Shown: piece after piece, positions 1 to 64,000 of the stretch
How positions within the stretch are numbered: the first letter of the stretch is position 1
How the letters are laid out: every line of letters starts with the position of its first letter
IMG/VR virus record: IMGVR_UViG_3300020174_001540
Span: 1 to 64,000 of that record
Origin: a virus
Length of the DNA: 64,000 nt
Direction: 5' to 3' (one strand)
The notes under the pieces: generated by a model
What the model was told of the DNA's origin: nothing
The model's input: only the letters and a program-made list of their open reading frames with translations
Databases searched by the model: none
Position numbers and translations under genes: made by a program

Positions 1-721
1 TTCCTGTAGCGCCTTGTAATGTTTTAATTAAATTGATTTGATGGTCTACATTAATAAGAGGATATGTTGGATCAATTAACAATGTTACCATTTTGGCAGT
101 TTTTTCTGCCCACATATCAGGTACTGCGGTTTGACCTCCAACTGCGCCCGCAACAACCATCTTTAAACCACGAGCTGTTATTTGTCTATCAAATACTGCA
201 CCATTTGAACTATTATTTGCTAAAGACGTGTCAACATAATCTGAAACGGTATTTGTCTGAGCAAACTCTGGATGCGCAGGATCAATATGACCGTCTACAA
301 TTACAACATCAACATTTTTACCTGAGGAAGTAATTTCTACATCATCAACTATAAGGCTTGTCCCAGGATCACCCCAATTGCTTCTATTCAATTCTTCAAC
401 GTGCCGTAGCAAACCCCAGTTAGTGTCACCACTATCAGTATTCCAGTCCTTGGCAAAATCACCGTTAGTAATTTTATATGCTGGTTTTGTTGTAAAGTCA
501 ATCAATTCTTTTAAGTCGAGATCCCAAACTCTTGGATCTTGTCGGATCAAATCAACTTCATCATCTTCAAGCATATAATGCGTGTTCCGACTAATTGGCC
601 TTTTATCAGAACACTCAACAGCGCGCCCAGGAATATAAAGTTTACCTCCTGGCGTTTCCATATCATTATAGAAATCTTCAAGGTCTTCTTTATTATGAAG
701 CGTGATAATCCACTCTTTCAT
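1..721 (-). CDS. Subtilase-like (S8) virion-associated protein, N-terminal part
   Basis: The reading frame starts at an ATG at 719-721 and is open to the left edge, so only about 240 residues are seen. Around residues 136-153 it has VDVVIVDGHIDPAHPEF, which matches the catalytic Asp block of subtilisin-type serine proteases (D about 143). The His (HGTH) and Ser blocks would lie outside the window. The first 120 residues (W-rich, NWGLLRHVEELNRSNWG) resemble the pro-region of S8-like structural proteins of T4-like marine phages. It lies just downstream of a fibre-like gene, which suggests a virion role. The Asp is followed by Gly, as in true subtilases, but activity cannot be judged without the other blocks. 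Confidence 0.65.
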   Translation of the reverse strand, partial: MKEWIITLHNKEDLEDFYNDMETPGGKLYIPGRAVECSDKRPISRNTHYMLEDDEVDLIRQDPRVWDLDLKELIDFTTKPAYKITNGDFAKDWNTDSGDTNWGLLRHVEELNRSNWGDPGTSLIVDDVEITSSGKNVDVVIVDGHIDPAHPEFAQTNTVSDYVDTSLANNSSNGAVFDRQITARGLKMVVAGAVGGQTAVPDMWAEKTAKMVTLLIDPTYPLINVDHQINLIKTLQGATG

Positions 722-725
722 ATTC

Positions 726-1655
726 TTAACTCTCCAATTGAAGAACAGTTAATGTAACTGCGACATTTTCAGTACCACCTGATTTGTTTGTAACCGTGGC
801 ATAGATATCTGTACCTGTTGAACAATAACCAATAACTGCAGGGCCAAAATCTACTTTCTGTCCCGAGGTTGTAATTACCTCGGCAATAACCCCAGCATCT
901 GGTGCAGGATCGGTATTGATAGTTCTAGTTGAATCTGATGAACGCGCAGTCGTGTCGATATATAATCTAACCCATGCCGCGTGAGATGTTTCAATTGAGT
1001 ATAATGCATAGCCTTTAAATCCACTTATAGTTAAATTTGCTGTTGCTTCATCTGCAAGTGATGATGCCGTTGCAGCTTTTGTTGTTCTTGTTTGTAGTGA
1101 ACTACCGCCACCACCAAGATCTTCAGCATTTGCGAGTTCAACCCACGCACCGGCATGAGCATAGTATGCTGCGCCTGTACCGTGTACGTGAGCAAACATA
1201 CCGTGGTATGAACTTGCATTTGGTAAATCATTTACCGCATCATAGACGTTACCAAATAATACTTTGTTCCCGCCCATATCCAAATCAGCACCAACGACCG
1301 CGGCAATTGCATCAGAGTCAGTATAAGTTGAACCGCCACCACCTGTTTGGTTAACGAATGTAAATGTTCCGTTTCCATCCGTGGAAAGTACTTGGTTTGC
1401 TGTTCCGTCGGTAATACCTAAACTCAAAAGTCCCAATGTTTGGAACGTGAAATTTGCACCACCGTTTGTTGTTAATACTTGGCCGTTTGTTCCGTCAGTA
1501 ATACCCAACCCTGTTAATGATGTTGGGACAACAATATCATCCAGTCCATCATATAACTCAGTAAAGTTGCTATTAGTTTTTTGGAACGCGGTCCTTAAAA
1601 TATCACCTGTTCCGTCATTGGCGCTTGCGCCGACGCCGATAATTTGCTTGACCAT
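726..1655 (-). CDS. Tail-fibre-like structural protein
   Basis: A 309-residue protein. The N-terminal block (GVGASANDGTGDILRTAF, then NSNFTELYDGL) is a recurrent N-terminus of phage tail fibre and neck-appendage proteins. Two near repeats follow (GLGITDGTNGQVLTTNGG and SLGITDGTANQVLSTDGNG, about residues 49-95), of the short beta-repeat type seen in fibre shafts. The C-terminal half is beta-rich with no recognised domain. It sits between the subtilase-like gene and the baseplate wedge genes on the same strand. The start has a good AGGAG about 7 bases upstream. A role in host contact is inferred from composition and position. Confidence 0.7.
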   Translation of the reverse strand: MVKQIIGVGASANDGTGDILRTAFQKTNSNFTELYDGLDDIVVPTSLTGLGITDGTNGQVLTTNGGANFTFQTLGLLSLGITDGTANQVLSTDGNGTFTFVNQTGGGGSTYTDSDAIAAVVGADLDMGGNKVLFGNVYDAVNDLPNASSYHGMFAHVHGTGAAYYAHAGAWVELANAEDLGGGGSSLQTRTTKAATASSLADEATANLTISGFKGYALYSIETSHAAWVRLYIDTTARSSDSTRTINTDPAPDAGVIAEVITTSGQKVDFGPAVIGYCSTGTDIYATVTNKSGGTENVAVTLTVLQLES

Positions 1656-1678
1656 CTCTATCTCCTATAGCTTTATGC

Positions 1679-1686
1679 TATTTATC
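1679..1686 (-). promoter_or_regulatory. Possible late promoter (GATAAATA variant)
   Basis: The minus strand reads GATAAATA, one base from the T4 late consensus TATAAATA, about 24 bases before the ATG of the fibre-like gene. One-mismatch copies also occur inside coding regions, so support is weak. It overlaps the 3' end of the upstream gene. Confidence 0.3.
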
Positions 1687-3946
1687 CGTTAACTATGTCA
1701 ACTGTTATTACACCATTGTCTGCTGTTAGTACCGCGGTATCAACTCGAATGCTTTGATCCCCAACAATTTGACCTGGGCCAACAACAGGATCACCGCCTG
1801 GTATATAATCTTCAGTAATGTTAAACCCAAAGCGGTGTGTTACCACTGCACTAAATTCTTTTTGCCATGAAAACTTATCAAACATTTTTGTCCCGGCAAG
1901 ATGGACAGTGTTTCTTAGTGGTTCTTCATATGTTTCCCTTGATACAACAGATTGGATCTCATATGAATATTCTTGGTAATAATCTGAATCTTGCAAACGC
2001 ATTGATGAGTCAAAGTATTTTAAAGTACCTGCTTGATTTTGTTCATAACCATTTAAGTGTGAATTCTTTTCAGCCCAGAAACCTGATGTTGTACCTTGAG
2101 TTCTTGCTGATGCTGTACCTTTTGCTTGAATAACGCCGTCATCATCTGTGATAAAGACAGACTCATTATCAACATATCCAAGGCCTGAATTATAAACATC
2201 AACCCCGGTAATTCTACCTCTTGTGAAAAATGTTTCAGTTTCCATGTCGGCGTTTTCACCAGCTTTTTCTGAATCATAATCGCGGTATACTACAAGTGGC
2301 GTATAGGTGTTACCTTTATGAGTAATAACATTTGTGCTATCAAAACCGTAATACGAATATGCTCTCACATTAAGATATGACTTTTGAGAATTAATACCAG
2401 TAATAATTCCGCTCACACCTGAAACTGCTTGTGTAATTGTATCACCGACTGAAAACCCTGAACCAAATGTAGTAAAAGAAATAATCTGTTCAAACCTATC
2501 AAAGATATTTGTTGTGTAATCTCGAATGATTGCAAACGCATCATTGGTATAATTTGTACCTGGGTTAATGTTGATAAATTCGTTAATCGTTCCCATTTCA
2601 AATGCTTGAAGTGCAAACGCCTGATTAATTGGTGTTGCTAATGTTACTGGATCGGCAGTACCTGACATTGGTTGTAGTGCAGGTGGTACGGTATTATAAT
2701 TTGTACTATTAATTAAAACATTCGTAAAGTCACCAATAATATCAGTAATCAGATTAGCTGTTTCTATATTTGACAATGACCCAACTTGAACATCGGTTGC
2801 AGGTGTGTTATTTTCAGGTAGGATTGGTCCAGGAGATGTTGAGTTTTTAGCAGAAACTGTAAGAACACCAGGAAGATTAAAATTAATTGCTCTATCGTTT
2901 GTTCCGATTTCTCTTGATATATCAAAACTGTCACCCGGGTTCATTCTTACACCAACCGCGGTTGAATTTTGACCTGTAACAGTACCAACGTTTGATGCAG
3001 TATCGGTAAGTGTTTCACCTACAATAAAATCTAAATCTGGGTTTGGTAAAACAATAACTTGATCTGAAACTAACAGGCTCGTGCCTGCAATTGTATAACC
3101 CCAACCGCCGTCAGTTAAGTTATATTGTATTTCACCTTTTCCGATATCAGAAACTTCAGTAACAATAACTTTACCAGCAACACCAAGATTGCTTTCTACA
3201 TTATATAACTGTCCTACTAAATTTCCTTCTGTCCCGCCATAAAGTGCATCAATTTCAATATCGGAAAGTGACCCGTTAACACGACCGAATGAAACTTCTT
3301 CACCGTTAATTTTAGCAACAATGTCATCGTATTTTTGAAACTGTCCTTTTGGATTATTGATATAAACAATAGGAAGGATTGTTTTGTTTAATAGAATAAA
3401 GTTAATTTTATCAACAACCGCTTTAGCACCTGATACGGCACCACGAATGTTTTTATTAATAACATCAGAATAAGAATATACTAATCCTTCGGCACTTGTA
3501 AAGCTACCATTATTTGGGATCATTTGTAGATAAGTACCATTCTTCCATTGAGAGTCTGATACTTTAAACATATGCTTTGCGGGATATTCAACCTTTGCAT
3601 TCTCGGCATAAAATATTCTAAAGAATAACTTAATGCCACCTTCAGTACCTTTTGCTCGGTACAGATCAAGGATATTTTTTACAATAAACCGTACCTCGGC
3701 ATTTGGCATAAGAGGCAGATCTTGTAGGAATGTCTTTTGAAAAAATACCAGCATTTCCTGAATAGTTGTTGTAATATCACGGTATTCAAACATACGACGA
3801 GAATTATACGTCGCATTATTTGTTTCAGTTTCAAGGAACCTGTAATAATCTTCAACTAATTGAATAAGTTCCGCGCCATCTTCACGATAAATGCCGGGAA
3901 ACTGTTGCCTAATTCTAAATGCTATATTTTTTTCTATTTCAGACAT
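1682..3946 (-). CDS. Baseplate wedge protein (gp7/gp10 position, P2-gpI-like N-terminus)
   Basis: A 754-residue protein. Residues about 85-135 hold a block around RAKGTEGGIKLFFRIFYAEN, the type of motif seen in wedge/tail proteins related to P2 gpI (KGT.xGL..fL..f). The rest is a long beta-rich region of repeated Gly-Asn-Thr segments and a C-terminal acidic tail. It overlaps the gp6 gene end by one base and follows gp25 and gp6, the position of the next wedge gene in T4 (gene 7). It is shorter than T4 gp7 (over 1000 residues), so equivalence to gp7 is by position and partial motif only. Confidence 0.7.
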   Translation of the reverse strand: MSEIEKNIAFRIRQQFPGIYREDGAELIQLVEDYYRFLETETNNATYNSRRMFEYRDITTTIQEMLVFFQKTFLQDLPLMPNAEVRFIVKNILDLYRAKGTEGGIKLFFRIFYAENAKVEYPAKHMFKVSDSQWKNGTYLQMIPNNGSFTSAEGLVYSYSDVINKNIRGAVSGAKAVVDKINFILLNKTILPIVYINNPKGQFQKYDDIVAKINGEEVSFGRVNGSLSDIEIDALYGGTEGNLVGQLYNVESNLGVAGKVIVTEVSDIGKGEIQYNLTDGGWGYTIAGTSLLVSDQVIVLPNPDLDFIVGETLTDTASNVGTVTGQNSTAVGVRMNPGDSFDISREIGTNDRAINFNLPGVLTVSAKNSTSPGPILPENNTPATDVQVGSLSNIETANLITDIIGDFTNVLINSTNYNTVPPALQPMSGTADPVTLATPINQAFALQAFEMGTINEFININPGTNYTNDAFAIIRDYTTNIFDRFEQIISFTTFGSGFSVGDTITQAVSGVSGIITGINSQKSYLNVRAYSYYGFDSTNVITHKGNTYTPLVVYRDYDSEKAGENADMETETFFTRGRITGVDVYNSGLGYVDNESVFITDDDGVIQAKGTASARTQGTTSGFWAEKNSHLNGYEQNQAGTLKYFDSSMRLQDSDYYQEYSYEIQSVVSRETYEEPLRNTVHLAGTKMFDKFSWQKEFSAVVTHRFGFNITEDYIPGGDPVVGPGQIVGDQSIRVDTAVLTADNGVITVDIVNG

Positions 3947-5820
3947 TAGTAACCGCTGCTCCCGCTACTTGATGAAGATGAACTTGAACTCGAGGTTGTT
4001 GTTCCTGCTGCCACGGTTGTTGCGGTTGAGCTCTCATCAATAATATTAACTGTTACGTCAGTGTCACGGATTGTAAACAATCTACCTTTAGGTGCTTTAA
4101 TATCATTTCGTTTTGTTTCCGCAATAATTTTAATTGCTGATCCTGTATAACCATCTGTCTTAAAGCCAATTAATTTGATTTCACCTGTTGTATAATTCAC
4201 TGTACCAAGGTTTGGGATAACAACTTGCGGGTTATTAACATCAGATGTAATCATTTGAATTTTACCAGCACCGTCATCTTGTAAATAAACATTAACACTA
4301 TCGTATGAAAAGGTTCCACTAATAATAGATGGTTTATAATCCGTAAATCCTGTTGCCAATTTGAAAGGATATGGTTTAATTATTTCTGCCTCAAACTTAA
4401 ACACTGGGTTTTCCGAAACATTCAATGCCGGTGAATATTCAATATATGGACAAGCAGTTACTTTATTACTCAAAATTGAAATGTCACCTGCATCAATTTC
4501 AGATGATAGCGTGGACAATCTCAACCTTTTATTAAAGTCATCAAGATTAACTATAACGTGATTTGAGATAATATTACGGATAATAGTTTCAAGTTCACCT
4601 ACTGACTTACGAGTAATCTTTGCATTGTAATAAGCATTAACAGTTACATTTGAGTATAAGTAATTTGTTGCTACGAATACAGGTTCAACCGCAAGTGGTG
4701 TTTTATCTTTTAAGTAATCAACATATGTATTAGATAAGGTTGATGATAGCTGATCTTCACCTTGTCCTAGATAAATTGATATTGCAACTCTACCAAACTG
4801 TGGAGGATTTAATTCATCACCGCCATATGCTGCAACTGCTTGGATTTCAGGAAATCTTTGCTTTAACAAAATTTCATAATCCGACGCTGTAATAGCACGT
4901 TCTTGAATTTGAATTGATTTTGGAGCAAAGTAACGAATGCTTTCAATTGATTCTTGTTCAGCACCACCTGTTGCTGGTGCTACCGTCGTAACTGTTGTTG
5001 TACCAGTGTTTGTAACATTAATTGAGAACAAACTTGCACCGTTAGGTTCTGATCCTGAACAAATTCTATACTTAACACGGATATCTTGTGTTTCTGTTGG
5101 TTGCATACCAAACTTATTATTACCAAAGTAAATAGTATATCGGCCATCGTAATATGGTTCAACATAAAATACTTTATCGAGCGGTCCTACACCAAAGATA
5201 TTGTTTTTACGAATATATTGGTTCGCGTCATCACTTGCTTCGGCATCAACAAACACTGAAAGTGATTCTGTATCAGCATTTTCGTTTGAAAGGATAACTC
5301 TTAGTGTTCCGTCAACATCAACAAAGTAACCTTCTCTTTCAAAGCTTGTTAGCATTTGACCTTCAAATATTTCTACATTTTCTGCAACAAAAACACCTGG
5401 TGCAGTTTTGCGAGCAACGTATGCTTTATCAGAAACGAATTCGTAATTTACACCAAGATAAGATGTTGTAAATGCCGCATTCTCTTCAATTGTAATAGTT
5501 TGACCGATTACAGTATCATCATTAATTGTTACGTTTACAATAGCACGTGCCGATGTTCTTGAACGTGGTAAATAATTCAATTCCTTGGCGTGTGAAATAA
5601 CTGAGTTTCTCAATACCGCACTGTCAATAAACATTTCATTCATTGCCATATTGGTATAGAAGTTATTCTGATACGTGTTATATGAAAGCACATCCATTAA
5701 GACCGATAGGTTTGACCCATCAAAGTCATAATCTTTATATCGAGTTTGACCTTTTAAATAATTTTTGAGCTGTTGTTTTGAATTCTCAAAATCTAATTCC
5801 GTAATATTTAATTTAGCCAT
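3946..5820 (-). CDS. 6: Baseplate wedge protein gp6
   Basis: A 624-residue homologue of T4 gp6, the J-like wedge subunit that forms the inner baseplate ring. The N-terminus has the typical gp6 opening (KLNITELDF, then DYDFDGSNLSVLMDVLSYNTY near residues 34-54, then MNEMFIDSAVLRNSVISHAKELNYLPRS). The central J-like region includes the ITASDYE block (about residues 311-317). The C-terminus ends in an unusual poly-serine run just before GSGY. It starts two bases after the gp25 stop in a tightly coupled operon. Confidence 0.9.
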   Translation of the reverse strand: MAKLNITELDFENSKQQLKNYLKGQTRYKDYDFDGSNLSVLMDVLSYNTYQNNFYTNMAMNEMFIDSAVLRNSVISHAKELNYLPRSRTSARAIVNVTINDDTVIGQTITIEENAAFTTSYLGVNYEFVSDKAYVARKTAPGVFVAENVEIFEGQMLTSFEREGYFVDVDGTLRVILSNENADTESLSVFVDAEASDDANQYIRKNNIFGVGPLDKVFYVEPYYDGRYTIYFGNNKFGMQPTETQDIRVKYRICSGSEPNGASLFSINVTNTGTTTVTTVAPATGGAEQESIESIRYFAPKSIQIQERAITASDYEILLKQRFPEIQAVAAYGGDELNPPQFGRVAISIYLGQGEDQLSSTLSNTYVDYLKDKTPLAVEPVFVATNYLYSNVTVNAYYNAKITRKSVGELETIIRNIISNHVIVNLDDFNKRLRLSTLSSEIDAGDISILSNKVTACPYIEYSPALNVSENPVFKFEAEIIKPYPFKLATGFTDYKPSIISGTFSYDSVNVYLQDDGAGKIQMITSDVNNPQVVIPNLGTVNYTTGEIKLIGFKTDGYTGSAIKIIAETKRNDIKAPKGRLFTIRDTDVTVNIIDESSTATTVAAGTTTSSSSSSSSSSGSSGY

Positions 5821-5821
5821 T

Positions 5822-6238
5822 TTATCTTGTCCTCTCTAGAAACACGCTTAGCGATACTGGCTGCTCGTCGTTCGTAACGTAAAATTCTATTGTGATTGCA
5901 ACCTCATTTGAGTCAAGGTTTGCTGAAACGGTAACATCAATGAGTTCTGCCCGTGGTTCGTATAATTCAATAGTTGTTCTAACCTGTTCTTCCATTAACC
6001 TAACGGTTGCAGGTGTTAGATTTTCAAAAAGCATTGCTCTTATATTGCCACCAAGGTTTGGTTGCATTAATCTTTCACCGCGATCGGTTAGTATTAAATT
6101 CCGTATTGCTTCTTTAACTGATTCATCATCTTTGTTTAATGTAATATCTGAAGATATTGGACTTAATTCAAGATTCTTTTTAAAATCCTGATAAAGCGAA
6201 ATCTTTTTTGATTTTGCGGTTATTAAATTAACTACCAT
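5822..6238 (-). CDS. 25: Baseplate wedge protein gp25 (lysozyme-like fold)
   Basis: 138 residues, the size of T4 gp25. The gp25 core is clear: NKDDESVKEAIRNLILTDRGERLMQP followed by GGNIRAMLFEN, then a C-terminal region with ELIDVTVS. In T4 it is the wedge subunit that nucleates the sheath and shares the gp25/VgrG-associated fold. It sits directly upstream of gp6, the universal neighbour. Confidence 0.93.
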   Translation of the reverse strand: MVVNLITAKSKKISLYQDFKKNLELSPISSDITLNKDDESVKEAIRNLILTDRGERLMQPNLGGNIRAMLFENLTPATVRLMEEQVRTTIELYEPRAELIDVTVSANLDSNEVAITIEFYVTNDEQPVSLSVFLERTR

Positions 6239-8053
6239 TTATTTGTACCATGTTGCTGCATCTTTTCGATCCCTGTGGTCTATATGTAAGAATGTACTCC
6301 CAGGCGCTTCGTATACTCCTAATCCCCAAAAACCGTTTGCTTGTGCAATCGCCATTAATTCGTTCCTTCTAGTCGGGTAAGTTTCCCAATCTAAATCAAA
6401 CGCAATCCCTGCCGTGTGCTTTGAATGTATCGCTACGTTCTCAATACCCACCACGTCTCTTAAAAATCTGTTATATTCCGGTGTCCTATATCCGCTTACT
6501 AATTGTACTTTTGGACCATTCCATTCAATAAGTGTTCTCATTAATGCTAACCGTTCTAATGGTTCACACCCTACCCAAAATGTATCGTAATGCGGCATTA
6601 CATTATTTGCTCTCATTAGTGCATCACCGTAAAGTGCTCTTGCACTATAATTAGCATCAATCCAAATATAACGATTTGTATTTTCAATCAAATCTTCAAA
6701 CGTTGGAAAAACCTCCATTACTTCATCAAAACTAATTTGCCGATCGCCATAACTTCTTGGTCTTGGTACAGGTCTTACGGATCCATCATATATATTTGGG
6801 TTTACTGGAGGCAAAGTCGACACTTCAGTTTGACCTGGCGGTACTGAAGCTTCGGGTGGTTGCCAAACCTGCCCATCACGTGTAGAGTCTGCTATAGATT
6901 GTTCTACCCTTTCTGTGTGTAACTGTTGTTGATTATTTATTCTTTCTTCAAGGACCTCAGGTGGTGTTCGAGTGCCATTAGCTGCAATTACTTGAGCGGT
7001 TGCAGCATTTCCTTGAACTGTTAATGCTTCTTCGGCTACTTTAAGATCATCGGCAAATGTTGTAAGTGGTTCTTTAACTTTATTAACCTGATCTTCAACA
7101 CCTGTTAGTAATCCACAGAAACGTGAGATAAGAAATTGAATTTCACCAATACCAGGATTGGCAAACAATCCAACCGCATAATCAAACAAACCAGTTAATT
7201 TGTCTTTAATAGATTGAATATTAGTTTTTTCAAAGAAAGCCAATGCTTTATCTCTGATTTTAAGAAATGCTCTTGTGATACCTTTTAAAGAAGGTCCTGT
7301 AATACCTTGAATTAATGAACCTAAATCAAAGTTCTTAATTGCTGATTGTACTTGCTTTACAACAGAATCAAACATACCAACAAGTTTATTTTTAATAGCT
7401 TCAATTAATGCTTTTACTTTAATCTTTTCAAAAAGTGCCTCTGATGGATTTTCAATGTTTTTAAGTTTTGATAAAAATGATAAAGCATCATTGAGAAGGA
7501 AACCTACTTGACCGATTTTATCAAAGAATGAATCAATAGCACCAAAGACGTTTGGCAATGTGCCACACAACCCACCAGCAATTGCTAATGAAAAACCACC
7601 AGAAAAGAAACCGTCAAGTTGTTCTAAAAGATTTTTATAATCATTTGCAGTTGCAACACCAAAACTAAATGGTGTATAGCCTTGACTTTCAAGGAAAGAT
7701 GCAAATTCAATATCAGTTATTGGACTTTTTTCTAACCGTGGGCCGAGGTATTTAAATTTCGGCAATTCTTTAACAATGTAATCTTCTTTAATAAATGTAT
7801 TATTAAAATTGTTAAGTTGCGTATATAATTGTTCACCGTATTTTTCAACAGCCTTTGCAACAACATTGATAGGTTTACTAGTAGAATTAAAACCAGCAAT
7901 ATCAAATGCCATTTTATTAATTGCTTGTTTAGTATAATTACCTTTACTATCAACAAACAATTCTACTGATGGTGAAGTTCCACCTGGCGTTAAAACGGTT
8001 GAAGCTTTTAGAGCCGATGGAATAAACGGATCTGGATCTTTACAAGCTGTCAC
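6239..8053 (-). CDS. Baseplate-associated protein with C-terminal M15-type peptidase domain
   Basis: 604 residues, GTG start with AAGGAG at good spacing. The first ~320 residues are helical and amphipathic (tail assembly-like). A Pro/Gln-rich linker spans about 330-430. The C-terminal ~160 residues look like a zinc D-Ala-D-Ala carboxypeptidase/endolysin domain (peptidase M15): SGYRTPEYN, then SKHTAGIAFD (H about 546, D about 552), then HIDHR near 590 with the last metal ligand. It lies in the baseplate operon between gp5-like and gp25. The position and domain suggest a virion enzyme that opens peptidoglycan at entry, but a lysis role is not excluded. Confidence 0.72.
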   Translation of the reverse strand: MTACKDPDPFIPSALKASTVLTPGGTSPSVELFVDSKGNYTKQAINKMAFDIAGFNSTSKPINVVAKAVEKYGEQLYTQLNNFNNTFIKEDYIVKELPKFKYLGPRLEKSPITDIEFASFLESQGYTPFSFGVATANDYKNLLEQLDGFFSGGFSLAIAGGLCGTLPNVFGAIDSFFDKIGQVGFLLNDALSFLSKLKNIENPSEALFEKIKVKALIEAIKNKLVGMFDSVVKQVQSAIKNFDLGSLIQGITGPSLKGITRAFLKIRDKALAFFEKTNIQSIKDKLTGLFDYAVGLFANPGIGEIQFLISRFCGLLTGVEDQVNKVKEPLTTFADDLKVAEEALTVQGNAATAQVIAANGTRTPPEVLEERINNQQQLHTERVEQSIADSTRDGQVWQPPEASVPPGQTEVSTLPPVNPNIYDGSVRPVPRPRSYGDRQISFDEVMEVFPTFEDLIENTNRYIWIDANYSARALYGDALMRANNVMPHYDTFWVGCEPLERLALMRTLIEWNGPKVQLVSGYRTPEYNRFLRDVVGIENVAIHSKHTAGIAFDLDWETYPTRRNELMAIAQANGFWGLGVYEAPGSTFLHIDHRDRKDAATWYK

Positions 8054-8074
8054 AACTATTCTCCTTAAGTTTCA

Positions 8075-9463
8075 TTATGCTGGTTCCCCATCATCTGATT
8101 GAAAAATTGAAGCGGGTGTACGCATTCCAAATTTATTTGCCGCGGTTGCTTTAACGGAAGTTGATTTCTGTGGTGGCTCAGGCATTTCTGGTGTAATTGC
8201 GCCAATAGCATCTTCGGCAAATACTGCTTCTGTTGCTGTAGCGTTTCCACCTTCTGCCATACTCACATAATCATTAATATAAACAGTACTACTTGCGGTA
8301 ACACTAATGTTACCTCCTGACTCTACCTGAAGGTTTGTACCTGATAGTATACTAACATCAGATTCACCAAATATATTTAAAACACCTTGGTTAGCTTTAA
8401 TATTCATATCAGTGATGGCAGTCATATTCAAATTGTTTGCTTTAATATTCATATTAGATGCAGCTTGATCCCACATAAATGGTGCCTTGCGATACATCCC
8501 AATGCCCGCTTCAATTTGCATTTCTTTTTCGGCGCGTATTGATAATGTACCGGCATTTGCTTCCATTCTTATATCACCGGCGCGCATTTGAATTTGCTCG
8601 CTGACATTATAATTTGATTGTCCGCCAACTGAATGACTGTGATTTCCGTGTACTATTGTTTTAAGATCACCTGTAATTTCTTCAGTTTTGTTTCCGTCAA
8701 CATATACACTTGCATCACCGTCAATTGTTACAAAAGATTTGCCGCCAATATGAACATATTGATTTTCGTCCGTAACATCAAACCTTGTTCCTGTTGCCTT
8801 TGTTGTAAGACTACCACCACTCCCAATCTGAACATAAGATTGAGTTTGAGTATTAGTAATCGTAATTCTTTCAGAACCTGGCGTATCATCAAGTTCAACT
8901 ACATGGCGTGCTGATTGGATAACACGGTTATATGGATATGCTGCCTGATACCCGGGATCTGGTTCATCCCAGCTTTGTCCGCCGTCAGGATCATCCGCAA
9001 CAGTAACTTTGGTAACACGAGACATTTTTTGTCCATGAAGGTGTGTTTTCTGTAGCTCTTCACCACGTTCTAATCTGGAATGATGCGGTTGCCCTAAGTT
9101 TTCTGGTTGTTTTGCTCTACTGTTCAATTCAGGTTGTTCTGTTATTACACCCCAACCTTTTGTTTCAGGATTGATTTCTTCATTATATTGAGTAGGAACT
9201 GTTCCGATAATAATTGGTTGCTGTGCATCTCTACCATCAATAAACAAACCAAAAACGAAATCGTTTTCATCAGGAATTTGATTAAATAAGTCATTTACAA
9301 GGCAACTTGCCCATGGTAATGATTGAGTCGGAACTTTATCATTCAAACCATGTACTCCAAATGCTCTTACTTGAACTCGTCCTTGCTTTTGTGGATCATC
9401 TCTATTCTCAATAACACCAATAAAGAATAAAGGTTCTCTTATGCCAACACCGTATGGGAACAT
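8075..9463 (-). CDS. 5: Baseplate central spike/hub protein, gp5-like
   Basis: 462 residues. The N-terminal OB-fold domain is recognisable (PLFFIGVIENRDDPQKQGRV, then AFGVHG and VPTQSLPWAS near residues 12-50), as in gp5/VgrG spike proteins. From about residue 190 there is a run of short beta repeats (IGGKSFVTIDGDASVYVDG, IKANNLNMTAITDMNIKAN) as expected of a needle beta-helix. No internal lysozyme domain like that of T4 gp5 is seen. The M15 domain in the next gene could fill that role. It overlaps the hub gene upstream by a stop/start overlap. Confidence 0.85.
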   Translation of the reverse strand: MFPYGVGIREPLFFIGVIENRDDPQKQGRVQVRAFGVHGLNDKVPTQSLPWASCLVNDLFNQIPDENDFVFGLFIDGRDAQQPIIIGTVPTQYNEEINPETKGWGVITEQPELNSRAKQPENLGQPHHSRLERGEELQKTHLHGQKMSRVTKVTVADDPDGGQSWDEPDPGYQAAYPYNRVIQSARHVVELDDTPGSERITITNTQTQSYVQIGSGGSLTTKATGTRFDVTDENQYVHIGGKSFVTIDGDASVYVDGNKTEEITGDLKTIVHGNHSHSVGGQSNYNVSEQIQMRAGDIRMEANAGTLSIRAEKEMQIEAGIGMYRKAPFMWDQAASNMNIKANNLNMTAITDMNIKANQGVLNIFGESDVSILSGTNLQVESGGNISVTASSTVYINDYVSMAEGGNATATEAVFAEDAIGAITPEMPEPPQKSTSVKATAANKFGMRTPASIFQSDDGEPA

Positions 9464-10836
9464 TAATCATTACTCCAATCATATTTAACAAGCTCAAAGT
9501 TGGTCCGTACTTTATCGTTTTCCAATGTATGCTTGGTTGTAAATACAAGATACCTACCTGATAGCTGTTGATGGTTATTAGAAGTACCTAAAGCATCAAA
9601 TCCTTGAACTGTAAGATCAATTAATTGACCAGGCATAATATCCATTCGGCCTGTTAATGATGCCGATACTTTAGTGTTGTATAAATGGTGCCTGTATGCT
9701 ATTCGGTTTGAAACTAAATCATCAAGTCTTTGGTCAGATGCCAATTCACGTGAAGTAGCATAAGGTCCGGTAAAATCACGGAATGCAAGAAACCGTGGAC
9801 CGTTGTCAATTCTAAATGTTTCTTCAGCAAATTCTCTAGAATGTGGAAAATCAATTTGGCCTCTTCGTGCCTGAACTCCTGACATATCAACAAACTCAGC
9901 TTCTTCGGTATACTTATATGTTGATTCAGTATAGTTGTGGTTTAATATATCAACTACACAAACCGTACTTGCATATCCGCCTGATTTTATATCTTTACCA
10001 ATATCACTACCTCTTGAATTAATAGTGATATATTCAATACGATTAAGTTGCTTTTCAGGTTCAGTAGGATCATATGTTGCATTAGGTGAATAAAAGAATT
10101 TTTGTATTACGTCATCTGCTTCAACTGATTCTTTAATTAAATATTCATCAGTCACAAAAAAGTAATCAGTTAAATTTTCAAAGAAACGATAAGTCTGTGA
10201 ATTTGCTTCACCATAAGCACGTCGAGCAAGGAACAACATTGTTTCCGACGGTGTGTAATGCGGGATAGCTAAATTGTTTAAACCAATTGTAGGTTGTATT
10301 GTAAACTTTCGGCTTTCATTTGTTGCAAAATTAACTAATGGAAATTTAGCAGTACCATATGGGAATGTTCTGCTTCCTTCATTTCTAACAGCAGTGCCAA
10401 GTGTTGCGAAATAATTTCTAAACGTATATTCAACAATTTGGTTTATTGATTTATTGGCAAACCCTTCTTCAACATCCGACGCAACGGCTGCCGAATAAGT
10501 AACTGCTGATATAAAATGAATATTATACCGAACACCATTCATACTTTCAGTAGGTACTAAATTATCAATACGAATAACCTGACACGCCAAATCATATTCA
10601 GTATCAAGGTCGTGGGATACAATTTTTAAAATTAATTGTTCTTCGCCAAGTAATGGTGTCTTGTCAAGGAAACCAACGGTGTCTAGGACAGCGGCTACAC
10701 CACTCCATGAAGTCATACCCATCGACTGATTGATTTCAATACCATCAATCATCCCGGCGATATTTTCATCAAGGTTTGTGTATTTGTTTCTTAACGTAAA
10801 TGAAACAATCGTATATGATGATGGATTAAATGCCAT
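9463..10836 (-). CDS. Baseplate hub protein, gp27-like
   Basis: 457 residues directly upstream of the gp5-like spike, the position of the gp27 hub trimer on which the spike sits. The opening (FTLRNKYTNLDENIAGMIDGIEINQSM) and the middle (GFANKSINQIVEYTFRNYF, PSETMLFLARRAY) match hub proteins of T4-like marine phages. No catalytic motif is seen. Assigned from length, position and these segments. Confidence 0.72.
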   Translation of the reverse strand: MAFNPSSYTIVSFTLRNKYTNLDENIAGMIDGIEINQSMGMTSWSGVAAVLDTVGFLDKTPLLGEEQLILKIVSHDLDTEYDLACQVIRIDNLVPTESMNGVRYNIHFISAVTYSAAVASDVEEGFANKSINQIVEYTFRNYFATLGTAVRNEGSRTFPYGTAKFPLVNFATNESRKFTIQPTIGLNNLAIPHYTPSETMLFLARRAYGEANSQTYRFFENLTDYFFVTDEYLIKESVEADDVIQKFFYSPNATYDPTEPEKQLNRIEYITINSRGSDIGKDIKSGGYASTVCVVDILNHNYTESTYKYTEEAEFVDMSGVQARRGQIDFPHSREFAEETFRIDNGPRFLAFRDFTGPYATSRELASDQRLDDLVSNRIAYRHHLYNTKVSASLTGRMDIMPGQLIDLTVQGFDALGTSNNHQQLSGRYLVFTTKHTLENDKVRTNFELVKYDWSND

Positions 10837-11091
10837 TTATAGTTTTATACTTTTTACAAATTCTTCGGTTACTTGTGGTAAATACTTTTTATCAATTAAA
10901 AAGATCTCACGTTTGTTTTCGTTTATTGCTCGTTCGTTATCCCAAATGCGCCAAGGTTTCCATTCTTCAGGAATAATACGTTTAATAATAATTTTACGAC
11001 CTTGTTCTGTTCTGATAATAACTCGGTCTTCCTTACGAAGATAAATTGTTTCAAAACTTTCAGGTGTTAATTTGACTAGATCAACTGCCAT
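10837..11091 (-). CDS. Small conserved baseplate-operon protein
   Basis: 84 residues, charged and rich in Arg/Lys/Ile, with no signal peptide or membrane segment. It abuts the hub gene with no gap and sits three bases from gp53, so it is translated within the baseplate operon. The sequence (RKEDRVIIRTEQGRKIIIKR) suggests a small beta fold. I do not recognise the family; a structural or assembly role is inferred from position only. Confidence 0.6.
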   Translation of the reverse strand: MAVDLVKLTPESFETIYLRKEDRVIIRTEQGRKIIIKRIIPEEWKPWRIWDNERAINENKREIFLIDKKYLPQVTEEFVKSIKL

Positions 11092-11094
11092 TTA

Positions 11095-11469
11095 TTAAAC
11101 CTCCCTATACCAATAGATGATGTTTTCATCGTTATCTTCTTGTGTCCAATCGACTACATCATCACCAATCCTACCTGATACATTACCGTATTTGTCAATT
11201 AAGAAATCTTTAAATTCTGCTTCCGACAACGGCCACTCATGGTAAGGATCCATTATATTGTTTGCCATATAAACGAGCCAAGTATAATCAACTGAACCGT
11301 AATAAAAATTAGCAATATCCTCAGCTCTTTCACCTTCACTAATTGTATATGGTAAATAAAGTAAAGGGTTTGTACTTACGTTACGAACAAATTGATTTCT
11401 TCGTGTAATGTCACGTACCTGTTTACCTTCGTATGTTATAATTGGAAAATTTTCAAAATACTTTGCCAT
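11095..11469 (-). CDS. 53: Baseplate wedge protein gp53
   Basis: 124 residues. It begins with the typical gp53 pattern: FENFPIITYEG, DITRRN, then TISEGERAEDIANFYYGSVDYTW around residues 42-64. That is the LysM-like helix-sheet region of T4 gp53, which links neighbouring wedges. It ends with WTQEDNDENIIYW. It overlaps the gp48 stop by one base. Confidence 0.88.
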   Translation of the reverse strand: MAKYFENFPIITYEGKQVRDITRRNQFVRNVSTNPLLYLPYTISEGERAEDIANFYYGSVDYTWLVYMANNIMDPYHEWPLSEAEFKDFLIDKYGNVSGRIGDDVVDWTQEDNDENIIYWYREV

Positions 11470-12452
11470 TAAGTTTCTCCTACCGCATTAGCATCTGCAC
11501 CGGCGCTAACACCATAATCATTCGCAGTTTGAATTTCGAGTTCTTGGAAGGTTAATGCTATTTGAACTGCTGATGGTTTACCACCTTTCATAATGCTTGT
11601 CAATCCGCCAACTTGATAATTAACAGTAAACTGTGTAACCATTGAAGTTTTATATTGCATCCAATGAGTAGGATCAATTCCCAATAAAAAGATATCTACT
11701 GTTGAAGGATATGACAAGAATGCCTGTGTAAGACCAGCAAAATCTCGTGCTACAGGTAATGTCTTTTGTTTGAACCTTTCAACAATCTTTTTAATCAAAA
11801 TTGAATCAGATTTATTCGTTGGATATAAATCAAATGTCATATTATGAGTTCTTAAATCAACACCTTCAAACGATAGTGTTTCTCTTGGGTTAACAGTATT
11901 TCCTTGCACCGTATCAAGTGTTCTGCCAATGTCACCTGGCAATTTACTACGCAAAAGGTATTGTGCTGACTTGGCGGTATCAGCAAGGCTTGATCCCATA
12001 ATCGCCGATCCTGCTGCATTAATAGACATATCCTCAGGTGCATTTCTACCCATACCCGCTCCTAATGACATTAGTAGTTGTGGTAGATCTGAAACTTTTG
12101 AATTGCCAAAATCACCAGATGCAGCAAATTCTCTTGCCGCAGTAGCAAGGTATTCCGTTGTTTTATTTCTTTCAAACCCATTAATTCTAAGGTTCGTATC
12201 ATCCTGTAGTGTTGTGGGAAAAGGTAGTTCAATAGAATTAATTGATCTTAATTCACTACCTACAGCTCTCTGCCCAACTCTTTCACTACTTGCGTTTAAT
12301 CCACCGCCTAGTGCAGTTTTAAAATCATAATCTTTAAAAACGAACAGAACCGAATGTGGTACAGGCGATGTTGGAAACGATAAATTACCTTGAGTGTTCT
12401 TATTGCGCCATGCATTTCTGTCCAGCTCTGGGCGAGTTGATGTTTTCGCCAT
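11469..12452 (-). CDS. 48: Baseplate tail-tube cap protein, gp48-like
   Basis: 327 residues. In T4, gp48 with gp54 caps the hub and starts tail-tube polymerisation. Here the N-terminus is basic and Asn-rich, followed by IELPFPTTLQDDTNLRING. The C-terminal tube-like domain holds VNPRETLSFEGVDLRTHNMTF, YPTNKSDSILIKKIVERFK, and a terminal TSIMKGGKPSAVQIALTF block, as in gp48/gp54 proteins of marine T4-like phages. It is the first gene of the minus-strand baseplate operon and is preceded by a late promoter. Confidence 0.8.
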   Translation of the reverse strand: MAKTSTRPELDRNAWRNKNTQGNLSFPTSPVPHSVLFVFKDYDFKTALGGGLNASSERVGQRAVGSELRSINSIELPFPTTLQDDTNLRINGFERNKTTEYLATAAREFAASGDFGNSKVSDLPQLLMSLGAGMGRNAPEDMSINAAGSAIMGSSLADTAKSAQYLLRSKLPGDIGRTLDTVQGNTVNPRETLSFEGVDLRTHNMTFDLYPTNKSDSILIKKIVERFKQKTLPVARDFAGLTQAFLSYPSTVDIFLLGIDPTHWMQYKTSMVTQFTVNYQVGGLTSIMKGGKPSAVQIALTFQELEIQTANDYGVSAGADANAVGET

Positions 12453-12470
12453 TTGATTCGGTCCTTTTCT

Positions 12471-12478
12471 TATAAATA
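12471..12478 (+). promoter_or_regulatory. Late promoter, plus strand (TATAAATA)
   Basis: Perfect T4 late-promoter octamer TATAAATA, 26 bases before the GTG of the gp4-like gene. A second perfect octamer on the opposite strand lies 11 bases away, so this short divergent gap fires both structural operons. Confidence 0.75.
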
Positions 12479-12489
12479 GTTTATGTTCT

Positions 12490-12497
12490 TATTTATA
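12490..12497 (-). promoter_or_regulatory. Late promoter, minus strand (TATAAATA)
   Basis: The plus strand reads TATTTATA, a perfect late octamer on the minus strand, 37 bases before the gp48 ATG. With the plus-strand octamer at 12471 it forms a face-to-face pair whose predicted start sites nearly touch. Confidence 0.75.
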
Positions 12498-12504
12498 TGG
12501 AAGT

Positions 12505-12969
12505 GTGAGCAGGATATTGGCGTATAGTGGTAGGTTTCGGCCGAAAAACCCGCAGAAATATAAAGGTGACCCCACAAAGATTATTTATCGTTCGCTGTGG
12601 GAGTTTAAATTCTTTAGACACGTAGATAAACATCCTGATGTGATTTGGTGGCAAAGTGAAGAGGTTATTGTACCTTATAGATCACCAATTGATGGGCGGT
12701 TGCATCGGTATTTTCCTGATGTGATTGTTAGGCAGAAAAAGCCTGACGGTAAGACCGAAACATTAATGATTGAAATTAAACCAAAGGCACAGACAAGGCC
12801 ACCTGATATTCGTAATAAAAGTACACTCAAAGGTCGTGTATCAAAACGCTATTTGAATGAGGTTAAAACCTGGGGTGTTAATGAAGCAAAGTGGAAAGCA
12901 GCACAAAATTTCTGTGCTGACCGCGGATGGAAATTTTTGATATATACTGAAGATCATTTAGGAGTTTAA
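12505..12969 (+). CDS. 4: Head completion protein, gp4-like
   Basis: 154 residues, GTG start; the only upstream ATG is followed at once by a stop. It matches T4 gp4 (gp50/65), the small protein that finishes the packaged head and has an endonuclease-like fold. Visible features are KIIYRSLWEFKFFRHVD, VIWWQSEE, FPDVIV and IEIKPK (about residues 24-93), the last a PD-(D/E)XK-like Asp...Glu-x-Lys pattern. First gene of the plus-strand structural operon, two bases before the next. Confidence 0.85.
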   Translation: MSRILAYSGRFRPKNPQKYKGDPTKIIYRSLWEFKFFRHVDKHPDVIWWQSEEVIVPYRSPIDGRLHRYFPDVIVRQKKPDGKTETLMIEIKPKAQTRPPDIRNKSTLKGRVSKRYLNEVKTWGVNEAKWKAAQNFCADRGWKFLIYTEDHLGV

Positions 12970-12971
12970 AA

Positions 12972-13580
12972 ATGGTAGCAAAATTATTTGACGATATACT
13001 ATTAAGAGGTATCCGTGAAGGGCAAATCCCTGCACGTACTGCAGGTGCCAGAGATTGGTATCGTCAGCAAGCCGCTACAGTTGGAAAAGGTGAAGCAAAA
13101 GGTGAAAAACTTATTCGTGAAGCCGGTAAAGAAAGATATGAAAACAGATTTAGGTTAGGCCATATGTATATGTTTGCATATGATCCAAAGCACAAAAAGA
13201 CATTACCATACTATGATAGGTTTCCACTTATATTTCCGATAAATAGAGCACAAGGTGGTTTTCTTGGTATCAATATGCATTATTTGCCACCCACCTTAAG
13301 AGCAAAATTAATGGACCAACTATATACTGTTGCCTCCAATAAAAAATATGATGAGACTACTAAATTGAGGATTAGTTATGACGTATTAAACGGAGCATCT
13401 AAGTTTAAGTTATTTGCACCTACGGTGAAACATTATTTAACAAAGCAGGTAAGAACGAGATTAGTATATATTAATCCTTCAGAATGGGATATTGCATTAT
13501 TCTTACCGACACAAAAATTTGTTGGTGCCAAACAATCAAAAGTTTGGTCTGACTCAAGAAAAGCCGTAAGAGGAAGATAA
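12972..13580 (+). CDS. Conserved T4-like structural-module protein
   Basis: 202 basic residues. The recognisable block is MFAYDPKHKKTLPYYDRFPL with GINMHYLPPTLRAKLMD (about residues 58-115), then ALFLPTQKF near the C-terminus. Proteins with this pattern sit beside gp4 in T4-like marine phages. I cannot name the T4 counterpart with certainty; a head-tail joining or DNA-end role is possible by position. It directly abuts the following tube-fold gene. Confidence 0.65.
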   Translation: MVAKLFDDILLRGIREGQIPARTAGARDWYRQQAATVGKGEAKGEKLIREAGKERYENRFRLGHMYMFAYDPKHKKTLPYYDRFPLIFPINRAQGGFLGINMHYLPPTLRAKLMDQLYTVASNKKYDETTKLRISYDVLNGASKFKLFAPTVKHYLTKQVRTRLVYINPSEWDIALFLPTQKFVGAKQSKVWSDSRKAVRGR

Positions 13581-14348
13581 ATGTCTTTTAACATATCAAA
13601 ATTTAAATCAAATATGGACCGTTACGGTGGACCTGCTCATACCTCATTATTTGAAGTTCAAATCATACCACCTGGTGTTAGAATTGAATCAGGATTAACA
13701 CCAAGAGAACTTACATTCTTTTGTAAAACTGCCGCGGTACCAGGTTTAACTGTAAGAACAGAAACACTTGAACAGATTGGCCAATTGCCAAAACAGTTTC
13801 CCGTAGGAATGGATAACCAACAATTTAATACAATCTTTATGCTTGACTCCGACCATGCTGTTGTGAGTTATTTCCATTCATGGATACAGTCAGTTGTAAA
13901 TTACGGTTCAAAAGGTGGAAGCTTTGCCGAGGTTGATGGGCAACTGCCGTATGAGGTGGGATACAAAGATGAGTATTCATGCCGAATGATTATCAAATAT
14001 TATTCAACACGTGGCAAAATTGAAACTTATTATGAAACAATTCTTGACGGATGTTATCCAACAATCATTGGTGATATTGATTTGGCGTGGGAAAACAATG
14101 ACAGCTTTGGCACATTACCTGTTGCGTTTGCATACGATCGCATTGCATTTAGTGGAGAAAAGGTTGGTTTGGTTGGAACACTTGAACGGTTTGGACGAGG
14201 TGCAGGATTGTTATCATTACTCGAATCAGTAGGAAGCATTGGTCAAACAATTCAACAAGGTTTAAGACCTGTTGGTATTCAAGATGCAATTAATAAGTTT
14301 ACTAAAGTAAGAAGCGATTTCGATAATATATCAAAAATATTTAGATAA
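13581..14348 (+). CDS. Tail-tube-fold protein (gp54/gp19-like)
   Basis: 255 residues. The core (LTFFCKTAAVPGLTVRTE, then FNTIFMLDSDHAVVSYFHSW, about residues 43-105) is the gp19/gp54 tube-fold signature. That fold belongs to T4 gp19 and to the initiator proteins gp54 and gp48. The C-terminal ~50 residues (amphipathic, Ser/Gly-rich) extend beyond a plain tube subunit. Its position among hub and assembly genes favours a baseplate tube-initiator role (gp54) over the main tube protein, which usually sits with the sheath gene. Confidence 0.65.
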   Translation: MSFNISKFKSNMDRYGGPAHTSLFEVQIIPPGVRIESGLTPRELTFFCKTAAVPGLTVRTETLEQIGQLPKQFPVGMDNQQFNTIFMLDSDHAVVSYFHSWIQSVVNYGSKGGSFAEVDGQLPYEVGYKDEYSCRMIIKYYSTRGKIETYYETILDGCYPTIIGDIDLAWENNDSFGTLPVAFAYDRIAFSGEKVGLVGTLERFGRGAGLLSLLESVGSIGQTIQQGLRPVGIQDAINKFTKVRSDFDNISKIFR

Positions 14349-14365
14349 TAAGAGAGAGATAAATT

Positions 14366-15067
14366 ATGACACTACCAAAAATTGATTTGCCGATTTATGA
14401 GATGGAATTGCCATCAACCGGTGAAACTATCAAGTACCGTCCCTTCACGGTTAAAGAAGAAAAGATTCTATTAGTTGCTCAAGCATCTAAAGATAGTACA
14501 CAAGAAATGGTTGCATCAAAGCAAATTGTAAATAACTGTTTGATTGACTATGATGTTAATAAATTAGCAATGTTTGATCTTGAGCTTATTCTATTAACAT
14601 TGAGATCAAAATCCGTTGATAACTTAATTGAAATGCAGATCACTGATCCTGAGACAGAAGAAACTGTTGATATTTCAATTGATTTAATGGACACTGAAAT
14701 TATTAAAAATGATAAGCATACTAACAAAGTTAGGATCAATGAAGATTACACATTAATTTTAAAGTATCCTTCGATTGATGAGTATATTAAGATTACTGAA
14801 ATGGACGAAGAGGATCCATTGGTATCATATCAAATTATGGTTTCCTGTTTGGATAAAGTTGCATCGGAAGATGAAGTTTATGAGTTTTCAAAGTATTCAC
14901 AAAAAGAAATAGATCAATTCATGGAAGATGTGACAACCCCGGTCGTTGACGGTATTAGACTATTTTTTGAAACAATGCCAAAAATAAGACACACTAAAAC
15001 ATACAAGAATAAAAACGGTGACACTAAAAACTTTGTAATAGAAGGAATGCGAAGTTTTTTTACATAA
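14366..15067 (+). CDS. 26: Baseplate hub assembly protein, gp26-like
   Basis: 233 residues. It has the T4 baseplate hub (gp26) family opening: LPIYEMELPSTGETIKYRPFT, then VKEEKILLVAQAS (about residues 7-40). A conserved middle follows (QIVNNCLIDYDVNKLAMFDLE, LRSKSVDN). The C-terminus ends MRSFFT. Its stop TAA overlaps the ATG of the next gene (TAATG), a translational coupling arrangement like that of tail assembly chaperone pairs. Confidence 0.82.
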   Translation: MTLPKIDLPIYEMELPSTGETIKYRPFTVKEEKILLVAQASKDSTQEMVASKQIVNNCLIDYDVNKLAMFDLELILLTLRSKSVDNLIEMQITDPETEETVDISIDLMDTEIIKNDKHTNKVRINEDYTLILKYPSIDEYIKITEMDEEDPLVSYQIMVSCLDKVASEDEVYEFSKYSQKEIDQFMEDVTTPVVDGIRLFFETMPKIRHTKTYKNKNGDTKNFVIEGMRSFFT

Positions 15068-15231
15068 TGTTGTGCCATTCATCACTGAGCGAATATTACC
15101 AAACGATGTTTGCTCTGGTACAACATCATAAGTATTCTATATCAGATATTGAAAGTTTGGTACCGTATGAAAAAGAATTATATTTTACAATGTTAATTGA
15201 GTTCATGGAAAAGCAAAACGAGAATAGGTAA
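15067..15231 (+). CDS. 51: Small hub-assembly protein, gp51-like
   Basis: A 54-residue ORF starting on the overlap with the gp26 stop and ending TAA at 15229-15231. It contains YYQTMFALVQHHKYSISDIE and VPYEKELYFTMLIEFMEK, the pattern (helix, then YE.elY..mL) of T4 gp51-like hub assembly proteins and tail chaperone C-halves. It fills the gap between gp26 and the tape measure. Small but well supported by coding pattern, overlap and position. Confidence 0.75.
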   Translation: MLCHSSLSEYYQTMFALVQHHKYSISDIESLVPYEKELYFTMLIEFMEKQNENR

Positions 15232-15236
15232 GAAAC

Positions 15237-17363
15237 ATGGCTAGAGAATATTCCAAAGATACAGAAGCAATCATTCAAAGGCTTAGGGATGAAGGTGACC
15301 TGATCCGTAATAGTGGAACAAATTCATTAAAATCAGTCAGTTCAAAACTCGACAAGTTTGGTGATGTTTTCAAATCAATTAACAATGGAATACAAGCTCA
15401 AAGCGTAATGCTAAAGCAAGCACAAGGTATTGCGGAAGAACAATACGAGTACACAAAAAGACAACAGGAATTTGATGATTTAAAATCAGAAAAGCTTTCT
15501 GATGATACTCGTAAGAATGCCGAAGCCCGTGACGCAAAATTAATTGACGGTGTTACAAAAGCATTTAACTTAGGTAACCTTACCAAATTACTTGCAGGTG
15601 GTGCAGGACTTGCTGCCGCAGGCCTTATAGGTAAAGGGTTTATGGATGAAAGATTTCCTAATGCATTTGACGGTATCAAAGATACAGTAGCGGACTTGCG
15701 AGGAACTATTGACGGTATGAACCAGGCAGCCGCTGAATTAACACGAACCGTTAATGAAATAAAAACAGATATTCAAAAATTTAAAGATGCTGTACCATGG
15801 GAAGCCCTTGCGATCACACTTGCAGGACTTGCCCTTCTTCCATCAAGAGCAGGTCGGTTTGGCTTTGGTCTTGCCGCAGGTGCTGCTACTGGTGCATATA
15901 AAGTATTTAAGGGTGCAAGGCAAGGTGATGCTGGTTTAGCACAAGCGAAGGCAATTAAAGAAGCACAAGAGCGAGCAGCGAAAGAAGCAGCAGAAGCAGC
16001 GGCAAAAGAAGCAGCAGAAGTTGCAGCAAAGCAAGCAGCGGAAGCGGCGGCTAAGAAAGCAGCTCAAACTGCTGCATCTGATGATAAGTTAATTGCTATC
16101 GCGGCGGAGCAGGCAGCAAAAGTTGCAAGTGAAGAAGCAGCAGAAGCAGCGGCAAAACGTACGGCGGCAATCTCAGCATCAGTCGCATTGCAACAAGCAG
16201 CATATGCTGATGCCGCTGGTCCTAATAGATATAGAATTCAACCACCGTCATTACCTCACCCTGGCAAAATGTTTACAGCACCGGGTCAAATGCCCGCGCC
16301 TAATATTAATATTACAGAAACACCTTCTGGTTTTATTTATCAAGATATGGATAATAATAATAGGTTTATGCCAAGGGATGTGGCGCAACAACGATTATCA
16401 GCTGCAGGATTTGGACCTGACGGTTTACCAAATTATGGTAAGGCGCCTCGACAACCACGTGTCGGCCCAAGGGGTGGGGATGCTGGTTTAGCAGAGGCAC
16501 GAAGAATGTTGCAAGTTGGAGAAAAGCAGGGTGCAGAACTTTTAGCAAATGCTGACCGAGGTTTGATGAAAAAAATGGTAGCATCTGAAACCACTAAAAT
16601 CGCGGTAAAATGGATTCCCGCTGTTGGTGCAGTTATAGGTCTTGGGTTTGTAGCATATAGTCTTATAATAGGAGATTATACAACCGCCGGTTTAGAATCA
16701 GTCGGTGTGGCAATGCCTAGTATTACTGGTATTGCTGCTGATATCGCCGCAGCTACTACTTCAATATTTTTCCATGTTGGAGGAGTAGGTCCTTATAACC
16801 AATTCAACCCAGCACACCGTGCACTGTATATGGAAATTGCTGCGATGTTACGAGATTCAGTTGATAAGTATATGGAAGATAAAGCAAGGGCAAGAGCAGA
16901 ACGAGCAGCACAACCTTCCCAATGGGAACTCTTAGCAAGAGAAGCAGAAATTAAAGGTGGCAATGCTCGTATTGCAAGTCAAGCAACTTATTATGAAAAA
17001 AATGAAAGTGGAGGATTTTTGGGATTGCGCCGTTATTCAGTATTTAATGCTGCAGGACAATTTGTTCGTTATTCACGTACAAAACCTGAAGGTACTACAT
17101 CTATGGATGGTTTCCGTATTAATCAAGCAAGGAATACTAGTTACCCATCAGCACAGCGCCAAATGGCACGAGCACAAATGGTTGCAGCAGGTGCAATAGG
17201 CACAGGCGGACAATATAACATCCATATGGGTGATACCGTTAACGCCCCAATGAATTATACTGAAGGTTCTAAGTCACAGGCAAATGTTAGAATGAACGGT
17301 ACAAGTCTGCACGGCGGTGCTACCGATGATCCGTTTAATAATTTGCCACCAGGTATTAACTAA
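15237..17363 (+). CDS. Tail tape-measure protein (gp29-like role)
   Basis: 708 residues. The N-terminal ~75 residues are coiled-coil. A hydrophobic stretch follows near residues 115-140 (LLAGGAGLAAAGLIGKG), then an Ala/Glu/Lys coiled coil at about 235-320 built of KEAAEAAAK-type heptads. Further hydrophobic segments near 455-480 look membrane-active, as expected of a tape measure ejected at infection. The motif GDAGLA occurs twice, flanking the coiled coil, a sign of internal duplication. It is the last gene of this plus operon and overlaps the next minus gene tail to tail by 8 bases. Confidence 0.72.
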   Translation: MAREYSKDTEAIIQRLRDEGDLIRNSGTNSLKSVSSKLDKFGDVFKSINNGIQAQSVMLKQAQGIAEEQYEYTKRQQEFDDLKSEKLSDDTRKNAEARDAKLIDGVTKAFNLGNLTKLLAGGAGLAAAGLIGKGFMDERFPNAFDGIKDTVADLRGTIDGMNQAAAELTRTVNEIKTDIQKFKDAVPWEALAITLAGLALLPSRAGRFGFGLAAGAATGAYKVFKGARQGDAGLAQAKAIKEAQERAAKEAAEAAAKEAAEVAAKQAAEAAAKKAAQTAASDDKLIAIAAEQAAKVASEEAAEAAAKRTAAISASVALQQAAYADAAGPNRYRIQPPSLPHPGKMFTAPGQMPAPNINITETPSGFIYQDMDNNNRFMPRDVAQQRLSAAGFGPDGLPNYGKAPRQPRVGPRGGDAGLAEARRMLQVGEKQGAELLANADRGLMKKMVASETTKIAVKWIPAVGAVIGLGFVAYSLIIGDYTTAGLESVGVAMPSITGIAADIAAATTSIFFHVGGVGPYNQFNPAHRALYMEIAAMLRDSVDKYMEDKARARAERAAQPSQWELLAREAEIKGGNARIASQATYYEKNESGGFLGLRRYSVFNAAGQFVRYSRTKPEGTTSMDGFRINQARNTSYPSAQRQMARAQMVAAGAIGTGGQYNIHMGDTVNAPMNYTEGSKSQANVRMNGTSLHGGATDDPFNNLPPGIN

Positions 17364-18753
17364 ATATCTTTTTAATTTGGTTATCAATTGCAGTTTGCGG
17401 ATCATTAATATATTGGTTTATATTAAATAGATCTTTAAGCTCATTCAGGATTTCAATCCTTACTGAATCATTATCGTTAAAGTATTTAATTCTTTCATCA
17501 ATATCCCACGCATTAGCGACTAACAATTTTTCTTGAATATGTTTAGGTATTTGTAAACAATCAGGATCATATTGTGGATCAAGAAATGGTACAATATCGG
17601 AATAGGCATATAGTACAGGTCTAAAGTTTAGTGAGTCATTAATTGACACGCATCTAAAAATCATTCCATACTTATATCTTTTTGTTTTATCATTGACCTC
17701 GGACGGAAGCAATGCTTCTTTATAATTTTTATGTTCTATAACATTATTATATAGTTCTGTAAATGCAGCAGTTTCTTTAAGAGTTGTTTCCGCTCGTTCT
17801 GATCTACCGTCCTTTGATTTATTAACACCATTCTTTCTTAATGGAATATAATAAGAACAATCATCGGATTTGACATCCTTTAGAAACTTATCCCAAATAA
17901 ATCTCCTACTGCCTTTGTCCTGAAATAACGTACCGGCAAAAAACATATTATGAGTTTTCTTAACTTCATCATCAAAGAAACTATCGAGTGTTTTTGGTTT
18001 AAATTTTTCATCATAGATAATATGCTGTAATTGTGATATATCAAGTTGTTGAAAGTTTCTTGTACCACGTGTATCATCGGCAAAATAAAACAGTTTCGTT
18101 TTAATTCCCATTTTATCAAAGTACGGTGTATAGATTGCAGGATCAATTGAAAAGGCAATCAATTCTTTATTCAATTTATTTACTTTATTGATATATCCAA
18201 TACACTCCATAAACCAAAAGTAATCTTTTGTACTAAACGCATATGGTGATACACGCTTATCCCAATTAGAAGTCATATCGGTATTCATTTCATCAATTTT
18301 TTGCATTATATCAGAATCAGTACCAATATAATCAAAGAATTCGTTTTGCATATTATGTAGGAATTCAGAATAATCTTTACCACAAAACTTTTGTAATGGC
18401 AGCCTAAAGAAATCATCAGTACCTAAAATGATGTGGTCAACAACAGGTAAATCAACAAAACTATCATCCAACCAAGAACGCATTGTAATTGCATTCTTTT
18501 CCTTATAGTCAGGTCCGTTACCTTCTTTTCTTAAAAGACTATCGGTAGCACCACGTTGGAGTTCATAGTAATTATCAGTGAGGCCGCAACCTGCACCGAT
18601 TGTAATAATATTATATTTGTCTTTAATGTTTTCTTTTACAATACGAGCTGGGCCGTAGATGTGCGTATAGGAATTATGATTTCCTTTATCCATAAAAATA
18701 ACGGTTGGTTTACTCTCATCAATAATAAGATTACCCATCAATTTAAAAATCAT
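17356..18753 (-). CDS. GT-B-like glycosyltransferase candidate
   Basis: 465 residues with a strong AGGTGA before the ATG. There is no signal peptide or membrane segment. The C-terminal third (VLYAYSDIVPFLDPQYDPD, then helical ELKDLFN) parallels the C-terminus of the protein at 27695-28945 (GVIPFLHPSYD), which suggests a common GT-B-type fold with a sugar-nucleotide site. The acceptor is not visible; glycosylation of hydroxymethylated DNA or of a virion or cell-surface component are options. The assignment rests on fold-like pattern only. Confidence 0.45.
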   Translation of the reverse strand: MIFKLMGNLIIDESKPTVIFMDKGNHNSYTHIYGPARIVKENIKDKYNIITIGAGCGLTDNYYELQRGATDSLLRKEGNGPDYKEKNAITMRSWLDDSFVDLPVVDHIILGTDDFFRLPLQKFCGKDYSEFLHNMQNEFFDYIGTDSDIMQKIDEMNTDMTSNWDKRVSPYAFSTKDYFWFMECIGYINKVNKLNKELIAFSIDPAIYTPYFDKMGIKTKLFYFADDTRGTRNFQQLDISQLQHIIYDEKFKPKTLDSFFDDEVKKTHNMFFAGTLFQDKGSRRFIWDKFLKDVKSDDCSYYIPLRKNGVNKSKDGRSERAETTLKETAAFTELYNNVIEHKNYKEALLPSEVNDKTKRYKYGMIFRCVSINDSLNFRPVLYAYSDIVPFLDPQYDPDCLQIPKHIQEKLLVANAWDIDERIKYFNDNDSVRIEILNELKDLFNINQYINDPQTAIDNQIKKIFS

Positions 18754-18770
18754 TTATCACCTCACATAGT

Positions 18771-18807
18771 AAAAGAAAGGGACCGAAGCCCCTTTCAGTC
18801 ATTTTTT
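18771..18807 (-). terminator. Bidirectional intrinsic terminator
   Basis: The stem GAAAGGG...CCCTTTC (18775-18796) has a UUCG-type loop on the minus strand and is followed by TTTT there, and by TTTTTT on the plus strand. It closes the minus transcript ending with the gene at 18806 and could also stop plus-strand read-through. Confidence 0.8.
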
Positions 18808-19024
18808 AATCTTTATTTGAGACAAACGAGTACATTTCTGTAGCTTTTTTCGTAAGTTCCTCGACTGAATATAACTCAGTCATTTTTTGATATTCTTCAA
18901 ATTGAATTTGTCCTAATTCAAACATCTTAGCTGCGTAATGATGGTTAGTTTCATGGATTTGATCCATATACTCTTTAGCCATTTGCAACATATCGGCACG
19001 AATTTCAAAAGGATTTTTACTCAT
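18806..19024 (-). CDS. Small conserved T4-like phage protein (NPFEIRADML family)
   Basis: 72 acidic residues, fully helical in appearance. The opening KNPFEIRADMLQMAKEYMDQ is found in a small protein widespread in T4-like cyanophages and relatives. Function unknown. Its start overlaps the stop of the phasin-like gene and it is followed by a strong terminator, so it is the last gene of a small early operon. Confidence 0.7.
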   Translation of the reverse strand: MSKNPFEIRADMLQMAKEYMDQIHETNHHYAAKMFELGQIQFEEYQKMTELYSVEELTKKATEMYSFVSNKD

Positions 19025-19233
19025 TATTTCATTACCTTAGCTGCGGTTTCACCAGACGCATTCATAAAATCAGCCATTGATTTCATAGCAACCTTTGAAA
19101 AAGCTGTTTGAGCTTCAATAAAAGCATGCAGTGGCGCAGACAATTTTTCGTCTTTTACCAATGTATCAACCATTGTTTTCTTTGTAGACTGAACATGGTC
19201 AATCCAGTAGTTAGTTGTAAAGTCGTTAAACAT
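19024..19233 (-). CDS. Phasin-like small protein
   Basis: 69 residues using the ATG at 19233, chosen over an earlier in-frame start at 19290 because AGGAG lies at good spacing here. The protein is amphipathic helical: WIDHVQSTKKTMVDTLVKDE, then HAFIEAQTAFSKVAMKSMAD. This resembles the helix pattern of phasins, the proteins that coat polyhydroxyalkanoate granules. Phage phasin-like proteins may bind host storage granules or just form helical bundles. The short length makes the assignment tentative. Confidence 0.45.
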   Translation of the reverse strand: MFNDFTTNYWIDHVQSTKKTMVDTLVKDEKLSAPLHAFIEAQTAFSKVAMKSMADFMNASGETAAKVMK

Positions 19234-19245
19234 TTTTGTTCTCCT

Positions 19246-19288
19246 GTGTGTGTTAAAAGGGCGACAAAGGTTCATCCTCCACCTGCCC
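19246..19288 (-). terminator. Terminator with conserved leader CTTTTAACACACAC
   Basis: The minus strand forms a stem of GGGC/GCCC stacked on AGGT/ACCT (19259-19288), then TTTTAACACACAC. The same leader follows the hairpin at 20465. It overlaps the 3' end of the upstream gene and precedes the phasin-like start. Confidence 0.6.
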
Positions 19289-19490
19289 ACTTTTTACTTG
19301 AACGATACCAATTTTTTTGGTTATGAATGCGTCCAAGTAATTCTTGTATCTCATGCATTTCAGCACGAGATTGTTCTGATGCATTACCTTGAGCAATAGC
19401 TAATCCTCTACGACCAGCCTTTGCTCTTAGTGCTTGTTCTATTACTTCAATGTCTCTGACCGACAAATCAAATTTTTTGTTGGGTTTCAT
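19272..19490 (-). CDS. Small conserved T4-like phage protein
   Basis: 72 residues, basic. FDLSVRDIEVIEQALRAK and ELLGRIHNQKNWYR give a two-helix pattern, a conserved small ORF found near DNA-replication genes of T4-like marine phages. No enzymatic motif is seen. It overlaps the start-proximal gene by 23 bases and ends inside a terminator stem. Function unknown. Confidence 0.65.
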   Translation of the reverse strand: MKPNKKFDLSVRDIEVIEQALRAKAGRRGLAIAQGNASEQSRAEMHEIQELLGRIHNQKNWYRSSKKWAGGG

Positions 19491-19704
19491 TTAATATCTC
19501 TTTTGTAATTTTGTTTGCTGGCATACAAGCAACATTTAATATTGTATCGTTAAATCCTGCAACATCAATAACTTCTATTGCAAGCCTATCACTATTAGCA
19601 GGATTGTTGATATATTGTTTACATACGTTTTGCGTTTCAAAAGGTAAGCTCTTTAATGCAAAAGGTTCTGCTTCTAACATTGTAAAAACTATTAACCATT
19701 TCAT
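19468..19704 (-). CDS. Small hypothetical protein with hydrophobic N-terminus
   Basis: 78 residues. The N-terminal MKWLIVFTMLEAEPFALKSL could act as a weak signal or anchor. Two Cys (at about 28 and 59) might pair. It lies in a run of small overlapping early genes. I do not recognise it. Confidence 0.5.
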   Translation of the reverse strand: MKWLIVFTMLEAEPFALKSLPFETQNVCKQYINNPANSDRLAIEVIDVAGFNDTILNVACMPANKITKEILNETQQKI

Positions 19705-19733
19705 GTCCTGTTACCTCTTAGCATTATCGGTAC

Positions 19734-19919
19734 TTATCTACTGGGCGTCACATACCCATAATAAGAGCGATAAATTTCAGCAAGTTCTTGTTGGTCAGTT
19801 GACTCTTGAATAATATAGTCTTCTTTATCAACTCGAGATCCGTCTGCGATTGCAATAGCATCCTCTAAACGTGATGCTAATGCAATAACTTCACCATCTT
19901 TTGATCTTATAATATGCAT
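19734..19919 (-). CDS. Small hypothetical protein
   Basis: 61 residues using the ATG at 19917-19919, which overlaps the stop of the preceding gene (TGATG) and is therefore preferred to the longer form from 19937. Acidic, with SRLEDAIAIADGSRVDKEDY. Likely translated by coupling. Function unknown. Confidence 0.5.
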   Translation of the reverse strand: MHIIRSKDGEVIALASRLEDAIAIADGSRVDKEDYIIQESTDQQELAEIYRSYYGYVTPSR

Positions 19920-20089
19920 CAGTTCAGCCCAAAGCAAGGTAAGATATTAACATTACAATAACGACCATATTCTTCAAGGCCAACCATTGCCATTAGCATT
20001 AGTACCGGTAATACCGCAATCATAAAAATAATAATTGCAAACGCCCAGCCTAATCCTTTAGTTGTGCAATATTGTGTTTGTTCACTCAT
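19919..20089 (-). CDS. Small membrane protein
   Basis: 56 residues from the ATG at 20089, overlapping the stop of the gene before it by 8 bases. One strong transmembrane segment (AFAIIIFMIAVLPVLMLMA, about residues 16-34) and a short tail with two Cys. The upstream ATGs of the longer form (to 20116) lie inside the preceding gene. Function unknown; an inner-membrane accessory is plausible. Confidence 0.55.
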   Translation of the reverse strand: MSEQTQYCTTKGLGWAFAIIIFMIAVLPVLMLMAMVGLEEYGRYCNVNILPCFGLN

Positions 20090-20441
20090 GCTCGCCACCA
20101 TTCGCACGGCCATCATATTTACGGCCTGATTTTAAAATGTTGTTAAATGACTTAGGATTGTTTTCAGCTTGACGGAATGTCACGGCTGTGATTGTAATAC
20201 CACTAATAAGTAATAGGTGAAACGTGGCACTAAGACCGAAAGCAATATAGCTTCCTACCATTAGGGCAAAAATACCAGACCAAATAAAGAATAGACTCTG
20301 GAAGATCATATGTGCTACCATGGGGTCTAAGTTGCGTAGTGGTGATTTTTCGACTGTCATTACGCTGTCCCACATGTCTTTGGGAATAGCAGCTAGTGTT
20401 GAGATAGTAGTTGCCCAACCAATGGGTTTTACTTTTTTCAT
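20082..20441 (-). CDS. Two-helix membrane protein
   Basis: 119 residues. Basic N-terminus, then two hydrophobic segments near residues 47-67 and 68-90 (SLFFIWSGIFALMVGSYIA and LLLISGITITAVTF), with a hydrophilic tail. It is preceded by GGAG and the leader CTTTTAACACACAC, downstream of an early promoter and a hairpin. Not recognised. First gene of a small early operon of membrane and helical proteins. Confidence 0.55.
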   Translation of the reverse strand: MKKVKPIGWATTISTLAAIPKDMWDSVMTVEKSPLRNLDPMVAHMIFQSLFFIWSGIFALMVGSYIAFGLSATFHLLLISGITITAVTFRQAENNPKSFNNILKSGRKYDGRANGGEHE

Positions 20442-20449
20442 ATTATTCT

Positions 20450-20487
20450 CCGTGTGTGTTAAAAGTCAAACCCAGTTAGGGTTTGAC
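20450..20487 (-). terminator. Hairpin with TTTT tail and conserved leader
   Basis: Perfect 9-bp stem GTCAAACCC...GGGTTTGAC (20465-20487), followed on the minus strand by TTTTAACACACAC. It ends the Hsp20 transcript. It also lies at the very 5' end of the transcript from the promoter at 20501-20528, so it may act as terminator, attenuator or 5' stabiliser. Confidence 0.7.
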
Positions 20488-20500
20488 CGTTATTAGAATC

Positions 20501-20528
20501 AATATAACATAGTTTATTATTTTGTCAA
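20501..20528 (-). promoter_or_regulatory. Early sigma70-type promoter
   Basis: TTGACA (minus, 20528-20523), 16-base spacer, TATATT (20506-20501). It reads towards the membrane-protein gene at 20441 and begins just upstream of the hairpin at 20487. Confidence 0.7.
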
Positions 20529-20534
20529 TAGTAA

Positions 20535-20987
20535 TTATCCGTTGAGTTGTTCAACTGCAGATGCAGCATTATTAATAGCAATTTTACGAGGCTTCTTTTC
20601 TTCGGGAATTACATTTTCTAACGAAATAGTTAGAATGCCGCTATCAAGTGTTGCACCGTTTACTACAATCGTATCCGATAATGTAAAGGTCCTGCGGAAG
20701 TTACGTGCGGAAATACCGCGGTGCAGGTAATCAGGTTCATCTTCTTTGGGAGATTGATTTCCATCAATAGTGAGTGTTCCATCTCTCAATTCAATGTCCA
20801 AATCATCATAAGTAAAGCCTGCAATTGCTAACTGCAATTCATAGGTTTCATCTGACGTTTTGATAATATTATAAGGGGGATAGTTTGCTTGACTCGGTGT
20901 TTCTTGTCTCATCCTTTCAATCATTCGGTCAAAGCCGATGAAGAATGGATCATTTAACATAGACGTATCTAATCTGCGTGTATTCAT
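20535..20987 (-). CDS. Small heat-shock protein (Hsp20/alpha-crystallin)
   Basis: 150 residues. The alpha-crystallin domain starts near residue 38 (YPPYNIIKTSDETYELQLAI) and carries the conserved GILTISLEN near its end (G-x-L pattern, about 117-125) plus the basic IPEEKKPRKIAI tail. The family holds unfolding proteins in soluble form; T4-like marine phages often carry one, perhaps to aid virion assembly. AAGGAG lies upstream of the ATG. A promoter is at 21051-21078 and a terminator hairpin just downstream. Confidence 0.9.
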   Translation of the reverse strand: MNTRRLDTSMLNDPFFIGFDRMIERMRQETPSQANYPPYNIIKTSDETYELQLAIAGFTYDDLDIELRDGTLTIDGNQSPKEDEPDYLHRGISARNFRRTFTLSDTIVVNGATLDSGILTISLENVIPEEKKPRKIAINNAASAVEQLNG

Positions 20988-21050
20988 TTTGTTTCTCCTT
21001 AAATAAGCAAGATTAATATAAGGAACCCTTTACGGCATTCCTATACAGTA

Positions 21051-21078
21051 TATATAATACATTTTTCTAAAATGTCAA
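21051..21078 (-). promoter_or_regulatory. Early promoter of hsp20
   Basis: TTGACA at 21078-21073 and an AT-rich TATATA at 21056-21051 with a 16-base spacer, 64 bases before the Hsp20 ATG. The -10 is not unique because the region is a run of TA. Confidence 0.6.
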
Positions 21079-21087
21079 TGGTTTTAA

Positions 21088-21408
21088 TTAATTATTTTCA
21101 GTATAAGGCTGAAAATTACTTCCATTGGCAACCATGCAGGCAATACCATTAGGATATAATGAAACTAAAGTCCATGAACCTGTATCCTGATTAACCGTGA
21201 AAACAAATTCAGTTTTGATGGTTTGTCCTGAGGCATGAATATTCAATATTTGTCCATTAAACAATACCGGTTCATTATGCCTTTGAGAAATTGCGGCAAT
21301 CTCTTGCATCGTGGCACAAGATTGCATTGCATAAAATGGTGGGTAATTTGATTCTTGGGCAACAGCGGGTGCCGCAAGTAGTGCTGTAAGTAGTGTTAGA
21401 TATTTCAT
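21088..21408 (-). CDS. Secreted small protein (YPPFYAMQSC family)
   Basis: 106 residues with a clear signal peptide (MKYLTLLTALLAAPAVAQ, cleavage after AVA). The mature part has YPPFYAMQSC, EPVLFNGQ and FTVNQDTGSWTLV, a small secreted protein repeated in T4-like marine phages. Two Cys (about 31 and 91) could form a disulfide in the periplasm. Function unknown. Downstream of dUTPase on the same strand. Confidence 0.65.
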   Translation of the reverse strand: MKYLTLLTALLAAPAVAQESNYPPFYAMQSCATMQEIAAISQRHNEPVLFNGQILNIHASGQTIKTEFVFTVNQDTGSWTLVSLYPNGIACMVANGSNFQPYTENN

Positions 21409-21417
21409 ATCATCTTC

Positions 21418-21927
21418 CTATTCTCCAGTACTACCAAACCCTCCGTCTCTTTCGGTTTTTTGTTCTGGACGTTCTGTGGTTTCATTTAATTCAATGTTTG
21501 TTGTTGGTTCAATTAAACATTGAGCTAATCGCTCACCGTGCTCAATAGTAATAAGACTATCACTAAAATTCGTGAGCATTATAAACGACTCCTCGACATA
21601 ATCAGAATCAATTATGCCAACACCATTTGCCATGGCTAAACCTTTTTTAAGTGCAGTACCTGACCTAATATACATCTTCATAACGTGACCTTTTGGTACG
21701 TCAAAGATTAAACCTGTAGGGACGAGTACTCTCATCTCTGGTGGTAGTTGAAAGGCATCAGGTTTTTGTCCAACACCTTTCACTACAATATCCAACTTCT
21801 TGTTCCATGTATTGTAACCAACAAGTCTTTGTTTTTGTTCAATACAGGCTGCTATATCAAAACATGCCGATCCTTCTGTTGCGTATTCAGGCATCGTAGC
21901 ACGCTCATTCATTTTATAAACATTCAT
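21418..21927 (-). CDS. dut: dUTP diphosphatase (dUTPase)
   Basis: 169 residues from the ATG at 21927, chosen because it follows the regA stop by one base with a purine-rich upstream. Trimeric dUTPase motifs are visible: AACFDIAA-like motif 1 (GSACFDIAA), motif 2 (IRSGTALKKG), motif 3 (NGVGIIDSDYV), motif 4 (GERLAQCLI) and the C-terminal motif 5 (GGFGSTGE). It hydrolyses dUTP to dUMP, keeping uracil out of DNA and feeding dTMP synthesis, with dCMP deaminase at 31384. Confidence 0.93.
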   Translation of the reverse strand: MNVYKMNERATMPEYATEGSACFDIAACIEQKQRLVGYNTWNKKLDIVVKGVGQKPDAFQLPPEMRVLVPTGLIFDVPKGHVMKMYIRSGTALKKGLAMANGVGIIDSDYVEESFIMLTNFSDSLITIEHGERLAQCLIEPTTNIELNETTERPEQKTERDGGFGSTGE

Positions 21928-21928
21928 A

Positions 21929-22336
21929 TTATTTCTTTCCAATATTATATTTTGCTTCAAGTATCCAATTATCTTTTTCTTTATGTGAAAGAATTTTGAT
22001 TTGGTTTAAAGGTGCAATTGGGTCTTGCGCCTTTTCAGTGTTCACAATATTAACCAAACCCCATTCTTCCAATAAGTTAACTATTGTATTACGTCTTGCA
22101 TTATCTTCTTCGATAAACGTGTCCTTTTTACCATCTAGGATAAACAATTCTTTAAAATGTAGAATTGCATAGCGACCTTGTTTATGTAGGATGTGGCAAG
22201 ATTGGTATAATTTCTTTTCTTTACGAGATGAAATACCAATACGTGTGAGTGTTTCTTTGATTTTTAGAAAGCTGTCCTGCGTTGGTAGGGAAATTTCAAT
22301 GCCTACTCCTCTAAAAATGTTTTCTTCAATTTGCAT
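21929..22336 (-). CDS. regA: Translational repressor RegA
   Basis: 135 residues. RegA signature: KIKETLTRIGISSRKEKKLY, then SCHILHKQGRYAILHFKELF (about residues 25-67) and DNARRNTIVNLLEEWGLV. In T4, RegA binds the ribosome-binding sites of early mRNAs and represses many of them. The neighbours gp62, gp44 and gp45 are those of T4. It has a C-terminal extension of some 15 residues relative to T4 RegA (122). Confidence 0.9.
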   Translation of the reverse strand: MQIEENIFRGVGIEISLPTQDSFLKIKETLTRIGISSRKEKKLYQSCHILHKQGRYAILHFKELFILDGKKDTFIEEDNARRNTIVNLLEEWGLVNIVNTEKAQDPIAPLNQIKILSHKEKDNWILEAKYNIGKK

Positions 22337-22407
22337 AACGATAGCACCTTTATTATTGTTATTATTTAGGCGATGCTCTCATGACCATCCGAATATTTAT
22401 CATTTTC

Positions 22408-22803
22408 TTACCCTCCTGTGCTCAATTTGGAATGTACCTCTTTGAGATCAGCGGTTGATAATGCTTTGAGATAGAGTTTAGCAATTGTTCTATTGCATTG
22501 GTATACTTCTTGAATGGCATCAAGGTCTTTGCTTTTATCAGCTTTTGGCCATTTGCTAAACCGTTTACGTTTACGCAATACACCTCGGTAATATTGAAAT
22601 TGCGCATCTTTGAATAAGTGTGCTCTTTGATTCATTTCGTTTGCGTGAAGAATGGAATCCTCAAAGTTAGTGAACCCACGGTTAACAATATATGGAACAT
22701 ATAGATTTTCCGCCATCTCAGGGTTTTCATGGTTTGCAATCAAATCATCTTTTGAAAATGAGGCTGCGTTCATAAAATCAAAAGGTGTTATTTCTTTGAC
22801 CAT
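22408..22803 (-). CDS. 62: Clamp loader small subunit gp62
   Basis: 131 residues. Typical T4 gp62 features: ITPFDFMNAASFSKDDLI, then PYIVNRGFTNFEDSILHANEM and a basic FKDAQFQYYRGVLRKRKRFSKW (about residues 67-85). With gp44 it forms the gp44/62 ATPase that loads the sliding clamp. It is shorter than T4 gp62 (187), as usual in marine relatives. Confidence 0.9.
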   Translation of the reverse strand: MVKEITPFDFMNAASFSKDDLIANHENPEMAENLYVPYIVNRGFTNFEDSILHANEMNQRAHLFKDAQFQYYRGVLRKRKRFSKWPKADKSKDLDAIQEVYQCNRTIAKLYLKALSTADLKEVHSKLSTGG

Positions 22804-22987
22804 TTAGGTTCTCCTCAAGGTCTTTAAGCATATCATCAAAGTCATCGGCACAATTTTGACATAGCTTTAGGTGTAACGGTCCATCCGCGGTATCAATGTC
22901 AACACTGTAAATGTCTTTCTTATTAACAGTGCTTTCACAATTAAAACAAGTGTGCATACCTATAAGTTTTTTAATCCATTCACTCAT
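22778..22987 (-). CDS. Small zinc-ribbon protein
   Basis: 69 residues. Two CxxC pairs (CFNCES near residue 14 and CQNCAD near 43) make a zinc ribbon; the tail is acidic (DDFDDMLKDLEENLNG). It overlaps gp62 by 26 bases and gp44 by 4 bases, so it is embedded in the clamp-loader operon. A DNA- or protein-binding adaptor for replication or transcription is possible; I do not recognise the family. Confidence 0.65.
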   Translation of the reverse strand: MSEWIKKLIGMHTCFNCESTVNKKDIYSVDIDTADGPLHLKLCQNCADDFDDMLKDLEENLNGQRNNTF

Positions 22988-23937
22988 TTGAAACTCGTTT
23001 CTATCATAATTTCGGTTAAGAATGCAACCATGTTAACTTCAAGGTCAGCAACAAAGTTGGCCTTATACATATAGTCAGCAAGTGTTACAACAAAACCTGG
23101 CATTGATCTCATTTCAATTTTATCGTTTGACATATCATAGATACGACGGAACATCTCATTCATATCCTGGTCACTGTTTTTAGCAACCCATTTACGCATA
23201 TTGGTAAAATCTTTTGCTTTGAGTAATTCAAACAGTGCATCCATTGATTCTTGTTTAAGATTAATAAAAATACCTTCATCAATTTTACCCGAAGCTGCAT
23301 ATGATTGCAATTCAGTTAAAACACGACGGAAGTCAGGAAAATGTTTTTGGATTACTTTTGCAACTACCGCTTTATCGTGAGCGACGTTTTCAGTTTCAAG
23401 AATTGCCTCTACTCGTTTCATAAATTGCATCGCAAGTTTAGGACGGTCACTGGTTTCAATACTGAAATCAACTTCTGATAAACGAGAACGGAGTGGTGCA
23501 ATGATACGGTTTTTGAAGTTACACGTAAAGATGAAACCACAATTGGATGAGAATTCCTCAATAAAATTACGGAGTGCGGGTTGCACGTTAGCAGCATTTA
23601 GGTAATCTGCTTCATCAAAGATAACATATTTACGGCCGCCTTGAAGTGATACCGCTGACGCATATGTTGAAATATCATAGCGGAGGGTATCAATGTTTAC
23701 GTTCAATGATCCGTTCTTAACAATATAGTCACAACCCATTTCTTCGAGCATTGCTTTTGCAATTGTTGTTTTACCAACACCTGGTCCACCACTCAATAAC
23801 AGATTAGGAATACTATCATCAGATACGAATTTTTTAAACATATCTTTAGTTTTTTGCGGAAGGATTGTGTCTTCGATAACCTGAGGTCTATATCGTTCAA
23901 CCCACAATACTTCATTTGCTTTTGCATCTACAGCCAT
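22984..23937 (-). CDS. 44: Clamp loader ATPase gp44
   Basis: 317 residues, AAA+ clamp loader large subunit. Walker A GGPGVGKTT at residues about 50-58, Walker B FDEAD at 108-112, sensor region FTCNFKNRI, arginine finger SRLSEVDF. Opening LWVERYRPQVIEDTILP is typical. With gp62 it uses ATP to open the gp45 ring at primer ends. Confidence 0.96.
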   Translation of the reverse strand: MAVDAKANEVLWVERYRPQVIEDTILPQKTKDMFKKFVSDDSIPNLLLSGGPGVGKTTIAKAMLEEMGCDYIVKNGSLNVNIDTLRYDISTYASAVSLQGGRKYVIFDEADYLNAANVQPALRNFIEEFSSNCGFIFTCNFKNRIIAPLRSRLSEVDFSIETSDRPKLAMQFMKRVEAILETENVAHDKAVVAKVIQKHFPDFRRVLTELQSYAASGKIDEGIFINLKQESMDALFELLKAKDFTNMRKWVAKNSDQDMNEMFRRIYDMSNDKIEMRSMPGFVVTLADYMYKANFVADLEVNMVAFLTEIMIETSFK

Positions 23938-23956
23938 TTAATCACCATTTCATAAT

Positions 23957-23990
23957 ATAAAAAATAAGGTGGGGGCATTTCACCCCCGAA
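23957..23990 (-). terminator. Intrinsic terminator between the 86-aa gene and gp44
   Basis: The minus strand has GGGGGTGAAATGCCCCC, then ACC and a T-rich run (TTATTTTTT). It would limit read-through from gp45 into the clamp-loader genes. Confidence 0.6.
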
Positions 23991-23994
23991 GTTT

Positions 23995-24255
23995 TTACTG
24001 AACTTTGTCAGCGAGCGGTGCATCTGCTGGAACATTAGCAGGCGCATCCATAGGCATTTGGCCTTGAGGTGCTTCACCTTGTGGAGCGTTCTGTTGCAAA
24101 AACATTTCCAACTTGTTGCGGAGCATGCCTACTCCTGCTAATTCACGGCCTTCAATGCCGCCGCGGCGTGATACAACATCAATCATTTGAACAACTGTTG
24201 CGATATCTTGTAGCGAGAGTTGTACCTTCTCTTGCTCTTGATTTTCGTTTTCCAT
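23995..24255 (-). CDS. Conserved small protein next to gp45
   Basis: 86 residues. The N-terminal half is helical (LSLQDIATVVQMIDVVSRRG, then GVGMLRNKLEMFL) and the C-terminal third is Pro/Ala/Gln-rich and likely disordered. This short ORF with LQDIATVVQ.ID..SRRG recurs beside gp45 in T4-like marine phages. Starts one base after the clamp stop. Perhaps a replisome accessory; function unknown. Confidence 0.65.
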   Translation of the reverse strand: MENENQEQEKVQLSLQDIATVVQMIDVVSRRGGIEGRELAGVGMLRNKLEMFLQQNAPQGEAPQGQMPMDAPANVPADAPLADKVQ

Positions 24256-24921
24256 TTAGGATCCTTTCTTATAAGTCGACTTTGTGTCAATTGCTACGTA
24301 ATATGTAGCTTCATTACCTTTGAACTCAGAGATACCTTTACTTGAAAGCGTAACTTTGTAGTCCTGAGGTAGGAGTTTCAAATTATCAGTCTTGATGATA
24401 ATTTTGAATGTGTCGGGTGTTACACCGATTTCTACACCATAATCATCAGCTCTTTCGCTAGATGAGTCAATGGCTTTAAGATAGCATTTGCCATCTTGTC
24501 CAACAAATGCAACTTCAGAGAACTGAAGCACACCTGCTGCTTTCACCACTGATTGGATATCTTCCCACGATACCGCCACTTCAACGTCAGCGTCTGTGAT
24601 CTGAATTTCTTTCTCAGGTGGTGTATGAATCATAGAGATATCAGCAAACGCATAACGTGTGCGCTGTTTACCTTCTGTGATAATAAAGTATTTATCATGG
24701 AATTCTACATCCGGATTTGAATGAAGTGACAAAATTGATAGAAATCTTGACAAATCATAGATACAAGCCTGTGATGGAATTTGATCTGGAATTGTTGCTG
24801 ATGCAAGCAATGTTTTCTCAGGTGTGATTGTTTTCAATACACTACCTGGTTGCATCAAAATTGATTTATTAATAGTAGAGAAACTCTTCAGAATAGTCAG
24901 AGTACGGTCAGAAAATTGCAT
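24256..24921 (-). CDS. 45: DNA polymerase sliding clamp gp45
   Basis: 221 residues, near T4 gp45 (228). N-terminus TLTILKSFSTINKSILMQPG and middle ACIYDLSRFLSILSLH are typical of T4-like clamps. The ring tethers the phage polymerase and, in T4, also activates late transcription with gp33 and gp55, which fits the TATAAATA promoters in this window. Confidence 0.93.
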   Translation of the reverse strand: MQFSDRTLTILKSFSTINKSILMQPGSVLKTITPEKTLLASATIPDQIPSQACIYDLSRFLSILSLHSNPDVEFHDKYFIITEGKQRTRYAFADISMIHTPPEKEIQITDADVEVAVSWEDIQSVVKAAGVLQFSEVAFVGQDGKCYLKAIDSSSERADDYGVEIGVTPDTFKIIIKTDNLKLLPQDYKVTLSSKGISEFKGNEATYYVAIDTKSTYKKGS

Positions 24922-24944
24922 TATATAAGACTCCTGTCATTGTG

Positions 24945-25838
24945 TTATCTGTTTATTTTATTACGCTTTTGCCTTTTTGTCAATGGCTTTTTTGCTTTTT
25001 GAGATGTTTTATCAGCAGTTAGTGGTGCACCGAGTGAACCGATGTGTGCCATTGAACCTTTGAATACATATGCTCCAATATGTTGCAACTGCATCCATGG
25101 GCAAGTCCAAATTCTTAATCCAATATCACGTGCTTTACGGCAGAAGAAGTAATCTTCCGATAGATACCGTTTTGATACTGGGTCAATCATACAATCAAAG
25201 AATGCGTGGATCATTGTTTTACCATCAAAGTTTTCAGTACGAACATGGTCAGGTTTATAACTCATCTCAGGATATGCTTCTTTCCATTTAATAAGTGTTT
25301 CACGTGGGATGAGCATAAATCCTGTACCTGCTTCTGCAACCTCCATTGGTTCACCGACATTAAATGTTGCCTGTCCTTGAACCGGGTTCATAACATAATC
25401 AGCAGTATAGTTTTCTAATTCAAACGGATCTTTATCAGCACGACCTTCTTTGGCAGCACGTGCTACCTTTTCCCAAGCAATTGTTTTCTTTGGGTAAGGA
25501 CCTGTTACGATATTATAATTCTCAGGATCTGAAATGTTAACCGCAAGCATTGCAAGAATATCTTTTGCATTGAAACCAATATCAGAATCAATAAAGACCA
25601 TGTGGGTGCATTCTGACCTTAGGAATTCATCAACACAATAGTTACGTGCTCGCTGTACAAGGCTTTCATTAAACAAATAATAAAACTTTACGGTGATGCC
25701 ATTTGCAGCACACATCATAGCCAAATCTGTTGAAGCCTTTGTATATGAGCCAGCACATTGGGCACCATACATCGGACTTGCTATGAAGAGGGAAAACTTT
25801 CGTAATTCCTCAACTGTTACTTCTATTTTATTACTCAT
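24945..25838 (-). CDS. GT-A-type glycosyltransferase
   Basis: 297 residues. FIDSDIGF (about 87-94) supplies the DxD metal/nucleotide-sugar motif. The upstream NESLVQRARNYCVDEFLRS and the downstream EAGTGFMLIPRETL and SEDYFFCRKARDIG are characteristic of a GT-A protein common in T4-like cyanophages. The lysine-rich C-terminus (KTSQKAKKPLTKRQKRNK) is unusual. Possible acceptors include DNA, LPS or virion protein. It overlaps the DexA-like gene by 4 bases. Confidence 0.75.
   Translation of the reverse strand: MSNKIEVTVEELRKFSLFIASPMYGAQCAGSYTKASTDLAMMCAANGITVKFYYLFNESLVQRARNYCVDEFLRSECTHMVFIDSDIGFNAKDILAMLAVNISDPENYNIVTGPYPKKTIAWEKVARAAKEGRADKDPFELENYTADYVMNPVQGQATFNVGEPMEVAEAGTGFMLIPRETLIKWKEAYPEMSYKPDHVRTENFDGKTMIHAFFDCMIDPVSKRYLSEDYFFCRKARDIGLRIWTCPWMQLQHIGAYVFKGSMAHIGSLGAPLTADKTSQKAKKPLTKRQKRNKINR
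24955..24984 (-). promoter_or_regulatory. Possible sigma70 promoter upstream of gp45
   Basis: TTGACA at 24984-24979 and TAAAAT at 24960-24955 with an 18-base spacer, inside the 3' end of the glycosyltransferase gene and 34 bases before the gp45 ATG. Weaker -10 than the other early promoters. Confidence 0.45.
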
Positions 25839-26461
25839 ATCATCTCCATATCATTTTCAGCTCGATGGATTGCCTGCAAACGCATAACATCCGCAAGAAT
25901 ATCCCATGAGCTATCGTGTTCTTTAAAATTATTTTCCCACACTTCTGTACTATTGATTGGACAAAAACCATTGATCTTTGGGAAATCCAATTTTGCATCA
26001 ATATAAGTACGTGTATCTCGTATTCTCCAAAACTTTAGGTATTCTTCCATGTGTAGAAGTTTGTTTTGTGATTTAAACAAACGACCTAGAATAATAGGAT
26101 CAAACGTATTTGATCTTGACCACCAATATGTAATGTTTGGTTGGCTAATCAAATAATCCATAAACTCTGAACAGAACATTTCAACAGTTAAATCATTGGG
26201 TGTTGGTTTGATATGCCTACGCACCTCAGGACCTAGTGACTCCCACCAATTAACTGTTGATGCATCAACTTCATATCCATACTTTTTAACCTGATTAACA
26301 ACATCAAGTTTAAACCGTTTTGCTTTTACAACATCGTTGAAGTTGTATGGCTCATCAAGAAACTTATCCCAATTGAATACCATAACCGAACAGTCGATTA
26401 CAGCACATTTATTAGCATCCTTTCCGAATGTTTCGAAGTCAATTATAAGATCGTTTCTCAC
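25835..26461 (-). CDS. dexA: DexA-like 3'-5' exonuclease
   Basis: 208 residues, DEDD superfamily exonuclease. IDFET near residues 7-11 provides the first Asp and Glu; NTFDP (about 137-141) and HDSSWDILADVMR (192-204) provide the other acidic residues and the H of the DEDDh type. Size and order match T4 exonuclease A (227). It likely trims DNA or degrades host DNA; not essential in T4. It overlaps the cytosine methylase gene. Confidence 0.8.
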   Translation of the reverse strand: MRNDLIIDFETFGKDANKCAVIDCSVMVFNWDKFLDEPYNFNDVVKAKRFKLDVVNQVKKYGYEVDASTVNWWESLGPEVRRHIKPTPNDLTVEMFCSEFMDYLISQPNITYWWSRSNTFDPIILGRLFKSQNKLLHMEEYLKFWRIRDTRTYIDAKLDFPKINGFCPINSTEVWENNFKEHDSSWDILADVMRLQAIHRAENDMEMI

Positions 26462-27681
26462 GCAAAGAACTCCTCTAATGTAGGTTGATTACTTGTACCT
26501 CGGACATCCATTTCTGTCTTTTCAGTATGATTATTCTGACGCAAATAGTTTGTTTCAGACATAGGTAGTTCACCGTTAAGGAATTTTGCAATCTGCAAGT
26601 GCATATCACGAGATGTTGGTACAGGAACATTTTGGGCAATGTGGTTCATAGAAGTCATTCCATTAAGCAACTCAAAATCATCAGGGAAACCCATCAAATA
26701 CAATGCTTCACGGATTGTTAGTGAACGGTCATAGTGCGGATGTACTGTGTCTGCAAGGTTACGTCCAATAACAGCATTCATACAATCATCAAACACATGG
26801 ACTGATGCATCCCAAACGCCCAAACCTTGAGCAAACTTTTTGATGGCATGGTCAGTTACGTGTATCCCACGTGTATGTCCTGTCTCGTGCATCCATTTAT
26901 TTGCCTCTTGAATTTTACCTGATTTGTTTACATATCCAAATGCCGTTGCCGCAATCTCACGGATAACTTGACGTGCTGTCATATTTGATCCTGGTGGTAG
27001 CATTGCTTCAACAAAATTATAATAAGGTTCATCCATTAGGTTTTTGTTTACAATCAAATCTTGGTGTAGTGCATCATCTTTGACATCGTTTACATATTCA
27101 TCAAATCTACGACGTGGGCGTTTATGCCAATCCATAATAGGTGCAGTTTCTGATTTCCAACCAATAGCAAAGGTACGGTCACGTGCTTGTGGAATACCAT
27201 GATATTTTGTTGATGTTTTATATAATGTCATACTATAACCTGCTTTGCTGCAAATGTCAAATAGTTTATCTGCTACAGGTCGACCTTTATTAGTAAATAG
27301 TGCAGGAGCGTTTTCAACAATAATAGCTTTGGCTTCAAACCTATTAATACCTTCTTTAAAAACTTCGTACATCCATTCGTTCTTTTCACAACCTGCACCT
27401 TTTGCGTCAGGCGCTTTTGCAGTATTCAATTGTGACAATGCAGCACAAGGTGGTGTACCGCTGACAACATCAAGTGATCTTTTTGCGGCTTCAGGAATCA
27501 TTGTATAGGCAATATCTCGACCTTTTGTTACATTCTGATAGTTAACATAGTGACTATCGTTTGCTCCAAAGTCAGGATAGGAATAGATTGTTTCAGGTGG
27601 CTTGCCGAATGCTTTTTCCGCTCCTAGCATTTGACCGCCGATTAGTGGAATGATTGGAGCCCAGGTAATTTCTTTGTTCAT
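26458..27681 (-). CDS. DNA (cytosine-5) methyltransferase
   Basis: 407 residues. C5-methylase motifs are visible: PLIGGQMLGAEKAFG (motif I region), GTPPCAALS with the catalytic Cys (motif IV, about residues 95-103), VENAP (motif VI), IPQARDRTFAIGW (motif VIII), and a C-terminal HIAQNVPVP (motif X-like). The region between VIII and X would recognise the target. No partner restriction endonuclease is seen, so protection of phage DNA is likely. Target sequence unknown. Confidence 0.88.
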   Translation of the reverse strand: MNKEITWAPIIPLIGGQMLGAEKAFGKPPETIYSYPDFGANDSHYVNYQNVTKGRDIAYTMIPEAAKRSLDVVSGTPPCAALSQLNTAKAPDAKGAGCEKNEWMYEVFKEGINRFEAKAIIVENAPALFTNKGRPVADKLFDICSKAGYSMTLYKTSTKYHGIPQARDRTFAIGWKSETAPIMDWHKRPRRRFDEYVNDVKDDALHQDLIVNKNLMDEPYYNFVEAMLPPGSNMTARQVIREIAATAFGYVNKSGKIQEANKWMHETGHTRGIHVTDHAIKKFAQGLGVWDASVHVFDDCMNAVIGRNLADTVHPHYDRSLTIREALYLMGFPDDFELLNGMTSMNHIAQNVPVPTSRDMHLQIAKFLNGELPMSETNYLRQNNHTEKTEMDVRGTSNQPTLEEFFA

Positions 27682-27694
27682 AATATATCCTTAT

Positions 27695-28945
27695 TTAAAA
27701 AAATGCTTCGAGTGTTGCTGGTTTTTGAACTTCATATCCAGTTAAATCAGGTCTCTTATAGTTACTGTCAAATGCGGTGAAGATTTTATCATTAATAAAA
27801 CTACCATCATAATATTCAGGTTTAAGAACAGCTTTACGCAATTCGTAGATTGTTTGCTCATATGCCAATTTGTTATCAATAAGATATTGAAGATTTTTAT
27901 GGAATTCTTCAGGTGTTTTTGGGCGCAAGATCTCAGGAATAGGTGTGTGACCTTGCATATCATATGACGGATGTAAGAATGGAATAACACCAGCATGGAT
28001 CATTTCAATATACTTTGACGTTACCCAACCTTCTTTAATAGGAATGATAAATGTAAACTTAACATCCTGTAGTTTGTTCTGCAATTGTTTTAGATGCATT
28101 GATCCTTTAAAACGATTATCTCCTTTTGCATTATTACCCCATTTGCCATAGATCTCAACATCATCAAATTTGTCGAGTACCCATTCCTTCAGGAGTTTAT
28201 AACGTGATGGTTTGCCTTCATTAAGAACAACCATGAAGTCAGTGTTACGATTAGTATTTACTTCTTCTGTATATTCGTAATCAACACAGAATGCTGTTTC
28301 CATTGCAGCGTATTCACAGTTAACAGGAATGTCTTGCCGTGATTGATCTTCAATGCTTTTAATTGGATGAGCAGTATAGGTATAGTCATATTGGCTCAAA
28401 CCTTTAAACGGTAGGTGCATAAAGTCACGTGCTTGCCGCATTGTGTATCGAGGATCATTGATAACTTCAACATAATGTGGCTTACATTCATTTAGCCAAA
28501 AAGTCAACGGTGTAACATACCATTTTGTCATATCAAGAACAAATGCTGGTTTGCCATCATCGTTTTCTTCACGAACCTTTTTCATCTTTTCGGGAATACT
28601 TACGTTACCGATTTGACCTACCATCATTACCGTGGCATCAAGCGTGATATTATTTTCTTCAAAATATGTTTTAATCCACCAAAAATACCGATCAGTTGGT
28701 ACTCTTTCAATTTTCATTTCTGCCCAAATATCAATAACATTATTATAAGGAAACAGATCTGCTTTATCCGTTTCAGTTAATGAAGCGAAGTCAGATCTTC
28801 CTACAATATAAAATATTTTATCAGGGTTGTTGTTTGCAATAGCACGAAGAACACAAGATGCCTCATTGTCACCACCGACAGGAGAATATTTGTTTGTCCT
28901 TAGCTTTACTGATTTACCAATTTTGGCAAAGGCAATATGTTTCAT
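27695..28945 (-). CDS. GT-B-like glycosyltransferase candidate
   Basis: 416 residues, using the ATG at 28945 after the TAA of the previous gene; an earlier ATG at 28957 lacks a ribosome site. Opening KHIAFAKIGKSVKLRTNKYSP has a Gly/Ser-rich loop and a later GDNEASCVLRAIAN. The C-terminal half has FIIPIKEGWVTSKYIEMIHA and GVIPFLHPSYD, like the sugar-nucleotide side of GT-B enzymes. It resembles the C-terminus of the protein at 17356. Placed between the methylase and sugar-nucleotide genes. Substrate unknown. Confidence 0.5.
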   Translation of the reverse strand: MKHIAFAKIGKSVKLRTNKYSPVGGDNEASCVLRAIANNNPDKIFYIVGRSDFASLTETDKADLFPYNNVIDIWAEMKIERVPTDRYFWWIKTYFEENNITLDATVMMVGQIGNVSIPEKMKKVREENDDGKPAFVLDMTKWYVTPLTFWLNECKPHYVEVINDPRYTMRQARDFMHLPFKGLSQYDYTYTAHPIKSIEDQSRQDIPVNCEYAAMETAFCVDYEYTEEVNTNRNTDFMVVLNEGKPSRYKLLKEWVLDKFDDVEIYGKWGNNAKGDNRFKGSMHLKQLQNKLQDVKFTFIIPIKEGWVTSKYIEMIHAGVIPFLHPSYDMQGHTPIPEILRPKTPEEFHKNLQYLIDNKLAYEQTIYELRKAVLKPEYYDGSFINDKIFTAFDSNYKRPDLTGYEVQKPATLEAFF

Positions 28946-28947
28946 AA

Positions 28948-29310
28948 TTAAGTCCATTCCATAGTTTTAACGAATTGCTCGGGAGTTATTGCTTTATCGT
29001 CAATATAGTAAACACCGTATGGTTTACCCCAAACAATTTCATCATAAGGAACGTCGTACTTTTTTAGCCAATCGACTGTAATCTGTCCGACGTCTTCAAT
29101 AATTTTATTTATGTCACCGCCATGAGTTAACATTCTGCGTGCTGTATGTAGCACAATCCGATAACCTTTTGACTTTGCCTTTTGCAGACTTTTAATCATA
29201 GGTTCATTTGGTAGAGCCATAGCATACTTCTGTTCTGATTCTTTTTGGTTATGTCTAGGGTAACATATAGTATCGTCTATGTCAACTACAATTGTTTCTT
29301 GCGTACTCAT
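28948..29310 (-). CDS. HAD-superfamily phosphatase
   Basis: 120 residues. VDIDDTICY (about 9-17) is the catalytic DxDDT motif, LHTARRM supplies motif II, YIDDKAI (about 104-110) the C-terminal acidic motif. Short HADs of this kind accompany polysaccharide and sugar-nucleotide genes. It overlaps the nucleotidyltransferase-kinase gene by 29 bases, so the two are probably co-translated and may act in one pathway. Confidence 0.75.
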   Translation of the reverse strand: MSTQETIVVDIDDTICYPRHNQKESEQKYAMALPNEPMIKSLQKAKSKGYRIVLHTARRMLTHGGDINKIIEDVGQITVDWLKKYDVPYDEIVWGKPYGVYYIDDKAITPEQFVKTMEWT

Positions 29311-30757
29311 TAATATAATCTCTCATTCTTTGTTGTCTGTCTTCGCAGTCATAATGAAGTTTAATACAAGTTGCGATTAACAGTGCACCGCCATCTATGA
29401 TTTCGTCATAATCATTAGGAAAGTACTCTTTAATTAATTCAGAAAAACATTCCCGAACCGCTGTGGGGTATTTATGCCCCGTAACTAGTTCGTTATATCC
29501 ATGATATAGGTCGTGTGACAATTTGCACATATCATAAAGGTAATCACCACCGATACCTATATAATCACCATAAGATCCTCGTGGATCCAATAATGTAAAA
29601 GCATCATTATATGGGTTATACAGAATGTTGCCAAAGTGCAAATCACCGTGCATAGCATCAACAGGTTTTGCCTTTTTCAAACAGCGTTCTGCAACATTTC
29701 GGTAATACGGACTATCAGTTTCTAATCGTTCTTCTGTTTTATCAATCCACATCTTTTTTGCATTGTCAGGAAAATTGGCAGTAAACTCAAGAGTTGGCTT
29801 ACGATGAAAATGGTTTGACATTGTAACTATAACTCTTTCAATCAAATACCGTATAGTACTTTTTGATATGTCCTCATGAGCAAATAGATCAGATAGCAGA
29901 ATGCCTGACTCATAGGACATGGTCAGGGAATAATCATCTTTTAATACTTTAGGAATGAGCATGCTTTGAATAGGTGACAGTGATGTATACCAATTCTTTT
30001 CATTCATAATAGTTCTTGTGGCAAAACTGTTATTTGCATTTGGAATCTTTGTAATCATATTGAGATCGGCATGATATTCAAACGAATTAAACTCACGTGC
30101 CTTTAGTGTCAACAATGTAGCACAAGTTTTATGGTATGAGGCAATATCACCAATATCATACCACAATTCTGTACTTACGTTATTAAAGTTACCATAATCT
30201 TCAAGTGCATCCGAGATATCATATCCTTTGCTATCACAAAAAGCAATGGATGCAGTTTGCCCACACTTAAAGCTGTATAGGCCTACAAGTGCAGTTGCGT
30301 TATCAATGTTTTCTTTTGGTTTATTGTAATATTTTTCACCATCCCACATACACCAAGCAAAGTGATCTTCAACTTGTTTTGTTAAAAGGAAGTCTGTACC
30401 CAACGGCATATTTTCTTCAAGGATAATTGCGTCACCCAACCAAACAACAAGAGGACATTCCCAATTACCCAAATTTTCAATACCAACAGCAATAGCGTCA
30501 CGAGGTCCATTTAGTGATCCTTGTTTTACACATTTAATATTTTTATATTTTGATTTTTCAACCCAGTCACGAATATCATTATGCTTACCATCAACAATAA
30601 CGATCTGCCCAACTTGATCAGCATTCTTATAAATTGATTCAATAATATATTCAATAGTAGGTTTACCGTGGACACGGATCATAGCCTTGCTACAATTTGC
30701 TGTTAGCGGTTTAAGGCGTGTTGCTTCTCCTGCCGCTGGTATCACTACATTTATCAT
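29282..30757 (-). CDS. Fusion of sugar/choline-type nucleotidyltransferase and APH/ChoK-like kinase
   Basis: 491 residues. The N-terminal ~230 residues are a NTP-transferase (IPAAGEATRLKPLT with the signature G-x-x-x-R, KAMIRVHGKPTIEYI, then VVWLGDAII). The C-terminal half has the kinase catalytic loop HGDLHFGNILYNPYND and the metal-binding LLDPRGSYGD (about residues 370-393), as in LicA/choline kinases. LicC and LicA are separate proteins in bacteria; here they are fused. It would activate and phosphorylate a small substrate for surface decoration. With the HAD phosphatase it forms a small cassette. Confidence 0.78.
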   Translation of the reverse strand: MINVVIPAAGEATRLKPLTANCSKAMIRVHGKPTIEYIIESIYKNADQVGQIVIVDGKHNDIRDWVEKSKYKNIKCVKQGSLNGPRDAIAVGIENLGNWECPLVVWLGDAIILEENMPLGTDFLLTKQVEDHFAWCMWDGEKYYNKPKENIDNATALVGLYSFKCGQTASIAFCDSKGYDISDALEDYGNFNNVSTELWYDIGDIASYHKTCATLLTLKAREFNSFEYHADLNMITKIPNANNSFATRTIMNEKNWYTSLSPIQSMLIPKVLKDDYSLTMSYESGILLSDLFAHEDISKSTIRYLIERVIVTMSNHFHRKPTLEFTANFPDNAKKMWIDKTEERLETDSPYYRNVAERCLKKAKPVDAMHGDLHFGNILYNPYNDAFTLLDPRGSYGDYIGIGGDYLYDMCKLSHDLYHGYNELVTGHKYPTAVRECFSELIKEYFPNDYDEIIDGGALLIATCIKLHYDCEDRQQRMRDYINEYARNNCS

Positions 30758-31391
30758 AATTTAATCTCCACTCGTCGTATTCATCTTCAAGGTTAACCCA
30801 TTGTGGTTTACATAGACCTGACCAACTATGTCTCTTGTCCCAAACAAACCACGCATATGCAATCATACCACCAATCTGATGTTTCTTTTCAATCGGCTCA
30901 ATAGAATCCTTTTTGAATTGAACTCGGTCCGATAAAAATATTATATCACTAGGAGGGTGGTTTGTAAACAACTTTTTTCGTTTTTTTCCTTCTAAAAAGG
31001 TTAAACGTAGAAACATTGCTACATAATCATATTCACCTATCCATTTTTCCGCCATCTTTCGTGGTAAGTCTTTATGATATGGTGGGTTTGTCACTACTCC
31101 ATCAAAACCTGTTGGCTTTTGCAATTCCATTGCGTCATAAGAAGTATTTATGCTACATAAAGAATCGGAATATTCATTGAGATCATAACTTAAAACATTG
31201 TGACCATTCCGCGCAAGCTCAACCGAAATGTTACCACGACCTGCGCATGGTTCAACTATATCTCTTGGTGGTTTACAATACTTTGTGAGAACGAATGTTG
31301 CAAGTGGAGGTGTTGGGTAAAAATCATTCGTTCTTCGGTTAGGGTCATCTTTCTTGACCCCAACATAGACATCGGTTAAACTATTAGCCAA
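30711..31391 (-). CDS. Adenine-specific DNA methyltransferase-like protein
   Basis: 226 residues. Class I methylase with DFYPTPP opening, AdoMet site EPCAGRGNIS (about 47-56), and the catalytic NPPY (about 101-104) typical of N6-adenine (or N4) methylases. No separate target-recognition domain is evident in the remaining 110 residues. It overlaps the fusion gene by 47 bases and the deaminase by 8. Methylation of phage DNA or of RNA/protein is possible. Confidence 0.72.
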   Translation of the reverse strand: MANSLTDVYVGVKKDDPNRRTNDFYPTPPLATFVLTKYCKPPRDIVEPCAGRGNISVELARNGHNVLSYDLNEYSDSLCSINTSYDAMELQKPTGFDGVVTNPPYHKDLPRKMAEKWIGEYDYVAMFLRLTFLEGKKRKKLFTNHPPSDIIFLSDRVQFKKDSIEPIEKKHQIGGMIAYAWFVWDKRHSWSGLCKPQWVNLEDEYDEWRLNYDKCSDTSGRRSNTP

Positions 31392-31887
31392 GGTGTGTTA
31401 CCAAAATACCTGCCTCTTTAAACATAGGCGCAGATTGCGTGGTCCATAAGTCAACCCATTTCTCGGGTGTGTTGTATGTTGCTTCGCGGATTACAACTCG
31501 GCGAATACCGGATTGAATAATAAGTTTAGTACAGTCAGGACACACTGGCAATCCGTGGACATATATTGTTGCATTCTTTAATGAAACACCAGAATACAAA
31601 GCATTCATCAAAGCATTAGTTTCCGCATGGACAATCCGCGGGTATTTTTCATCTCGGTTTTCTAAACGCTCAATACTATCTTCAATACCTTTTGGAAAAC
31701 CATTATAACCAGTAGCAAGAATACGTCGTTCGTCATTTACACAAACAGCACCAATCTGACTCGACGGATCTTTACTCCATTTAGAAATTGTTTCAGCCAA
31801 TTCCATAAATCGCTTATCCCATTTGAGTTGACGTTCATCTTCCTCACGGTATTTTCGACTTATAAATCTATCATATGGTTCTTGCAT
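31384..31887 (-). CDS. dCMP deaminase
   Basis: 167 residues. HAE at 87-89 and CPDC at 116-119 give the zinc site (His-Ala-Glu and Cys-x-x-Cys). FPKGIED and KWDKRFMELAETISKWSKDPSSQ are typical of the family. It makes dUMP, the precursor of dTMP, and works with the dUTPase at 21418. The N-terminus carries a ~25-residue charged extension. Confidence 0.9.
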   Translation of the reverse strand: MQEPYDRFISRKYREEDERQLKWDKRFMELAETISKWSKDPSSQIGAVCVNDERRILATGYNGFPKGIEDSIERLENRDEKYPRIVHAETNALMNALYSGVSLKNATIYVHGLPVCPDCTKLIIQSGIRRVVIREATYNTPEKWVDLWTTQSAPMFKEAGILVTHLG

Positions 31888-33122
31888 TACATACCTCGAA
31901 TAGCAATAGTTGAATTTAAACCACCAAACGCAAAGTTATTACTGATTGCAACATCAACCTTCTTTTCCTTTGCGGTATTTGGTACGACGTCAAGATCACA
32001 TTCAGGATCAGGTTCTTCATAATTAATTGTTGGTGCAATAATGCCATCGTTTACTGCCATAATTGCCGCAAGTAATTCAACTGCACCTGTTCCGCCAATA
32101 CAATGTCCGTGCATAGATTTGGTTGAACTTACACTCAATTTATGAGCATGGTCACCGAATGTTTGTTTGATAGCATCAATTTCAGTTCTATCATTTGGAA
32201 CTGTGCCTGTACCATGAGCATTTATATAATCAACTTGTTCTGGGTTAATTGATGCATCTTTGAGGCATTTTTTCATTGATCTAATCAATCCTGAAACTTC
32301 AGGCATCACAAGATCACTTGAGTCTGCAGTACACGCCGCACCTAATACTTCACAGATGATATTTGCACCACGATTTTTAGCATGCCAATATTCTTCAAAG
32401 ACAAATACACCTGCGCCTTCACCGTGAACAATACCTTGACGCCCAAGAGAAAACGGTCGACAGTAACCTGGGCTTACAACGCGCAAACCTTCCCATGCTT
32501 TCATTCCTGATAGATTTAGAATTGCTTCTGAACCACCTGTCAGCATAACAGGAGCCATACCGTATTTAACCATATGGAATGCTTGTGTCATTGCGTGGTT
32601 AGCAGAAGCACATCCTGACGTTACAGTAAATGATGGACCTTTGATATTATGTTCCATTGAGATATGGCAAACAGGAGCATTACCCATAACACGTGGAATA
32701 ATAAAAGGATTAGCACGGCGTTTTGGATTATCAGATGCAAAGTAATTATGATATGTCCGTTCCCAGGTTTCAGCGCCACCACTACCGTTACCCATAATAA
32801 TACCTGCTTCCTCAGCAAGTTCACCATCAAATTCTAAACCTGATTGTTCTACTGCCTCGCGGGCTGCAAGTATATTGAGTTGTGTAAACCTATCAAAGAT
32901 TGCAATTTGCATTCTTGTCCAATGGTCTTTTTCATCATAGCCTTTAATTTGGCCACCACGAGTGTAGCGCATATTTTGAATTTCTATGATGTTTTGGAGT
33001 TCGCTAATGCCGTCGGTGCCTTCGGCCATTGCTTTCATTGTATCTTGGGCAGTCCATCCTAAAGAATTTATAGTGCCCATGCCTGTAATAACAACACGGT
33101 TAGTCTGTCTTGTTGAGCTCAT
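31887..33122 (-). CDS. fabF: Beta-ketoacyl-ACP synthase II (FabF-like)
   Basis: 411 residues from the ATG at 33122 (a TTG one codon earlier is also in frame). All thiolase-fold condensing-enzyme motifs are intact: nucleophile in TSGCASANHA (Cys about 171), AHGTGT (His about 303), TKSMHGHCIGGTGAVE (Lys 335, His 340) and the glycine-rich NNFAFGGLNS near the end. Its length matches bacterial FabF. The enzyme elongates acyl-ACP in fatty-acid synthesis. No ACP or other fab gene is near, so it would use the host pathway. It overlaps the previous gene and sits with nucleotide genes, an unusual auxiliary metabolic gene. Confidence 0.92.
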   Translation of the reverse strand: MSSTRQTNRVVITGMGTINSLGWTAQDTMKAMAEGTDGISELQNIIEIQNMRYTRGGQIKGYDEKDHWTRMQIAIFDRFTQLNILAAREAVEQSGLEFDGELAEEAGIIMGNGSGGAETWERTYHNYFASDNPKRRANPFIIPRVMGNAPVCHISMEHNIKGPSFTVTSGCASANHAMTQAFHMVKYGMAPVMLTGGSEAILNLSGMKAWEGLRVVSPGYCRPFSLGRQGIVHGEGAGVFVFEEYWHAKNRGANIICEVLGAACTADSSDLVMPEVSGLIRSMKKCLKDASINPEQVDYINAHGTGTVPNDRTEIDAIKQTFGDHAHKLSVSSTKSMHGHCIGGTGAVELLAAIMAVNDGIIAPTINYEEPDPECDLDVVPNTAKEKKVDVAISNNFAFGGLNSTIAIRGM

Positions 33123-33303
33123 CAATTAATGTTTTCCTTTTTTCACTACCCATTGCTCCATCAAAAAGTGATTTGGCAGAAGTCATAAGACAACTGCCGA
33201 GCATTAGGATTTCTTCATTATCATCACACATCATAATAAGCCGATCTATTTCAGAATTAAAATAAGTCATTCTTTTTACAACGTGGCGTACGGAATGTGG
33301 CAT
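33100..33303 (-). CDS. Small conserved protein upstream of fabF
   Basis: 67 residues, helical, with ILMLGSCLMTSAKSLFDGAM. The start ATG overlaps the stop of the gene before it (TAATG). It does not carry the DSL phosphopantetheine site, so it is not an acyl carrier protein. A similar small helical ORF is common in T4-like marine phages. Function unknown. Confidence 0.6.
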   Translation of the reverse strand: MPHSVRHVVKRMTYFNSEIDRLIMMCDDNEEILMLGSCLMTSAKSLFDGAMGSEKRKTLIDELNKTD

Positions 33304-33575
33304 TACTCTTCAACGAGCTCCACTGAAATAACTTTCTTTACTTTAATACCATCCCACCGATCCTTGCGGATATCGTAACAACCAGTATGAGAAGGTGTCA
33401 ACACAGGTGGATTGTTTATGCGGCCGCGCTTGTTTGGCATATCAGGAATTAGTTCAGGCTTGAGTGTGTAATGCTTACTGCGTGTACCAGTTTTATCATT
33501 ACGTTCCCAGGTGACAAGGCATTCGCCTTCCTGTAATTTAGCTTTAAATGCTGCTTTACTCCATGTCCCTAGCAT
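33303..33575 (-). CDS. Small basic hypothetical protein (SH3-like?)
   Basis: 90 residues. A beta-rich pattern (LVTWERNDKTGTRSKHYTL, then TGCYDIRKDRWDGIKVKKVI) suggests a small beta-barrel like the phage DUF2693 group, but this is uncertain. It lies in a chain of overlapping small genes. Confidence 0.55.
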   Translation of the reverse strand: MLGTWSKAAFKAKLQEGECLVTWERNDKTGTRSKHYTLKPELIPDMPNKRGRINNPPVLTPSHTGCYDIRKDRWDGIKVKKVISVELVEE

Positions 33576-33792
33576 CGGATTCTCCTATCATTCGTTTTTC
33601 CATATTTTCTTTTACGTCCATTACTTTTTCATTTTCAATTATATTAATAATGATATTAGTAATGTCTAAATCTTTTTGTAGGAAAGACATTTTGGTTTTT
33701 ATTTTTTCAATCTGTGCTCGATAAAATTCAAGCTCTTTTTCTTTTCTGAGTTTTGTCTCGATAACATCTGATATTCGTATTAATTTACTCAT
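33556..33792 (-). CDS. Coiled-coil small protein
   Basis: 78 residues. SKLIRISDVIETKLRKEKEL, then long charged helices with heptad spacing. The opening is shared with a conserved small protein of T4-like cyanophages. Possibly an assembly or regulatory adaptor. A perfect TATAAATA at 33805-33798 is too close to this ATG to be its promoter. Confidence 0.6.
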   Translation of the reverse strand: MSKLIRISDVIETKLRKEKELEFYRAQIEKIKTKMSFLQKDLDITNIIINIIENEKVMDVKENMEKRMIGESDARDME

Positions 33793-33800
33793 GGATATAT

Positions 33801-34499
33801 TTATACAACAAGATCAAAATGACGTTCGTATACGTGCAAGTTCATCACTTGCCATGTCAGCATGCCTTTTTCAATAGTAAAGTGTTTATTACCAGGAAGC
33901 TCACAACGGCTGTTCCATCGAGTAACAAGTTGATCCATTAGGTATTGAGCCCATGCGTAATCATTCTTGTAACCAAATACAACATCATTAGAACGCATTT
34001 GCGATACCATATGTAGAATACCATCACGGATATAGAATGTTTGAGCGTTGGTACAAATGAAATCAGACTTACCGTTTTCATCAAACTCAACCCAGATAGA
34101 TGGACGATTGTAAACCATTTGAGCACGACGGCTGTCAGGATTACGCCACAGTTCATCAAAAGCATTTTCAAATTGATTGAAATACTTTGGTGAATTTACA
34201 AGGTGACCGTAGTTTGAATTGATTTCACCGTTTGGATCAGCAGCATATTGCCATGCCGCAGGTGGTTCTTTAGATGGTCCGTAAATATCATTAATATTTG
34301 TTGAACCTGATTTGTACCATTCCAATTCTGATTCAATATAACTTTGACTTGGTTTACCAAAGATTGCTGGTTCAGTTGCAAGAAAGTTTGCACCGATTAA
34401 TTCAATAGTACGTTGGCCTGTTTTATCAATAGTGAATGCTTCATCTTTAAGCTCACCTTTGAAAAACTCACGGATATCATATACGCTATCAATTCTCAT
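33801..34499 (-). CDS. dCMP hydroxymethylase-type enzyme (thymidylate synthase family, T4 gp42-like)
   Basis: 232 residues. The catalytic Cys is in FICTNAQTF (C about 149) and the substrate site is MRSNDVVFGYKNDYAW (about 168-183). Where thymidylate synthase has Asn in its GLPFN motif, this protein has Asp (KND, D about 180). That Asn-to-Asp change is the hallmark of dCMP hydroxymethylase (T4 D179, C148) and selects dCMP over dUMP. It would convert dCMP to 5-hydroxymethyl-dCMP with methylene-THF. A perfect sigma70 promoter lies within the gene before it. Kinases for the product are not in the window. Confidence 0.8.
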   Translation of the reverse strand: MRIDSVYDIREFFKGELKDEAFTIDKTGQRTIELIGANFLATEPAIFGKPSQSYIESELEWYKSGSTNINDIYGPSKEPPAAWQYAADPNGEINSNYGHLVNSPKYFNQFENAFDELWRNPDSRRAQMVYNRPSIWVEFDENGKSDFICTNAQTFYIRDGILHMVSQMRSNDVVFGYKNDYAWAQYLMDQLVTRWNSRCELPGNKHFTIEKGMLTWQVMNLHVYERHFDLVV

Positions 34500-34996
34500 G
34501 CGAATGTCCTTTTATAGTTTGACTTGTCTATTTCTTTAATTCTATTATACAACGGTTCGTTATTAATGTCAATAATTTTATTAAATGTTTCGAGCGCAAA
34601 TCCTGCGGTATGCCTATTGTCTCGTTTGTTTTGAATAACTCTAAACCTACGTTGACCAGGTGGAGGTGCTTCCCATAATGTAACAAGCTTTGATCCAGGC
34701 CGTGGGTTTTGAACAATAATCCATCGGTCGGCATTTAAACACTTATCAAGTTGATTACTTACGGCACCACCTTTAGTTGTTGTAATCGGAACAGTAAATG
34801 CCTCATACGTTTCCATGTTAGGTACTTTAAAATGGTAATAAATTGTTTGGAATTTAACTTCGGTATGTCTGCCGTCAATCATCATATCCTTTGACATATC
34901 AAACGGATCTTCCGACATTTCAACTTTGCAATTTTGCATTTCAAAGTATTCTTTTACAATACGTTCACCTAATTTACCTAACCGTTCTATGCTCAT
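34496..34996 (-). CDS. PD-(D/E)XK-type nuclease-like protein
   Basis: 166 residues. N-terminal helix with E (KLGERIVKEYFE), then DPFDMSKDMM and HTEVKFQ (about residues 28-50), the spacing of Asp...Glu-x-Lys in this nuclease superfamily. The C-terminus is basic with RRFRVIQNKRDNR. Role not known; recombination, host-DNA degradation or repair are possible. It carries the promoter for the downstream hydroxymethylase gene in its own 3' end. Confidence 0.6.
   Translation of the reverse strand: MSIERLGKLGERIVKEYFEMQNCKVEMSEDPFDMSKDMMIDGRHTEVKFQTIYYHFKVPNMETYEAFTVPITTTKGGAVSNQLDKCLNADRWIIVQNPRPGSKLVTLWEAPPPGQRRFRVIQNKRDNRHTAGFALETFNKIIDINNEPLYNRIKEIDKSNYKRTFA
34544..34572 (-). promoter_or_regulatory. 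Consensus sigma70 promoter inside the PD-(D/E)XK gene
   Basis: TTGACA at 34572-34567 and TATAAT at 34549-34544 with a 17-base spacer, 45 bases before the ATG of the hydroxymethylase-type gene. It is the closest match to the full bacterial consensus that I found. Confidence 0.75.
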
Positions 34997-35304
34997 TTTT
35001 TAAACCTATCATCAGTATCAATTGGATCAGACTCAATTGTTGTCATAACAAGAATCATCATTTGAGTTAAGGCATGAGACAAATGTGGCAAACCTGATTC
35101 AGGATCTTGATCTTCACCTGACATATATGCTAACAAATGACGCTGAATAGATGAGTAATGACGAGAGACAGGAAACTTTTCAATGTCTTGTCGCCAATTG
35201 TTTTCACCGTACTTTTCAGCACCAAAACCAAATACCTTTGCTGCTTCGATAATAGCTTCAGGTGGAACTAAATGGATTTTGGGTTTGTCATTATCATACT
35301 TCAT
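34993..35304 (-). CDS. dATP/dGTP diphosphohydrolase-like protein
   Basis: 103 residues. Opening KYDNDKPKIHLVPPEAI, then FGAEKYGENNWR and ALTQMMILVM (about residues 20-92) match a small MazG-fold-like nucleotide hydrolase group in phages (N-terminal dATP/dGTP diphosphohydrolase). It would adjust dNTP pools or degrade non-modified nucleotides. It overlaps both neighbours by a few bases in an early operon. Confidence 0.7.
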   Translation of the reverse strand: MKYDNDKPKIHLVPPEAIIEAAKVFGFGAEKYGENNWRQDIEKFPVSRHYSSIQRHLLAYMSGEDQDPESGLPHLSHALTQMMILVMTTIESDPIDTDDRFKK

Positions 35305-35824
35305 TACGAGAGCCTCTGCCTTTTATTTGAGAATTGAGTAGTGGCTGATAATGGTCAATAGATGCATCTTCAATTAATGGAGCAATCTTTAAGTCATAAT
35401 CAGCGGTGTTAATGTATTTTATCACAACATCCATAGTTTGTAAACCATTTTCTTTTAGATATTGTCTATATTTTCTACCTGTTACTTCATGGTGTGAGTC
35501 AGGTTTAGTAAACGAACTGCGGTGATTGCCTATCCGTGCATGGATTGAAGAAGTCTTACCATCCGTTTTGCCAATATAAAGTATTTTACCTGTGGATTTT
35601 TCTTGCCACATATAAACACCTTTATGTTCAAATGCAGCTATGCGCCTACCGTGATTACAGCGACGCAATGGAGTTACAATATCAGCTTTATATTCTGTCT
35701 TATAACCATGCTCTATGATTTGTAAACAGACTTCACCGTATTCTATGGCTTCCTCCCAATACTCTTCAATATTGGAAAGAATTTTATCTTGCAGCAAAGC
35801 CGCAAGGTCATCAAGTTTTGACAT
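35294..35824 (-). CDS. GIY-YIG endonuclease-like protein
   Basis: 176 residues. The GIY-YIG core is GVYMWQ...ILYIGKTDG (about residues 69-87), followed by HARIGNHRSS. Conserved Arg and Tyr follow. The C-terminal part (PLIEDASIDHYQPLLNSQIK) has the acidic residue and DHYQPLLN-like end of the domain. Related to homing (SegA-type) nucleases or stand-alone repair endonucleases; no intron is obvious next to it. Confidence 0.78.
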   Translation of the reverse strand: MSKLDDLAALLQDKILSNIEEYWEEAIEYGEVCLQIIEHGYKTEYKADIVTPLRRCNHGRRIAAFEHKGVYMWQEKSTGKILYIGKTDGKTSSIHARIGNHRSSFTKPDSHHEVTGRKYRQYLKENGLQTMDVVIKYINTADYDLKIAPLIEDASIDHYQPLLNSQIKGRGSRNEV

Positions 35825-35836
35825 AACGTCAGTCCT

Positions 35837-35998
35837 TTATGATTTGTGGTTACGATCCTGTAACCCAATCTTTTTAGCACCTTTATTCCAGGCACCTGAT
35901 TTACCACGCCATGTTTTGAAGCGTTTCTTTGACGGTTCACATTTTGTAATGGAACCGCCTTCAGAGACAAACTTTTTTACAAGATCTTTATAATCCAT
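35837..35998 (-). CDS. Small basic protein (53 aa)
   Basis: 53 residues from the ATG at 35998, which overlaps the stop of the previous gene (TAATG). It reads KDLVKKFVSEGGSITKC, then a very basic KKRFKTWRGKSGAWNKGAKK. A similar short 'GG-x-I-T-x-C' basic protein is common in T4-like marine phages. Possibly nucleic-acid-binding. Function unknown. Confidence 0.6.
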   Translation of the reverse strand: MDYKDLVKKFVSEGGSITKCEPSKKRFKTWRGKSGAWNKGAKKIGLQDRNHKS

Positions 35999-36264
35999 TA
36001 TGAATAATCCCGGATGTAAACGTCGTAATGAGTTGCATTTTCAGCAGGTGTGTCATAAGCCCAAGAATTTTTGCGAGGACCGCGAGGACGAATACGAAGT
36101 CCTTGTGTTTTTTGGTTAAAAATACAAAATCTGCGGGCACGTTTGATAAAACCGTTGCGTTCAACAAGTATTTTTTTAAGGTTTGCAATCTCAGGATCAT
36201 CAAGAGATTTACAAGTAAAACGATAGTCAGAAGAAGAGCGGTTTTTGTAAGTTACATAAGCCAT
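35998..36264 (-). CDS. Small basic hypothetical protein
   Basis: 88 residues from the ATG at 36264, preferred to the longer frame from 36291 because AAAGGAAC lies just upstream and the promoter start site is at about 36287. MAYVTYKNRSSSDYRFTCKSLDDPE begins it, then a basic helix (RNGFIKRARRFCI). Not recognised. Confidence 0.55.
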   Translation of the reverse strand: MAYVTYKNRSSSDYRFTCKSLDDPEIANLKKILVERNGFIKRARRFCIFNQKTQGLRIRPRGPRKNSWAYDTPAENATHYDVYIRDYS

Positions 36265-36293
36265 GATATAGTTCCTTTTCATTTGATACAATC

Positions 36294-36322
36294 AATATAA
36301 CTGATTCTAAAGCATTTGTCAA
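36294..36322 (-). promoter_or_regulatory. Early promoter with conserved spacer end
   Basis: TTGACA at 36322-36317, 17-base spacer ending TAGAATCAGT, TATATT at 36299-36294. The spacer end is identical in two other promoters (37159 and 51266). Confidence 0.75.
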
Positions 36323-36336
36323 TAGTTAATTTGAAA

Positions 36337-36498
36337 TTAAATCAAATTAAGTAGACCTGCTGTACCTAAAAACAAAATTAAACCTGTTAATGACCATGCC
36401 AATACTTCTAACTCAGCACCAACTTTTTTGTCATCCACAATATATGCACCAAACAGTCCACCTGCAATCATACCTGCTATAATAAAAACTACTTCCAT
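36337..36498 (-). CDS. Small two-helix membrane protein (53 aa)
   Basis: 53 residues. It starts at the ATG at 36498 after AAGGAGTAAGCG. Two hydrophobic helices: VVFIIAGMIAGGLFGAYIV and EVLAWSLTGLILFLGTAGLL. Between them is a short charged loop (DDKKVGAEL). A small inner-membrane protein, possibly for lysis timing or membrane takeover; unknown. Confidence 0.6.
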   Translation of the reverse strand: MEVVFIIAGMIAGGLFGAYIVDDKKVGAELEVLAWSLTGLILFLGTAGLLNLI

Positions 36499-36501
36499 CG
36501 C

Positions 36502-36735
36502 TTACTCCTTAAGTTGGAATTTTGAACTAAATCCAACCGCGTCTTGTTTATATTCAAAAAAGAATGTATCTTCATATACATCTGTAAATTTTCGGTGCAC
36601 CCATTGCTGTTTATGCAATTGCACTTTGCACCATTGAGTGGCTGCCCACCTATTATCCGAATGAATGGCAACGGCGTAAAAATTACCGCTGCTCATCCAT
36701 CGTTGTTTATGATCTGCTATTTCTTGTGGCGTCAT
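36502..36735 (-). CDS. Small hypothetical protein
   Basis: 77 residues, using the ATG at 36735, since AAGG is at better spacing than for the ATG at 36741. MTPQEIADHKQRWMSSGNFY begins it, with WAATQWCKVQL and a C-terminal FFFEYKQDAVGF. Three Trp and one Cys. Not recognised. Confidence 0.55.
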   Translation of the reverse strand: MTPQEIADHKQRWMSSGNFYAVAIHSDNRWAATQWCKVQLHKQQWVHRKFTDVYEDTFFFEYKQDAVGFSSKFQLKE

Positions 36736-37133
36736 ACCCATTCCTTATATTCAACAATACCCAACAGATCTTCAATTAATTTCTTACCATATTTAGTAAA
36801 CAAAATTCCTTGTTCCCATACAAAATGCTCAACATCTTGACTATGATAAAAGGTTTCTTGACCAGTAATCCAACTTAATGCTGTTTTACGGTCACCGGCA
36901 CCAAGGCTGATAACATCTTGAACGCGTGCTTCAAACTTTGCAACATCTCGTTCTTCCTGAGATTTTGTTTCAGCCATTTGGATATCAAGGGCACGGCAAT
37001 ACTCATCCCACGTTTTTTGTTTTTCCGCAGGTGTACAGTTATTCCAATCATCCCAATATGCACCACGAGGTCTATAACCATAAACTTCTTTGTGTAAATC
37101 TGAAATACAATCATCTGAATATGTATAAGTCAT
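36732..37133 (-). CDS. Conserved hypothetical protein
   Basis: 133 residues from the ATG at 37133, preferred over 37187 because of the strong AAAGGAGC upstream and the promoters at 37159-37247. Opening TYTYSDDCISDLHKEVYGYR with DDWNNCTPAEKQKTWDEY resembles a conserved phage protein of unknown function. Helical, charged, no membrane segment. Confidence 0.6.
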   Translation of the reverse strand: MTYTYSDDCISDLHKEVYGYRPRGAYWDDWNNCTPAEKQKTWDEYCRALDIQMAETKSQEERDVAKFEARVQDVISLGAGDRKTALSWITGQETFYHSQDVEHFVWEQGILFTKYGKKLIEDLLGIVEYKEWV

Positions 37134-37158
37134 TGTTTGCTCCTTTGTTGATGATTCC

Positions 37159-37187
37159 AATATAACTGATTCTAAACCAAATGTCAA
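37159..37187 (-). promoter_or_regulatory. Early promoter 1 of the gene at 37133
   Basis: TTGACA at 37187-37182, 17-base spacer ending TAGAATCAGT, TATATT at 37164-37159. Confidence 0.75.
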
Positions 37188-37218
37188 TAGGAAACATCAT
37201 TTTTTAGTAGATAAATCT

Positions 37219-37247
37219 ATGATAACACAGCTATGATAGTCTGTCAA
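37219..37247 (-). promoter_or_regulatory. Early promoter 2, tandem
   Basis: TTGACA at 37247-37242, 17-base spacer, TATCAT at 37224-37219. It lies about 60 bases upstream of promoter 1, so the transcript unit at 37133 has two start points. Confidence 0.6.
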
Positions 37248-37274
37248 CAAAATAAATAAGACATGGAGGAGTAA

Positions 37275-37346
37275 ATGAAACTAAAGTATAGAATCAAGTT
37301 CTTTATGTCTAAATTAAAGTTTTGGAAAAAAGGAAGTTACGGTAAA
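37275..37346 (+). CDS. Possible tiny basic ORF (23 aa), perhaps frameshifted
   Basis: ATG with a perfect GGAGG at good spacing and AATAAATA upstream (one off the late octamer). The frame reads a basic, Phe/Leu-rich peptide of 23 residues and stops at 37344. Reading one base out of frame after the TTTTT run at 37320-37324 continues to a TAG at 37375 and ends in TFIYEDDD, which looks more gene-like. This may be a real frameshift, an error or chance. Confidence 0.35.
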
Positions 37347-37353
37347 GGTACGT

Positions 37354-37968
37354 TCATCTACGAAGATGATGATTAGGTTCATAATTAAATGTTTTGATAT
37401 CTCTTTCATACCAATCTCCTATATCATTTATAAGCTTAGGAGTCCAAAGATTAGGGTAATCGCCTGTGACATTATACTTTTCTTGTAGTTCAACGCTGAA
37501 ATAGTTTTTTACATCTTTCTTTAAAGTCTCAGTTTTCATCACATGGCACATTATTTTCCCATCATCGTTAGTAATGTGGTCTAATTGATTATGCCAATGA
37601 AGATGTGGTCTGTGCCATGTGAACGGCATTTCTATAAGTCTGTGCCTATCTTCAATAAATGCCTCAAAGCTTGAAAGATCAGTACCATGAACCTCATAAT
37701 CTCTTGTCTTTGCATGCCAATAGCGAGAAGCTGTTCTCTGCCATGGATTTCTTACAACAGCAAATGCTTCAAACTTATCTCTATATTCTGGGTAAAGGTC
37801 TTTCCATCTACTATGCTCAGCTCCTGGATATCCAATAACTTTTAAGCCCTGAATATAATCATAGTCTTTTAATTTATCTACAGTGTTAATGATAATTTGA
37901 GACTTTAGTGCGTTGCAATATCTTATAGAGAACCCACCTGTCTTTGGAATATGAATAAAAATTTTCAT
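37354..37968 (-). CDS. Sulfotransferase family protein
   Basis: 204 residues. The PAPS 5'-phosphosulfate loop is HIPKTGGFSIR (about residues 6-16) and the 3'-phosphate motif is AVVRNPWQRTASRYW (about 70-84), both typical of sulfotransferase family 2. It would transfer sulfate from PAPS to a sugar or protein Tyr. First in reading order from the right it is the last gene of the modification island. It overlaps the acetyltransferase by 4 bases. Confidence 0.82.
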   Translation of the reverse strand: MKIFIHIPKTGGFSIRYCNALKSQIIINTVDKLKDYDYIQGLKVIGYPGAEHSRWKDLYPEYRDKFEAFAVVRNPWQRTASRYWHAKTRDYEVHGTDLSSFEAFIEDRHRLIEMPFTWHRPHLHWHNQLDHITNDDGKIMCHVMKTETLKKDVKNYFSVELQEKYNVTGDYPNLWTPKLINDIGDWYERDIKTFNYEPNHHLRR

Positions 37969-38414
37969 AATCTATATACTGCGTATGCATTCTCTCCGTG
38001 TTTAAATGTCATCCACTCAGTCATACGAATGAACCCAAACTCTTCAGCATGAGAAAATGTAGGCCTACGAGGTAAACACCATAAAAACTCACAACCTTCT
38101 CTTCTTCCTTGGTCTGCCACAGCTTGCCACATTATTTGAGATAACTTTTGTCTTCTATAATCTTCATCTACCCACACTCCACGTCCTCTATAATAAGTTT
38201 CTGAAGTCTTGTGTCCTGAGTTTGAAGCTATAAGTTTATCTCCGTCATACAAGCCCCAGTAGGTGGCTTTATATTTTGTAAATATTTCTTTATTGTTTCC
38301 AAGTTCAGGAAAAGTCATATCAGAAATATAATAGTGCTCATTCCCAGGCCACAACTTGTCCCAGGCTTCTTTAATCTGTTCTTTGGTTATTTCTCTAAGC
38401 TGATAATTCTGCAT
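37965..38414 (-). CDS. GNAT-family acetyltransferase
   Basis: 149 residues using the ATG at 38414 (an ATG two codons earlier is also possible). GNAT pattern: YRGRGVWVDEDYRRQKLSQI (about residues 77-96) holds the acetyl-CoA loop (Arg/Gln-x-x-x-x pattern is degenerate), and AEEFGFIRMTEWM the C-terminal block. The likely substrate is an amino-sugar or protein amine. It overlaps the Asp-hydroxylase-like gene by 20 bases. Confidence 0.7.
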   Translation of the reverse strand: MQNYQLREITKEQIKEAWDKLWPGNEHYYISDMTFPELGNNKEIFTKYKATYWGLYDGDKLIASNSGHKTSETYYRGRGVWVDEDYRRQKLSQIMWQAVADQGRREGCEFLWCLPRRPTFSHAEEFGFIRMTEWMTFKHGENAYAVYRL

Positions 38415-38943
38415 AGTCATTCAGTACATTTACTACAAGGTGTATTCTATCTTCTTTACTTGAATTGAAGGCAGTGTGCTTTAACATAGTATTGGTTAAA
38501 TACCACGTGTCTTGTTTGAGATGCATAATCTCATCATCTATAACCATAAAGCATCCTTCCTGTGTTTTTACAGGATAGTGTATTCTTATTTGAGAATCAG
38601 TATGCCATGATAAACAAGTAAACGGTAAAGATTTCATTAATCTGACTCTACCGATTTTATATCTTTCATTCAACATATTATAAACAGTTTCAAGTACGGT
38701 GCCACGGAACACTGAGCACACGGTGTTGAAATCTTGTTCCTTGAGTTCTGTTTCTCGCAATGGTACTATAGTCTGACCATTTTTATAAACCTTTTTTGAC
38801 CAATCATATTTCAAACTACCACATGCCATCTTTGTGTTATCAGGTGCATCCGATGTAGTTGTAATACCGATCTGTGTTTGACCATCCCATTCAATATGAT
38901 CTAATGTAAATGGCGGTAATTCTAATTCAGTAAAATTTTTCAT
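38395..38943 (-). CDS. Aspartyl/asparaginyl beta-hydroxylase-like dioxygenase
   Basis: 182 residues. LSWHTDSQIRIHYPV (about residues 111-125) supplies the Fe(II)-binding His and the following Asp and Arg; HTAFNSSKEDRIHLVVNV (156-173) supplies the second His and the 2-oxoglutarate-binding Arg. This matches the double-stranded beta-helix of Asp/Asn hydroxylases. It could hydroxylate a peptide or a lipid/sugar substrate in the island. The start follows directly on the previous gene. Confidence 0.75.
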   Translation of the reverse strand: MKNFTELELPPFTLDHIEWDGQTQIGITTTSDAPDNTKMACGSLKYDWSKKVYKNGQTIVPLRETELKEQDFNTVCSVFRGTVLETVYNMLNERYKIGRVRLMKSLPFTCLSWHTDSQIRIHYPVKTQEGCFMVIDDEIMHLKQDTWYLTNTMLKHTAFNSSKEDRIHLVVNVLNDYAELSA

Positions 38944-39632
38944 GGTTCAATCACAAGAAAAGGATATTCTAATTCGTGTACGATTTGAATAGTACCACCA
39001 AGATGGCCTAATACGAACGGTGGTCTATACATTGTCAAAAATGTTTGGCATGGAGTATTATTTGCTTGTATCTGATCTCGTATCAATACATTGTTATCGG
39101 TAAGATAAGCTATGTTTGTATCGGTCTCATTCTCTAAGTTACGTATATCAATACTTGACCCATCTCTTTCAACACGTGCCTTATAAAACCTATCAAGTAA
39201 TTTTGTACTATTCGTTCCGATAAGACTGATGATGATTTTCTTATAGGTAAATGTTTCTTTCATCCACCGAACGGTTTGTTTGAACTCATTAAAATCTGTA
39301 TGGGTAAATACACTAAACGCAAAAATAATATCTTGCTTTGTATTGATATTGGGAAACGGTTCGTCGAGATTACCAGTCTGATTATAAACTTTATTATATT
39401 TGTTATAGTGAAAAAAGTTAGCATCAGGATAATTTTTTGCACCAACATCCAATGCACCTTTATCAACATCAACACAAGTATAGTTACTTTGTTTGATTGG
39501 AAAATTATCAAACGATAATAGGTTACCTTGATTGCCACCCCAATCTAAAAATGTTGTTGTACTTGATAAATCATCAACCTCTAAAAGGCTGTTAAGACTG
39601 ATTACCGATTTTTCTACCGGGTATAAATCCAT
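38940..39632 (-). CDS. SAM-dependent methyltransferase
   Basis: 230 residues. AdoMet loop FLDWGGNQGNLLSF (about residues 28-41), then the acidic VDVDKGALDVG (about 54-64) and the motif IIFAFSVFTHTDFNEFKQTV. It fits class I methylases that act on small molecules or sugars. Overlaps the PP-loop gene by 41 bases. Confidence 0.72.
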   Translation of the reverse strand: MDLYPVEKSVISLNSLLEVDDLSSTTTFLDWGGNQGNLLSFDNFPIKQSNYTCVDVDKGALDVGAKNYPDANFFHYNKYNKVYNQTGNLDEPFPNINTKQDIIFAFSVFTHTDFNEFKQTVRWMKETFTYKKIIISLIGTNSTKLLDRFYKARVERDGSSIDIRNLENETDTNIAYLTDNNVLIRDQIQANNTPCQTFLTMYRPPFVLGHLGGTIQIVHELEYPFLVIEP

Positions 39633-40326
39633 AATCCCAATCTCCCCATATTAATTTGCGTTCACCACAAGACCAACATACACCACACGGTTTTTCTGTG
39701 TCAGGTATATTAGTACAGCATGACCTCGTTTCCTGCAACAAATCAAATAAATCAAATCTCCTGTAGATTGACGCAACAAACCTTTTATCAACATTTGCAA
39801 ATGGAGAATAGTATGGATATCCAAATCTATCAATTGTAATAGGAATATCGTTTTCATTCCGTATACCAATCATTGGATCACATTCTTTCCAAAGATTAAT
39901 ATGCGTACCATCTTTTAATTCAATGTCAACATCAAATCGAGGGTTAGCTGTATTACCGCCAATAAGCATATCATACTCACCACGGCCAAACACTTCTTTT
40001 TGATATTTATGTAGGTGAGAGTCGTTATAATCATCACCGTAGACTGTATGGTGAGACAAGATGTTGTGGTAATCAAACTTGCTAATCATATATTCAATGA
40101 TGTTGGCAGACCTTCGTGCCTGCCATCTATACCGCTTGTCAAAGGCTAGAGTAAGGCATCCAATCGTTGTATCGTGTCGGTTATTTTCCGTTAAGTATTT
40201 GATTAGTAAATAAAAAACCAATGCCGAATCAGCACCACCGCTTAAATTAAAAAGTATTCTTTTACATTCTAACGGTATTTCAAAGCTTATAGATTGACCA
40301 AACTCATCCTCAAGATACATCATCAA
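39592..40326 (-). CDS. PP-loop ATPase, QueC-like
   Basis: 244 residues. The PP-loop is NLSGGADSALVF (about residues 27-38). A zinc-binding group sits near the C-terminus: SCC, then PCGVCWSCGERK (about residues 206-228), the spacing of QueC (7-cyano-7-deazaguanine synthase). QueC makes preQ0, a precursor of deazaguanine bases found in tRNA and some phage DNAs. No QueD, QueE, FolE or DpdA partner is visible. In this sugar cluster it could instead be a sugar amidotransferase-like or N-type ATP-pyrophosphatase. Confidence 0.62.
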   Translation of the reverse strand: MMMYLEDEFGQSISFEIPLECKRILFNLSGGADSALVFYLLIKYLTENNRHDTTIGCLTLAFDKRYRWQARRSANIIEYMISKFDYHNILSHHTVYGDDYNDSHLHKYQKEVFGRGEYDMLIGGNTANPRFDVDIELKDGTHINLWKECDPMIGIRNENDIPITIDRFGYPYYSPFANVDKRFVASIYRRFDLFDLLQETRSCCTNIPDTEKPCGVCWSCGERKLIWGDWDYGFIPGRKIGNQS

Positions 40327-41143
40327 TCCACTTGTTTATCGCTGCACCGAGGTTTATTTGTCCTTTTGCATCAGGATGAGAGTCAAGTTCTGAAATTTTA
40401 CTTTCTGCTGATATCCATTTACCACCAATCTCTTTCCATACAGGCCAACCATATACTTCAACAGGTTTGATCTTTTCAACTTTTGCAAATGCCTCGCCTG
40501 AGATTAATTCGTTTAAAATTGCCTTAGTTAAAAAACAATTCTCAACTCTTTCATCAATCATTAAGTTAAAAACTTTCCATTCCTTGGGGTGCTTTTGTCT
40601 AAAGTTATCGAGGTACCACCACCAGTAATCGGATGTAAACGGCCATATTGGGACATCAGATTGAAATATATTTAATTTAATATTAAGTTTACGGCATAAC
40701 ATAATTACCTTCTCAATATAAAACAACGTGTTTTCTAATATAGGTATAGGTCCGTCGAGTGCTAATGGCAATGTATGTAAACCCATTAAGTATTCAGCGC
40801 TTGAGTTATCTTTTCTGAATTTCTTTTCAGAATTAGATTCCATTGCAAACACCTCCCACCTTTTACAAGGCATTATTCTGCGCCTACCTAATTGCAATCT
40901 TGACCAATCGGTAAGTTGCCAACAAATGTGTGATGGAGGATCATCTGATAATACCGCGTCCATTATTTCAATATAAGCATACTCATTTGAACTACCAGAT
41001 CTACCTTTATTAACGGCAGGCAATCCCAAATGCTTTCCAACATATTCTGGCCATTTCGGCCATGAGCAATCAAGTTCTTCATGCTGAAAAGAAAAGTAAT
41101 TGTGGTCAGTCCAACTACATCCTACTGCAAGCAAATAACTCAT
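40310..41143 (-). CDS. SGNH/GDSL-type hydrolase-like protein
   Basis: 277 residues. VGCSWTDHNYFS (about residues 7-18) is the GDS-like block with the catalytic Ser, NKGRSGSSNEYAY supplies the Gly/Asn region, and the C-terminal DSHPDAKGQINLGAAI (about 254-269) the Asp-x-x-His of the triad. SGNH enzymes remove acyl groups from polysaccharides. The role in a sugar or lipid modification pathway is inferred. Confidence 0.72.
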   Translation of the reverse strand: MSYLLAVGCSWTDHNYFSFQHEELDCSWPKWPEYVGKHLGLPAVNKGRSGSSNEYAYIEIMDAVLSDDPPSHICWQLTDWSRLQLGRRRIMPCKRWEVFAMESNSEKKFRKDNSSAEYLMGLHTLPLALDGPIPILENTLFYIEKVIMLCRKLNIKLNIFQSDVPIWPFTSDYWWWYLDNFRQKHPKEWKVFNLMIDERVENCFLTKAILNELISGEAFAKVEKIKPVEVYGWPVWKEIGGKWISAESKISELDSHPDAKGQINLGAAINKWIDDVS

Positions 41144-42852
41144 TACATTATCAACCCAAAGTTTTTAGAAATAAAGTGTATGAATTGAAGTTCTTTAAAC
41201 TTTATGTTTGTTTCTAACTCATGCTTTCTTTGTTTAAAATGGCGGTTGGTTGGATCATAGGCAGCCAGCTTAGTAGTATCGTGTTTGAAATGCCATTTCT
41301 CTTGTAGGCGCATTACAGGTACATTATTGATCTTAGTCTTATATGACATTATAGTTTCATTATCGTGTCCAAATGATCTACGGATCTCCTCAGTATACAT
41401 TGAGAATTCCTTAACCTCATCCATTAAATCTAACAATTCATCAATGCCACCAAAATAATCAAGTTGTTCCATAATCTTTCGGCTTGACATCATAATCCCA
41501 GTATTGAATACCCAATTGTCACCATCAAGATCTTCCTCTGCCAACAATGCGTGCGCATTCCAATACTTTGCTTGGGGATTACGGAAATCTTTATTATAAT
41601 TTTTGAAATATAATGGATCTCTTACATTAACTCCTGCTTCATACGCGGTGTTTACATCACAACAAAATCCTTGTTCTGCTCTCAAATAATTAAACGCATC
41701 AAACTTATCAGCAAAATATACATCGTAATCAATATACAAAACTAAATCATAATCGTGAGTTAATTTATCAAGTAACCAAACTTTATATAGATTAATAATA
41801 TTGTATTCTGTTAGTTGTGGAAATCTTGCCGCAAATGTTTCGTATTGCTCATCACGCCCAAACTGAATAAATTCTGCACCGCATAGATCTGCATAATCTC
41901 GGTGGTTTTTATCTAACTTATCTTTAAATTCTGCAAGCCGTTGTTTAACACGGAGACTTTTCGGAACATCATCATCGGATGGACCACGAGGATTGTCAAG
42001 ACGTTCGTCAGGTATTTCAATATAAATTGAATAGATACATTTAGTTTTATCGTTAAAGAAATGATTGAACTTTTTATTAATAAAATGAGCAACCTTAATC
42101 TCATCCCAATCAACAGTTATAAGATCATCGGATACAATGTAATGCCATTCTCTATCCATCAAAACATACGGGATATTGAATTCTTCCATAATCCATGAAA
42201 ACAATGATTCGTTGTTTGGATAATAATACATTCTCAAATAAGTACTATTAACACCCATAAGATTATCGTGCTTTATTTGATTAATCTTTTTTATGCCTTT
42301 TTTAATTCTTGCGATATACTTGATCTTTTTGATGTGTTCAGACTTGCCAACCATAATACCTGTATTCATCACATGGCAATCAAACTTATCATTAAGTAGA
42401 TCTCTTGTGATATGGTATTTTAATGTTGGGTTACGCACGCCAATTTCTTGAAAGACAACTTCATTAATGTTTCTATTCAATATCTTTTCATCTTGATCTT
42501 TAATATGAATGCCTTTACTCAAATCCAATTCATCAAACATATTCTCATCGGTATTGAATACCACATCCATATCAATATACATTACTTCATCATATTCTTC
42601 AGCAAGTTTGGCAAATAAGTGATGTTTATATAAGTTAACCTTTGTAAACTCAACGTCGTGCTCGACAACAAAGTCTTTCATTGTGTTATGGAATAATTTA
42701 AATTCTACACCAATTTTATCGGCATAATCTTTTTTGTTGTCAATCAGTTTATCCCAATAATCTTTTTGCTGTTCGTGTGACCAATGATTAACATTCCATG
42801 CATCATCTTCACGACTAATATCATCCCAAACTGTAAATATAATTCGTTTCAT
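41143..42852 (-). CDS. Tandem GT-A glycosyltransferase (two domains)
   Basis: 569 residues from the ATG at 42852 (ATGA overlap with the previous stop; the longer frame from 42912 runs into that gene). Two homologous halves, each with DxD: YIDMDVVF and LYIDYDVYF. The halves share the patterns DYADKIGVEF / DYADLCGAEF just before the DxD domains, so the protein arose by internal duplication. Each half probably adds a sugar. Product could be a disaccharide on a surface or virion polymer. Confidence 0.75.
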   Translation of the reverse strand: MKRIIFTVWDDISREDDAWNVNHWSHEQQKDYWDKLIDNKKDYADKIGVEFKLFHNTMKDFVVEHDVEFTKVNLYKHHLFAKLAEEYDEVMYIDMDVVFNTDENMFDELDLSKGIHIKDQDEKILNRNINEVVFQEIGVRNPTLKYHITRDLLNDKFDCHVMNTGIMVGKSEHIKKIKYIARIKKGIKKINQIKHDNLMGVNSTYLRMYYYPNNESLFSWIMEEFNIPYVLMDREWHYIVSDDLITVDWDEIKVAHFINKKFNHFFNDKTKCIYSIYIEIPDERLDNPRGPSDDDVPKSLRVKQRLAEFKDKLDKNHRDYADLCGAEFIQFGRDEQYETFAARFPQLTEYNIINLYKVWLLDKLTHDYDLVLYIDYDVYFADKFDAFNYLRAEQGFCCDVNTAYEAGVNVRDPLYFKNYNKDFRNPQAKYWNAHALLAEEDLDGDNWVFNTGIMMSSRKIMEQLDYFGGIDELLDLMDEVKEFSMYTEEIRRSFGHDNETIMSYKTKINNVPVMRLQEKWHFKHDTTKLAAYDPTNRHFKQRKHELETNIKFKELQFIHFISKNFGLIM

Positions 42853-43520
42853 ATACCAATCACCATATATCTTTGATATTGAGCATTCTCCGGTGTAGTA
42901 AATCCTGACCAAAATACTCTTGTTAAACCCAATGATTTTTCAAATTCTTCAATACTGTTATGAGTATTAATGTGCTCAGCTTCATTATGAAAGTTATTAC
43001 TTTGAAAGCATACAATGCAATTTGGTTTCTTAAGGCGGATAATCATTTCAATATCCTCCTGTTCCATATGCTCACAACTTGTATTAATAATGAGTTGAAA
43101 ATTTTCTGCGCGTTCAATAAAATAATCTATTGCATCATCATGCTTCCAATGAATATTTTGGCAATGCTCAATATCTTTGTGTAGCATAGGACCGTATATT
43201 TCACATTGGTAATCTGAATCAACATTCCATACCGCAACATCATTATCGAGATGTTCTTTCATTAATAATCCGGCAATACCATACCATGCACCCATAACTA
43301 AAACGTGCTCAATCGGCCCGTCTCGTAGAAAGGTTTCATCGTTTACAAATTCTTTGAGGTTTTCAACCAGCCATTGCTTACTTGTTGTTTGGCTAGGATT
43401 AACGGCAGTCATAATATCGAGTGAACGGTATAAATCTACATTAGGATTATACTTTGACTCAACATATATTTCTTCAATTATTTTAAGAGCATTTTTATAA
43501 AGTGTTTCTAGGTAATTCAT
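42849..43520 (-). CDS. SAM-dependent methyltransferase-like protein
   Basis: 223 residues. A likely AdoMet loop is VLVMGAWYGIAGLLM (about residues 73-87), followed by VDSDYQCEIYGP. Later IINTSCEHMEQED gives the acidic motif. It precedes the tandem glycosyltransferase in the same transcript. Substrate unknown. Confidence 0.6.
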   Translation of the reverse strand: MNYLETLYKNALKIIEEIYVESKYNPNVDLYRSLDIMTAVNPSQTTSKQWLVENLKEFVNDETFLRDGPIEHVLVMGAWYGIAGLLMKEHLDNDVAVWNVDSDYQCEIYGPMLHKDIEHCQNIHWKHDDAIDYFIERAENFQLIINTSCEHMEQEDIEMIIRLKKPNCIVCFQSNNFHNEAEHINTHNSIEEFEKSLGLTRVFWSGFTTPENAQYQRYMVIGI

Positions 43521-44103
43521 ATTTCATTCCATTATACATATCAATTGGTGCAGTGCCATTATAAGGATTGGCAATTGAGTTTACTAATCCGTGTTCAAAC
43601 GTATTAAATTCAATACCTTCATGGACAAGAAAACGATCTATACCTGCGTACTTTCTCATAAAGTAATCTTTATTTGACATAAAGTGATCCCAGATATGAT
43701 TCTGTTCACCAGCAGTCCATGTGATTACTGAACTATTTATGTGAACATCATAAGCATGAGGTGCCATGTATAAATCGTCTTTCCAATAATCTTTAATGAT
43801 TGTTAACCCATCCCAATTCAACCATGGGCGCGGATCAGCTTTAATATCCATGTCTAAATCAAAGAATAAACATTTACCTCTGACTGGAAAATCTTTACTA
43901 AACATTGCAAGTTTATTCCACCAAAATCTAAGTGATGGTTTTTTGAAACATGGAATACACTCAATCTCAACATTCAACGGATTATCAGTATAGCACAAGT
44001 ATTGAGAATTAGGATAGTATTCTCGTAGCTGATCTCTCAATCTGTTAACGTGTTCAGGGTCGTACTTGTCACCATGTTTCACAAATATAATATTATCGGT
44101 CAT
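43495..44103 (-). CDS. GT-A-type glycosyltransferase
   Basis: 202 residues using the ATG at 44103, just inside the end of the radical-SAM gene. CLFFDLDMDIKAD (about 78-90) carries the DxD motif. IPCFKKPSLRFWWNKL precedes it. It resembles short LPS-type glycosyltransferases. Part of the same modification operon. Confidence 0.7.
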   Translation of the reverse strand: MTDNIIFVKHGDKYDPEHVNRLRDQLREYYPNSQYLCYTDNPLNVEIECIPCFKKPSLRFWWNKLAMFSKDFPVRGKCLFFDLDMDIKADPRPWLNWDGLTIIKDYWKDDLYMAPHAYDVHINSSVITWTAGEQNHIWDHFMSNKDYFMRKYAGIDRFLVHEGIEFNTFEHGLVNSIANPYNGTAPIDMYNGMKYELPRNTL

Positions 44104-45193
44104 TAATTGCATTCCTCAATAAGTTCATAATTTTTGTAACTGCATTCCTGCTATTACGGTTAGACAGGTTTAATATTTTTAGTCTATTCATTATATCTTC
44201 TAATACATCTTTTGATAACAAATTAATATTCCAATTTTCAGTATGCTGCCGTCCTGCTCTATCATATGCATTTATAAACGCGCCAAAACCATTCCACTCC
44301 GCATATTTAAAAAACAAATCAATATTTTCGGCATTGACTTTCATAAGAGTTGAATTAACTTTAATGTTTTCAGGACCTAATACATCTTTAAACTTTTGAA
44401 TGTTATCCATTGTTTCATTATACTTACCGCCAATTCTAATCATATCATATTCCGATTCAACAACAGTATCTAATGAAACTGAAAGACTAATGTTGTTTTC
44501 TTGGCACATCCTTAAAACTTTTTTATTAAATACACTACCGTTAGTACAGATTTGTACTCTCATCTCAGGATTAATGTCGGCAATCAACGCACAAAGTTTA
44601 TATAATGCTTTATGAGAAAACGGTTCTCCACCAACAAATCTTATCTCTTTTAGGTGTGGAATAAACTCGACAAACTGTTCAAGCAATTGTTCTAGGTTTT
44701 CATCATTATCAAACACGTTTGGATCATATTGTTTAAGATCTTTATCGCGTCCTAACATATGTTTTGATGATAATTCGCCAAAGCACATTGGGCACGCCAT
44801 ATTACACAGATTACTAATTTCAAATTCAAAAACTCTAGGCCATGAGTTAGCATCCATTGCGTGTTCTAATCTATCTCTGCCAACATTATAATCATATTCA
44901 ATAATAGGTGGTGTTTCACCTTTATCAATTCTTTTTTGACAAGCAGCCTGACAACCTGCACTTAATTTATTCTCAAGGAAGTCATCTTTATAAGTGTTGT
45001 TTAATTCACCAAACCAATAATCTTTTAAACCAAACTGATCTTTTTTCCATATTTTCATTTTACGGCTAAAGCAGCAAGGATGCATCCCGCCGTTTCTTCT
45101 TATTCGCATATGATTAAATGCGGCATAGCATGAGATAATTTTATGTTCTTCGGGTATAGTTCGTTTACTTTGAAATAAATCCCACTTATTCAT
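44093..45193 (-). CDS. Radical-SAM protein (SPASM/twitch type)
   Basis: 366 residues. The [4Fe-4S] motif CNMACPMC (CxxxCxxC) lies near residues 131-138 and RFVGGEPFSHKAL (about 185-197) is the AdoMet-binding GGE motif. Additional Cys lie near residues 41-42 and 80-84 (SAGCQAACQ), suggesting an extra cluster. Functions for this group range from peptide to sugar modification. It sits directly downstream of another radical-SAM gene. Confidence 0.82.
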   Translation of the reverse strand: MNKWDLFQSKRTIPEEHKIISCYAAFNHMRIRRNGGMHPCCFSRKMKIWKKDQFGLKDYWFGELNNTYKDDFLENKLSAGCQAACQKRIDKGETPPIIEYDYNVGRDRLEHAMDANSWPRVFEFEISNLCNMACPMCFGELSSKHMLGRDKDLKQYDPNVFDNDENLEQLLEQFVEFIPHLKEIRFVGGEPFSHKALYKLCALIADINPEMRVQICTNGSVFNKKVLRMCQENNISLSVSLDTVVESEYDMIRIGGKYNETMDNIQKFKDVLGPENIKVNSTLMKVNAENIDLFFKYAEWNGFGAFINAYDRAGRQHTENWNINLLSKDVLEDIMNRLKILNLSNRNSRNAVTKIMNLLRNAINDR

Positions 45194-46397
45194 TATCTTT
45201 GTATTCCTTCAAATATGGAGCCAAATCCCATATGTCTTCATTATTTTCACGTGCCACTAAACAAAAGTCAATCCATTCAACCATTCTTTCTTGTATCTCT
45301 GCCTTTTCGCCATTCCATTCTTCTTCTTGTGGTACAACACTTAATACGTTATTAGTATTACTCAAATCAAGTTTTGGGTTTCGCCAATAAAATTTATCGA
45401 CTTGTTCAAATTTAGAATTAAGATATTCAAATAGTTTATCAATACCTTCTTTTTGGTGATGATCCTCTAACCAAACAGGTGAACAATATTTTGGAAATGT
45501 AACAAGGTTTGCCATACTTACACGAGGCACACCAGGTACATCAATAAAGTAATCAATCAATTCTGGTAAGTGCATCCAATTATAAATTGAGACCGTTGCA
45601 ACAACTATTACGATGCGTCCTTCGACAGCGTGGTACCGATTGATATTATTTATTGTGCGTTCAAAGTTACCGCCACGGATCCAATCATATGTTTCGTGTA
45701 CTCCATCAATACTTGCTTGAATGTGTACTTCTTCAATCTGATGTAAAATATCAATAACAGTATTAGTAACCAATTGAAAGTTAGTACAAATCTCAACACG
45801 GCATTTAGGATTTGTTTCCGCAACCTTTTTCAATATTTTTATATTGTTTGGGTCAGCAAATGGTTCACCACCTTTAATGGTTAGGTGCTGTAAATGTGGA
45901 ACAAGATCAAGTACCTTATCAACATCGGCGTCAGTCATCTTATACATATCAGTGTGGAATTTATGATTTTGGTTTCGCCAATCTAAACCAGACTCCACCG
46001 CCATTTTTTCATATGGTGCCCACTTTGACGAATACTTACCTGAACAGGTTACGCACATTTGGTTACAGATATTACTTGTTGTAAGCTCAAGAAACCTTAT
46101 TGGTGTTACCTCAGCGGCAACGTCTTCTTCATATGTTGGAAATTTAAAACGGTTGTAAGTATCAAACCGAGCAAGGCGCCCTGCATCCCAATGGCGCCAA
46201 CAGACATCACATTGAGGCGGGAATTTCTTTTCTTTAAAATCTGCACGGATTTGGTTGTATATATCACCGTTAAAGAACTCAGTTAAATCAGGAACATCTT
46301 TAATATGTGATACCGCAGTGTTATCACCGGCACAGCATAAGACAATTTCTCCAATAGGATTGATTGTCAATCCAGTTTCAGGTACCATACATTTCAT
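45186..46397 (-). CDS. Radical-SAM protein (second copy type)
   Basis: 403 residues. CNQMCVTC near residue 111 is the cluster motif and IKGGEPFADPNNI (about 173-185) the AdoMet-binding motif. The N-terminus (MKCMVPETGLTINPIGEIVLCC) and CDVCWRHW near residue 59 resemble a SPASM-like auxiliary cluster region placed before the main domain. It overlaps the first by 8 bases; both probably act on the same substrate. Confidence 0.82.
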   Translation of the reverse strand: MKCMVPETGLTINPIGEIVLCCAGDNTAVSHIKDVPDLTEFFNGDIYNQIRADFKEKKFPPQCDVCWRHWDAGRLARFDTYNRFKFPTYEEDVAAEVTPIRFLELTTSNICNQMCVTCSGKYSSKWAPYEKMAVESGLDWRNQNHKFHTDMYKMTDADVDKVLDLVPHLQHLTIKGGEPFADPNNIKILKKVAETNPKCRVEICTNFQLVTNTVIDILHQIEEVHIQASIDGVHETYDWIRGGNFERTINNINRYHAVEGRIVIVVATVSIYNWMHLPELIDYFIDVPGVPRVSMANLVTFPKYCSPVWLEDHHQKEGIDKLFEYLNSKFEQVDKFYWRNPKLDLSNTNNVLSVVPQEEEWNGEKAEIQERMVEWIDFCLVARENNEDIWDLAPYLKEYKDNE

Positions 46398-46402
46398 AAT
46401 AA

Positions 46403-46972
46403 TTAATCCAATACTGTGTTGATAATAGAGATTGCCTCAGTAATTTTAGTTGAGCGTCGGATTTTAGATTTGATTTCTTTTGGTGCCTTTTTAATTATAT
46501 CTTGTTCTAATGACCATAGTTTAAATTTAAATACTGCTTCTTTATTAGTATTGTTATCAAGGATATATTCAAACGCAACATTATCAACCTTATTCGTTTT
46601 CATTTTAAATGCTTGGTCCAACGTTGTCAAGTCATCTTTTGTTTTCTCAAGGTCCACACGTTTTGTATGTAGATCTTTAAGTACACGTGCCTTTTCTTTT
46701 TCAAGTTCTTCAATACCAAGGATCTCCCTTGCCCTCATATTAACACGTGTATTGAACTCACGAGAATAACGACGTTTAAATTCTACCGTGTCATCAAGAA
46801 TTGATTCTTCATCCCATCCTTCTTCAATCAATGCTTTATAATCTGCGCTATCGGGATTGTTTTCAATAACGTGAGCAACTTTAGTGTCGCCATCCTCGAA
46901 TATAATCTCAATTGTATTATAACCTTCATCTATATAATGTGCTTCAATTACCTTACCACTAAACACTGACAT
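46403..46972 (-). CDS. Conserved T4-like protein, tandem copy 2
   Basis: 189 residues from the ATG at 46972. MSVFSGKVIEAHYIDEGYNT begins it; the neighbour begins MAVFSKRIVTAYYISNNYDT, so the two genes are tandem paralogues (also EEGWDEESILDDTVEFKRRYSREF versus EEGWTKDRLLDSTAEYKQRT). Coiled-coil middle (KEKARVLKDLHTKRVDLEKT). Located next to fibre-like genes; a chaperone or fibre attachment role is possible. Overlaps copy 1 by 14 bases. Confidence 0.65.
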   Translation of the reverse strand: MSVFSGKVIEAHYIDEGYNTIEIIFEDGDTKVAHVIENNPDSADYKALIEEGWDEESILDDTVEFKRRYSREFNTRVNMRAREILGIEELEKEKARVLKDLHTKRVDLEKTKDDLTTLDQAFKMKTNKVDNVAFEYILDNNTNKEAVFKFKLWSLEQDIIKKAPKEIKSKIRRSTKITEAISIINTVLD

Positions 46973-47468
46973 CTTCATCACCCTCATCAATAGCTTGTTG
47001 GATTATACCTAACGTGCTCAAAATTGTTTTACTTTTACGAATATCTCGTTTTAATTTTGAATCACTGTCTTTAATAAAAGGCAATTCCAACGCCCATAAT
47101 TTAACTTTAAATATTTCTTCTTTACTTGTATTGTTATCCATAATAGCTTCATACTTATCAAGACCCATTGTTTTGAGTTTTTTCTCAGCCTTCATACTTT
47201 GACTAATAATTAAATGCTTTGCCTGGGCATTAACAAATGTTGCAAATTCTCTACTTGTTCTCTGTTTATATTCTGCAGTTGAATCGAGGAGTCTATCTTT
47301 TGTCCATCCTTCTTCAACCAGATCAATATAATCAGGATTATCGGTATCATCTGCGGGAAGGTGGAATACGTGCTCTTTGCCATCATCGTCAAGCCATTTG
47401 ACAAAAATAGTATCGTAGTTGTTACTGATATAATACGCTGTAACTATGCGTTTGCTAAATACTGCCAT
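46959..47468 (-). CDS. Conserved T4-like protein, tandem copy 1
   Basis: 169 residues, paralogue of the previous entry. It lacks most of the middle coiled coil and ends in an acidic EGDEDVSV. The shared C-terminal block is DNNTSKEEIFKVKLWALE (copy 2: DNNTNKEAVFKFKLWSLE). No catalytic motif is seen. Confidence 0.65.
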   Translation of the reverse strand: MAVFSKRIVTAYYISNNYDTIFVKWLDDDGKEHVFHLPADDTDNPDYIDLVEEGWTKDRLLDSTAEYKQRTSREFATFVNAQAKHLIISQSMKAEKKLKTMGLDKYEAIMDNNTSKEEIFKVKLWALELPFIKDSDSKLKRDIRKSKTILSTLGIIQQAIDEGDEDVSV

Positions 47469-47483
47469 AATATATTCACTTTC

Positions 47484-48527
47484 TTATGATTTTACAATTC
47501 TTAAATAATATGTTTCTCTTGTTTGTGTTACACCGCTTGGAAATTCTTGAGTACGATAATCATCGGTATTGACAAATCTTGTTTGGTAACCGTCATCTGA
47601 TTCACCTGATAGATATGTATCCGCCATACCCGTACCACGTTGCAGCCCATCACCTGTATATGTCGAGTCAGTGATTTCATATGTGATCTTATAACCATCA
47701 ACAGTACGAGCAACAAGGTTGATTTCATATGAAAGCATATCTTGGAATTCTTCCAACGTATATGTTTGCACTGATCCATCGGCGGCGGCGTAACATGGAA
47801 TTTTTACACCAAATTCTGTCCCATCACTCGAGACATTAATTTCGCTAACGGCATTCTTTATGTATAGATAATAAGTGTTTACAATAAAATAAATGTCACG
47901 GTCATAAAAAGGTTCGCCAATCTGATCTCCAGGTGTGACATCATAACCGCCAGTTATATCATATTTTGAATCTTGGAAAACTGAACGTGTTCCTACTTGA
48001 GTAAAACCAGATTCAGCACCTGTACCAATTTTATATGTGCCTTGCTGATTATCGCCAACAGCTTGGAATGCCATTTCGTTAATCGTAGGATAAATGTATG
48101 TGTCACGGAAATCCTCACGAGACATAGAACGCAAATTAGCATCACTATCAACGTATAACGGATATCGGTGTGTTTCTTCTGATATTGGATATGTTGGCTC
48201 AGTTATAGAATTAAATCTTTGTTTAATACCACGCCAAGGTGTTGTAACTAATTCAATGTCAGGTGTTTCCGCAGGAGTGTCAAAATTTGTTATGTCGGTG
48301 GTATCTTCGCCTGCTTTATAACGTGTATCCGTAATAGTACCAATAATATCAGGATCATTAGCAAACTGTGTAAACGGGTTTAATACATATAACTCAACTG
48401 CGGGGTTTAGTGCATATTGCCGTGCTGCTTCACGTCGCCAAAACGATTGTTCTAGGGATGGTGATTCTCGAAACGATAACACACCGTTAGTGTCAACTGA
48501 AACATAGGCTGCTGTGCGTGCGGTCAT
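47484..48527 (-). CDS. Structural/fibre-like protein B1 (paralogue of B2)
   Basis: 347 residues, mostly beta and Thr/Asp rich. MTAR start, PLYVDSDANLRSMSREDFRDTYIYPTINE, and the ending YRTQEFPSG...YYLRIVKS are shared with the protein at 48761-49756. It begins where gene A1 ends. A virion fibre or adhesion role is inferred from composition and late expression. Confidence 0.6.
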   Translation of the reverse strand: MTARTAAYVSVDTNGVLSFRESPSLEQSFWRREAARQYALNPAVELYVLNPFTQFANDPDIIGTITDTRYKAGEDTTDITNFDTPAETPDIELVTTPWRGIKQRFNSITEPTYPISEETHRYPLYVDSDANLRSMSREDFRDTYIYPTINEMAFQAVGDNQQGTYKIGTGAESGFTQVGTRSVFQDSKYDITGGYDVTPGDQIGEPFYDRDIYFIVNTYYLYIKNAVSEINVSSDGTEFGVKIPCYAAADGSVQTYTLEEFQDMLSYEINLVARTVDGYKITYEITDSTYTGDGLQRGTGMADTYLSGESDDGYQTRFVNTDDYRTQEFPSGVTQTRETYYLRIVKS

Positions 48528-48739
48528 TAATCATCACTTCCACAGTAAAATGTTTTAAGAACGGTACCGTCTGAAGCTTTAACTTCAAACTTGTGATCCT
48601 TGGCAACCACACCAGAGTTAATTGTCGCGGTTGTAATTTTTTGGTTAATGATGGTAGACGTTCCTGCGTCAATATCGGCAATGTTTTCTAAATGCCGAGT
48701 ATCATCAATAACTATGCTAGTTCCTACTTTTAATGGCAT
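48527..48739 (-). CDS. Small structural protein A1 (paralogue of A2)
   Basis: 70 residues. GTSIVIDDTRHLENIADIDA begins it; the smaller paralogue at 49769 has GTEVIDNALQLKNVASTD, and both end with a short TFYC/YYC motif (C near the C-terminus). This resembles short N-terminal pieces of tail fibres in T4-like marine phages. Good AGGAGG upstream, late promoter at 48758. Confidence 0.6.
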   Translation of the reverse strand: MPLKVGTSIVIDDTRHLENIADIDAGTSTIINQKITTATINSGVVAKDHKFEVKASDGTVLKTFYCGSDD

Positions 48740-48757
48740 CCTTGCCTCCTATGAATT

Positions 48758-48765
48758 TATTTATA
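48758..48765 (-). promoter_or_regulatory. Late promoter, minus strand (TATAAATA)
   Basis: Perfect octamer on the minus strand, 19 bases before the A1 ATG and overlapping the B2 stop codon. It gives the A1-B1 pair its own late start. Confidence 0.7.
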
Positions 48766-49756
48766 TTTTTCTAATACGAAGACCATATGAAATTAGATTT
48801 GTCGGTGAACCAACCGGGAATTCTTGAGTACGATATAAGTCATTACCTGTTGTTCCAACTTGTCTTGTTGTATAACCTGCTGCTGATGTTCCGTCAAGAA
48901 TCGTGTCATTCATCAATGTACCTTTGAGTGTAAGAGGACTTGAACTACTTGTAAGGCTATATTGAATTTCATTTCCTGTAGAATCAGACGCAATGTGTTT
49001 TAACTCACCGAGAATTAAAGCATCAAATGCCGCAACAGTATATTGTCTAATATCTCCATTTGTGTCAATATAAAAAGGTGGTTCATATGCTACCGCCGAC
49101 GTATTAACTTTATGTAAGTAATACTGATTAACAATGATTGGCTGATCTTCATTCTCAGGAATACCACCTGACGTATAAACTGCAGAATCAGCACGCCTAT
49201 CAATAAACACGGGGTTGGCATTTTGGAGTGTTGCACCTGTAACACTATTTGTTGCCGCAATAAAATATGTACCACCTTGGTCCGCGGTTTCACCTGAAGA
49301 AACAAGTGCATCAATTGTAGGAATAATAAACGTATCTCTAAAATCAGCTTTGGTCATTGCTCTAATTCCGAGTGATCCTGTCCCAACTGCATATACAGGA
49401 AACGCAAGGTTTTCATCAGTATACGTAGGTGCTGCTGCTAAAGTATAATCAACTTGTAATGTAGTATAGGTAACTTCTTCACTACCTGTATCAGGTGTGG
49501 CTGCCTCAGATGCATAGTTAGCAACAGTAGAAGGACCGTTTTCTGTTGCCGCTCCAGCTGTCCTACGAGTATCAATCATACTACCCATATTACCACCACT
49601 TGCAACACGAGAAACTGTAACTACTTCATCGTTTGCTAATAGGTGTGCTGCATTTTGAAATATGGCTTGCAGATCTGTACTTGACATTTCAGTAAGTCTT
49701 GTCACTGCAGTATTGGAATTTGCTTCATCCCAATATAATGGTAACCTTGCTGTCAT
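48761..49756 (-). CDS. Structural/fibre-like protein B2
   Basis: 331 residues, Thr/Ala/Ser-rich beta protein. Paralogue of B1 (same MTAR start, FPVYAVGTGSLGIRAMTKAD, FRDTFIIPTIDAL, YRTQEFPVGSP and YGLRIRKI end). It follows A2 with 12 bases between, so A2-B2 and A1-B1 are the same two-gene unit duplicated. Confidence 0.6.
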   Translation of the reverse strand: MTARLPLYWDEANSNTAVTRLTEMSSTDLQAIFQNAAHLLANDEVVTVSRVASGGNMGSMIDTRRTAGAATENGPSTVANYASEAATPDTGSEEVTYTTLQVDYTLAAAPTYTDENLAFPVYAVGTGSLGIRAMTKADFRDTFIIPTIDALVSSGETADQGGTYFIAATNSVTGATLQNANPVFIDRRADSAVYTSGGIPENEDQPIIVNQYYLHKVNTSAVAYEPPFYIDTNGDIRQYTVAAFDALILGELKHIASDSTGNEIQYSLTSSSSPLTLKGTLMNDTILDGTSAAGYTTRQVGTTGNDLYRTQEFPVGSPTNLISYGLRIRKI

Positions 49757-49768
49757 TTTATTGTCCTT

Positions 49769-49948
49769 TTATAAGGCGCAATAATACGCAGCAATAATTG
49801 TGCCTGCCGCATTATAAACTGTTAGAACATTTGCTTGGTTTTTAATTGAGTTATTAATCGCGGTATCAGTTGTTGTATCTGTGCTTGCCACGTTTTTTAA
49901 CTGTAACGCATTATCAATTACTTCGGTGCCTGCTACTTGAATCGCCAT
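49769..49948 (-). CDS. Small structural protein A2
   Basis: 59 residues from the ATG at 49948; the ATG two codons earlier sits too close to AAAGGAG. MAIQVAGTEVIDNALQLKNV, then a Thr/Asp-rich stretch, and a short YYCAL end. Related to A1 and to the short 'MAIQVxGTxVIDN' proteins of T4-like marine phages. Confidence 0.6.
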   Translation of the reverse strand: MAIQVAGTEVIDNALQLKNVASTDTTTDTAINNSIKNQANVLTVYNAAGTIIAAYYCAL

Positions 49949-49985
49949 CTTCATCTCCTTTGACTATTAGCAATCTTATTAGTTT

Positions 49986-49993
49986 TATTTATA
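49986..49993 (-). promoter_or_regulatory. Late promoter, minus strand (TATAAATA)
   Basis: Minus-strand octamer from the palindrome TATTTATAAATA, 38 bases before the A2 ATG. It overlaps the plus-strand octamer at 49990 by four bases. Confidence 0.75.
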
Positions 49994-49997
49994 AATA
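49990..49997 (+). promoter_or_regulatory. Late promoter, plus strand (TATAAATA)
   Basis: Plus-strand octamer of the same palindrome, 51 bases before the ATG of the EF-hand membrane protein gene. Confidence 0.7.
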
Positions 49998-50048
49998 TTC
50001 TCAGTGAGTTATTTGCTATGTTACTGATTTTTTCACAGGAGCTATTAT

Positions 50049-50420
50049 ATGGCTTATGTCAACGCCTTTGGAGTGGAGATGAAAACTATGGCAAAGAAAG
50101 AAATAACAGTTGATGCTGAAGCAGCAGCTGCACTCGACACAAATAATGACGGTCATATCTCGGCAGAAGAGCTGAGTATGGAGTTGGAATTTAAACGCAA
50201 GCGCCTTGAAGATCAAGATGCTCAACGAGATGCAATGCGTAAAATGACTTGGTTTGCATTGTTTGGAATGTTATTGTACCCAGTAGGTATTGCTATAACA
50301 TCATGGTTAGGATTAGATGAAGCATCAGGATTAATTGGAGATATTGCACCGACATATTTTGTTGCAATTTCTGCACTTGTTTCTGTTTTCTTTGGTGCTA
50401 ACGCATACAGTAGTAAGTAA
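50049..50420 (+). CDS. Membrane protein with an EF-hand-like Ca2+ loop
   Basis: 123 residues. The ATG at 50049 has CAGGAG seven bases before it; a second possible start (50088) has a weaker site. DTNNDGHISAEEL (about residues 30-42) fits an EF-hand calcium loop (D-x-N-x-D-G-x-I-x-x-x-E). Then a basic helix, then two hydrophobic segments (FALFGMLLYPVGIAITSWLG and YFVAISALVSVFFGANAY). Similar EF-hand/membrane proteins occur in T4-like marine phages. Function unknown. Confidence 0.65.
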   Translation: MAYVNAFGVEMKTMAKKEITVDAEAAAALDTNNDGHISAEELSMELEFKRKRLEDQDAQRDAMRKMTWFALFGMLLYPVGIAITSWLGLDEASGLIGDIAPTYFVAISALVSVFFGANAYSSK

Positions 50421-50426
50421 AACAAA

Positions 50427-50458
50427 AATAGGGAGGCTAACTTAATAACCTCCCTATT
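50427..50458 (-). terminator. Strong terminator ending the stable-RNA locus
   Basis: Perfect 10-bp stem AATAGGGAGG/CCTCCCTATT. The minus strand continues TTTTTGTTTT. It closes the tRNA/ncRNA transcript. The plus side lacks a good T-run. Confidence 0.85.
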
Positions 50459-50460
50459 AC

Positions 50461-50549
50461 TCGGGTCTTGTATGTGGACTTCGGGCTGTGTGTTACACCT
50501 CTCCCAGGCTGTCCCTACCTATCTGGTTTTCACGTCACCAGAATTCCTT
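50461..50549 (-). ncRNA. Structured RNA tail 3' of tRNA-Pro
   Basis: This 89-nt stretch between the tRNA-Pro CCA and the terminator holds no ORF. Minus-strand pairings include CTGGT/ACCAG and GGAC/GTCC around a GTGTAACACAC hairpin. It may be a small stable RNA processed from the same transcript, or a spacer. Confidence 0.4.
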
Positions 50550-50616
<67 letters not shown>

Positions 50617-50626
<10 letters not shown>

Positions 50627-50784
50627 TTTCTTGTTATAAGATCAAGAACAATGCTCAACTCATATATTGATTTATCTAAAACTAAATGAGCAGTTTTATC
50701 ATCATTCTTTTTCTTTTCTTCGCGAAGAAACTCTAACCTTACCTTTATATAGTTTTCTGCTTCAGGTTTGTTTCCTCTACGCAT
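50617..50784 (-). CDS. Small ORF between the two tRNAs (55 aa)
   Basis: 55 residues from the ATG at 50784 with AAGGA upstream. Basic-acidic helix (RRGNKPEAENYIKVRLEFLREEKKK is its opening region, of which residues 2-18 and 19-26 are both charged). Its TAG stop falls within the first ten bases of tRNA-Pro. Not recognised; the coding pattern is plausible but short. Confidence 0.5.
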
Positions 50785-50801
50785 AATATATCCTTTTTAT
50801 T

Positions 50802-50875
50802 TGGCAAGGGTGGTAGGAATCGAACCCACACCAACGGGTTTGGAATCCGTTGTACTGCCATTATACTACACCCTA
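50802..50875 (-). tRNA. tRNA-Trp (anticodon CCA)
   Basis: 74 nt with encoded CCA. Anticodon loop TTCCAAA gives CCA. T-loop GGTTCGATTCC is canonical. Two irregularities: the first acceptor pair is U-U if the usual register is kept, and the anticodon stem closes with an A-C mismatch. Such mismatches in phage tRNAs may be corrected or tolerated. Read on the same transcript as tRNA-Pro. Confidence 0.85.
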
Positions 50876-50883
50876 TCAAACTC

Positions 50884-51256
50884 CTTAATACTGAATAGTA
50901 GTCTTAACTTAGTCCCTCACCAGGATTTTACGGGTTCGGTTGCTAGCACCTACCTACCTGTTACGTTTCTTTGCTCGTACTATGCAGTATTAAGAAGTTT
51001 TCGTGGGAGGGACTTTCTGCAGTGCCCCTCCCCTTATTTGCATTTTACGTATGCAACAACCGACTGGGTTTTTTTACGGTACCAGTTCTTTTTACCGACC
51101 TATATGTCCGACGCGCCTCGAACCACATATAGGGTTTGCTTGGGTACGTTCGACGTGATTGTCAGGCTTTCCCCGTGTGCCTAATAAAGAATGAGTTCGT
51201 TACCGTCATGCTTTTTTACCCGAAGGTGATAGCGTCGTGGCCTATTCCTCATTCCT
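50884..51256 (-). ncRNA. Large structured RNA upstream of the tRNAs
   Basis: About 370 nt with no credible ORF, transcribed from the promoter at 51266. Perfect or near-perfect stems on the minus strand: 5' domain GAATGAG/CTCATTC (51255-51189), CCTATATGT/ACATATAGG (51133-51099), ACTGG/CCAGT (51086-51063), TTGCAT/ATGCAA (51056-51038), GGGAGGG/CCCTCCC (51032-51005) and a 16-bp paired stem with one bulge, 50994-50978 with 50900-50884. GC is visibly higher than in the flanks. One strand (51014-51005) can pair either upstream or with 50918-50911. T4 also has small stable RNAs of unknown role in its tRNA cluster, but I recognise no family here. Confidence 0.7.
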
Positions 51257-51265
51257 TATATAAAC

Positions 51266-51294
51266 AATATAACTGATTCTATAGTAAATGTCAA
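51266..51294 (-). promoter_or_regulatory. Consensus early promoter of the stable-RNA locus
   Basis: TTGACA (51294-51289), 17-base spacer ending TAGAATCAGT, TATATT (51271-51266). Same spacer end as two other early promoters. Predicted start near 51259, exactly at the first stem of the structured RNA. Confidence 0.8.
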
Positions 51295-51297
51295 TAG

Positions 51298-52008
51298 TTA
51301 TTTGAAGTTTTTTTGTTTCCAAAACATTTTTTTGTACCGATCTACCCACATTGTTGCTAGTTTATTAACAAACTTTTTATGTGCGGATTGGTCTATATGA
51401 TGTTGTTCAGATTTCCATGATTCTCTTTTAAAAGGAATAACTTGTACAAGTGGTGTTCCTTTTTTAATTATAACAGGTCGACCTGTAAAGTTTCTAAAAA
51501 AGAATGGCAAGTTAACTTGATTGTTTTTATACTCATCGGTATCAACAATTGCTGTTTGGAAATAAACACCACTTAATTGTAACGTAGGATCATTTAACAT
51601 TGGTGTAAATAAACAACTATAACCTGGTGGTGTTTCAATTATAAAATGTTGATTGTATTTGAGTACCATTGCAGGTTCAGTGAAATACGGATGGCCGTTA
51701 ACTTGATTAGTATTGTGGTCGGTAATTAAATTTTCCAAACCGTCATTTGACCATGAGGCTTCCCATTTGGGTTTATCATTTTCAATAGAACCGACAAGCA
51801 TAAGATCACAGTGTGCAGTAATGGTATAACCTGCAGTCATTGCGTCAAGAAACGGAATACATTTTTTGACGGACCCAATTTGTACTCCTTCTATAACAGG
51901 AGATATCTTTTTAAACCAACTTGGTATTGTTTTGACTGCAGGTTTCGGATATTCACTTGCATCGGATAAAAACTCATCAACTGAAAATTTAATCCGTTTA
52001 TCTTTCAT
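51298..52008 (-). CDS. DUF6065-like conserved phage protein
   Basis: 236 residues. ASEYPKPAVKTIPSWFKK near residues 16-33, then KCIPFLDAMTAGY and the C-terminal FFFRNFTGRP and GTPLVQVIPFKRESW. This pattern is a conserved family in T4-like marine phages, often listed as DUF6065, with a jelly-roll-like feel. No catalytic motif is obvious. It lies just upstream of the stable-RNA locus; its stop sits next to the promoter. Confidence 0.65.
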   Translation of the reverse strand: MKDKRIKFSVDEFLSDASEYPKPAVKTIPSWFKKISPVIEGVQIGSVKKCIPFLDAMTAGYTITAHCDLMLVGSIENDKPKWEASWSNDGLENLITDHNTNQVNGHPYFTEPAMVLKYNQHFIIETPPGYSCLFTPMLNDPTLQLSGVYFQTAIVDTDEYKNNQVNLPFFFRNFTGRPVIIKKGTPLVQVIPFKRESWKSEQHHIDQSAHKKFVNKLATMWVDRYKKMFWKQKNFK

Positions 52009-52021
52009 AATATAATATCCT

Positions 52022-52486
52022 TTATTTTTTCATTTTAGCGGCTGCTTTATCAACTTCCTCTTGTGATACAACACCTTCAGATAACAGACGTGCTCGGTTT
52101 GTGTTATGAGCTGCTTGTGTGTCATCTTTTGATCCACCTGTATATGGTACAGCATGACCTTCACTAATCATAATAGCAGTTACCATACGACCATCTTCAG
52201 CAATAAAATCACCGAGGATACGACCAAACTTACCCTTCATATCTTCACCGTCTTTTGCAGCAAATGTTTTAAGTGTAGTTGTTTTGCCAAGGATGCCTTT
52301 TAGTCTATTCTTTGCGGCTAATCCAAATACCTTTTCAACCTTATCGGATGTGCGTGACTCAGGAGTATCAATACCCATAATACGTACTCGCTCATCTTTC
52401 ATCCAAATACCAAATCCTAGATCAATGTCTACATCCACTGTATCACCGTCCACGATTTTAGTTACGTGTGCTTTATATTCATACAT
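52022..52486 (-). CDS. Thermonuclease (staphylococcal-nuclease-like)
   Basis: 154 residues. SNase core: KIVDGDTVDVDI (about residues 11-22), ERVRIMGIDTPESR with the catalytic Arg and Glu region (about 33-46), then KGKFGRILGDF near 84-94. No signal peptide, so it is probably cytoplasmic; host nucleic-acid degradation is likely. Common in T4-like and other marine phages. Confidence 0.88.
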   Translation of the reverse strand: MYEYKAHVTKIVDGDTVDVDIDLGFGIWMKDERVRIMGIDTPESRTSDKVEKVFGLAAKNRLKGILGKTTTLKTFAAKDGEDMKGKFGRILGDFIAEDGRMVTAIMISEGHAVPYTGGSKDDTQAAHNTNRARLLSEGVVSQEEVDKAAAKMKK

Positions 52487-52545
52487 TCTTTGATTCCTTT
52501 TATGATTTAAGAGCTCAAAGAATTATAATATAAGTTGCTCAGGTA

Positions 52546-52854
52546 TTATTTATTAAGTTCAAACCGTTCTTCGACGTGCTCAATACAAGCAGCAATGATA
52601 TGGCCGATAGTCGGTTCACTATCAATCCACAATCTAACCGCATAGTTATCAATATCAACGTCAGGAAAGAACTTCTCCTCAGCTGCCATGATGAAATATA
52701 GTACACCCATAGAATCCATAATATCATCAAGTGCTGATTCTAAAGTAATGTCATCACGTCTGTAGTCATCTTTCAAGTATTCAAGTGCCCAATCATACAT
52801 TTGTTCAAGAGGTGGGCCGCCATATTTTGTAACCATATCCAATTCCTTATTCAT
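52546..52854 (-). CDS. Small acidic hypothetical protein
   Basis: 102 residues, helical and acidic, with PPLEQMYDWALEYLKDDYRRD and ALDDIMDSMGVLYFIM. It has no recognised motif. It is the first gene of the minus unit downstream of the promoter at 52863-52891. Confidence 0.6.
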   Translation of the reverse strand: MNKELDMVTKYGGPPLEQMYDWALEYLKDDYRRDDITLESALDDIMDSMGVLYFIMAAEEKFFPDVDIDNYAVRLWIDSEPTIGHIIAACIEHVEERFELNK

Positions 52855-52862
52855 CTGTATCT

Positions 52863-52891
52863 ACTATATCAAACTTTATTTACTTTGTCAA
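52863..52891 (-). promoter_or_regulatory. Early promoter, minus strand
   Basis: TTGACA (52891-52886), 17-base spacer, TATAGT (52868-52863), nine bases upstream of the 102-aa gene. It shares the 52855-52931 gap with a late promoter that reads the opposite way. Confidence 0.65.
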
Positions 52892-52903
52892 CAACTTTTG
52901 CCT

Positions 52904-52911
52904 TATAAATA
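52904..52911 (+). promoter_or_regulatory. Late promoter of the curli-like operon
   Basis: Perfect TATAAATA, 21 bases before the ATG at 52932, with GAGGAG between. It is the only late octamer I found before the block 52932-60304, so it probably reads the whole envelope operon late in infection. Confidence 0.75.
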
Positions 52912-52931
52912 ACCGTAGAGGAGTATTAATT

Positions 52932-53210
52932 ATGGATTTTTTAACGCTTGTTGGTGATGTAGGTTTCCCTATTGCTGGTGCCCTAGCTGCCGGTGTATTT
53001 GTATTTATCACACTTAAGTTTATCCTTGCAAGCGTTACTGACACTGTAAATTCCCTCAAAAATATTATGACGGGTTTGGACAACCGAGTTCAGACTATGA
53101 ATAACGATTTAGTGAAAATTGATGCCCTTTTAAGTTATGCTCTAAATGTTAAACCAAACATTGACCGCATAGCTGCAAATGAAGGCAAGGATGATGCAAG
53201 GAGAGATTAA
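52932..53210 (+). CDS. Single-pass membrane protein with helical tail (type 1)
   Basis: 92 residues. GFPIAGALAAGVFVFITLKF (residues about 11-30) is a membrane helix; the rest is a charged helix (NSLKNIMTGLDNRVQTMNND). Strong homology in pattern to the protein at 53570 (GFPIVAAFGMGYFIFFIWKW; RVRMLDNDMIRLNSKLS). Similar small membrane proteins in T4-like marine phages have unknown role; holin-like size and topology. First gene of the envelope operon. Confidence 0.6.
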   Translation: MDFLTLVGDVGFPIAGALAAGVFVFITLKFILASVTDTVNSLKNIMTGLDNRVQTMNNDLVKIDALLSYALNVKPNIDRIAANEGKDDARRD

Positions 53211-53380
53211 TGCTTTGGAAAGATTTACTATTAATGAAATTTAAAAATGGTTTTCGCATTCTCAATAACGACGATGATAAATTTTTTGTTATTGACGACG
53301 TGAAACTAAATATCGGTGACATTTATCGAGTTGGCCCAAACGGTTACTTCGAGTTAATTGAAGAAGGACCGCCGCTATGA
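53210..53380 (+). CDS. Small hypothetical protein (56 aa)
   Basis: 56 residues, starts on the overlap with the previous stop (TAATG) and its stop overlaps the next ATG (ATGA). Beta-rich with GFRILNNDDDKFFVIDDV and PNGYFELIEEGPP. Not recognised. The tight double overlap argues it is real. Confidence 0.6.
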   Translation: MLWKDLLLMKFKNGFRILNNDDDKFFVIDDVKLNIGDIYRVGPNGYFELIEEGPPL

Positions 53381-53568
53381 TGTGGATGGAATATGCGATT
53401 AATCAAGCTGGAAAAAACTTTGAAATAAAAGGTGACTGGCCCGGAGAGGTTATGGGAAAACTAAAAGACGGTACGGATAAAGAATATTATCTATACAAAC
53501 CAGGCGATAAGTTTATAGTTAATGAAGATGGTTGGTTGATGCATCACGGAAACATTAACGAGGAATAA
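53377..53568 (+). CDS. Small hypothetical protein (63 aa)
   Basis: 63 residues beginning MMWMEYAINQAGKNFEIKGD with GDKFIVNEDGWLMHHG. Acidic and aromatic, probably a small beta fold. It is followed by one base and the second membrane protein. Not recognised. Confidence 0.55.
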   Translation: MMWMEYAINQAGKNFEIKGDWPGEVMGKLKDGTDKEYYLYKPGDKFIVNEDGWLMHHGNINEE

Positions 53569-53569
53569 T

Positions 53570-53950
53570 ATGGAATTTGACATTGCAGGAGCCATAAGTG
53601 AATATGGATTTCCTATAGTTGCGGCTTTTGGAATGGGCTATTTTATATTTTTTATATGGAAATGGGTTACGGAAGTAATTGATCCGGTCCTAGGTGAAGC
53701 GATGTTTACTTTGATTAAATTAGTAGATCGTGTACGTATGCTTGATAATGATATGATTAGACTTAATAGCAAGTTATCTATGGTACTTGAATATAGGTCA
53801 AAACTAAATCCTAAGCGACAAGATGAGTTGCATAGGTTGGTTGCCGAATATCAGGCAGGTAGTAAAGCGTTTAATTCAACTGGGGTTGTAGATGAAGAAA
53901 ATATTAACAATAGTGGCGGTGATGATGCCGGCACAGGTAATAGCAAGTGA
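53570..53950 (+). CDS. Single-pass membrane protein with helical tail (type 2)
   Basis: 126 residues. N-terminal membrane helix (FPIVAAFGMGYFIFFIWKW, about residues 14-32), then a helical region with heptads and a Ser/Gly/Asp-rich C-terminus. Paralogue of the protein at 52932, separated from it by the two small genes. Its 3' end overlaps the CsgF-like gene by 59 bases. Confidence 0.6.
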   Translation: MEFDIAGAISEYGFPIVAAFGMGYFIFFIWKWVTEVIDPVLGEAMFTLIKLVDRVRMLDNDMIRLNSKLSMVLEYRSKLNPKRQDELHRLVAEYQAGSKAFNSTGVVDEENINNSGGDDAGTGNSK

Positions 53951-54353
53951 ATTAGTTTGGGGATTTAAATCTCCCGCTTTTCATTATGGTAATGGATATT
54001 CAACTCACGTTTTGTCGGTTGAACAACTTTCTCACAACAGAAAACAAGATTATAAAGACGAGCAACAACGTATTGCCGATGAACTTGAGCGAGAAGCAGA
54101 AAATACTACTTTAGCCAAATTCCTTCGCAACGTAGAGTCAAGAATTTACGCTACGTTATCCAAACAAATGGTTGATGCTATGTTTGCCGATTGTGGCGAC
54201 AGTTGTTCCAACAGCGGTTCAACTGACCTTGAAGATAATACGATTGCTTGGTTAAGAGACCCGGTAACAGGTTCTATCACATTAACGATTACCGAAGCAG
54301 ATGGTAGTACTACTGAAATCACAATACCAGGTGCTGGGGAGTTTAATTTCTAA
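53892..54353 (+). CDS. csgF: CsgF-like curli secretion protein
   Basis: 153 residues. Signal peptide MKKILTIVAVMMPAQVIAS, cleavage after IA. The mature N-terminus ELVWGFKSPAFHYGNGYS resembles the CsgF start (xxFxNPxFG), which in curli systems inserts into the CsgG pore. The C-terminal domain has IAWLRDPVTGSITLTITEAD, like the CsgF C-terminus (a beta strand pair with G-x-I/L-T-L-T-I). Its tandem position before CsgG supports the call. CsgF links CsgG to the surface nucleator in E. coli. Confidence 0.78.
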   Translation: MKKILTIVAVMMPAQVIASELVWGFKSPAFHYGNGYSTHVLSVEQLSHNRKQDYKDEQQRIADELEREAENTTLAKFLRNVESRIYATLSKQMVDAMFADCGDSCSNSGSTDLEDNTIAWLRDPVTGSITLTITEADGSTTEITIPGAGEFNF

Positions 54354-55166
54354 ATGAGATTTTTACCCTTCATACTAATATTCTTTTTAAGTGCCTGCGC
54401 AACACCCGGAAGTTTGAAAGTTTTAGGTGACCTTGATAAATCTCCAACATTATCAGGAAGTCCTATTGATGATAGATTACTCGCCGTTCCTGAACTGTCA
54501 GGTCCAAAGATTACAATTGCAGTTTATGAATTTGCCGATAAGACAGGTCAAAGAAAGACGAGTTCCAACTCATCATTATCAAGTGCCGTAACTCAAGGTG
54601 CTGAGGTTTGGGTAATTAAAGCATTACAAGATGTGGGCAATCAAACATGGTTTGAGGTAGTTGAAAGAGTTGGCATTGATAATCTAATTAAAGAAAGACA
54701 GCTTATTCGCCAAACGCGTGAAGTATATGAAAAAGAAAAAGAAAAAGGCCCGACACCTTTACAGCCAATGTTATTTGCCGGCTTATTACTTGAAGGTGGT
54801 GTTGTAGGTTATGACTCCGATACCGCGGCCGGTGGAGTAGGTGCAAGATTCCTAGGAGTCGGAGCCTCAACAGAATATAGAGTTGATACAGTAACAGTTG
54901 TTATGAGACTTGTGAGTGTTAATTCAGGAAAGGTGTTAATGAGTATCGCAACTGAGAAATCAATTGCAAGTTACAGATCTTCAACCGATGTATTTAAATT
55001 TATTGATTTAGGACAAGAAAATATTGAGGTTGAAAATGGGTATTCCGTAAATGAACCTGTGAACTATGCAGTAAGGGCTGCAATAGAACAGGGTGTGATA
55101 GAATTGGTTAAAGACGGGGTCGATAAGGGATTATGGTCGTATAAAATAAAAGAGATAAGAGGATAG
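54354..55166 (+). CDS. csgG: CsgG-like outer-membrane lipoprotein pore
   Basis: 270 residues, essentially E. coli CsgG size (277). A lipobox LSAC (Cys about residue 15) follows a short hydrophobic signal. KITIAVYEFADKTGQRK is the CsgG start; the pore region with EVVERVGIDNLIKERQLIRQT and the barrel segment FAGLLLEGGVVGYDSDTAAGG and GASTEYRVDTVTVVMRLVSV are present. CsgG forms a nonameric ungated channel that secretes curlin subunits. Starts right at the csgF stop. Confidence 0.88.
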   Translation: MRFLPFILIFFLSACATPGSLKVLGDLDKSPTLSGSPIDDRLLAVPELSGPKITIAVYEFADKTGQRKTSSNSSLSSAVTQGAEVWVIKALQDVGNQTWFEVVERVGIDNLIKERQLIRQTREVYEKEKEKGPTPLQPMLFAGLLLEGGVVGYDSDTAAGGVGARFLGVGASTEYRVDTVTVVMRLVSVNSGKVLMSIATEKSIASYRSSTDVFKFIDLGQENIEVENGYSVNEPVNYAVRAAIEQGVIELVKDGVDKGLWSYKIKEIRG

Positions 55167-55168
55167 AA

Positions 55169-55906
55169 ATGAAGCATTTCATATTTTTGATTATGATGAT
55201 GTTTGGTTCTGCAGCCTATGCCAACGATATCTACATTACACAAAGCGGTGACAATTTAGATTTAGACATAACACAAGATGGGCAAGATAACGAATTCGGT
55301 GATAGTACCACTGATGCAACTTTGACGGGTGATACAATGACTTTTAATATCACCCAAACAGGTGATTTTAACAAGATTGACGTTATCATTGATGGTAACA
55401 ACTACACAGGTACTTGGGCATTTACAGGTGACGATAACACTGTTGATATGACTTGTGATTCCGCATCAGGTTTGAATTGTGAAACAGTTCAGGTTGATGT
55501 TACTGTTATAGGTGATGATTCTGACTTTAAGATTTACATTGGTGAAACAGCAGATGCCGATAGTTTAGTTGCTGACTTTACTGTTACAGGTGATGGTAAC
55601 GCATTTTATCTTGATGCTGATGGCACAAATCAGAATTTTGATGTTAATGTTAATTCAAGCGCAACATTACTTACAGCAGGTACAGATCGTACACATTTAA
55701 CTTACGATGTTAATGCTGATAGTGCCGGTAACTTGATTGCTATTGACAGCACAGGAGATGGTGATGTTAATGGGCATGAAGTAGATCTTACAGTTACTGG
55801 TGGCGGCGGAGATTTTATTATTGTTCAAAGCGGTATTTACGATAATCTCGTAAACGCAACTTTCAGTGGAGATTCAGCAAATGTTCAAATTACACAATCT
55901 GATTAA
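55169..55906 (+). CDS. Curlin-repeat secreted protein A (candidate amyloid)
   Basis: 245 residues. Signal peptide MKHFIFLIMMMFGSAAYA. The mature protein starts IYITQSGDNLDLDITQDGQDN, typical of CsgA/CsgB curlin repeats (Q-x-G-x-x-N). Further copies: NITQTGDFNKIDVIIDGNN, and the end FSGDSANVQITQSD. Between lie Asp/Thr-rich, less regular beta stretches. No Lys/Arg-rich positions, highly acidic. Fits a secreted amyloid-like subunit that would leave through CsgG. It is less regular than CsgA. Confidence 0.7.
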   Translation: MKHFIFLIMMMFGSAAYANDIYITQSGDNLDLDITQDGQDNEFGDSTTDATLTGDTMTFNITQTGDFNKIDVIIDGNNYTGTWAFTGDDNTVDMTCDSASGLNCETVQVDVTVIGDDSDFKIYIGETADADSLVADFTVTGDGNAFYLDADGTNQNFDVNVNSSATLLTAGTDRTHLTYDVNADSAGNLIAIDSTGDGDVNGHEVDLTVTGGGGDFIIVQSGIYDNLVNATFSGDSANVQITQSD

Positions 55907-57051
55907 TGAAATTTCATACTATTGGCTTCATTGCCATTCTGCTGATACCGAGCTTATGCTTTGGCGCTGTAGATGAAGATGCGGGGGCAATCGGTGAATT
56001 TTCAGGATCAGGAGTCATTGAGCGTGGGAGAGATGTTATTGATGGTGGCCAAGGTGTTGGGGTGCAACCCATGGATACCGCCGTCACAGCAAAAGGCCGA
56101 ATGCGAATCGACTTTATTGATGATACGAGAGTCGATATTACCGAACACGCAAGGTTAGTAATTGATGATTTCGTTTATGACCCAAATGCTGGGACTGGTA
56201 AGCTGGGATTACGTGCGACATTGGGAACAGTACGCTATGCGTCTGGAGCAATTGCAAAGAACAGCAGAAGAAACGTCAGCATCAAAACACCGTCAGCAAC
56301 GATAGGTGTACGTGGTACTGATTTCGTTATGGTGGTTGATGAAATAGGTGGCACGATGGTGACATTATTACCATCGTGTTCCATCGACTCCCTCGGAAAA
56401 ACCAATTGCGTGACCGGTGAAATTTCAGTTGAGTCTGACACCGGGTTTGTTATTATGAATAAAGCATTTCAGGCAACAATAGTAAAAAGCAGATGGACAA
56501 AACCAACTAAGCCATTATTATTGGCGCTTAATGAAAGTGACATAACAAACCTTTTGATTTTAAGAAAGAAAAAACCTTTATTTGAAGAAGATGGGCAACC
56601 ATTAGAACAAATGACGGATTTCCTAGATATAGATTTCTTAAATTTTGACGGTTTGGATGTTGATATTTTATCCGATAGTATTAAAGACATATGGTTAACA
56701 GAGTTTGATTTAAGAGATAGTGATTATTATCTCGGTGAACTACTACACGACATGGTTGAACAATTAAACATTGCTTTAATGCGAAGACTTATGGGTGAAT
56801 TAGATGCACAGAATGCCGAGTTCTTTAATTTCAGAGAAGAAGGTTATGATCCTGTAACAAGAATTACTTTAAACAGAGAAGATCCTAGTTGGATTTTTGA
56901 AAGAGACGATAGTGGTTATTATCACCACCTAAGAATATATGTGGAGCAGCAATATGGATATACGATTAATATCCAACAACAGGACGAGTATGTTTGGGAT
57001 TACCGTCTTGGCGTTGGTAATAATAATATTGACATCATCCAAATCAAATAG
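55906..57051 (+). CDS. FecR-domain secreted protein
   Basis: 381 residues with a signal peptide (KFHTIGFIAILLIPSLCFG). The FecR-like domain (about residues 40-165) has GVIERGRD, MRIDFIDDTRVDI, LRATLGTVRYASG, VSIKTPSATIGVRGTDF. Typical FecR of TonB systems relays surface signals to a sigma factor; stand-alone FecR proteins occur near CHASE2-cyclases. The C-terminal half is acidic with many Asp/Leu and ends in a curlin-like GNNNIDIIQIK. Overlaps the next frame by about 98 bases if that gene starts at 56954. Confidence 0.75.
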   Translation: MKFHTIGFIAILLIPSLCFGAVDEDAGAIGEFSGSGVIERGRDVIDGGQGVGVQPMDTAVTAKGRMRIDFIDDTRVDITEHARLVIDDFVYDPNAGTGKLGLRATLGTVRYASGAIAKNSRRNVSIKTPSATIGVRGTDFVMVVDEIGGTMVTLLPSCSIDSLGKTNCVTGEISVESDTGFVIMNKAFQATIVKSRWTKPTKPLLLALNESDITNLLILRKKKPLFEEDGQPLEQMTDFLDIDFLNFDGLDVDILSDSIKDIWLTEFDLRDSDYYLGELLHDMVEQLNIALMRRLMGELDAQNAEFFNFREEGYDPVTRITLNREDPSWIFERDDSGYYHHLRIYVEQQYGYTINIQQQDEYVWDYRLGVGNNNIDIIQIK

Positions 57052-57832
57052 TGGACCAAATGAAGTTTATATGTATCAAACAGGTGACGACTTTACGTTA
57101 ACTATCACCCAAGATGGCAGTCAGAATTATATAACTGGTGTAAGTGGACAGACTAAAGGTATTGAAGGTGACAACAATACGGTTGATATGGTACAAATAG
57201 GACAGTATCATGGTATCGCAGGAATGTTAGATGGTGATAACAATAACATAGATTTTTATCAAGGTGGCGGTGGTGACAGCGGAATGATTACTGCAATGGT
57301 AACAGGTAATAATAATGACCTGGTGGTGTGGCAAGGTAAGCATCCTGATGGTACAACTGACTTGTCAGAAGGCGGTGACCACACTGCAACGGTTACCATT
57401 ACTGGTGATTATAATGATATTAAGGCCGGACAAACTGATCAAGGACAAATTAATCAAACTTATGGTAGGCATGAATTAACCGCAGAAATTACCGGTGATA
57501 GCAATGATGTTGGAATGACACAAAAAGGAAATCAAAAGCATACATTGGACCTTGATATTTCTGGTGATGGTAATGATGTTACAACTTATCAGCGTGGTGA
57601 TGGCGGACAAAAAACTGCAACCATTGAAGTTTCTGGCAACTATAACGTAATTGATGTAAACCAACGTGGAACAAATTCAGCGTCAGCAACCATTTCAGTA
57701 GAAAGCATATATGGTCCTGCCTATAATGTAACACTTAGCCAACAAACCGACACTTCTGCTAAATCATTTTCTTTAAGTGGTGTATGTAATGATCCAAATG
57801 GATGTGTCGTAAGTGTCGAGCAACACAACTAG
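56954..57832 (+). CDS. Curlin-repeat secreted protein B (candidate amyloid)
   Basis: 292 residues from the ATG at 56954 (GGAG seven bases before it); an alternative start at 56990 has AGGA and would shorten the signal. Hydrophobic signal ITVLALVIIILT. At least eight curlin-like units: MYQTGDDFTLTITQDGS, MVQIGQYHGIAGMLDGDNN, ITGDYNDIKAGQTD, ITGDSNDVGMTQKGN, ISGDGNDVTTYQRGD, VSGNYNVIDVNQRGTN. The spacing (Q-x-G ... G-D-x-N-D-V) is close to CsgA/CsgB. The C-terminus has two Cys (CNDPNGC) that could close a loop. Best candidate for the fibre subunit. Confidence 0.75.
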   Translation: MDIRLISNNRTSMFGITVLALVIIILTSSKSNSGPNEVYMYQTGDDFTLTITQDGSQNYITGVSGQTKGIEGDNNTVDMVQIGQYHGIAGMLDGDNNNIDFYQGGGGDSGMITAMVTGNNNDLVVWQGKHPDGTTDLSEGGDHTATVTITGDYNDIKAGQTDQGQINQTYGRHELTAEITGDSNDVGMTQKGNQKHTLDLDISGDGNDVTTYQRGDGGQKTATIEVSGNYNVIDVNQRGTNSASATISVESIYGPAYNVTLSQQTDTSAKSFSLSGVCNDPNGCVVSVEQHN

Positions 57833-57840
57833 GAGAAGTA

Positions 57841-57951
57841 ATGGATACAGTCGTCGCGTTTTTCATAGCAGGATTTTTTACAGCATTCGGTTGGTGGGCA
57901 GCAAACAAAATAACAACCCAAATTGATACACATATTGAGCAGGCTGAGTAA
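57841..57951 (+). CDS. Tiny membrane protein (36 aa)
   Basis: 36 residues starting eight bases after the previous stop with AGGAG upstream. One hydrophobic helix (VVAFFIAGFFTAFGWWAA) and a polar tail (THIEQAE). Its stop overlaps the next ATG (TAATG). Function unknown. Confidence 0.6.
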   Translation: MDTVVAFFIAGFFTAFGWWAANKITTQIDTHIEQAE

Positions 57952-58313
57952 TGGATTTAATTTTAAGTTTGGCTTTGTCAACACATTTGGGTCTTTCTCA
58001 AGATTATAATGAAATTCATCCTCATATAAGATTAACTAATGATAAATATATCGCAGGCGCATATTATAACAGCGTCGAAAAATTGAGTGTATACTCAGGA
58101 ATAAAATATAGTTATGGTGATATTGCAATAGAAGGAGGTGTGGCTACAGGCTATAGGCCACATCCAATAGCTCCTTATGGTAGGGTAACCTACGATTACG
58201 TGGATAATATAAGATTATTTGGGACTACGGCATTTGAATCCGACGGCTCTGCAGCTCGAGGAGGAATTGTATTAGGAATAGAATTTATACTAAATCCACG
58301 GGAGAAGCAATGA
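57951..58313 (+). CDS. Small outer-membrane-barrel-like protein
   Basis: 120 residues. Alternating hydrophobic and aromatic strands: YIAGAYYNSVEKLSVYSGIKYS, IAIEGGVATGYRPHP, PYGRVTYDYVDNIRLFGT, and a C-terminal GGIVLGIEFIL. The YNEIHPHIRL opening is shared with a small conserved phage protein of T4-like marine phages. It lacks an obvious Sec signal except the short hydrophobic start LILSLALSTHLG. Perhaps a periplasmic or outer-membrane barrel fragment. Function unknown. Confidence 0.55.
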   Translation: MDLILSLALSTHLGLSQDYNEIHPHIRLTNDKYIAGAYYNSVEKLSVYSGIKYSYGDIAIEGGVATGYRPHPIAPYGRVTYDYVDNIRLFGTTAFESDGSAARGGIVLGIEFILNPREKQ

Positions 58314-60304
58314 AACATTTACTATTAACAACTGCATTAGTCATACCAAGCTGGGCTATTGCTGATACTTCGAGTTTACAAACATCATCTCACGGTTTAC
58401 TTGAGAACCAATGGGTTAAAGCTGGCATTAATAAAGACTCAGGCACATTTGGCTCTGGCGGAAGTACATCACCGGGCCTGTTATTTGATCCTGAAGGTTC
58501 GGGTACATTTAATTCTAGTTATGATTATCTGACGCCTGGCTCGCCGTTTGACGGACAAGCACTAAAGGTAGATGGCACAAATAAAGCAAATAATAATACA
58601 GGCTCAAAAACTATCGTTGACTCTGACGGTTTAACAGACGGCACAGACAGCATGACTTGGAGTGGTGATGTTGATGTTGATGGCGGTACATGGAATGTTG
58701 AAAATACATTTACATTAGAAGATAATAAACCATACATTGATGTTGAAACAAAAATTACCGCAGGTTCTGATGCTGATACTGTAGCATATGGTAAATTTAT
58801 TGACCCAGACTCACAAGGTATGCCGGGAGATAGTTCATCAACAGATAACGTACTTGGGTATTCAGGTGTTCCTGATACAAACATTGCCTTTTCAGAAGCA
58901 ACTGTTTCAAAGTATGCATTAGGTGTTTATTCAACGGATACAAACACTACTGCAGGCGTCAATGGTTGGTCACAAGAAGCAGATGGATATAACGGAACAA
59001 GTTATACAGATGCCGAAGGCAATGCTGTCAATTACGGCAATTCAGATGATACTATTGGTATTAGTTGGTCTTGGACTGGTGTATCAACAGGCGACATTCT
59101 TACAGCAAAATATGCTTATATCTTCGGCCCATCAGCGTTTGATGCACTTGATGATGCAGTAGATGGTGGAGCAGGCGGTGGTACTCCTGGTGAATTACCT
59201 ACAGGGTGGTCACTTGATGATGTTGGATCAGCAACAGATGCTGCCGAAAGCGGCGGAGCACCAACAGTTGTAAGTACCGCAACCGAAACTATTACTTCAA
59301 CATCAGAAGCAATAAGCACAACACTACCTGTTTTAACTGGTGCAATCACAACGCATGACTCATCTACAGCTGACGGTGTTCAAACTATTGACCGTGAAAC
59401 TACTACGACTGTAACAACACCGATGGATGTAACAACCACAAGCTTTGTTAGAACTACTGATACTATGAGTGACGGCAGCGAAGTTGTTACAGACGGTACT
59501 CCAACATCAACTACAGTTGTTCGTAATGATGCTGTTGTAACTGTAACTGATCCAGGTTCATTCGTTGGACGTATGGATCAAGCATCGCAATTAATCGGAT
59601 TAAATACTCATCGCAATTTAAATATAGCTGATGGCGTATCAGTAGGTCGCATTAACCATTCGATGGGTGATAACTACGAAGCAACATCAACGGTGGTTGG
59701 TCTTGGTCACACACTTGTAACCGACGATGCGTTAAGACTAAGCCTAGGTATTAATAGAATTGATACTGAAATGTCAGAAGGCGGCGATGGTGAAATAATA
59801 ACAAACGCTGTGTCTGCTGAATTAGGAAAGGCAATAGAAGATAAAGACATTACCGTCGTAGGACGAGTAAACATGGCTAAATCTGATATTGAATATTCAA
59901 GAACAATCGGTACTTTTTCTGCGGCAGGTGAAACATCAGCTTCTGACGTTTCTGCTGGGCTAACAATTGAAAAATCAACTGGTTCTGTTAGACCTTTCGG
60001 TGGATTAACTATCGGAAAATCAAGCACTGATGGATGGACTGAAACCGGAGATGTTCAAGCTGTTTTAACTCATGATGAAGCAGACGCTACATACAGATAT
60101 GGTACAATAGGTTTCAATATTGATGAAGGACCAATTACCGCTACATTTAGTAAAAACATTGGCGACAATGATGCCACTAATATAAGAATTGGTTTTGAAC
60201 AAGAAATAAATGAATATGCTATTGTCGGTGTAGATTATAATAGAACTTTGGATGAAGATAATTCAAGCAATTATTTCTCAGCAGGTATCAAGATACGGTT
60301 TTAA
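58310..60304 (+). CDS. Large secreted protein with C-terminal outer-membrane beta-barrel
   Basis: 664 residues. Signal peptide MKHLLLTTALVIPSWAIADT. The N-terminal part (to about 290) is a beta-rich domain with acidic loops (SDGLTDGTDSMTWSGDVDVD). A Gly/Thr linker region follows (about 290-420, many TTTVTT segments). The final ~240 residues (from about VGRMDQASQLIG) alternate like barrel strands and end in SAGIKIRF with the C-terminal Phe that directs barrels to the BAM complex, as in autotransporters. Could be a surface adhesin, amyloid anchor or outer-membrane modifier. Confidence 0.68.
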   Translation: MKHLLLTTALVIPSWAIADTSSLQTSSHGLLENQWVKAGINKDSGTFGSGGSTSPGLLFDPEGSGTFNSSYDYLTPGSPFDGQALKVDGTNKANNNTGSKTIVDSDGLTDGTDSMTWSGDVDVDGGTWNVENTFTLEDNKPYIDVETKITAGSDADTVAYGKFIDPDSQGMPGDSSSTDNVLGYSGVPDTNIAFSEATVSKYALGVYSTDTNTTAGVNGWSQEADGYNGTSYTDAEGNAVNYGNSDDTIGISWSWTGVSTGDILTAKYAYIFGPSAFDALDDAVDGGAGGGTPGELPTGWSLDDVGSATDAAESGGAPTVVSTATETITSTSEAISTTLPVLTGAITTHDSSTADGVQTIDRETTTTVTTPMDVTTTSFVRTTDTMSDGSEVVTDGTPTSTTVVRNDAVVTVTDPGSFVGRMDQASQLIGLNTHRNLNIADGVSVGRINHSMGDNYEATSTVVGLGHTLVTDDALRLSLGINRIDTEMSEGGDGEIITNAVSAELGKAIEDKDITVVGRVNMAKSDIEYSRTIGTFSAAGETSASDVSAGLTIEKSTGSVRPFGGLTIGKSSTDGWTETGDVQAVLTHDEADATYRYGTIGFNIDEGPITATFSKNIGDNDATNIRIGFEQEINEYAIVGVDYNRTLDEDNSSNYFSAGIKIRF

Positions 60305-60740
60305 ATCTCGGTAACACCACACCGCATTGTTCCATAATCTTATAGAGTGTAAGTAATGCTTCGCACTCAAATTCATGGTAGGTTTTTTGATTTAAAACAA
60401 TTGTATCTAATTCAGGAATGTCCATAGGGGCTATTACAATCTTATGAGGTAATAGCCCGCCGACATTAACAAGTCCTTCGACAATAGGAGAGTTTGCTCT
60501 TGTTGTAATACCGATGATACAGTCAGCAAAAGTTCCGTATTCATATATCCATCTTTTATGCCAACCCTCATCACCACCCAAGGCGGTTAGGTGAATAGCA
60601 TCAGGTGCAAAGCAATGTTTGCCAAGATGCCTTGTCATATCAGATGCAGCGTGTTGAGCAATAGCAAGGTTTCCGCCATTGCCTACAATAGCAATCTTTG
60701 GTGAATGAGATATTTTTTTAATAAGATTAAGATCTATCAA
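60288..60740 (-). CDS. SIS-domain sugar isomerase-like protein (GmhA type)
   Basis: 150 residues. SIS domain: KIAIVGNGGNLAIAQHAASDMTR (in two pieces, about residues 15-37), HLGKHCFAPDAIHLTAL, then GITTRANSPIVEGL, the classic GmhA-like loop. Phosphoheptose isomerases start ADP-heptose synthesis for LPS. It is shorter than bacterial GmhA. The gene converges with the barrel gene, overlapping it by 17 bases. Confidence 0.68.
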   Translation of the reverse strand: MIDLNLIKKISHSPKIAIVGNGGNLAIAQHAASDMTRHLGKHCFAPDAIHLTALGGDEGWHKRWIYEYGTFADCIIGITTRANSPIVEGLVNVGGLLPHKIVIAPMDIPELDTIVLNQKTYHEFECEALLTLYKIMEQCGVVLPRFKTVS

Positions 60741-61416
60741 GGTATTCCTCCACTAATTTTATATCGTCTGGTACATCAACCGCAGGTGTACGTTCATTAA
60801 TCATATATGGTATAACATCAACCATTCCTATGAATGCTAATGTGTCTAGTCCTTTATGTGCATATACTAATTCTTGATCATATTCTGGAAAATGCATAAT
60901 TGTACCAAGATCATATGCATATAAGCCATTAATACCAACAAGATTAGGACTATCAATTAATTCACGGTCAGGTGTTCGTGTTAAGTAAACAATTTTCCCA
61001 TTGCTGATAACAGCCTTAACTACGTTTACATTACTTCTTTCTTCATCGGTTAATGGATAACAACACTGAACCATTTCAGCATTTGTTTCAAACATTTTAC
61101 GAATGATTCCAGATATCATTTCAGGTGTAACACACGGTTCATCACTTTGTAAATTCACAATATAATCAGCATCAGTTTGAATAACCGCCTCAGCAACTCG
61201 TGAAGTACAAGTGTTGTGAATCTTTTTTGTTTTAATAAGATTAGGCGCCCATATGCTGTCGTATTCGTCAGCAGCTACATATACTTTATTAATATCTGCG
61301 CAAGCGTTCGCGTTATCAATACAATGATTAAGAACAGATTTACCGTTTACTTCGGCAAATATTTTGCTTGGGAAACGAGTTGATCCTGTTCTTGCTGGTA
61401 TAATACAATCAATCAT
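60727..61416 (-). CDS. CMP-sugar/KDO-type cytidylyltransferase (KdsB-like)
   Basis: 229 residues. IIPARTGSTRFPSKIFAEVNG (as IIPARTGSTRFPSKI, about residues 5-19) is the CTP-binding signature; LQSDEPCVTPEMI (about 89-101) matches the NLQGDEP loop of KdsB. The Arg/Asp pair NTCTSRVAEA also fits. It would activate KDO or a similar acid sugar with CTP for surface glycan synthesis. It overlaps the SIS gene by 14 bases. Confidence 0.78.
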   Translation of the reverse strand: MIDCIIPARTGSTRFPSKIFAEVNGKSVLNHCIDNANACADINKVYVAADEYDSIWAPNLIKTKKIHNTCTSRVAEAVIQTDADYIVNLQSDEPCVTPEMISGIIRKMFETNAEMVQCCYPLTDEERSNVNVVKAVISNGKIVYLTRTPDRELIDSPNLVGINGLYAYDLGTIMHFPEYDQELVYAHKGLDTLAFIGMVDVIPYMINERTPAVDVPDDIKLVEEYLDRS

Positions 61417-62239
61417 TTAATATATTCCTTATTTCCTCGGGTTTCAAATATGATATAGTTGAATACTCGATAGGTGCGGATACAGCTTCATTTCTGAATT
61501 GTAATATTTTGTTTGGGCTGATACCCATAAATCCCCACGTGTCGGGTAAGTTATCATAATAGTGAGTATATTTGGTTGTCGGTGTTCCCGTCATTCCTGC
61601 GGTGTAATAAGTACCGCCGTCATAACTAAAATGGTGTGTGGTTGATAACAATATATCATAGATTTCTTCCATTGTCAAGGAGTAATGAATAAATTTTACA
61701 CCATACCCAAACTCGTGAGCAATTTTAGTTATGTTCGGTAATATTGTTTTTTCTTTTTCCATTAATCCGCCGATCCGTCGCTTTGACATTAACGGTTCAG
61801 ATTTATGAATTGAAACGAATTTACCTTTCTTATTCCATTGTTTTTTAAACGGCCATAATTGATTTACCGTCCAAGGTGTTGCAACTGTCTGCTTTTGTTC
61901 GTACCGATATATGCTTACAATCATACCATTCTTAGGAGGTAGCATATTATTAAGAAACCATTTCATAACATCATATGAGGTTTCGGCATTACTAGGTTTA
62001 CGTTTAAATGGATTGATAAATTGTTCAGGCCACATAATAGAAACACGATATGGGCCTTGTGCATAGTCTTCATCTGACATTAATTGTGCTTTAAAGAAAA
62101 CATCACTTAATAAACACATAATAGTGCAGTGAGCATGGGCTGTATCAGCACAAAAACGTACTATGTGGGATGATGTTGGCAGTGAAATGCTTTTATTATT
62201 TTCACAACCTATATAAATAGTTTCAATTAGATTTGCCAT
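61409..62239 (-). CDS. Hypothetical protein near sugar genes
   Basis: 276 residues from the ATG at 62239, 24 bases after a perfect late octamer; a longer form from 62251 is possible. Segments THHFSYDGGTYYTAGMTGTP, NPFKRKPSNAETSYDVMKWF and HIVRFCADTAHAHC are distinctive but not recognised. It overlaps the KdsB-like gene by 8 bases, so it may belong to the same sugar pathway, for example as a glycosyltransferase. Confidence 0.5.
   Translation of the reverse strand: MANLIETIYIGCENNKSISLPTSSHIVRFCADTAHAHCTIMCLLSDVFFKAQLMSDEDYAQGPYRVSIMWPEQFINPFKRKPSNAETSYDVMKWFLNNMLPPKNGMIVSIYRYEQKQTVATPWTVNQLWPFKKQWNKKGKFVSIHKSEPLMSKRRIGGLMEKEKTILPNITKIAHEFGYGVKFIHYSLTMEEIYDILLSTTHHFSYDGGTYYTAGMTGTPTTKYTHYYDNLPDTWGFMGISPNKILQFRNEAVSAPIEYSTISYLKPEEIRNILND
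62212..62219 (+). promoter_or_regulatory. Late promoter of the CHASE2 pair, plus strand
   Basis: Perfect TATAAATA inside the start of the minus gene, 64 bases before the ATG at 62283. It would start the Cys-rich/CHASE2 transcript. Pairs with the minus octamer at 62263 in a converging arrangement. Confidence 0.55.
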
Positions 62240-62262
62240 GATATAATCCATTAATAAAATAA

Positions 62263-62270
62263 TATTTATA
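62263..62270 (-). promoter_or_regulatory. Late promoter of the gene at 62239, minus strand
   Basis: Perfect TATAAATA on the minus strand, 24 bases before that ATG. Confidence 0.65.
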
Positions 62271-62282
62271 AGGAGTATAAGA

Positions 62283-62405
62283 ATGATAGGTCAAGAGAGA
62301 TTTTGTAAAAAGTGTGGTCACCGCTGCCACTGTTATGCATCAGACTGTAAAGAATGCGTCAATGATGTTTGCACAAGCTGCGACTGCAAGAAAGATAAAG
62401 AATGA
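62283..62405 (+). CDS. Cys-rich miniprotein (40 aa)
   Basis: 40 residues with AAGGAG at seven bases. Nine Cys and two His: FCKKCGHRCHCYASDCKECV, then CTSCDCKKDKE. Probably binds two zinc ions. Its stop overlaps the next ATG (ATGA), so it is coupled to the CHASE2 cyclase. Not recognised; a small regulator or a metallothionein-like piece. Confidence 0.6.
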   Translation: MIGQERFCKKCGHRCHCYASDCKECVNDVCTSCDCKKDKE

Positions 62406-64000
62406 AAAATATTTTATTATCTCCTATATGGAGCATATTATTGTTAGGGTTACTTGCTTGGCTGCATACTATTAATCCTTCATTCATTGAAAGTTTAAGA
62501 TTACGGTATTTTGACCAGCTTATTGTAAATCAAGAGGTTGTCCCAAATAACATTTATTCAGTAAACATTGATGAAGATGCAATAACCGAATATGGACAAT
62601 GGCCATTTCCTAGACAAGTATACTCAGAATTTATTATAGATCTGTACAATAGAGGTGCAGGTCTTGTTGTTTTAAATATTCTTATGTCTGAACCTGATAG
62701 ATCCGGCGGAGATGAAGACCTTGCTATAACTATGCAGCAAGTACCAATAATTTTAACCATGCTTGGAGCTGAGGAGAACAAAAATGAAGCGATTAATCCA
62801 GGAGCCTCTATTATTAATAGCGATTATATTTCTCTCATTCCAAGTGTACCTGGGATTATCGCTAACATCAATGAGCTTGAAACTAATGCAGTGGGGTCAG
62901 GAATCATCAACACATTCCCAGAGATCGACGGGGTTACCCGCAGAGCACCGTTGGTATTCGAGTCCGGGGGGAACCTCTTCCCTAATGTCACCCTTGAGGT
63001 ATTGCGAGTCCTTGCCGGAGACCCATCCTTCCAAATCAAGTTGTCGCCGCTCGGGGTTGATAAATTAAGAATACCACAATTTGGAATGATACCAACAAAT
63101 GAGGTTGGCGAGGTATGGATAGATTGGTCTCAAGGTTATCAATCAGAATCAATAATGAATTTGCCAGATGATTTAGGAGGTGCTGTAGTATTTGTTGGAC
63201 CAACAGCTGCAGGTACTATTCAACCGATTTCAACTGCGGTTGGTGGAGTATATCCACAAGAAATACAAGCAGCAATGCTTGGTACTGTATTTAATGAGTC
63301 AAACATCACACGTCACGCCGATGCAAAAGCATGGGGTGAACTGGCTGCTCTAATTGTAGCAGGGCTATTAATAATTGGTTTATCCTATTGGACTTTTATA
63401 GGCATCGGCGCATTCGTATTAACGATTGGCGGCTTTATAGGAGGGTCTATCTATGTATTCCAAAGTTCAAATTTACTTATTGACGGCATCACTATTTCTG
63501 TTATGCTGTTCCTTGTTGGTAGTTTACGATATATTGTAAAATTCGTAGACGAGTTTTTACAGAAACAAGCAATCAAAAAACAATTCGCGGGTTACGCTTC
63601 ACCAACGGTTGTTAAGTTATTACAAGAAAATCCGTCGTTAGTTAAGGATGGGCAAAAGAAAGACGTATCAATAGTATTCAGTGACCTTCGCGGTTTTACT
63701 CCTTTAGGAGAAAGCTTTGGCGATGATGTTAAAGGCTTAACGGAGATTATGAATGGTTATATGGATGCAATAACCGAACCAGTATTAGATGCCAATGGCA
63801 TGATTATTAAGTATATCGGCGATGCTTCAATGCATATTCACAACGCACCGATAGATGATCCTGACCACCCACGAACCGCGGTGCAAGTGGCTTTCAAAAT
63901 GCTGAAAGCAGTGGAGAAATTTAATGTGGCACTTCAAAGAAGTAACCGGCCGCCAGTGGGCATGGGTGCTGGTATTAATTCTGGCCTGGGTTACATTGGG
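62402..64000 (+). CDS. CHASE2-domain class III adenylate/guanylate cyclase, truncated by window edge
   Basis: Open to the right edge; 533 residues seen. N-terminal membrane helix (WSILLLGLLAWLHTI), then a CHASE2 sensor domain outside the membrane (about residues 25-300: LRLRYFDQLI, VNIDEDAITEYGQWPFPR, and VVFVGPTAAGTIQPISTAVGG). Three membrane helices follow at about 305-385. The cyclase domain starts near 420: FSDLRGFTPLGES with metal Asp about 428, KYIGDASMHI with Asp about 474 and an adenine-type Lys, then GAGINSGLGYIG. It would make cAMP in the host cytoplasm in response to a periplasmic signal. No frameshift. Confidence 0.88.
   Translation, partial: MKNILLSPIWSILLLGLLAWLHTINPSFIESLRLRYFDQLIVNQEVVPNNIYSVNIDEDAITEYGQWPFPRQVYSEFIIDLYNRGAGLVVLNILMSEPDRSGGDEDLAITMQQVPIILTMLGAEENKNEAINPGASIINSDYISLIPSVPGIIANINELETNAVGSGIINTFPEIDGVTRRAPLVFESGGNLFPNVTLEVLRVLAGDPSFQIKLSPLGVDKLRIPQFGMIPTNEVGEVWIDWSQGYQSESIMNLPDDLGGAVVFVGPTAAGTIQPISTAVGGVYPQEIQAAMLGTVFNESNITRHADAKAWGELAALIVAGLLIIGLSYWTFIGIGAFVLTIGGFIGGSIYVFQSSNLLIDGITISVMLFLVGSLRYIVKFVDEFLQKQAIKKQFAGYASPTVVKLLQENPSLVKDGQKKDVSIVFSDLRGFTPLGESFGDDVKGLTEIMNGYMDAITEPVLDANGMIIKYIGDASMHIHNAPIDDPDHPRTAVQVAFKMLKAVEKFNVALQRSNRPPVGMGAGINSGLGYIG

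Follow-up and report, generated by a model that had tools for sequence, protein, structure and literature searches.

Sequence comparison establishes that the window, the whole 64,000-nt stretch of viral DNA that was analyzed, carries a conserved phage cassette with genes for a predicted CsgG-type pore, CsgF, two curlins (Cur1 and Cur2), a FecR-fold protein, two small membrane proteins, and a CHASE2 cyclase. We lean toward reading this cassette as a type VIII secretion (curli) module of a phage, by which a curlin fiber would be formed via CsgG-CsgF, with the FecR-domain protein joining the fiber as base, cap, or nucleator. Curli modules of pelagiphages appeared in print in 2020 to 2022 (accessible text of PMC7029224 and PMC9599517). 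The phage curli module is not new as a kind, and the window adds another T4-like phage.

Organization and conservation of the cassette

The genes for CsgF, CsgG, and the two curlin-repeat proteins form a single run on the plus strand. From position 52932 to Cur2, the intergenic spacing is −4 to +2 nt, or the genes overlap by 59 and 98 nt, and a gap of 118 nt follows downstream of Cur2. The run includes a tandem pair of paralogous genes for small single-span membrane proteins (52932..53210, phrog_18771; 53570..53950, phrog_18771 with an E value of 5.8e-28; both plus strand). A T4-type late-promoter octamer, TATAAATA, is located at the head of the run (52904..52911, plus strand) and ends 20 nt upstream of the start codon at 52932. 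A late promoter was assumed in the first-pass annotation, but such octamers occur in the 64,000-nt window at chance frequency (9 observed versus 8.56 expected), so that the position of this one is all that points, weakly, to a promoter.

The gene order was counted only in loci with contigs that permit the respective test, leaving aside a shorter copy of the window (L001) and two other CsgG matches. The match in OR851715, a “Salmonella phage,” was taken as bacterial carry-over on an unverified contig of 1.5 kb, and that in a Brevundimonas jumbo phage (27.5%) as a separate case with the rest of the module absent from the 12.7 kb examined. CsgF was positioned ahead of CsgG in 82 of 82 testable loci, Cur1 downstream of CsgG in 81 of 81, FecR downstream of Cur1 in 76 of 76, and Cur2 downstream of FecR in 59 of 62, and the position of the cyclase was conserved in 48 of 48. 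Because Cur1 always followed CsgG, none of these loci has the pore in the absence of a curlin gene. The conserved core comprises CsgF-CsgG-Cur1-FecR-Cur2 together with a CHASE2-adenylate cyclase, and most loci also have the pair of small membrane proteins; cyclase and pair had been overlooked in the first-pass annotation.

The gene for the putative CHASE2-adenylate/guanylate cyclase (62402..64000 and past the window end, plus strand, L086:12402-14444; PF05226, E 5.3e-32; PF00211, E 1e-16) sits behind three minus-strand genes. Two accessory genes on the plus strand lie closer to Cur2. The product of the small one (57951..58313) matches phrog_3600 (PagP) over part of its length with an E value of 1.2e-8, and homologues were present in 4 of 86 loci, all of this same phage. 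The large one (58310..60304) encodes a protein with a signal-peptide-like start and, by eye, a barrel-like C terminus, without matches in Pfam, PHROG, or NCBIfam. Among the 86 viral and named loci, 6 have a homologue, and four of the 6 again belong to this same phage (loci from metagenome-assembled genomes are outside this count); no match was found in the named phages, and in loci L020 and L070 the homologue occupies the same slot between Cur2 and the cyclase. Barrel proteins had been placed in the system in the first-pass annotation; as a core component, this barrel gene was rejected due to its presence in 6 of 86 loci, and it was classed as accessory.

The structural genes of the phage are nearest to those of Sinorhizobium phages, with gp6 being 40.8% identical to that of Sinorhizobium phage phiN3 versus 31.2% to that of HTVC008M; gp23 of a 221-kb relative is 66.8% identical to that of phiN3, with other phages close at 64 to 66%. 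The first-pass annotation placed CsgF and CsgG in pelagimyophages such as HTVC008M, and for HTVC008M this is correct according to the HTVC008M record and the accessible text of PMC7029224. HTVC008M shares the order CsgF-CsgG-curlin-FecR-curlin-cyclase with small proteins upstream (CsgG 48.7% and FecR 45.2% identical), but the window represents a different T4-like lineage and has two accessory plus-strand and three minus-strand genes between Cur2 and the cyclase. The same order exists in the Methylophilales phage Melnitz (CsgG 47.9%, FecR 43.3% identical). The accessible text of PMC9004378 treats the Melnitz module as a pore without curlins, whereas the GenBank record annotates two curlin repeat proteins, which are also matched by Pfam.

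For the comparison with cells, five alphaproteobacterial csg loci on plasmids were used with up to 4 kb on each side. As in the window, CsgG was found by profile in all five, CsgF by profile in three (the remaining two have it annotated), and curlin-like open reading frames (ORFs) at E ≤ 0.01 in all five, weakly in two; in contrast, FecR, the cyclase, and the small membrane pair were found by profile in none. Curli of Escherichia coli share the CsgG and CsgF families and the curlin kernel with the window, which differs by having no detectable CsgE, longer curlins, a FecR-domain protein, and a cyclase. The outer-membrane pore and sticky surface fibers predicted from the viral genes are of the kind that bacteria employ in biofilms.

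The genes upstream of the phage curli module were called histidine kinases in PMC9599517, and the small membrane pair is the counterpart of these “HK” genes by position and number. No kinase domain was among the 25 Pfam families listed of 33 matched by any of 62 members at E ≤ 1, no HATPase_c domain was found in HTVC008M and Melnitz, and the single one in the record of the window is at 73320-73637. A histidine kinase identity was rejected; these proteins look like single-span membrane proteins. They are weakly similar to holin-type families, with an E value of 0.008 for the phrog_4898 holin; at E ≤ 1, YvrJ is matched by 18 of the 62 members, the lowest value being 0.06. The FecR protein and “HK” of HTVC008M are interpreted differently here than in PMC9599517.

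Pore, adaptor, and curlin-repeat proteins

A pore, an adaptor, and two candidate fiber subunits had been proposed from the first reading of the sequence, and this was borne out by the profiles and, for Cur2, also by the modeled structure. CsgF (53892..54353, plus strand) matches PF10614 with an E value of 1.5e-11 (45 bits versus a cutoff of 25.8) and phrog_35372 with 7.4e-48; its sequence search against solved structures returned only chance-level rows and no PDB match. The putative outer-membrane pore CsgG (54354..55166, plus strand) matches PF03783 (E 5.7e-50) and, in the PDB sequence search, the solved CsgG chain 3x2r (E 2.6e-50). It contains the lipobox LSAC, and a lipobox-like motif is present in 51 of 64 distinct relatives.

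A CsgE gate was not found in any of 11 records, of which some are fragments and those of HTVC008M and Melnitz are complete, while the E. coli control was matched; CsgE was likewise reported missing from the phage module in PMC9599517. The alphaproteobacterial CsgH-type chaperone was also matched in 0 of 11 records, with no control matched either. Of the components of type VIII secretion, a CsgG-family pore, CsgF, and curlin-repeat subunits are matched here, and CsgE is not in the 11 records. The pore, adaptor, and candidate subunits of a “complete extracellular system” are present, but “complete” was too strong in view of CsgE and of barrel genes outside the conserved set.

Cur1 (55169..55906, plus strand) matches the curlin repeat PF07012 with an E value of 0.0014 and 19 bits, just below the cutoff of 20.7, and 45 of 58 aligned members of its family match at E ≤ 0.01. 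Cur2 (56954 or 56939 to 57832, plus strand), with a signal-like stretch by eye from the methionine at 56990, is above the cutoff of PF07012 (E 3.9e-13 and 3.4e-13), and 39 of 46 members of its family match at E ≤ 0.01; its match to the NCBIfam CsgA model (E 1.1e-4) is under the cutoff of that model. The published curlin kernel occurs in Cur2 at 13.6 per 1,000 residues versus 1.3 in shuffled sequences and in Cur1 at 4.6 versus 1.1. Since the cyclases also exceed their shuffles about 2-fold (0.88 versus 0.37), kernel density alone is not specific, and the terminal position of the kernel is. A cysteine pair is invariant near the C terminus of Cur2 (46 of 46 aligned) and present in at least 90% of the Cur1 proteins. 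PA14 domains occur in Cur2 of HTVC008M and in 2 of 46 aligned Cur2 proteins.

The best match of the AlphaFold model of Cur2 is the curli subunit CsgA of Pontibacter (8c50, Z 24.1), which was first when 171 chains were re-ranked by VIA-align. Other beta-helices scored lower (SufD, Z 18.2; tailspikes, about 13 to 14). Foldseek alone gave nothing under an E value of 0.001 for this model, and the Cur2 sequence gave only chance-level rows against solved structures. The outcomes named beforehand as speaking against a curli system, no CsgF or CsgG profile match or repeat proteins folding as globular beta-helices without export via CsgG, were not observed: matches were obtained with the profiles, and for the Cur2 model a curli subunit ranks above the other beta-helices re-ranked. 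We infer that Cur1 and Cur2 would be exported through CsgG.

The FecR-domain protein and its curlin-like tail

The FecR-domain protein (55906..57051, plus strand; PF04773, E 1.1e-8) has a FecR fold in its AlphaFold model that starts around residue 27 of 381, directly after an apparent signal peptide. FecR-type anti-sigma or iron regulators possess a cytoplasmic anti-sigma region and a membrane span ahead of the FecR domain; in the window protein, no cytoplasmic anti-sigma part was found, and the apparent signal peptide alone precedes the domain. The domain folds like the periplasmic domain of PupR (Z 15.5) and like putative anti-sigma factors. It also resembles the cell surface-anchoring domain 5ix9 of an adhesin, with a Z score of 7.7 (rmsd 2.2, 73 aligned) that is under the level the fold tool trusts on its own, and with an E value of only 0.15 in the FecR profile search.

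The curlin-like tail comprises residues 320-379 (56863..57042, plus strand) and ends in the kernel N373-x-I-x-I-x-Q379, with Q379 being invariant across 56 rows. Of 56 distinct FecR proteins from viruses, 43 end in the published kernel N-x-h-x-h-x-Q, versus 0 of 890 other ORFs; it is seldom terminal in the curlins themselves (Cur1, 2 of 60; Cur2, 0 of 49). The shorter terminal pattern h-x-h-x-Q is shared by FecR (56 of 56), Cur1 (49 of 60), and Cur2 (39 of 49), versus 5 of 65 CsgG, 0 of 57 CsgF, 0 of 42 cyclases, 0 of 84 small membrane proteins, and 16 of 900 other six-frame ORFs. Cellular FecR proteins carry it in 4 of 83 cases outside curli modules and in 4 of 4 inside. The FecR rows are related, forming 20 clusters at 70% identity (terminal pattern in 20, kernel in 14) and 5 clusters at 50% (terminal pattern in 5, kernel in 2). 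A stricter terminal pattern tuned to FecR (48 of 56) was discarded because it fails on the curlins (0 of 60 and 1 of 49).

With a hidden Markov model (HMM) built from the C-terminal 60 residues of FecR, the matches other than FecR itself were 10 curlins at iE < 0.1, with none among the other or reversed ORFs. In the reverse direction, the Cur1 tail HMM found 0 of 64 FecR proteins at iE < 0.1 and one at iE < 1, and the Cur2 tail HMM found one and three, respectively. Profile-profile comparison of the FecR tail gave 17.6 with Cur1 (up to 15.3 in 100 column shuffles, 16.2 for a CsgF window) and 20.4 with Cur2 (shuffles up to 17.9), suggesting a modest similarity. The weakness of the tail HMMs in the reverse direction and the 16.2 of the CsgF window lower the confidence in the favored reading of the module. 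An N-terminal FecR window that also scored against curlins was dropped, as this was read as shared signal peptides. The Pfam model PF07012 matched the tail in 0 of 56 viral FecR proteins, and the modeled tail gave Ig-like sheets only (Z about 3), and no solenoid, among the 50 matches listed. A bacterial ancestor of the FecR-curlin protein was not found in one genome-contig scan and in plasmid searches, which does not establish its absence.

We read the FecR-domain protein as a secreted fiber component, probably base, cap, or nucleator, and not as an iron regulator. It was named an iron-dependent regulator in PMC9599517. The FecR domain, the similarity of its fold to that of PupR and of putative anti-sigma factors, the CHASE2 cyclase within the module, and a tail missed by the Pfam curlin model would agree with a true iron-dependent or envelope regulator that has a curlin-like tail by chance. 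Such a regulator is nevertheless quite improbable, given a FecR domain that begins right after the apparent signal peptide without an anti-sigma region and a terminal kernel in 43 of 56 FecR proteins versus 0 of 890 other ORFs. Apparent signal peptide, missing anti-sigma part, and curlin-like C terminus were not found in the accessible text of the phage curli papers PMC9599517, PMC7029224, and PMC9004378.

Possible functions of the module

Cur1 and Cur2 may exit via CsgG-CsgF and stack into a curli-like fiber on the infected cell. The FecR-domain protein would also be exported, its C-terminal curlin-like strands joining the fiber as base, cap, or nucleator; CsgB is such a distinct base subunit in E. 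coli (accessible text of PMC10192328). Through its FecR domain, the protein would be anchored or would report to CHASE2, which is the periplasmic domain of the cyclase. The likeliest benefit would be an altered sticking of the infected cell to other cells or an altered visibility to other phages. Aggregation, superinfection block, and a pore for lysis or nutrients had been suggested in the first-pass annotation, and similar roles, with uptake as another use of a pore, are already in print (accessible text of PMC7029224, PMC9004378, and PMC9599517). No clumping of Melnitz-infected cells was observed, according to the accessible text of PMC9004378.

The two curlins could alternatively be monomeric beta-solenoid adhesins or receptor masks instead of polymerizing amyloid subunits. 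Many non-polymerizing beta-helices match the Cur2 model, the cysteine pairs suggest capped ends, and some of the proteins have PA14 domains; the curli subunit as top match above all of these, the kernel densities of Cur1 and Cur2, and the company of CsgF and CsgG make this unlikely. A CsgG-CsgF pore repurposed for lysis timing as pinholin or secretin, with the fiber part lost, was proposed for Melnitz (accessible text of PMC9004378), and a CsgE gate missing from the 11 records and a weakly holin-like membrane pair traveling with the module would fit. The premise of missing curlins is contradicted by the Melnitz annotation and by Pfam, and a curlin gene follows the pore gene in all 81 testable loci, which renders this explanation very improbable.

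Starting again from a FecR-containing fiber, a doubtful extension would be a FecR-curlin protein that is fiber base and sensor at once, with the tail seating the growing stack of curlins at the CsgG-CsgF pore and the FecR domain on CHASE2 of the phage cyclase, so that fiber assembly or contact with a neighbor leads to a cAMP signal within the infected cell. If true, the phage would encode a circuit for surface-contact sensing.

Phage curli genes were present at all 65 ocean stations analyzed in PMC9599517, and the curli module now reaches a T4-like lineage near the Sinorhizobium phages. If the FecR-domain protein belongs to the fiber, the viral module is set apart from the five cellular curli loci compared here and acquires a nucleator or anchor that can be tested, the published readings as iron regulation and two-component system would be removed, and the question of fiber or pore may be answered directly by one tail deletion.

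Core genes and their order

The first-pass annotation had placed CsgF, CsgG and two curlin-repeat proteins in a single plus-strand run, and all four were recovered, tightly packed on the plus strand: CsgF at 53892-54353, CsgG at 54354-55166 and the curlins Cur1 at 55169-55906 and Cur2 at 56954-57832, together with the FecR protein at 55906-57051. Two small membrane proteins on the same strand, with two short ORFs between them, form the head of the run. CsgF scored above its Pfam cut-off. Residues 42 to 266 of CsgG matched the solved CsgG structure, and in an alignment of the window's CsgG with 64 distinct relatives, the window's own copy among them, the stretch around the T-G-Q motif was kept, with an invariant Y and F just before it and A-V-[TS]-Q-G just after.

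Cur2 contains several curlin repeats, and 39 of 46 family members matched the curlin model at E ≤ 0.01; Cur1 alone was borderline but as a family clear (45/58 at this threshold). The AlphaFold model of Cur2 (mean pLDDT 78, pTM 0.78) has strands throughout, with strand pairs recurring about every 23 to 24 residues in the C-terminal half. When 171 chains were re-ranked against it, the curli subunit 8c50 came first at Z 24.1, aligning over 228 residues with an rmsd of 8.6 and 23% identity; SufD was next (Z 18.2). In HTVC008M (L082:10638-11963) and two contigs (L034:8534-9853, L053:10821-12149), a PA14 domain precedes the curlin repeats of Cur2. PA14 domains can bind sugars, which hints at a possible carbohydrate-binding tip. 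A 36-codon ORF at 57841-57951, by eye with one membrane span, occupies the gap from Cur2 to the next gene.

The survey of gene order covered 86 loci: 80 viral contigs (out of 116 relatives found), the window region in two copies, and four named phages. Counts refer to 83 loci, excluding L001, L084 and L085, with each step judged only on contigs long enough, and they are not independent, many loci being near-identical: CsgF stood ahead of CsgG in 82/82 testable loci, Cur1 after CsgG in 81/81, FecR after Cur1 in 76/76 and Cur2 after FecR in 59/62. Both small membrane genes were present in 67 of the 83 loci (51 upstream, 16 downstream), one only in 3 and none in 13, short contigs among these. In one lineage (L071:3651-4426, L078:10447-11222) the pair directly follows FecR, the cyclase lies on the opposite strand and Cur2 was not found. 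Brevundimonas jumbo phages have a remote CsgG-like gene (L085:5866-6750, 27.5%), with no further module gene found in the 12.7 kb of L085 covered.

A cyclase gene was present in all 48 loci having more than 5 kb beyond FecR. The phage's own, a CHASE2-adenylate cyclase with CHASE2 and cyclase domains, is absent from the first-pass annotation and only partly inside the window: three minus-strand genes precede its start at 62402, and it continues past position 64000 (L086:12402-14444 in the longer record). The Pfam cyclase model matched in 8 of 9 records; in the ninth, L070, a contig end cuts the gene off after its first part. Of the three minus-strand genes (60288-62251), which separate the barrel gene from the cyclase, the first looks by eye like a phosphosugar isomerase and the second like a CMP-sugar synthetase, which possibly makes these surface-sugar genes. 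Directly past the cyclase, and outside the window, lies a class 3 lipase (L086:14743-15483, PF01764, E 1.9e-23). Upstream of the module, a small protein at 50049-50420 has hydrophobic spans and a stretch resembling an EF hand (PF13202, under the cut-off at E 5.4e-5), preceded by facing TATAAATA octamers at 49986-49997.

FecR as a candidate curlin-like component

The available text of PMC9599517 describes FecR of the module as an iron-dependent regulator. The FecR fold of the viral protein starts near residue 27, immediately past an apparent signal peptide. FecR and PupR have a cytoplasmic anti-sigma region, for which this start leaves no room. The fold also resembles the cell-surface anchoring domain 5ix9, aligning with 73 of the 76 residues in that domain (Z 7.7, values below 8 not being strong alone); 5ix9 is the part that anchors the Marinomonas ice-binding adhesin.

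The C-terminal tail looks like a curlin repeat. Q379 occurs in every one of 56 sequences, Q358 and I375 each in at least 90%. The motif N-x-h-x-h-x-Q, the curlin kernel in the available text of PMC10192328, ends 43/56 FecR proteins versus 0/890 other ORFs, these being six-frame ORFs, many of them not genes; 43 of 45 FecR kernels sit at the C-terminal end. The looser terminal h-x-h-x-Q was found in 56/56 FecR, 49/60 Cur1, 39/49 Cur2, 5/65 CsgG and 16/900 of such other ORFs. An HMM of the last 60 FecR residues, run against 1549 distinct ORFs and their reversals, gave as non-self matches at iE<0.1 four Cur2 and six Cur1 proteins and nothing else. In profile alignments the tail fell end to end on the C-terminal repeat of Cur1 and just short of the C-terminal end of Cur2. 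Cellular FecR proteins, two cut ones excluded, had the loose pattern in 4/83 cases outside modules versus 4/4 inside.

Against this likeness, the Pfam curlin model matched none of the 56 FecR proteins, and in the reverse search at iE<0.1 the Cur1-tail HMM found 0/64 FecR and the Cur2-tail HMM 1/64. The profile-profile scores were modest: 17.6 for Cur1, where shuffles reached up to 15.3 and the highest-scoring window of CsgF 16.2, and 20.4 for Cur2, where shuffles reached up to 17.9. Curlins seldom terminate in the full kernel (Cur1 2/60, Cur2 0/49), and of five FecR clusters at 50% identity, all have the terminal pattern and two the full kernel. AlphaFold models the tail (residues 313-379) as strands, pLDDT mostly about 80 to 87, with no solenoid match among the best 50 rows, where tail-confined rows were Ig-like (Z about 3); as a guess, a lone repeat may need the fibre in order to fold. 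The start position, the 5ix9-like fold, the curlin-like tail and an ending rare in cellular FecR outside modules together argue that viral FecR is not an iron-dependent regulator.

The small membrane pair

One or two histidine kinases ahead of the module are reported in the available text of PMC9599517. In HTVC008M, the Methylophilales phage Melnitz and the window this place is taken by the small membrane proteins, to which the reported kinases would correspond by position and number. These are 92 to 126 residues long and by eye cross the membrane once and contain a coiled coil; a single profile finds all three sets, and the window's two match phrog_18771. Among the best 25 of the 33 Pfam families matched by any of 62 pair members at E ≤ 1 there was no kinase, TM140 and YvrJ leading as weak matches with 18 members each. 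No HATPase domain was found anywhere in HTVC008M or Melnitz.

Phage lineage and function

Baseplate wedge genes identify the phage, whose record has 86,825 bases with the window at 1-64000, as T4-type. Its gp6 is closest to Sinorhizobium phage phiN3 (40.8% identity, versus 31.2% to HTVC008M). Gp23, taken from the 221-kb contig L003, which is nearly the same around the module (99.9% over 13.2 kb of alignments), shares 66.8% identity with that of phiN3 and only slightly less with those of a Stenotrophomonas phage (66.4%), a cyanophage and Melnitz (64.3%). Contigs L087-L090 and L093, from Rhodobacteraceae, Pirellulales, Flavobacteriaceae and Pelagibacter bins, also contain the module and are probably phage contigs inside these MAGs; FecR of L087, binned as Rhodobacteraceae, is 92% identical. 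Five plasmid-borne alphaproteobacterial csg loci, read up to 4 kb on each side, differ in being without FecR, cyclase and membrane pair, and none of 9 plasmid records with a FecR match reaches 80% query coverage.

No CsgE was detected in any of the 11 records searched, so the CsgG pore may be ungated, as the available text of PMC9599517 also remarks. For Melnitz, the accessible part of PMC9004378 proposed that the pore serves lysis, on the premise of missing curlins; the Melnitz record, however, annotates two curlins, and Pfam concurs. That part also reports infected host cells without clumping, which disfavours aggregation in culture. The module most likely works through a surface fibre.

Among the matches listed, from mainly non-subscription literature, no description of a phage FecR with a curlin-like tail or of a PA14 curlin was present. 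The curli module is real and of a kind already described in pelagiphages, as seen in the available portions of PMC7029224, PMC9004378 and PMC9599517; it occurs here in a new phage lineage, with FecR as one component reinterpreted relative to the published module.
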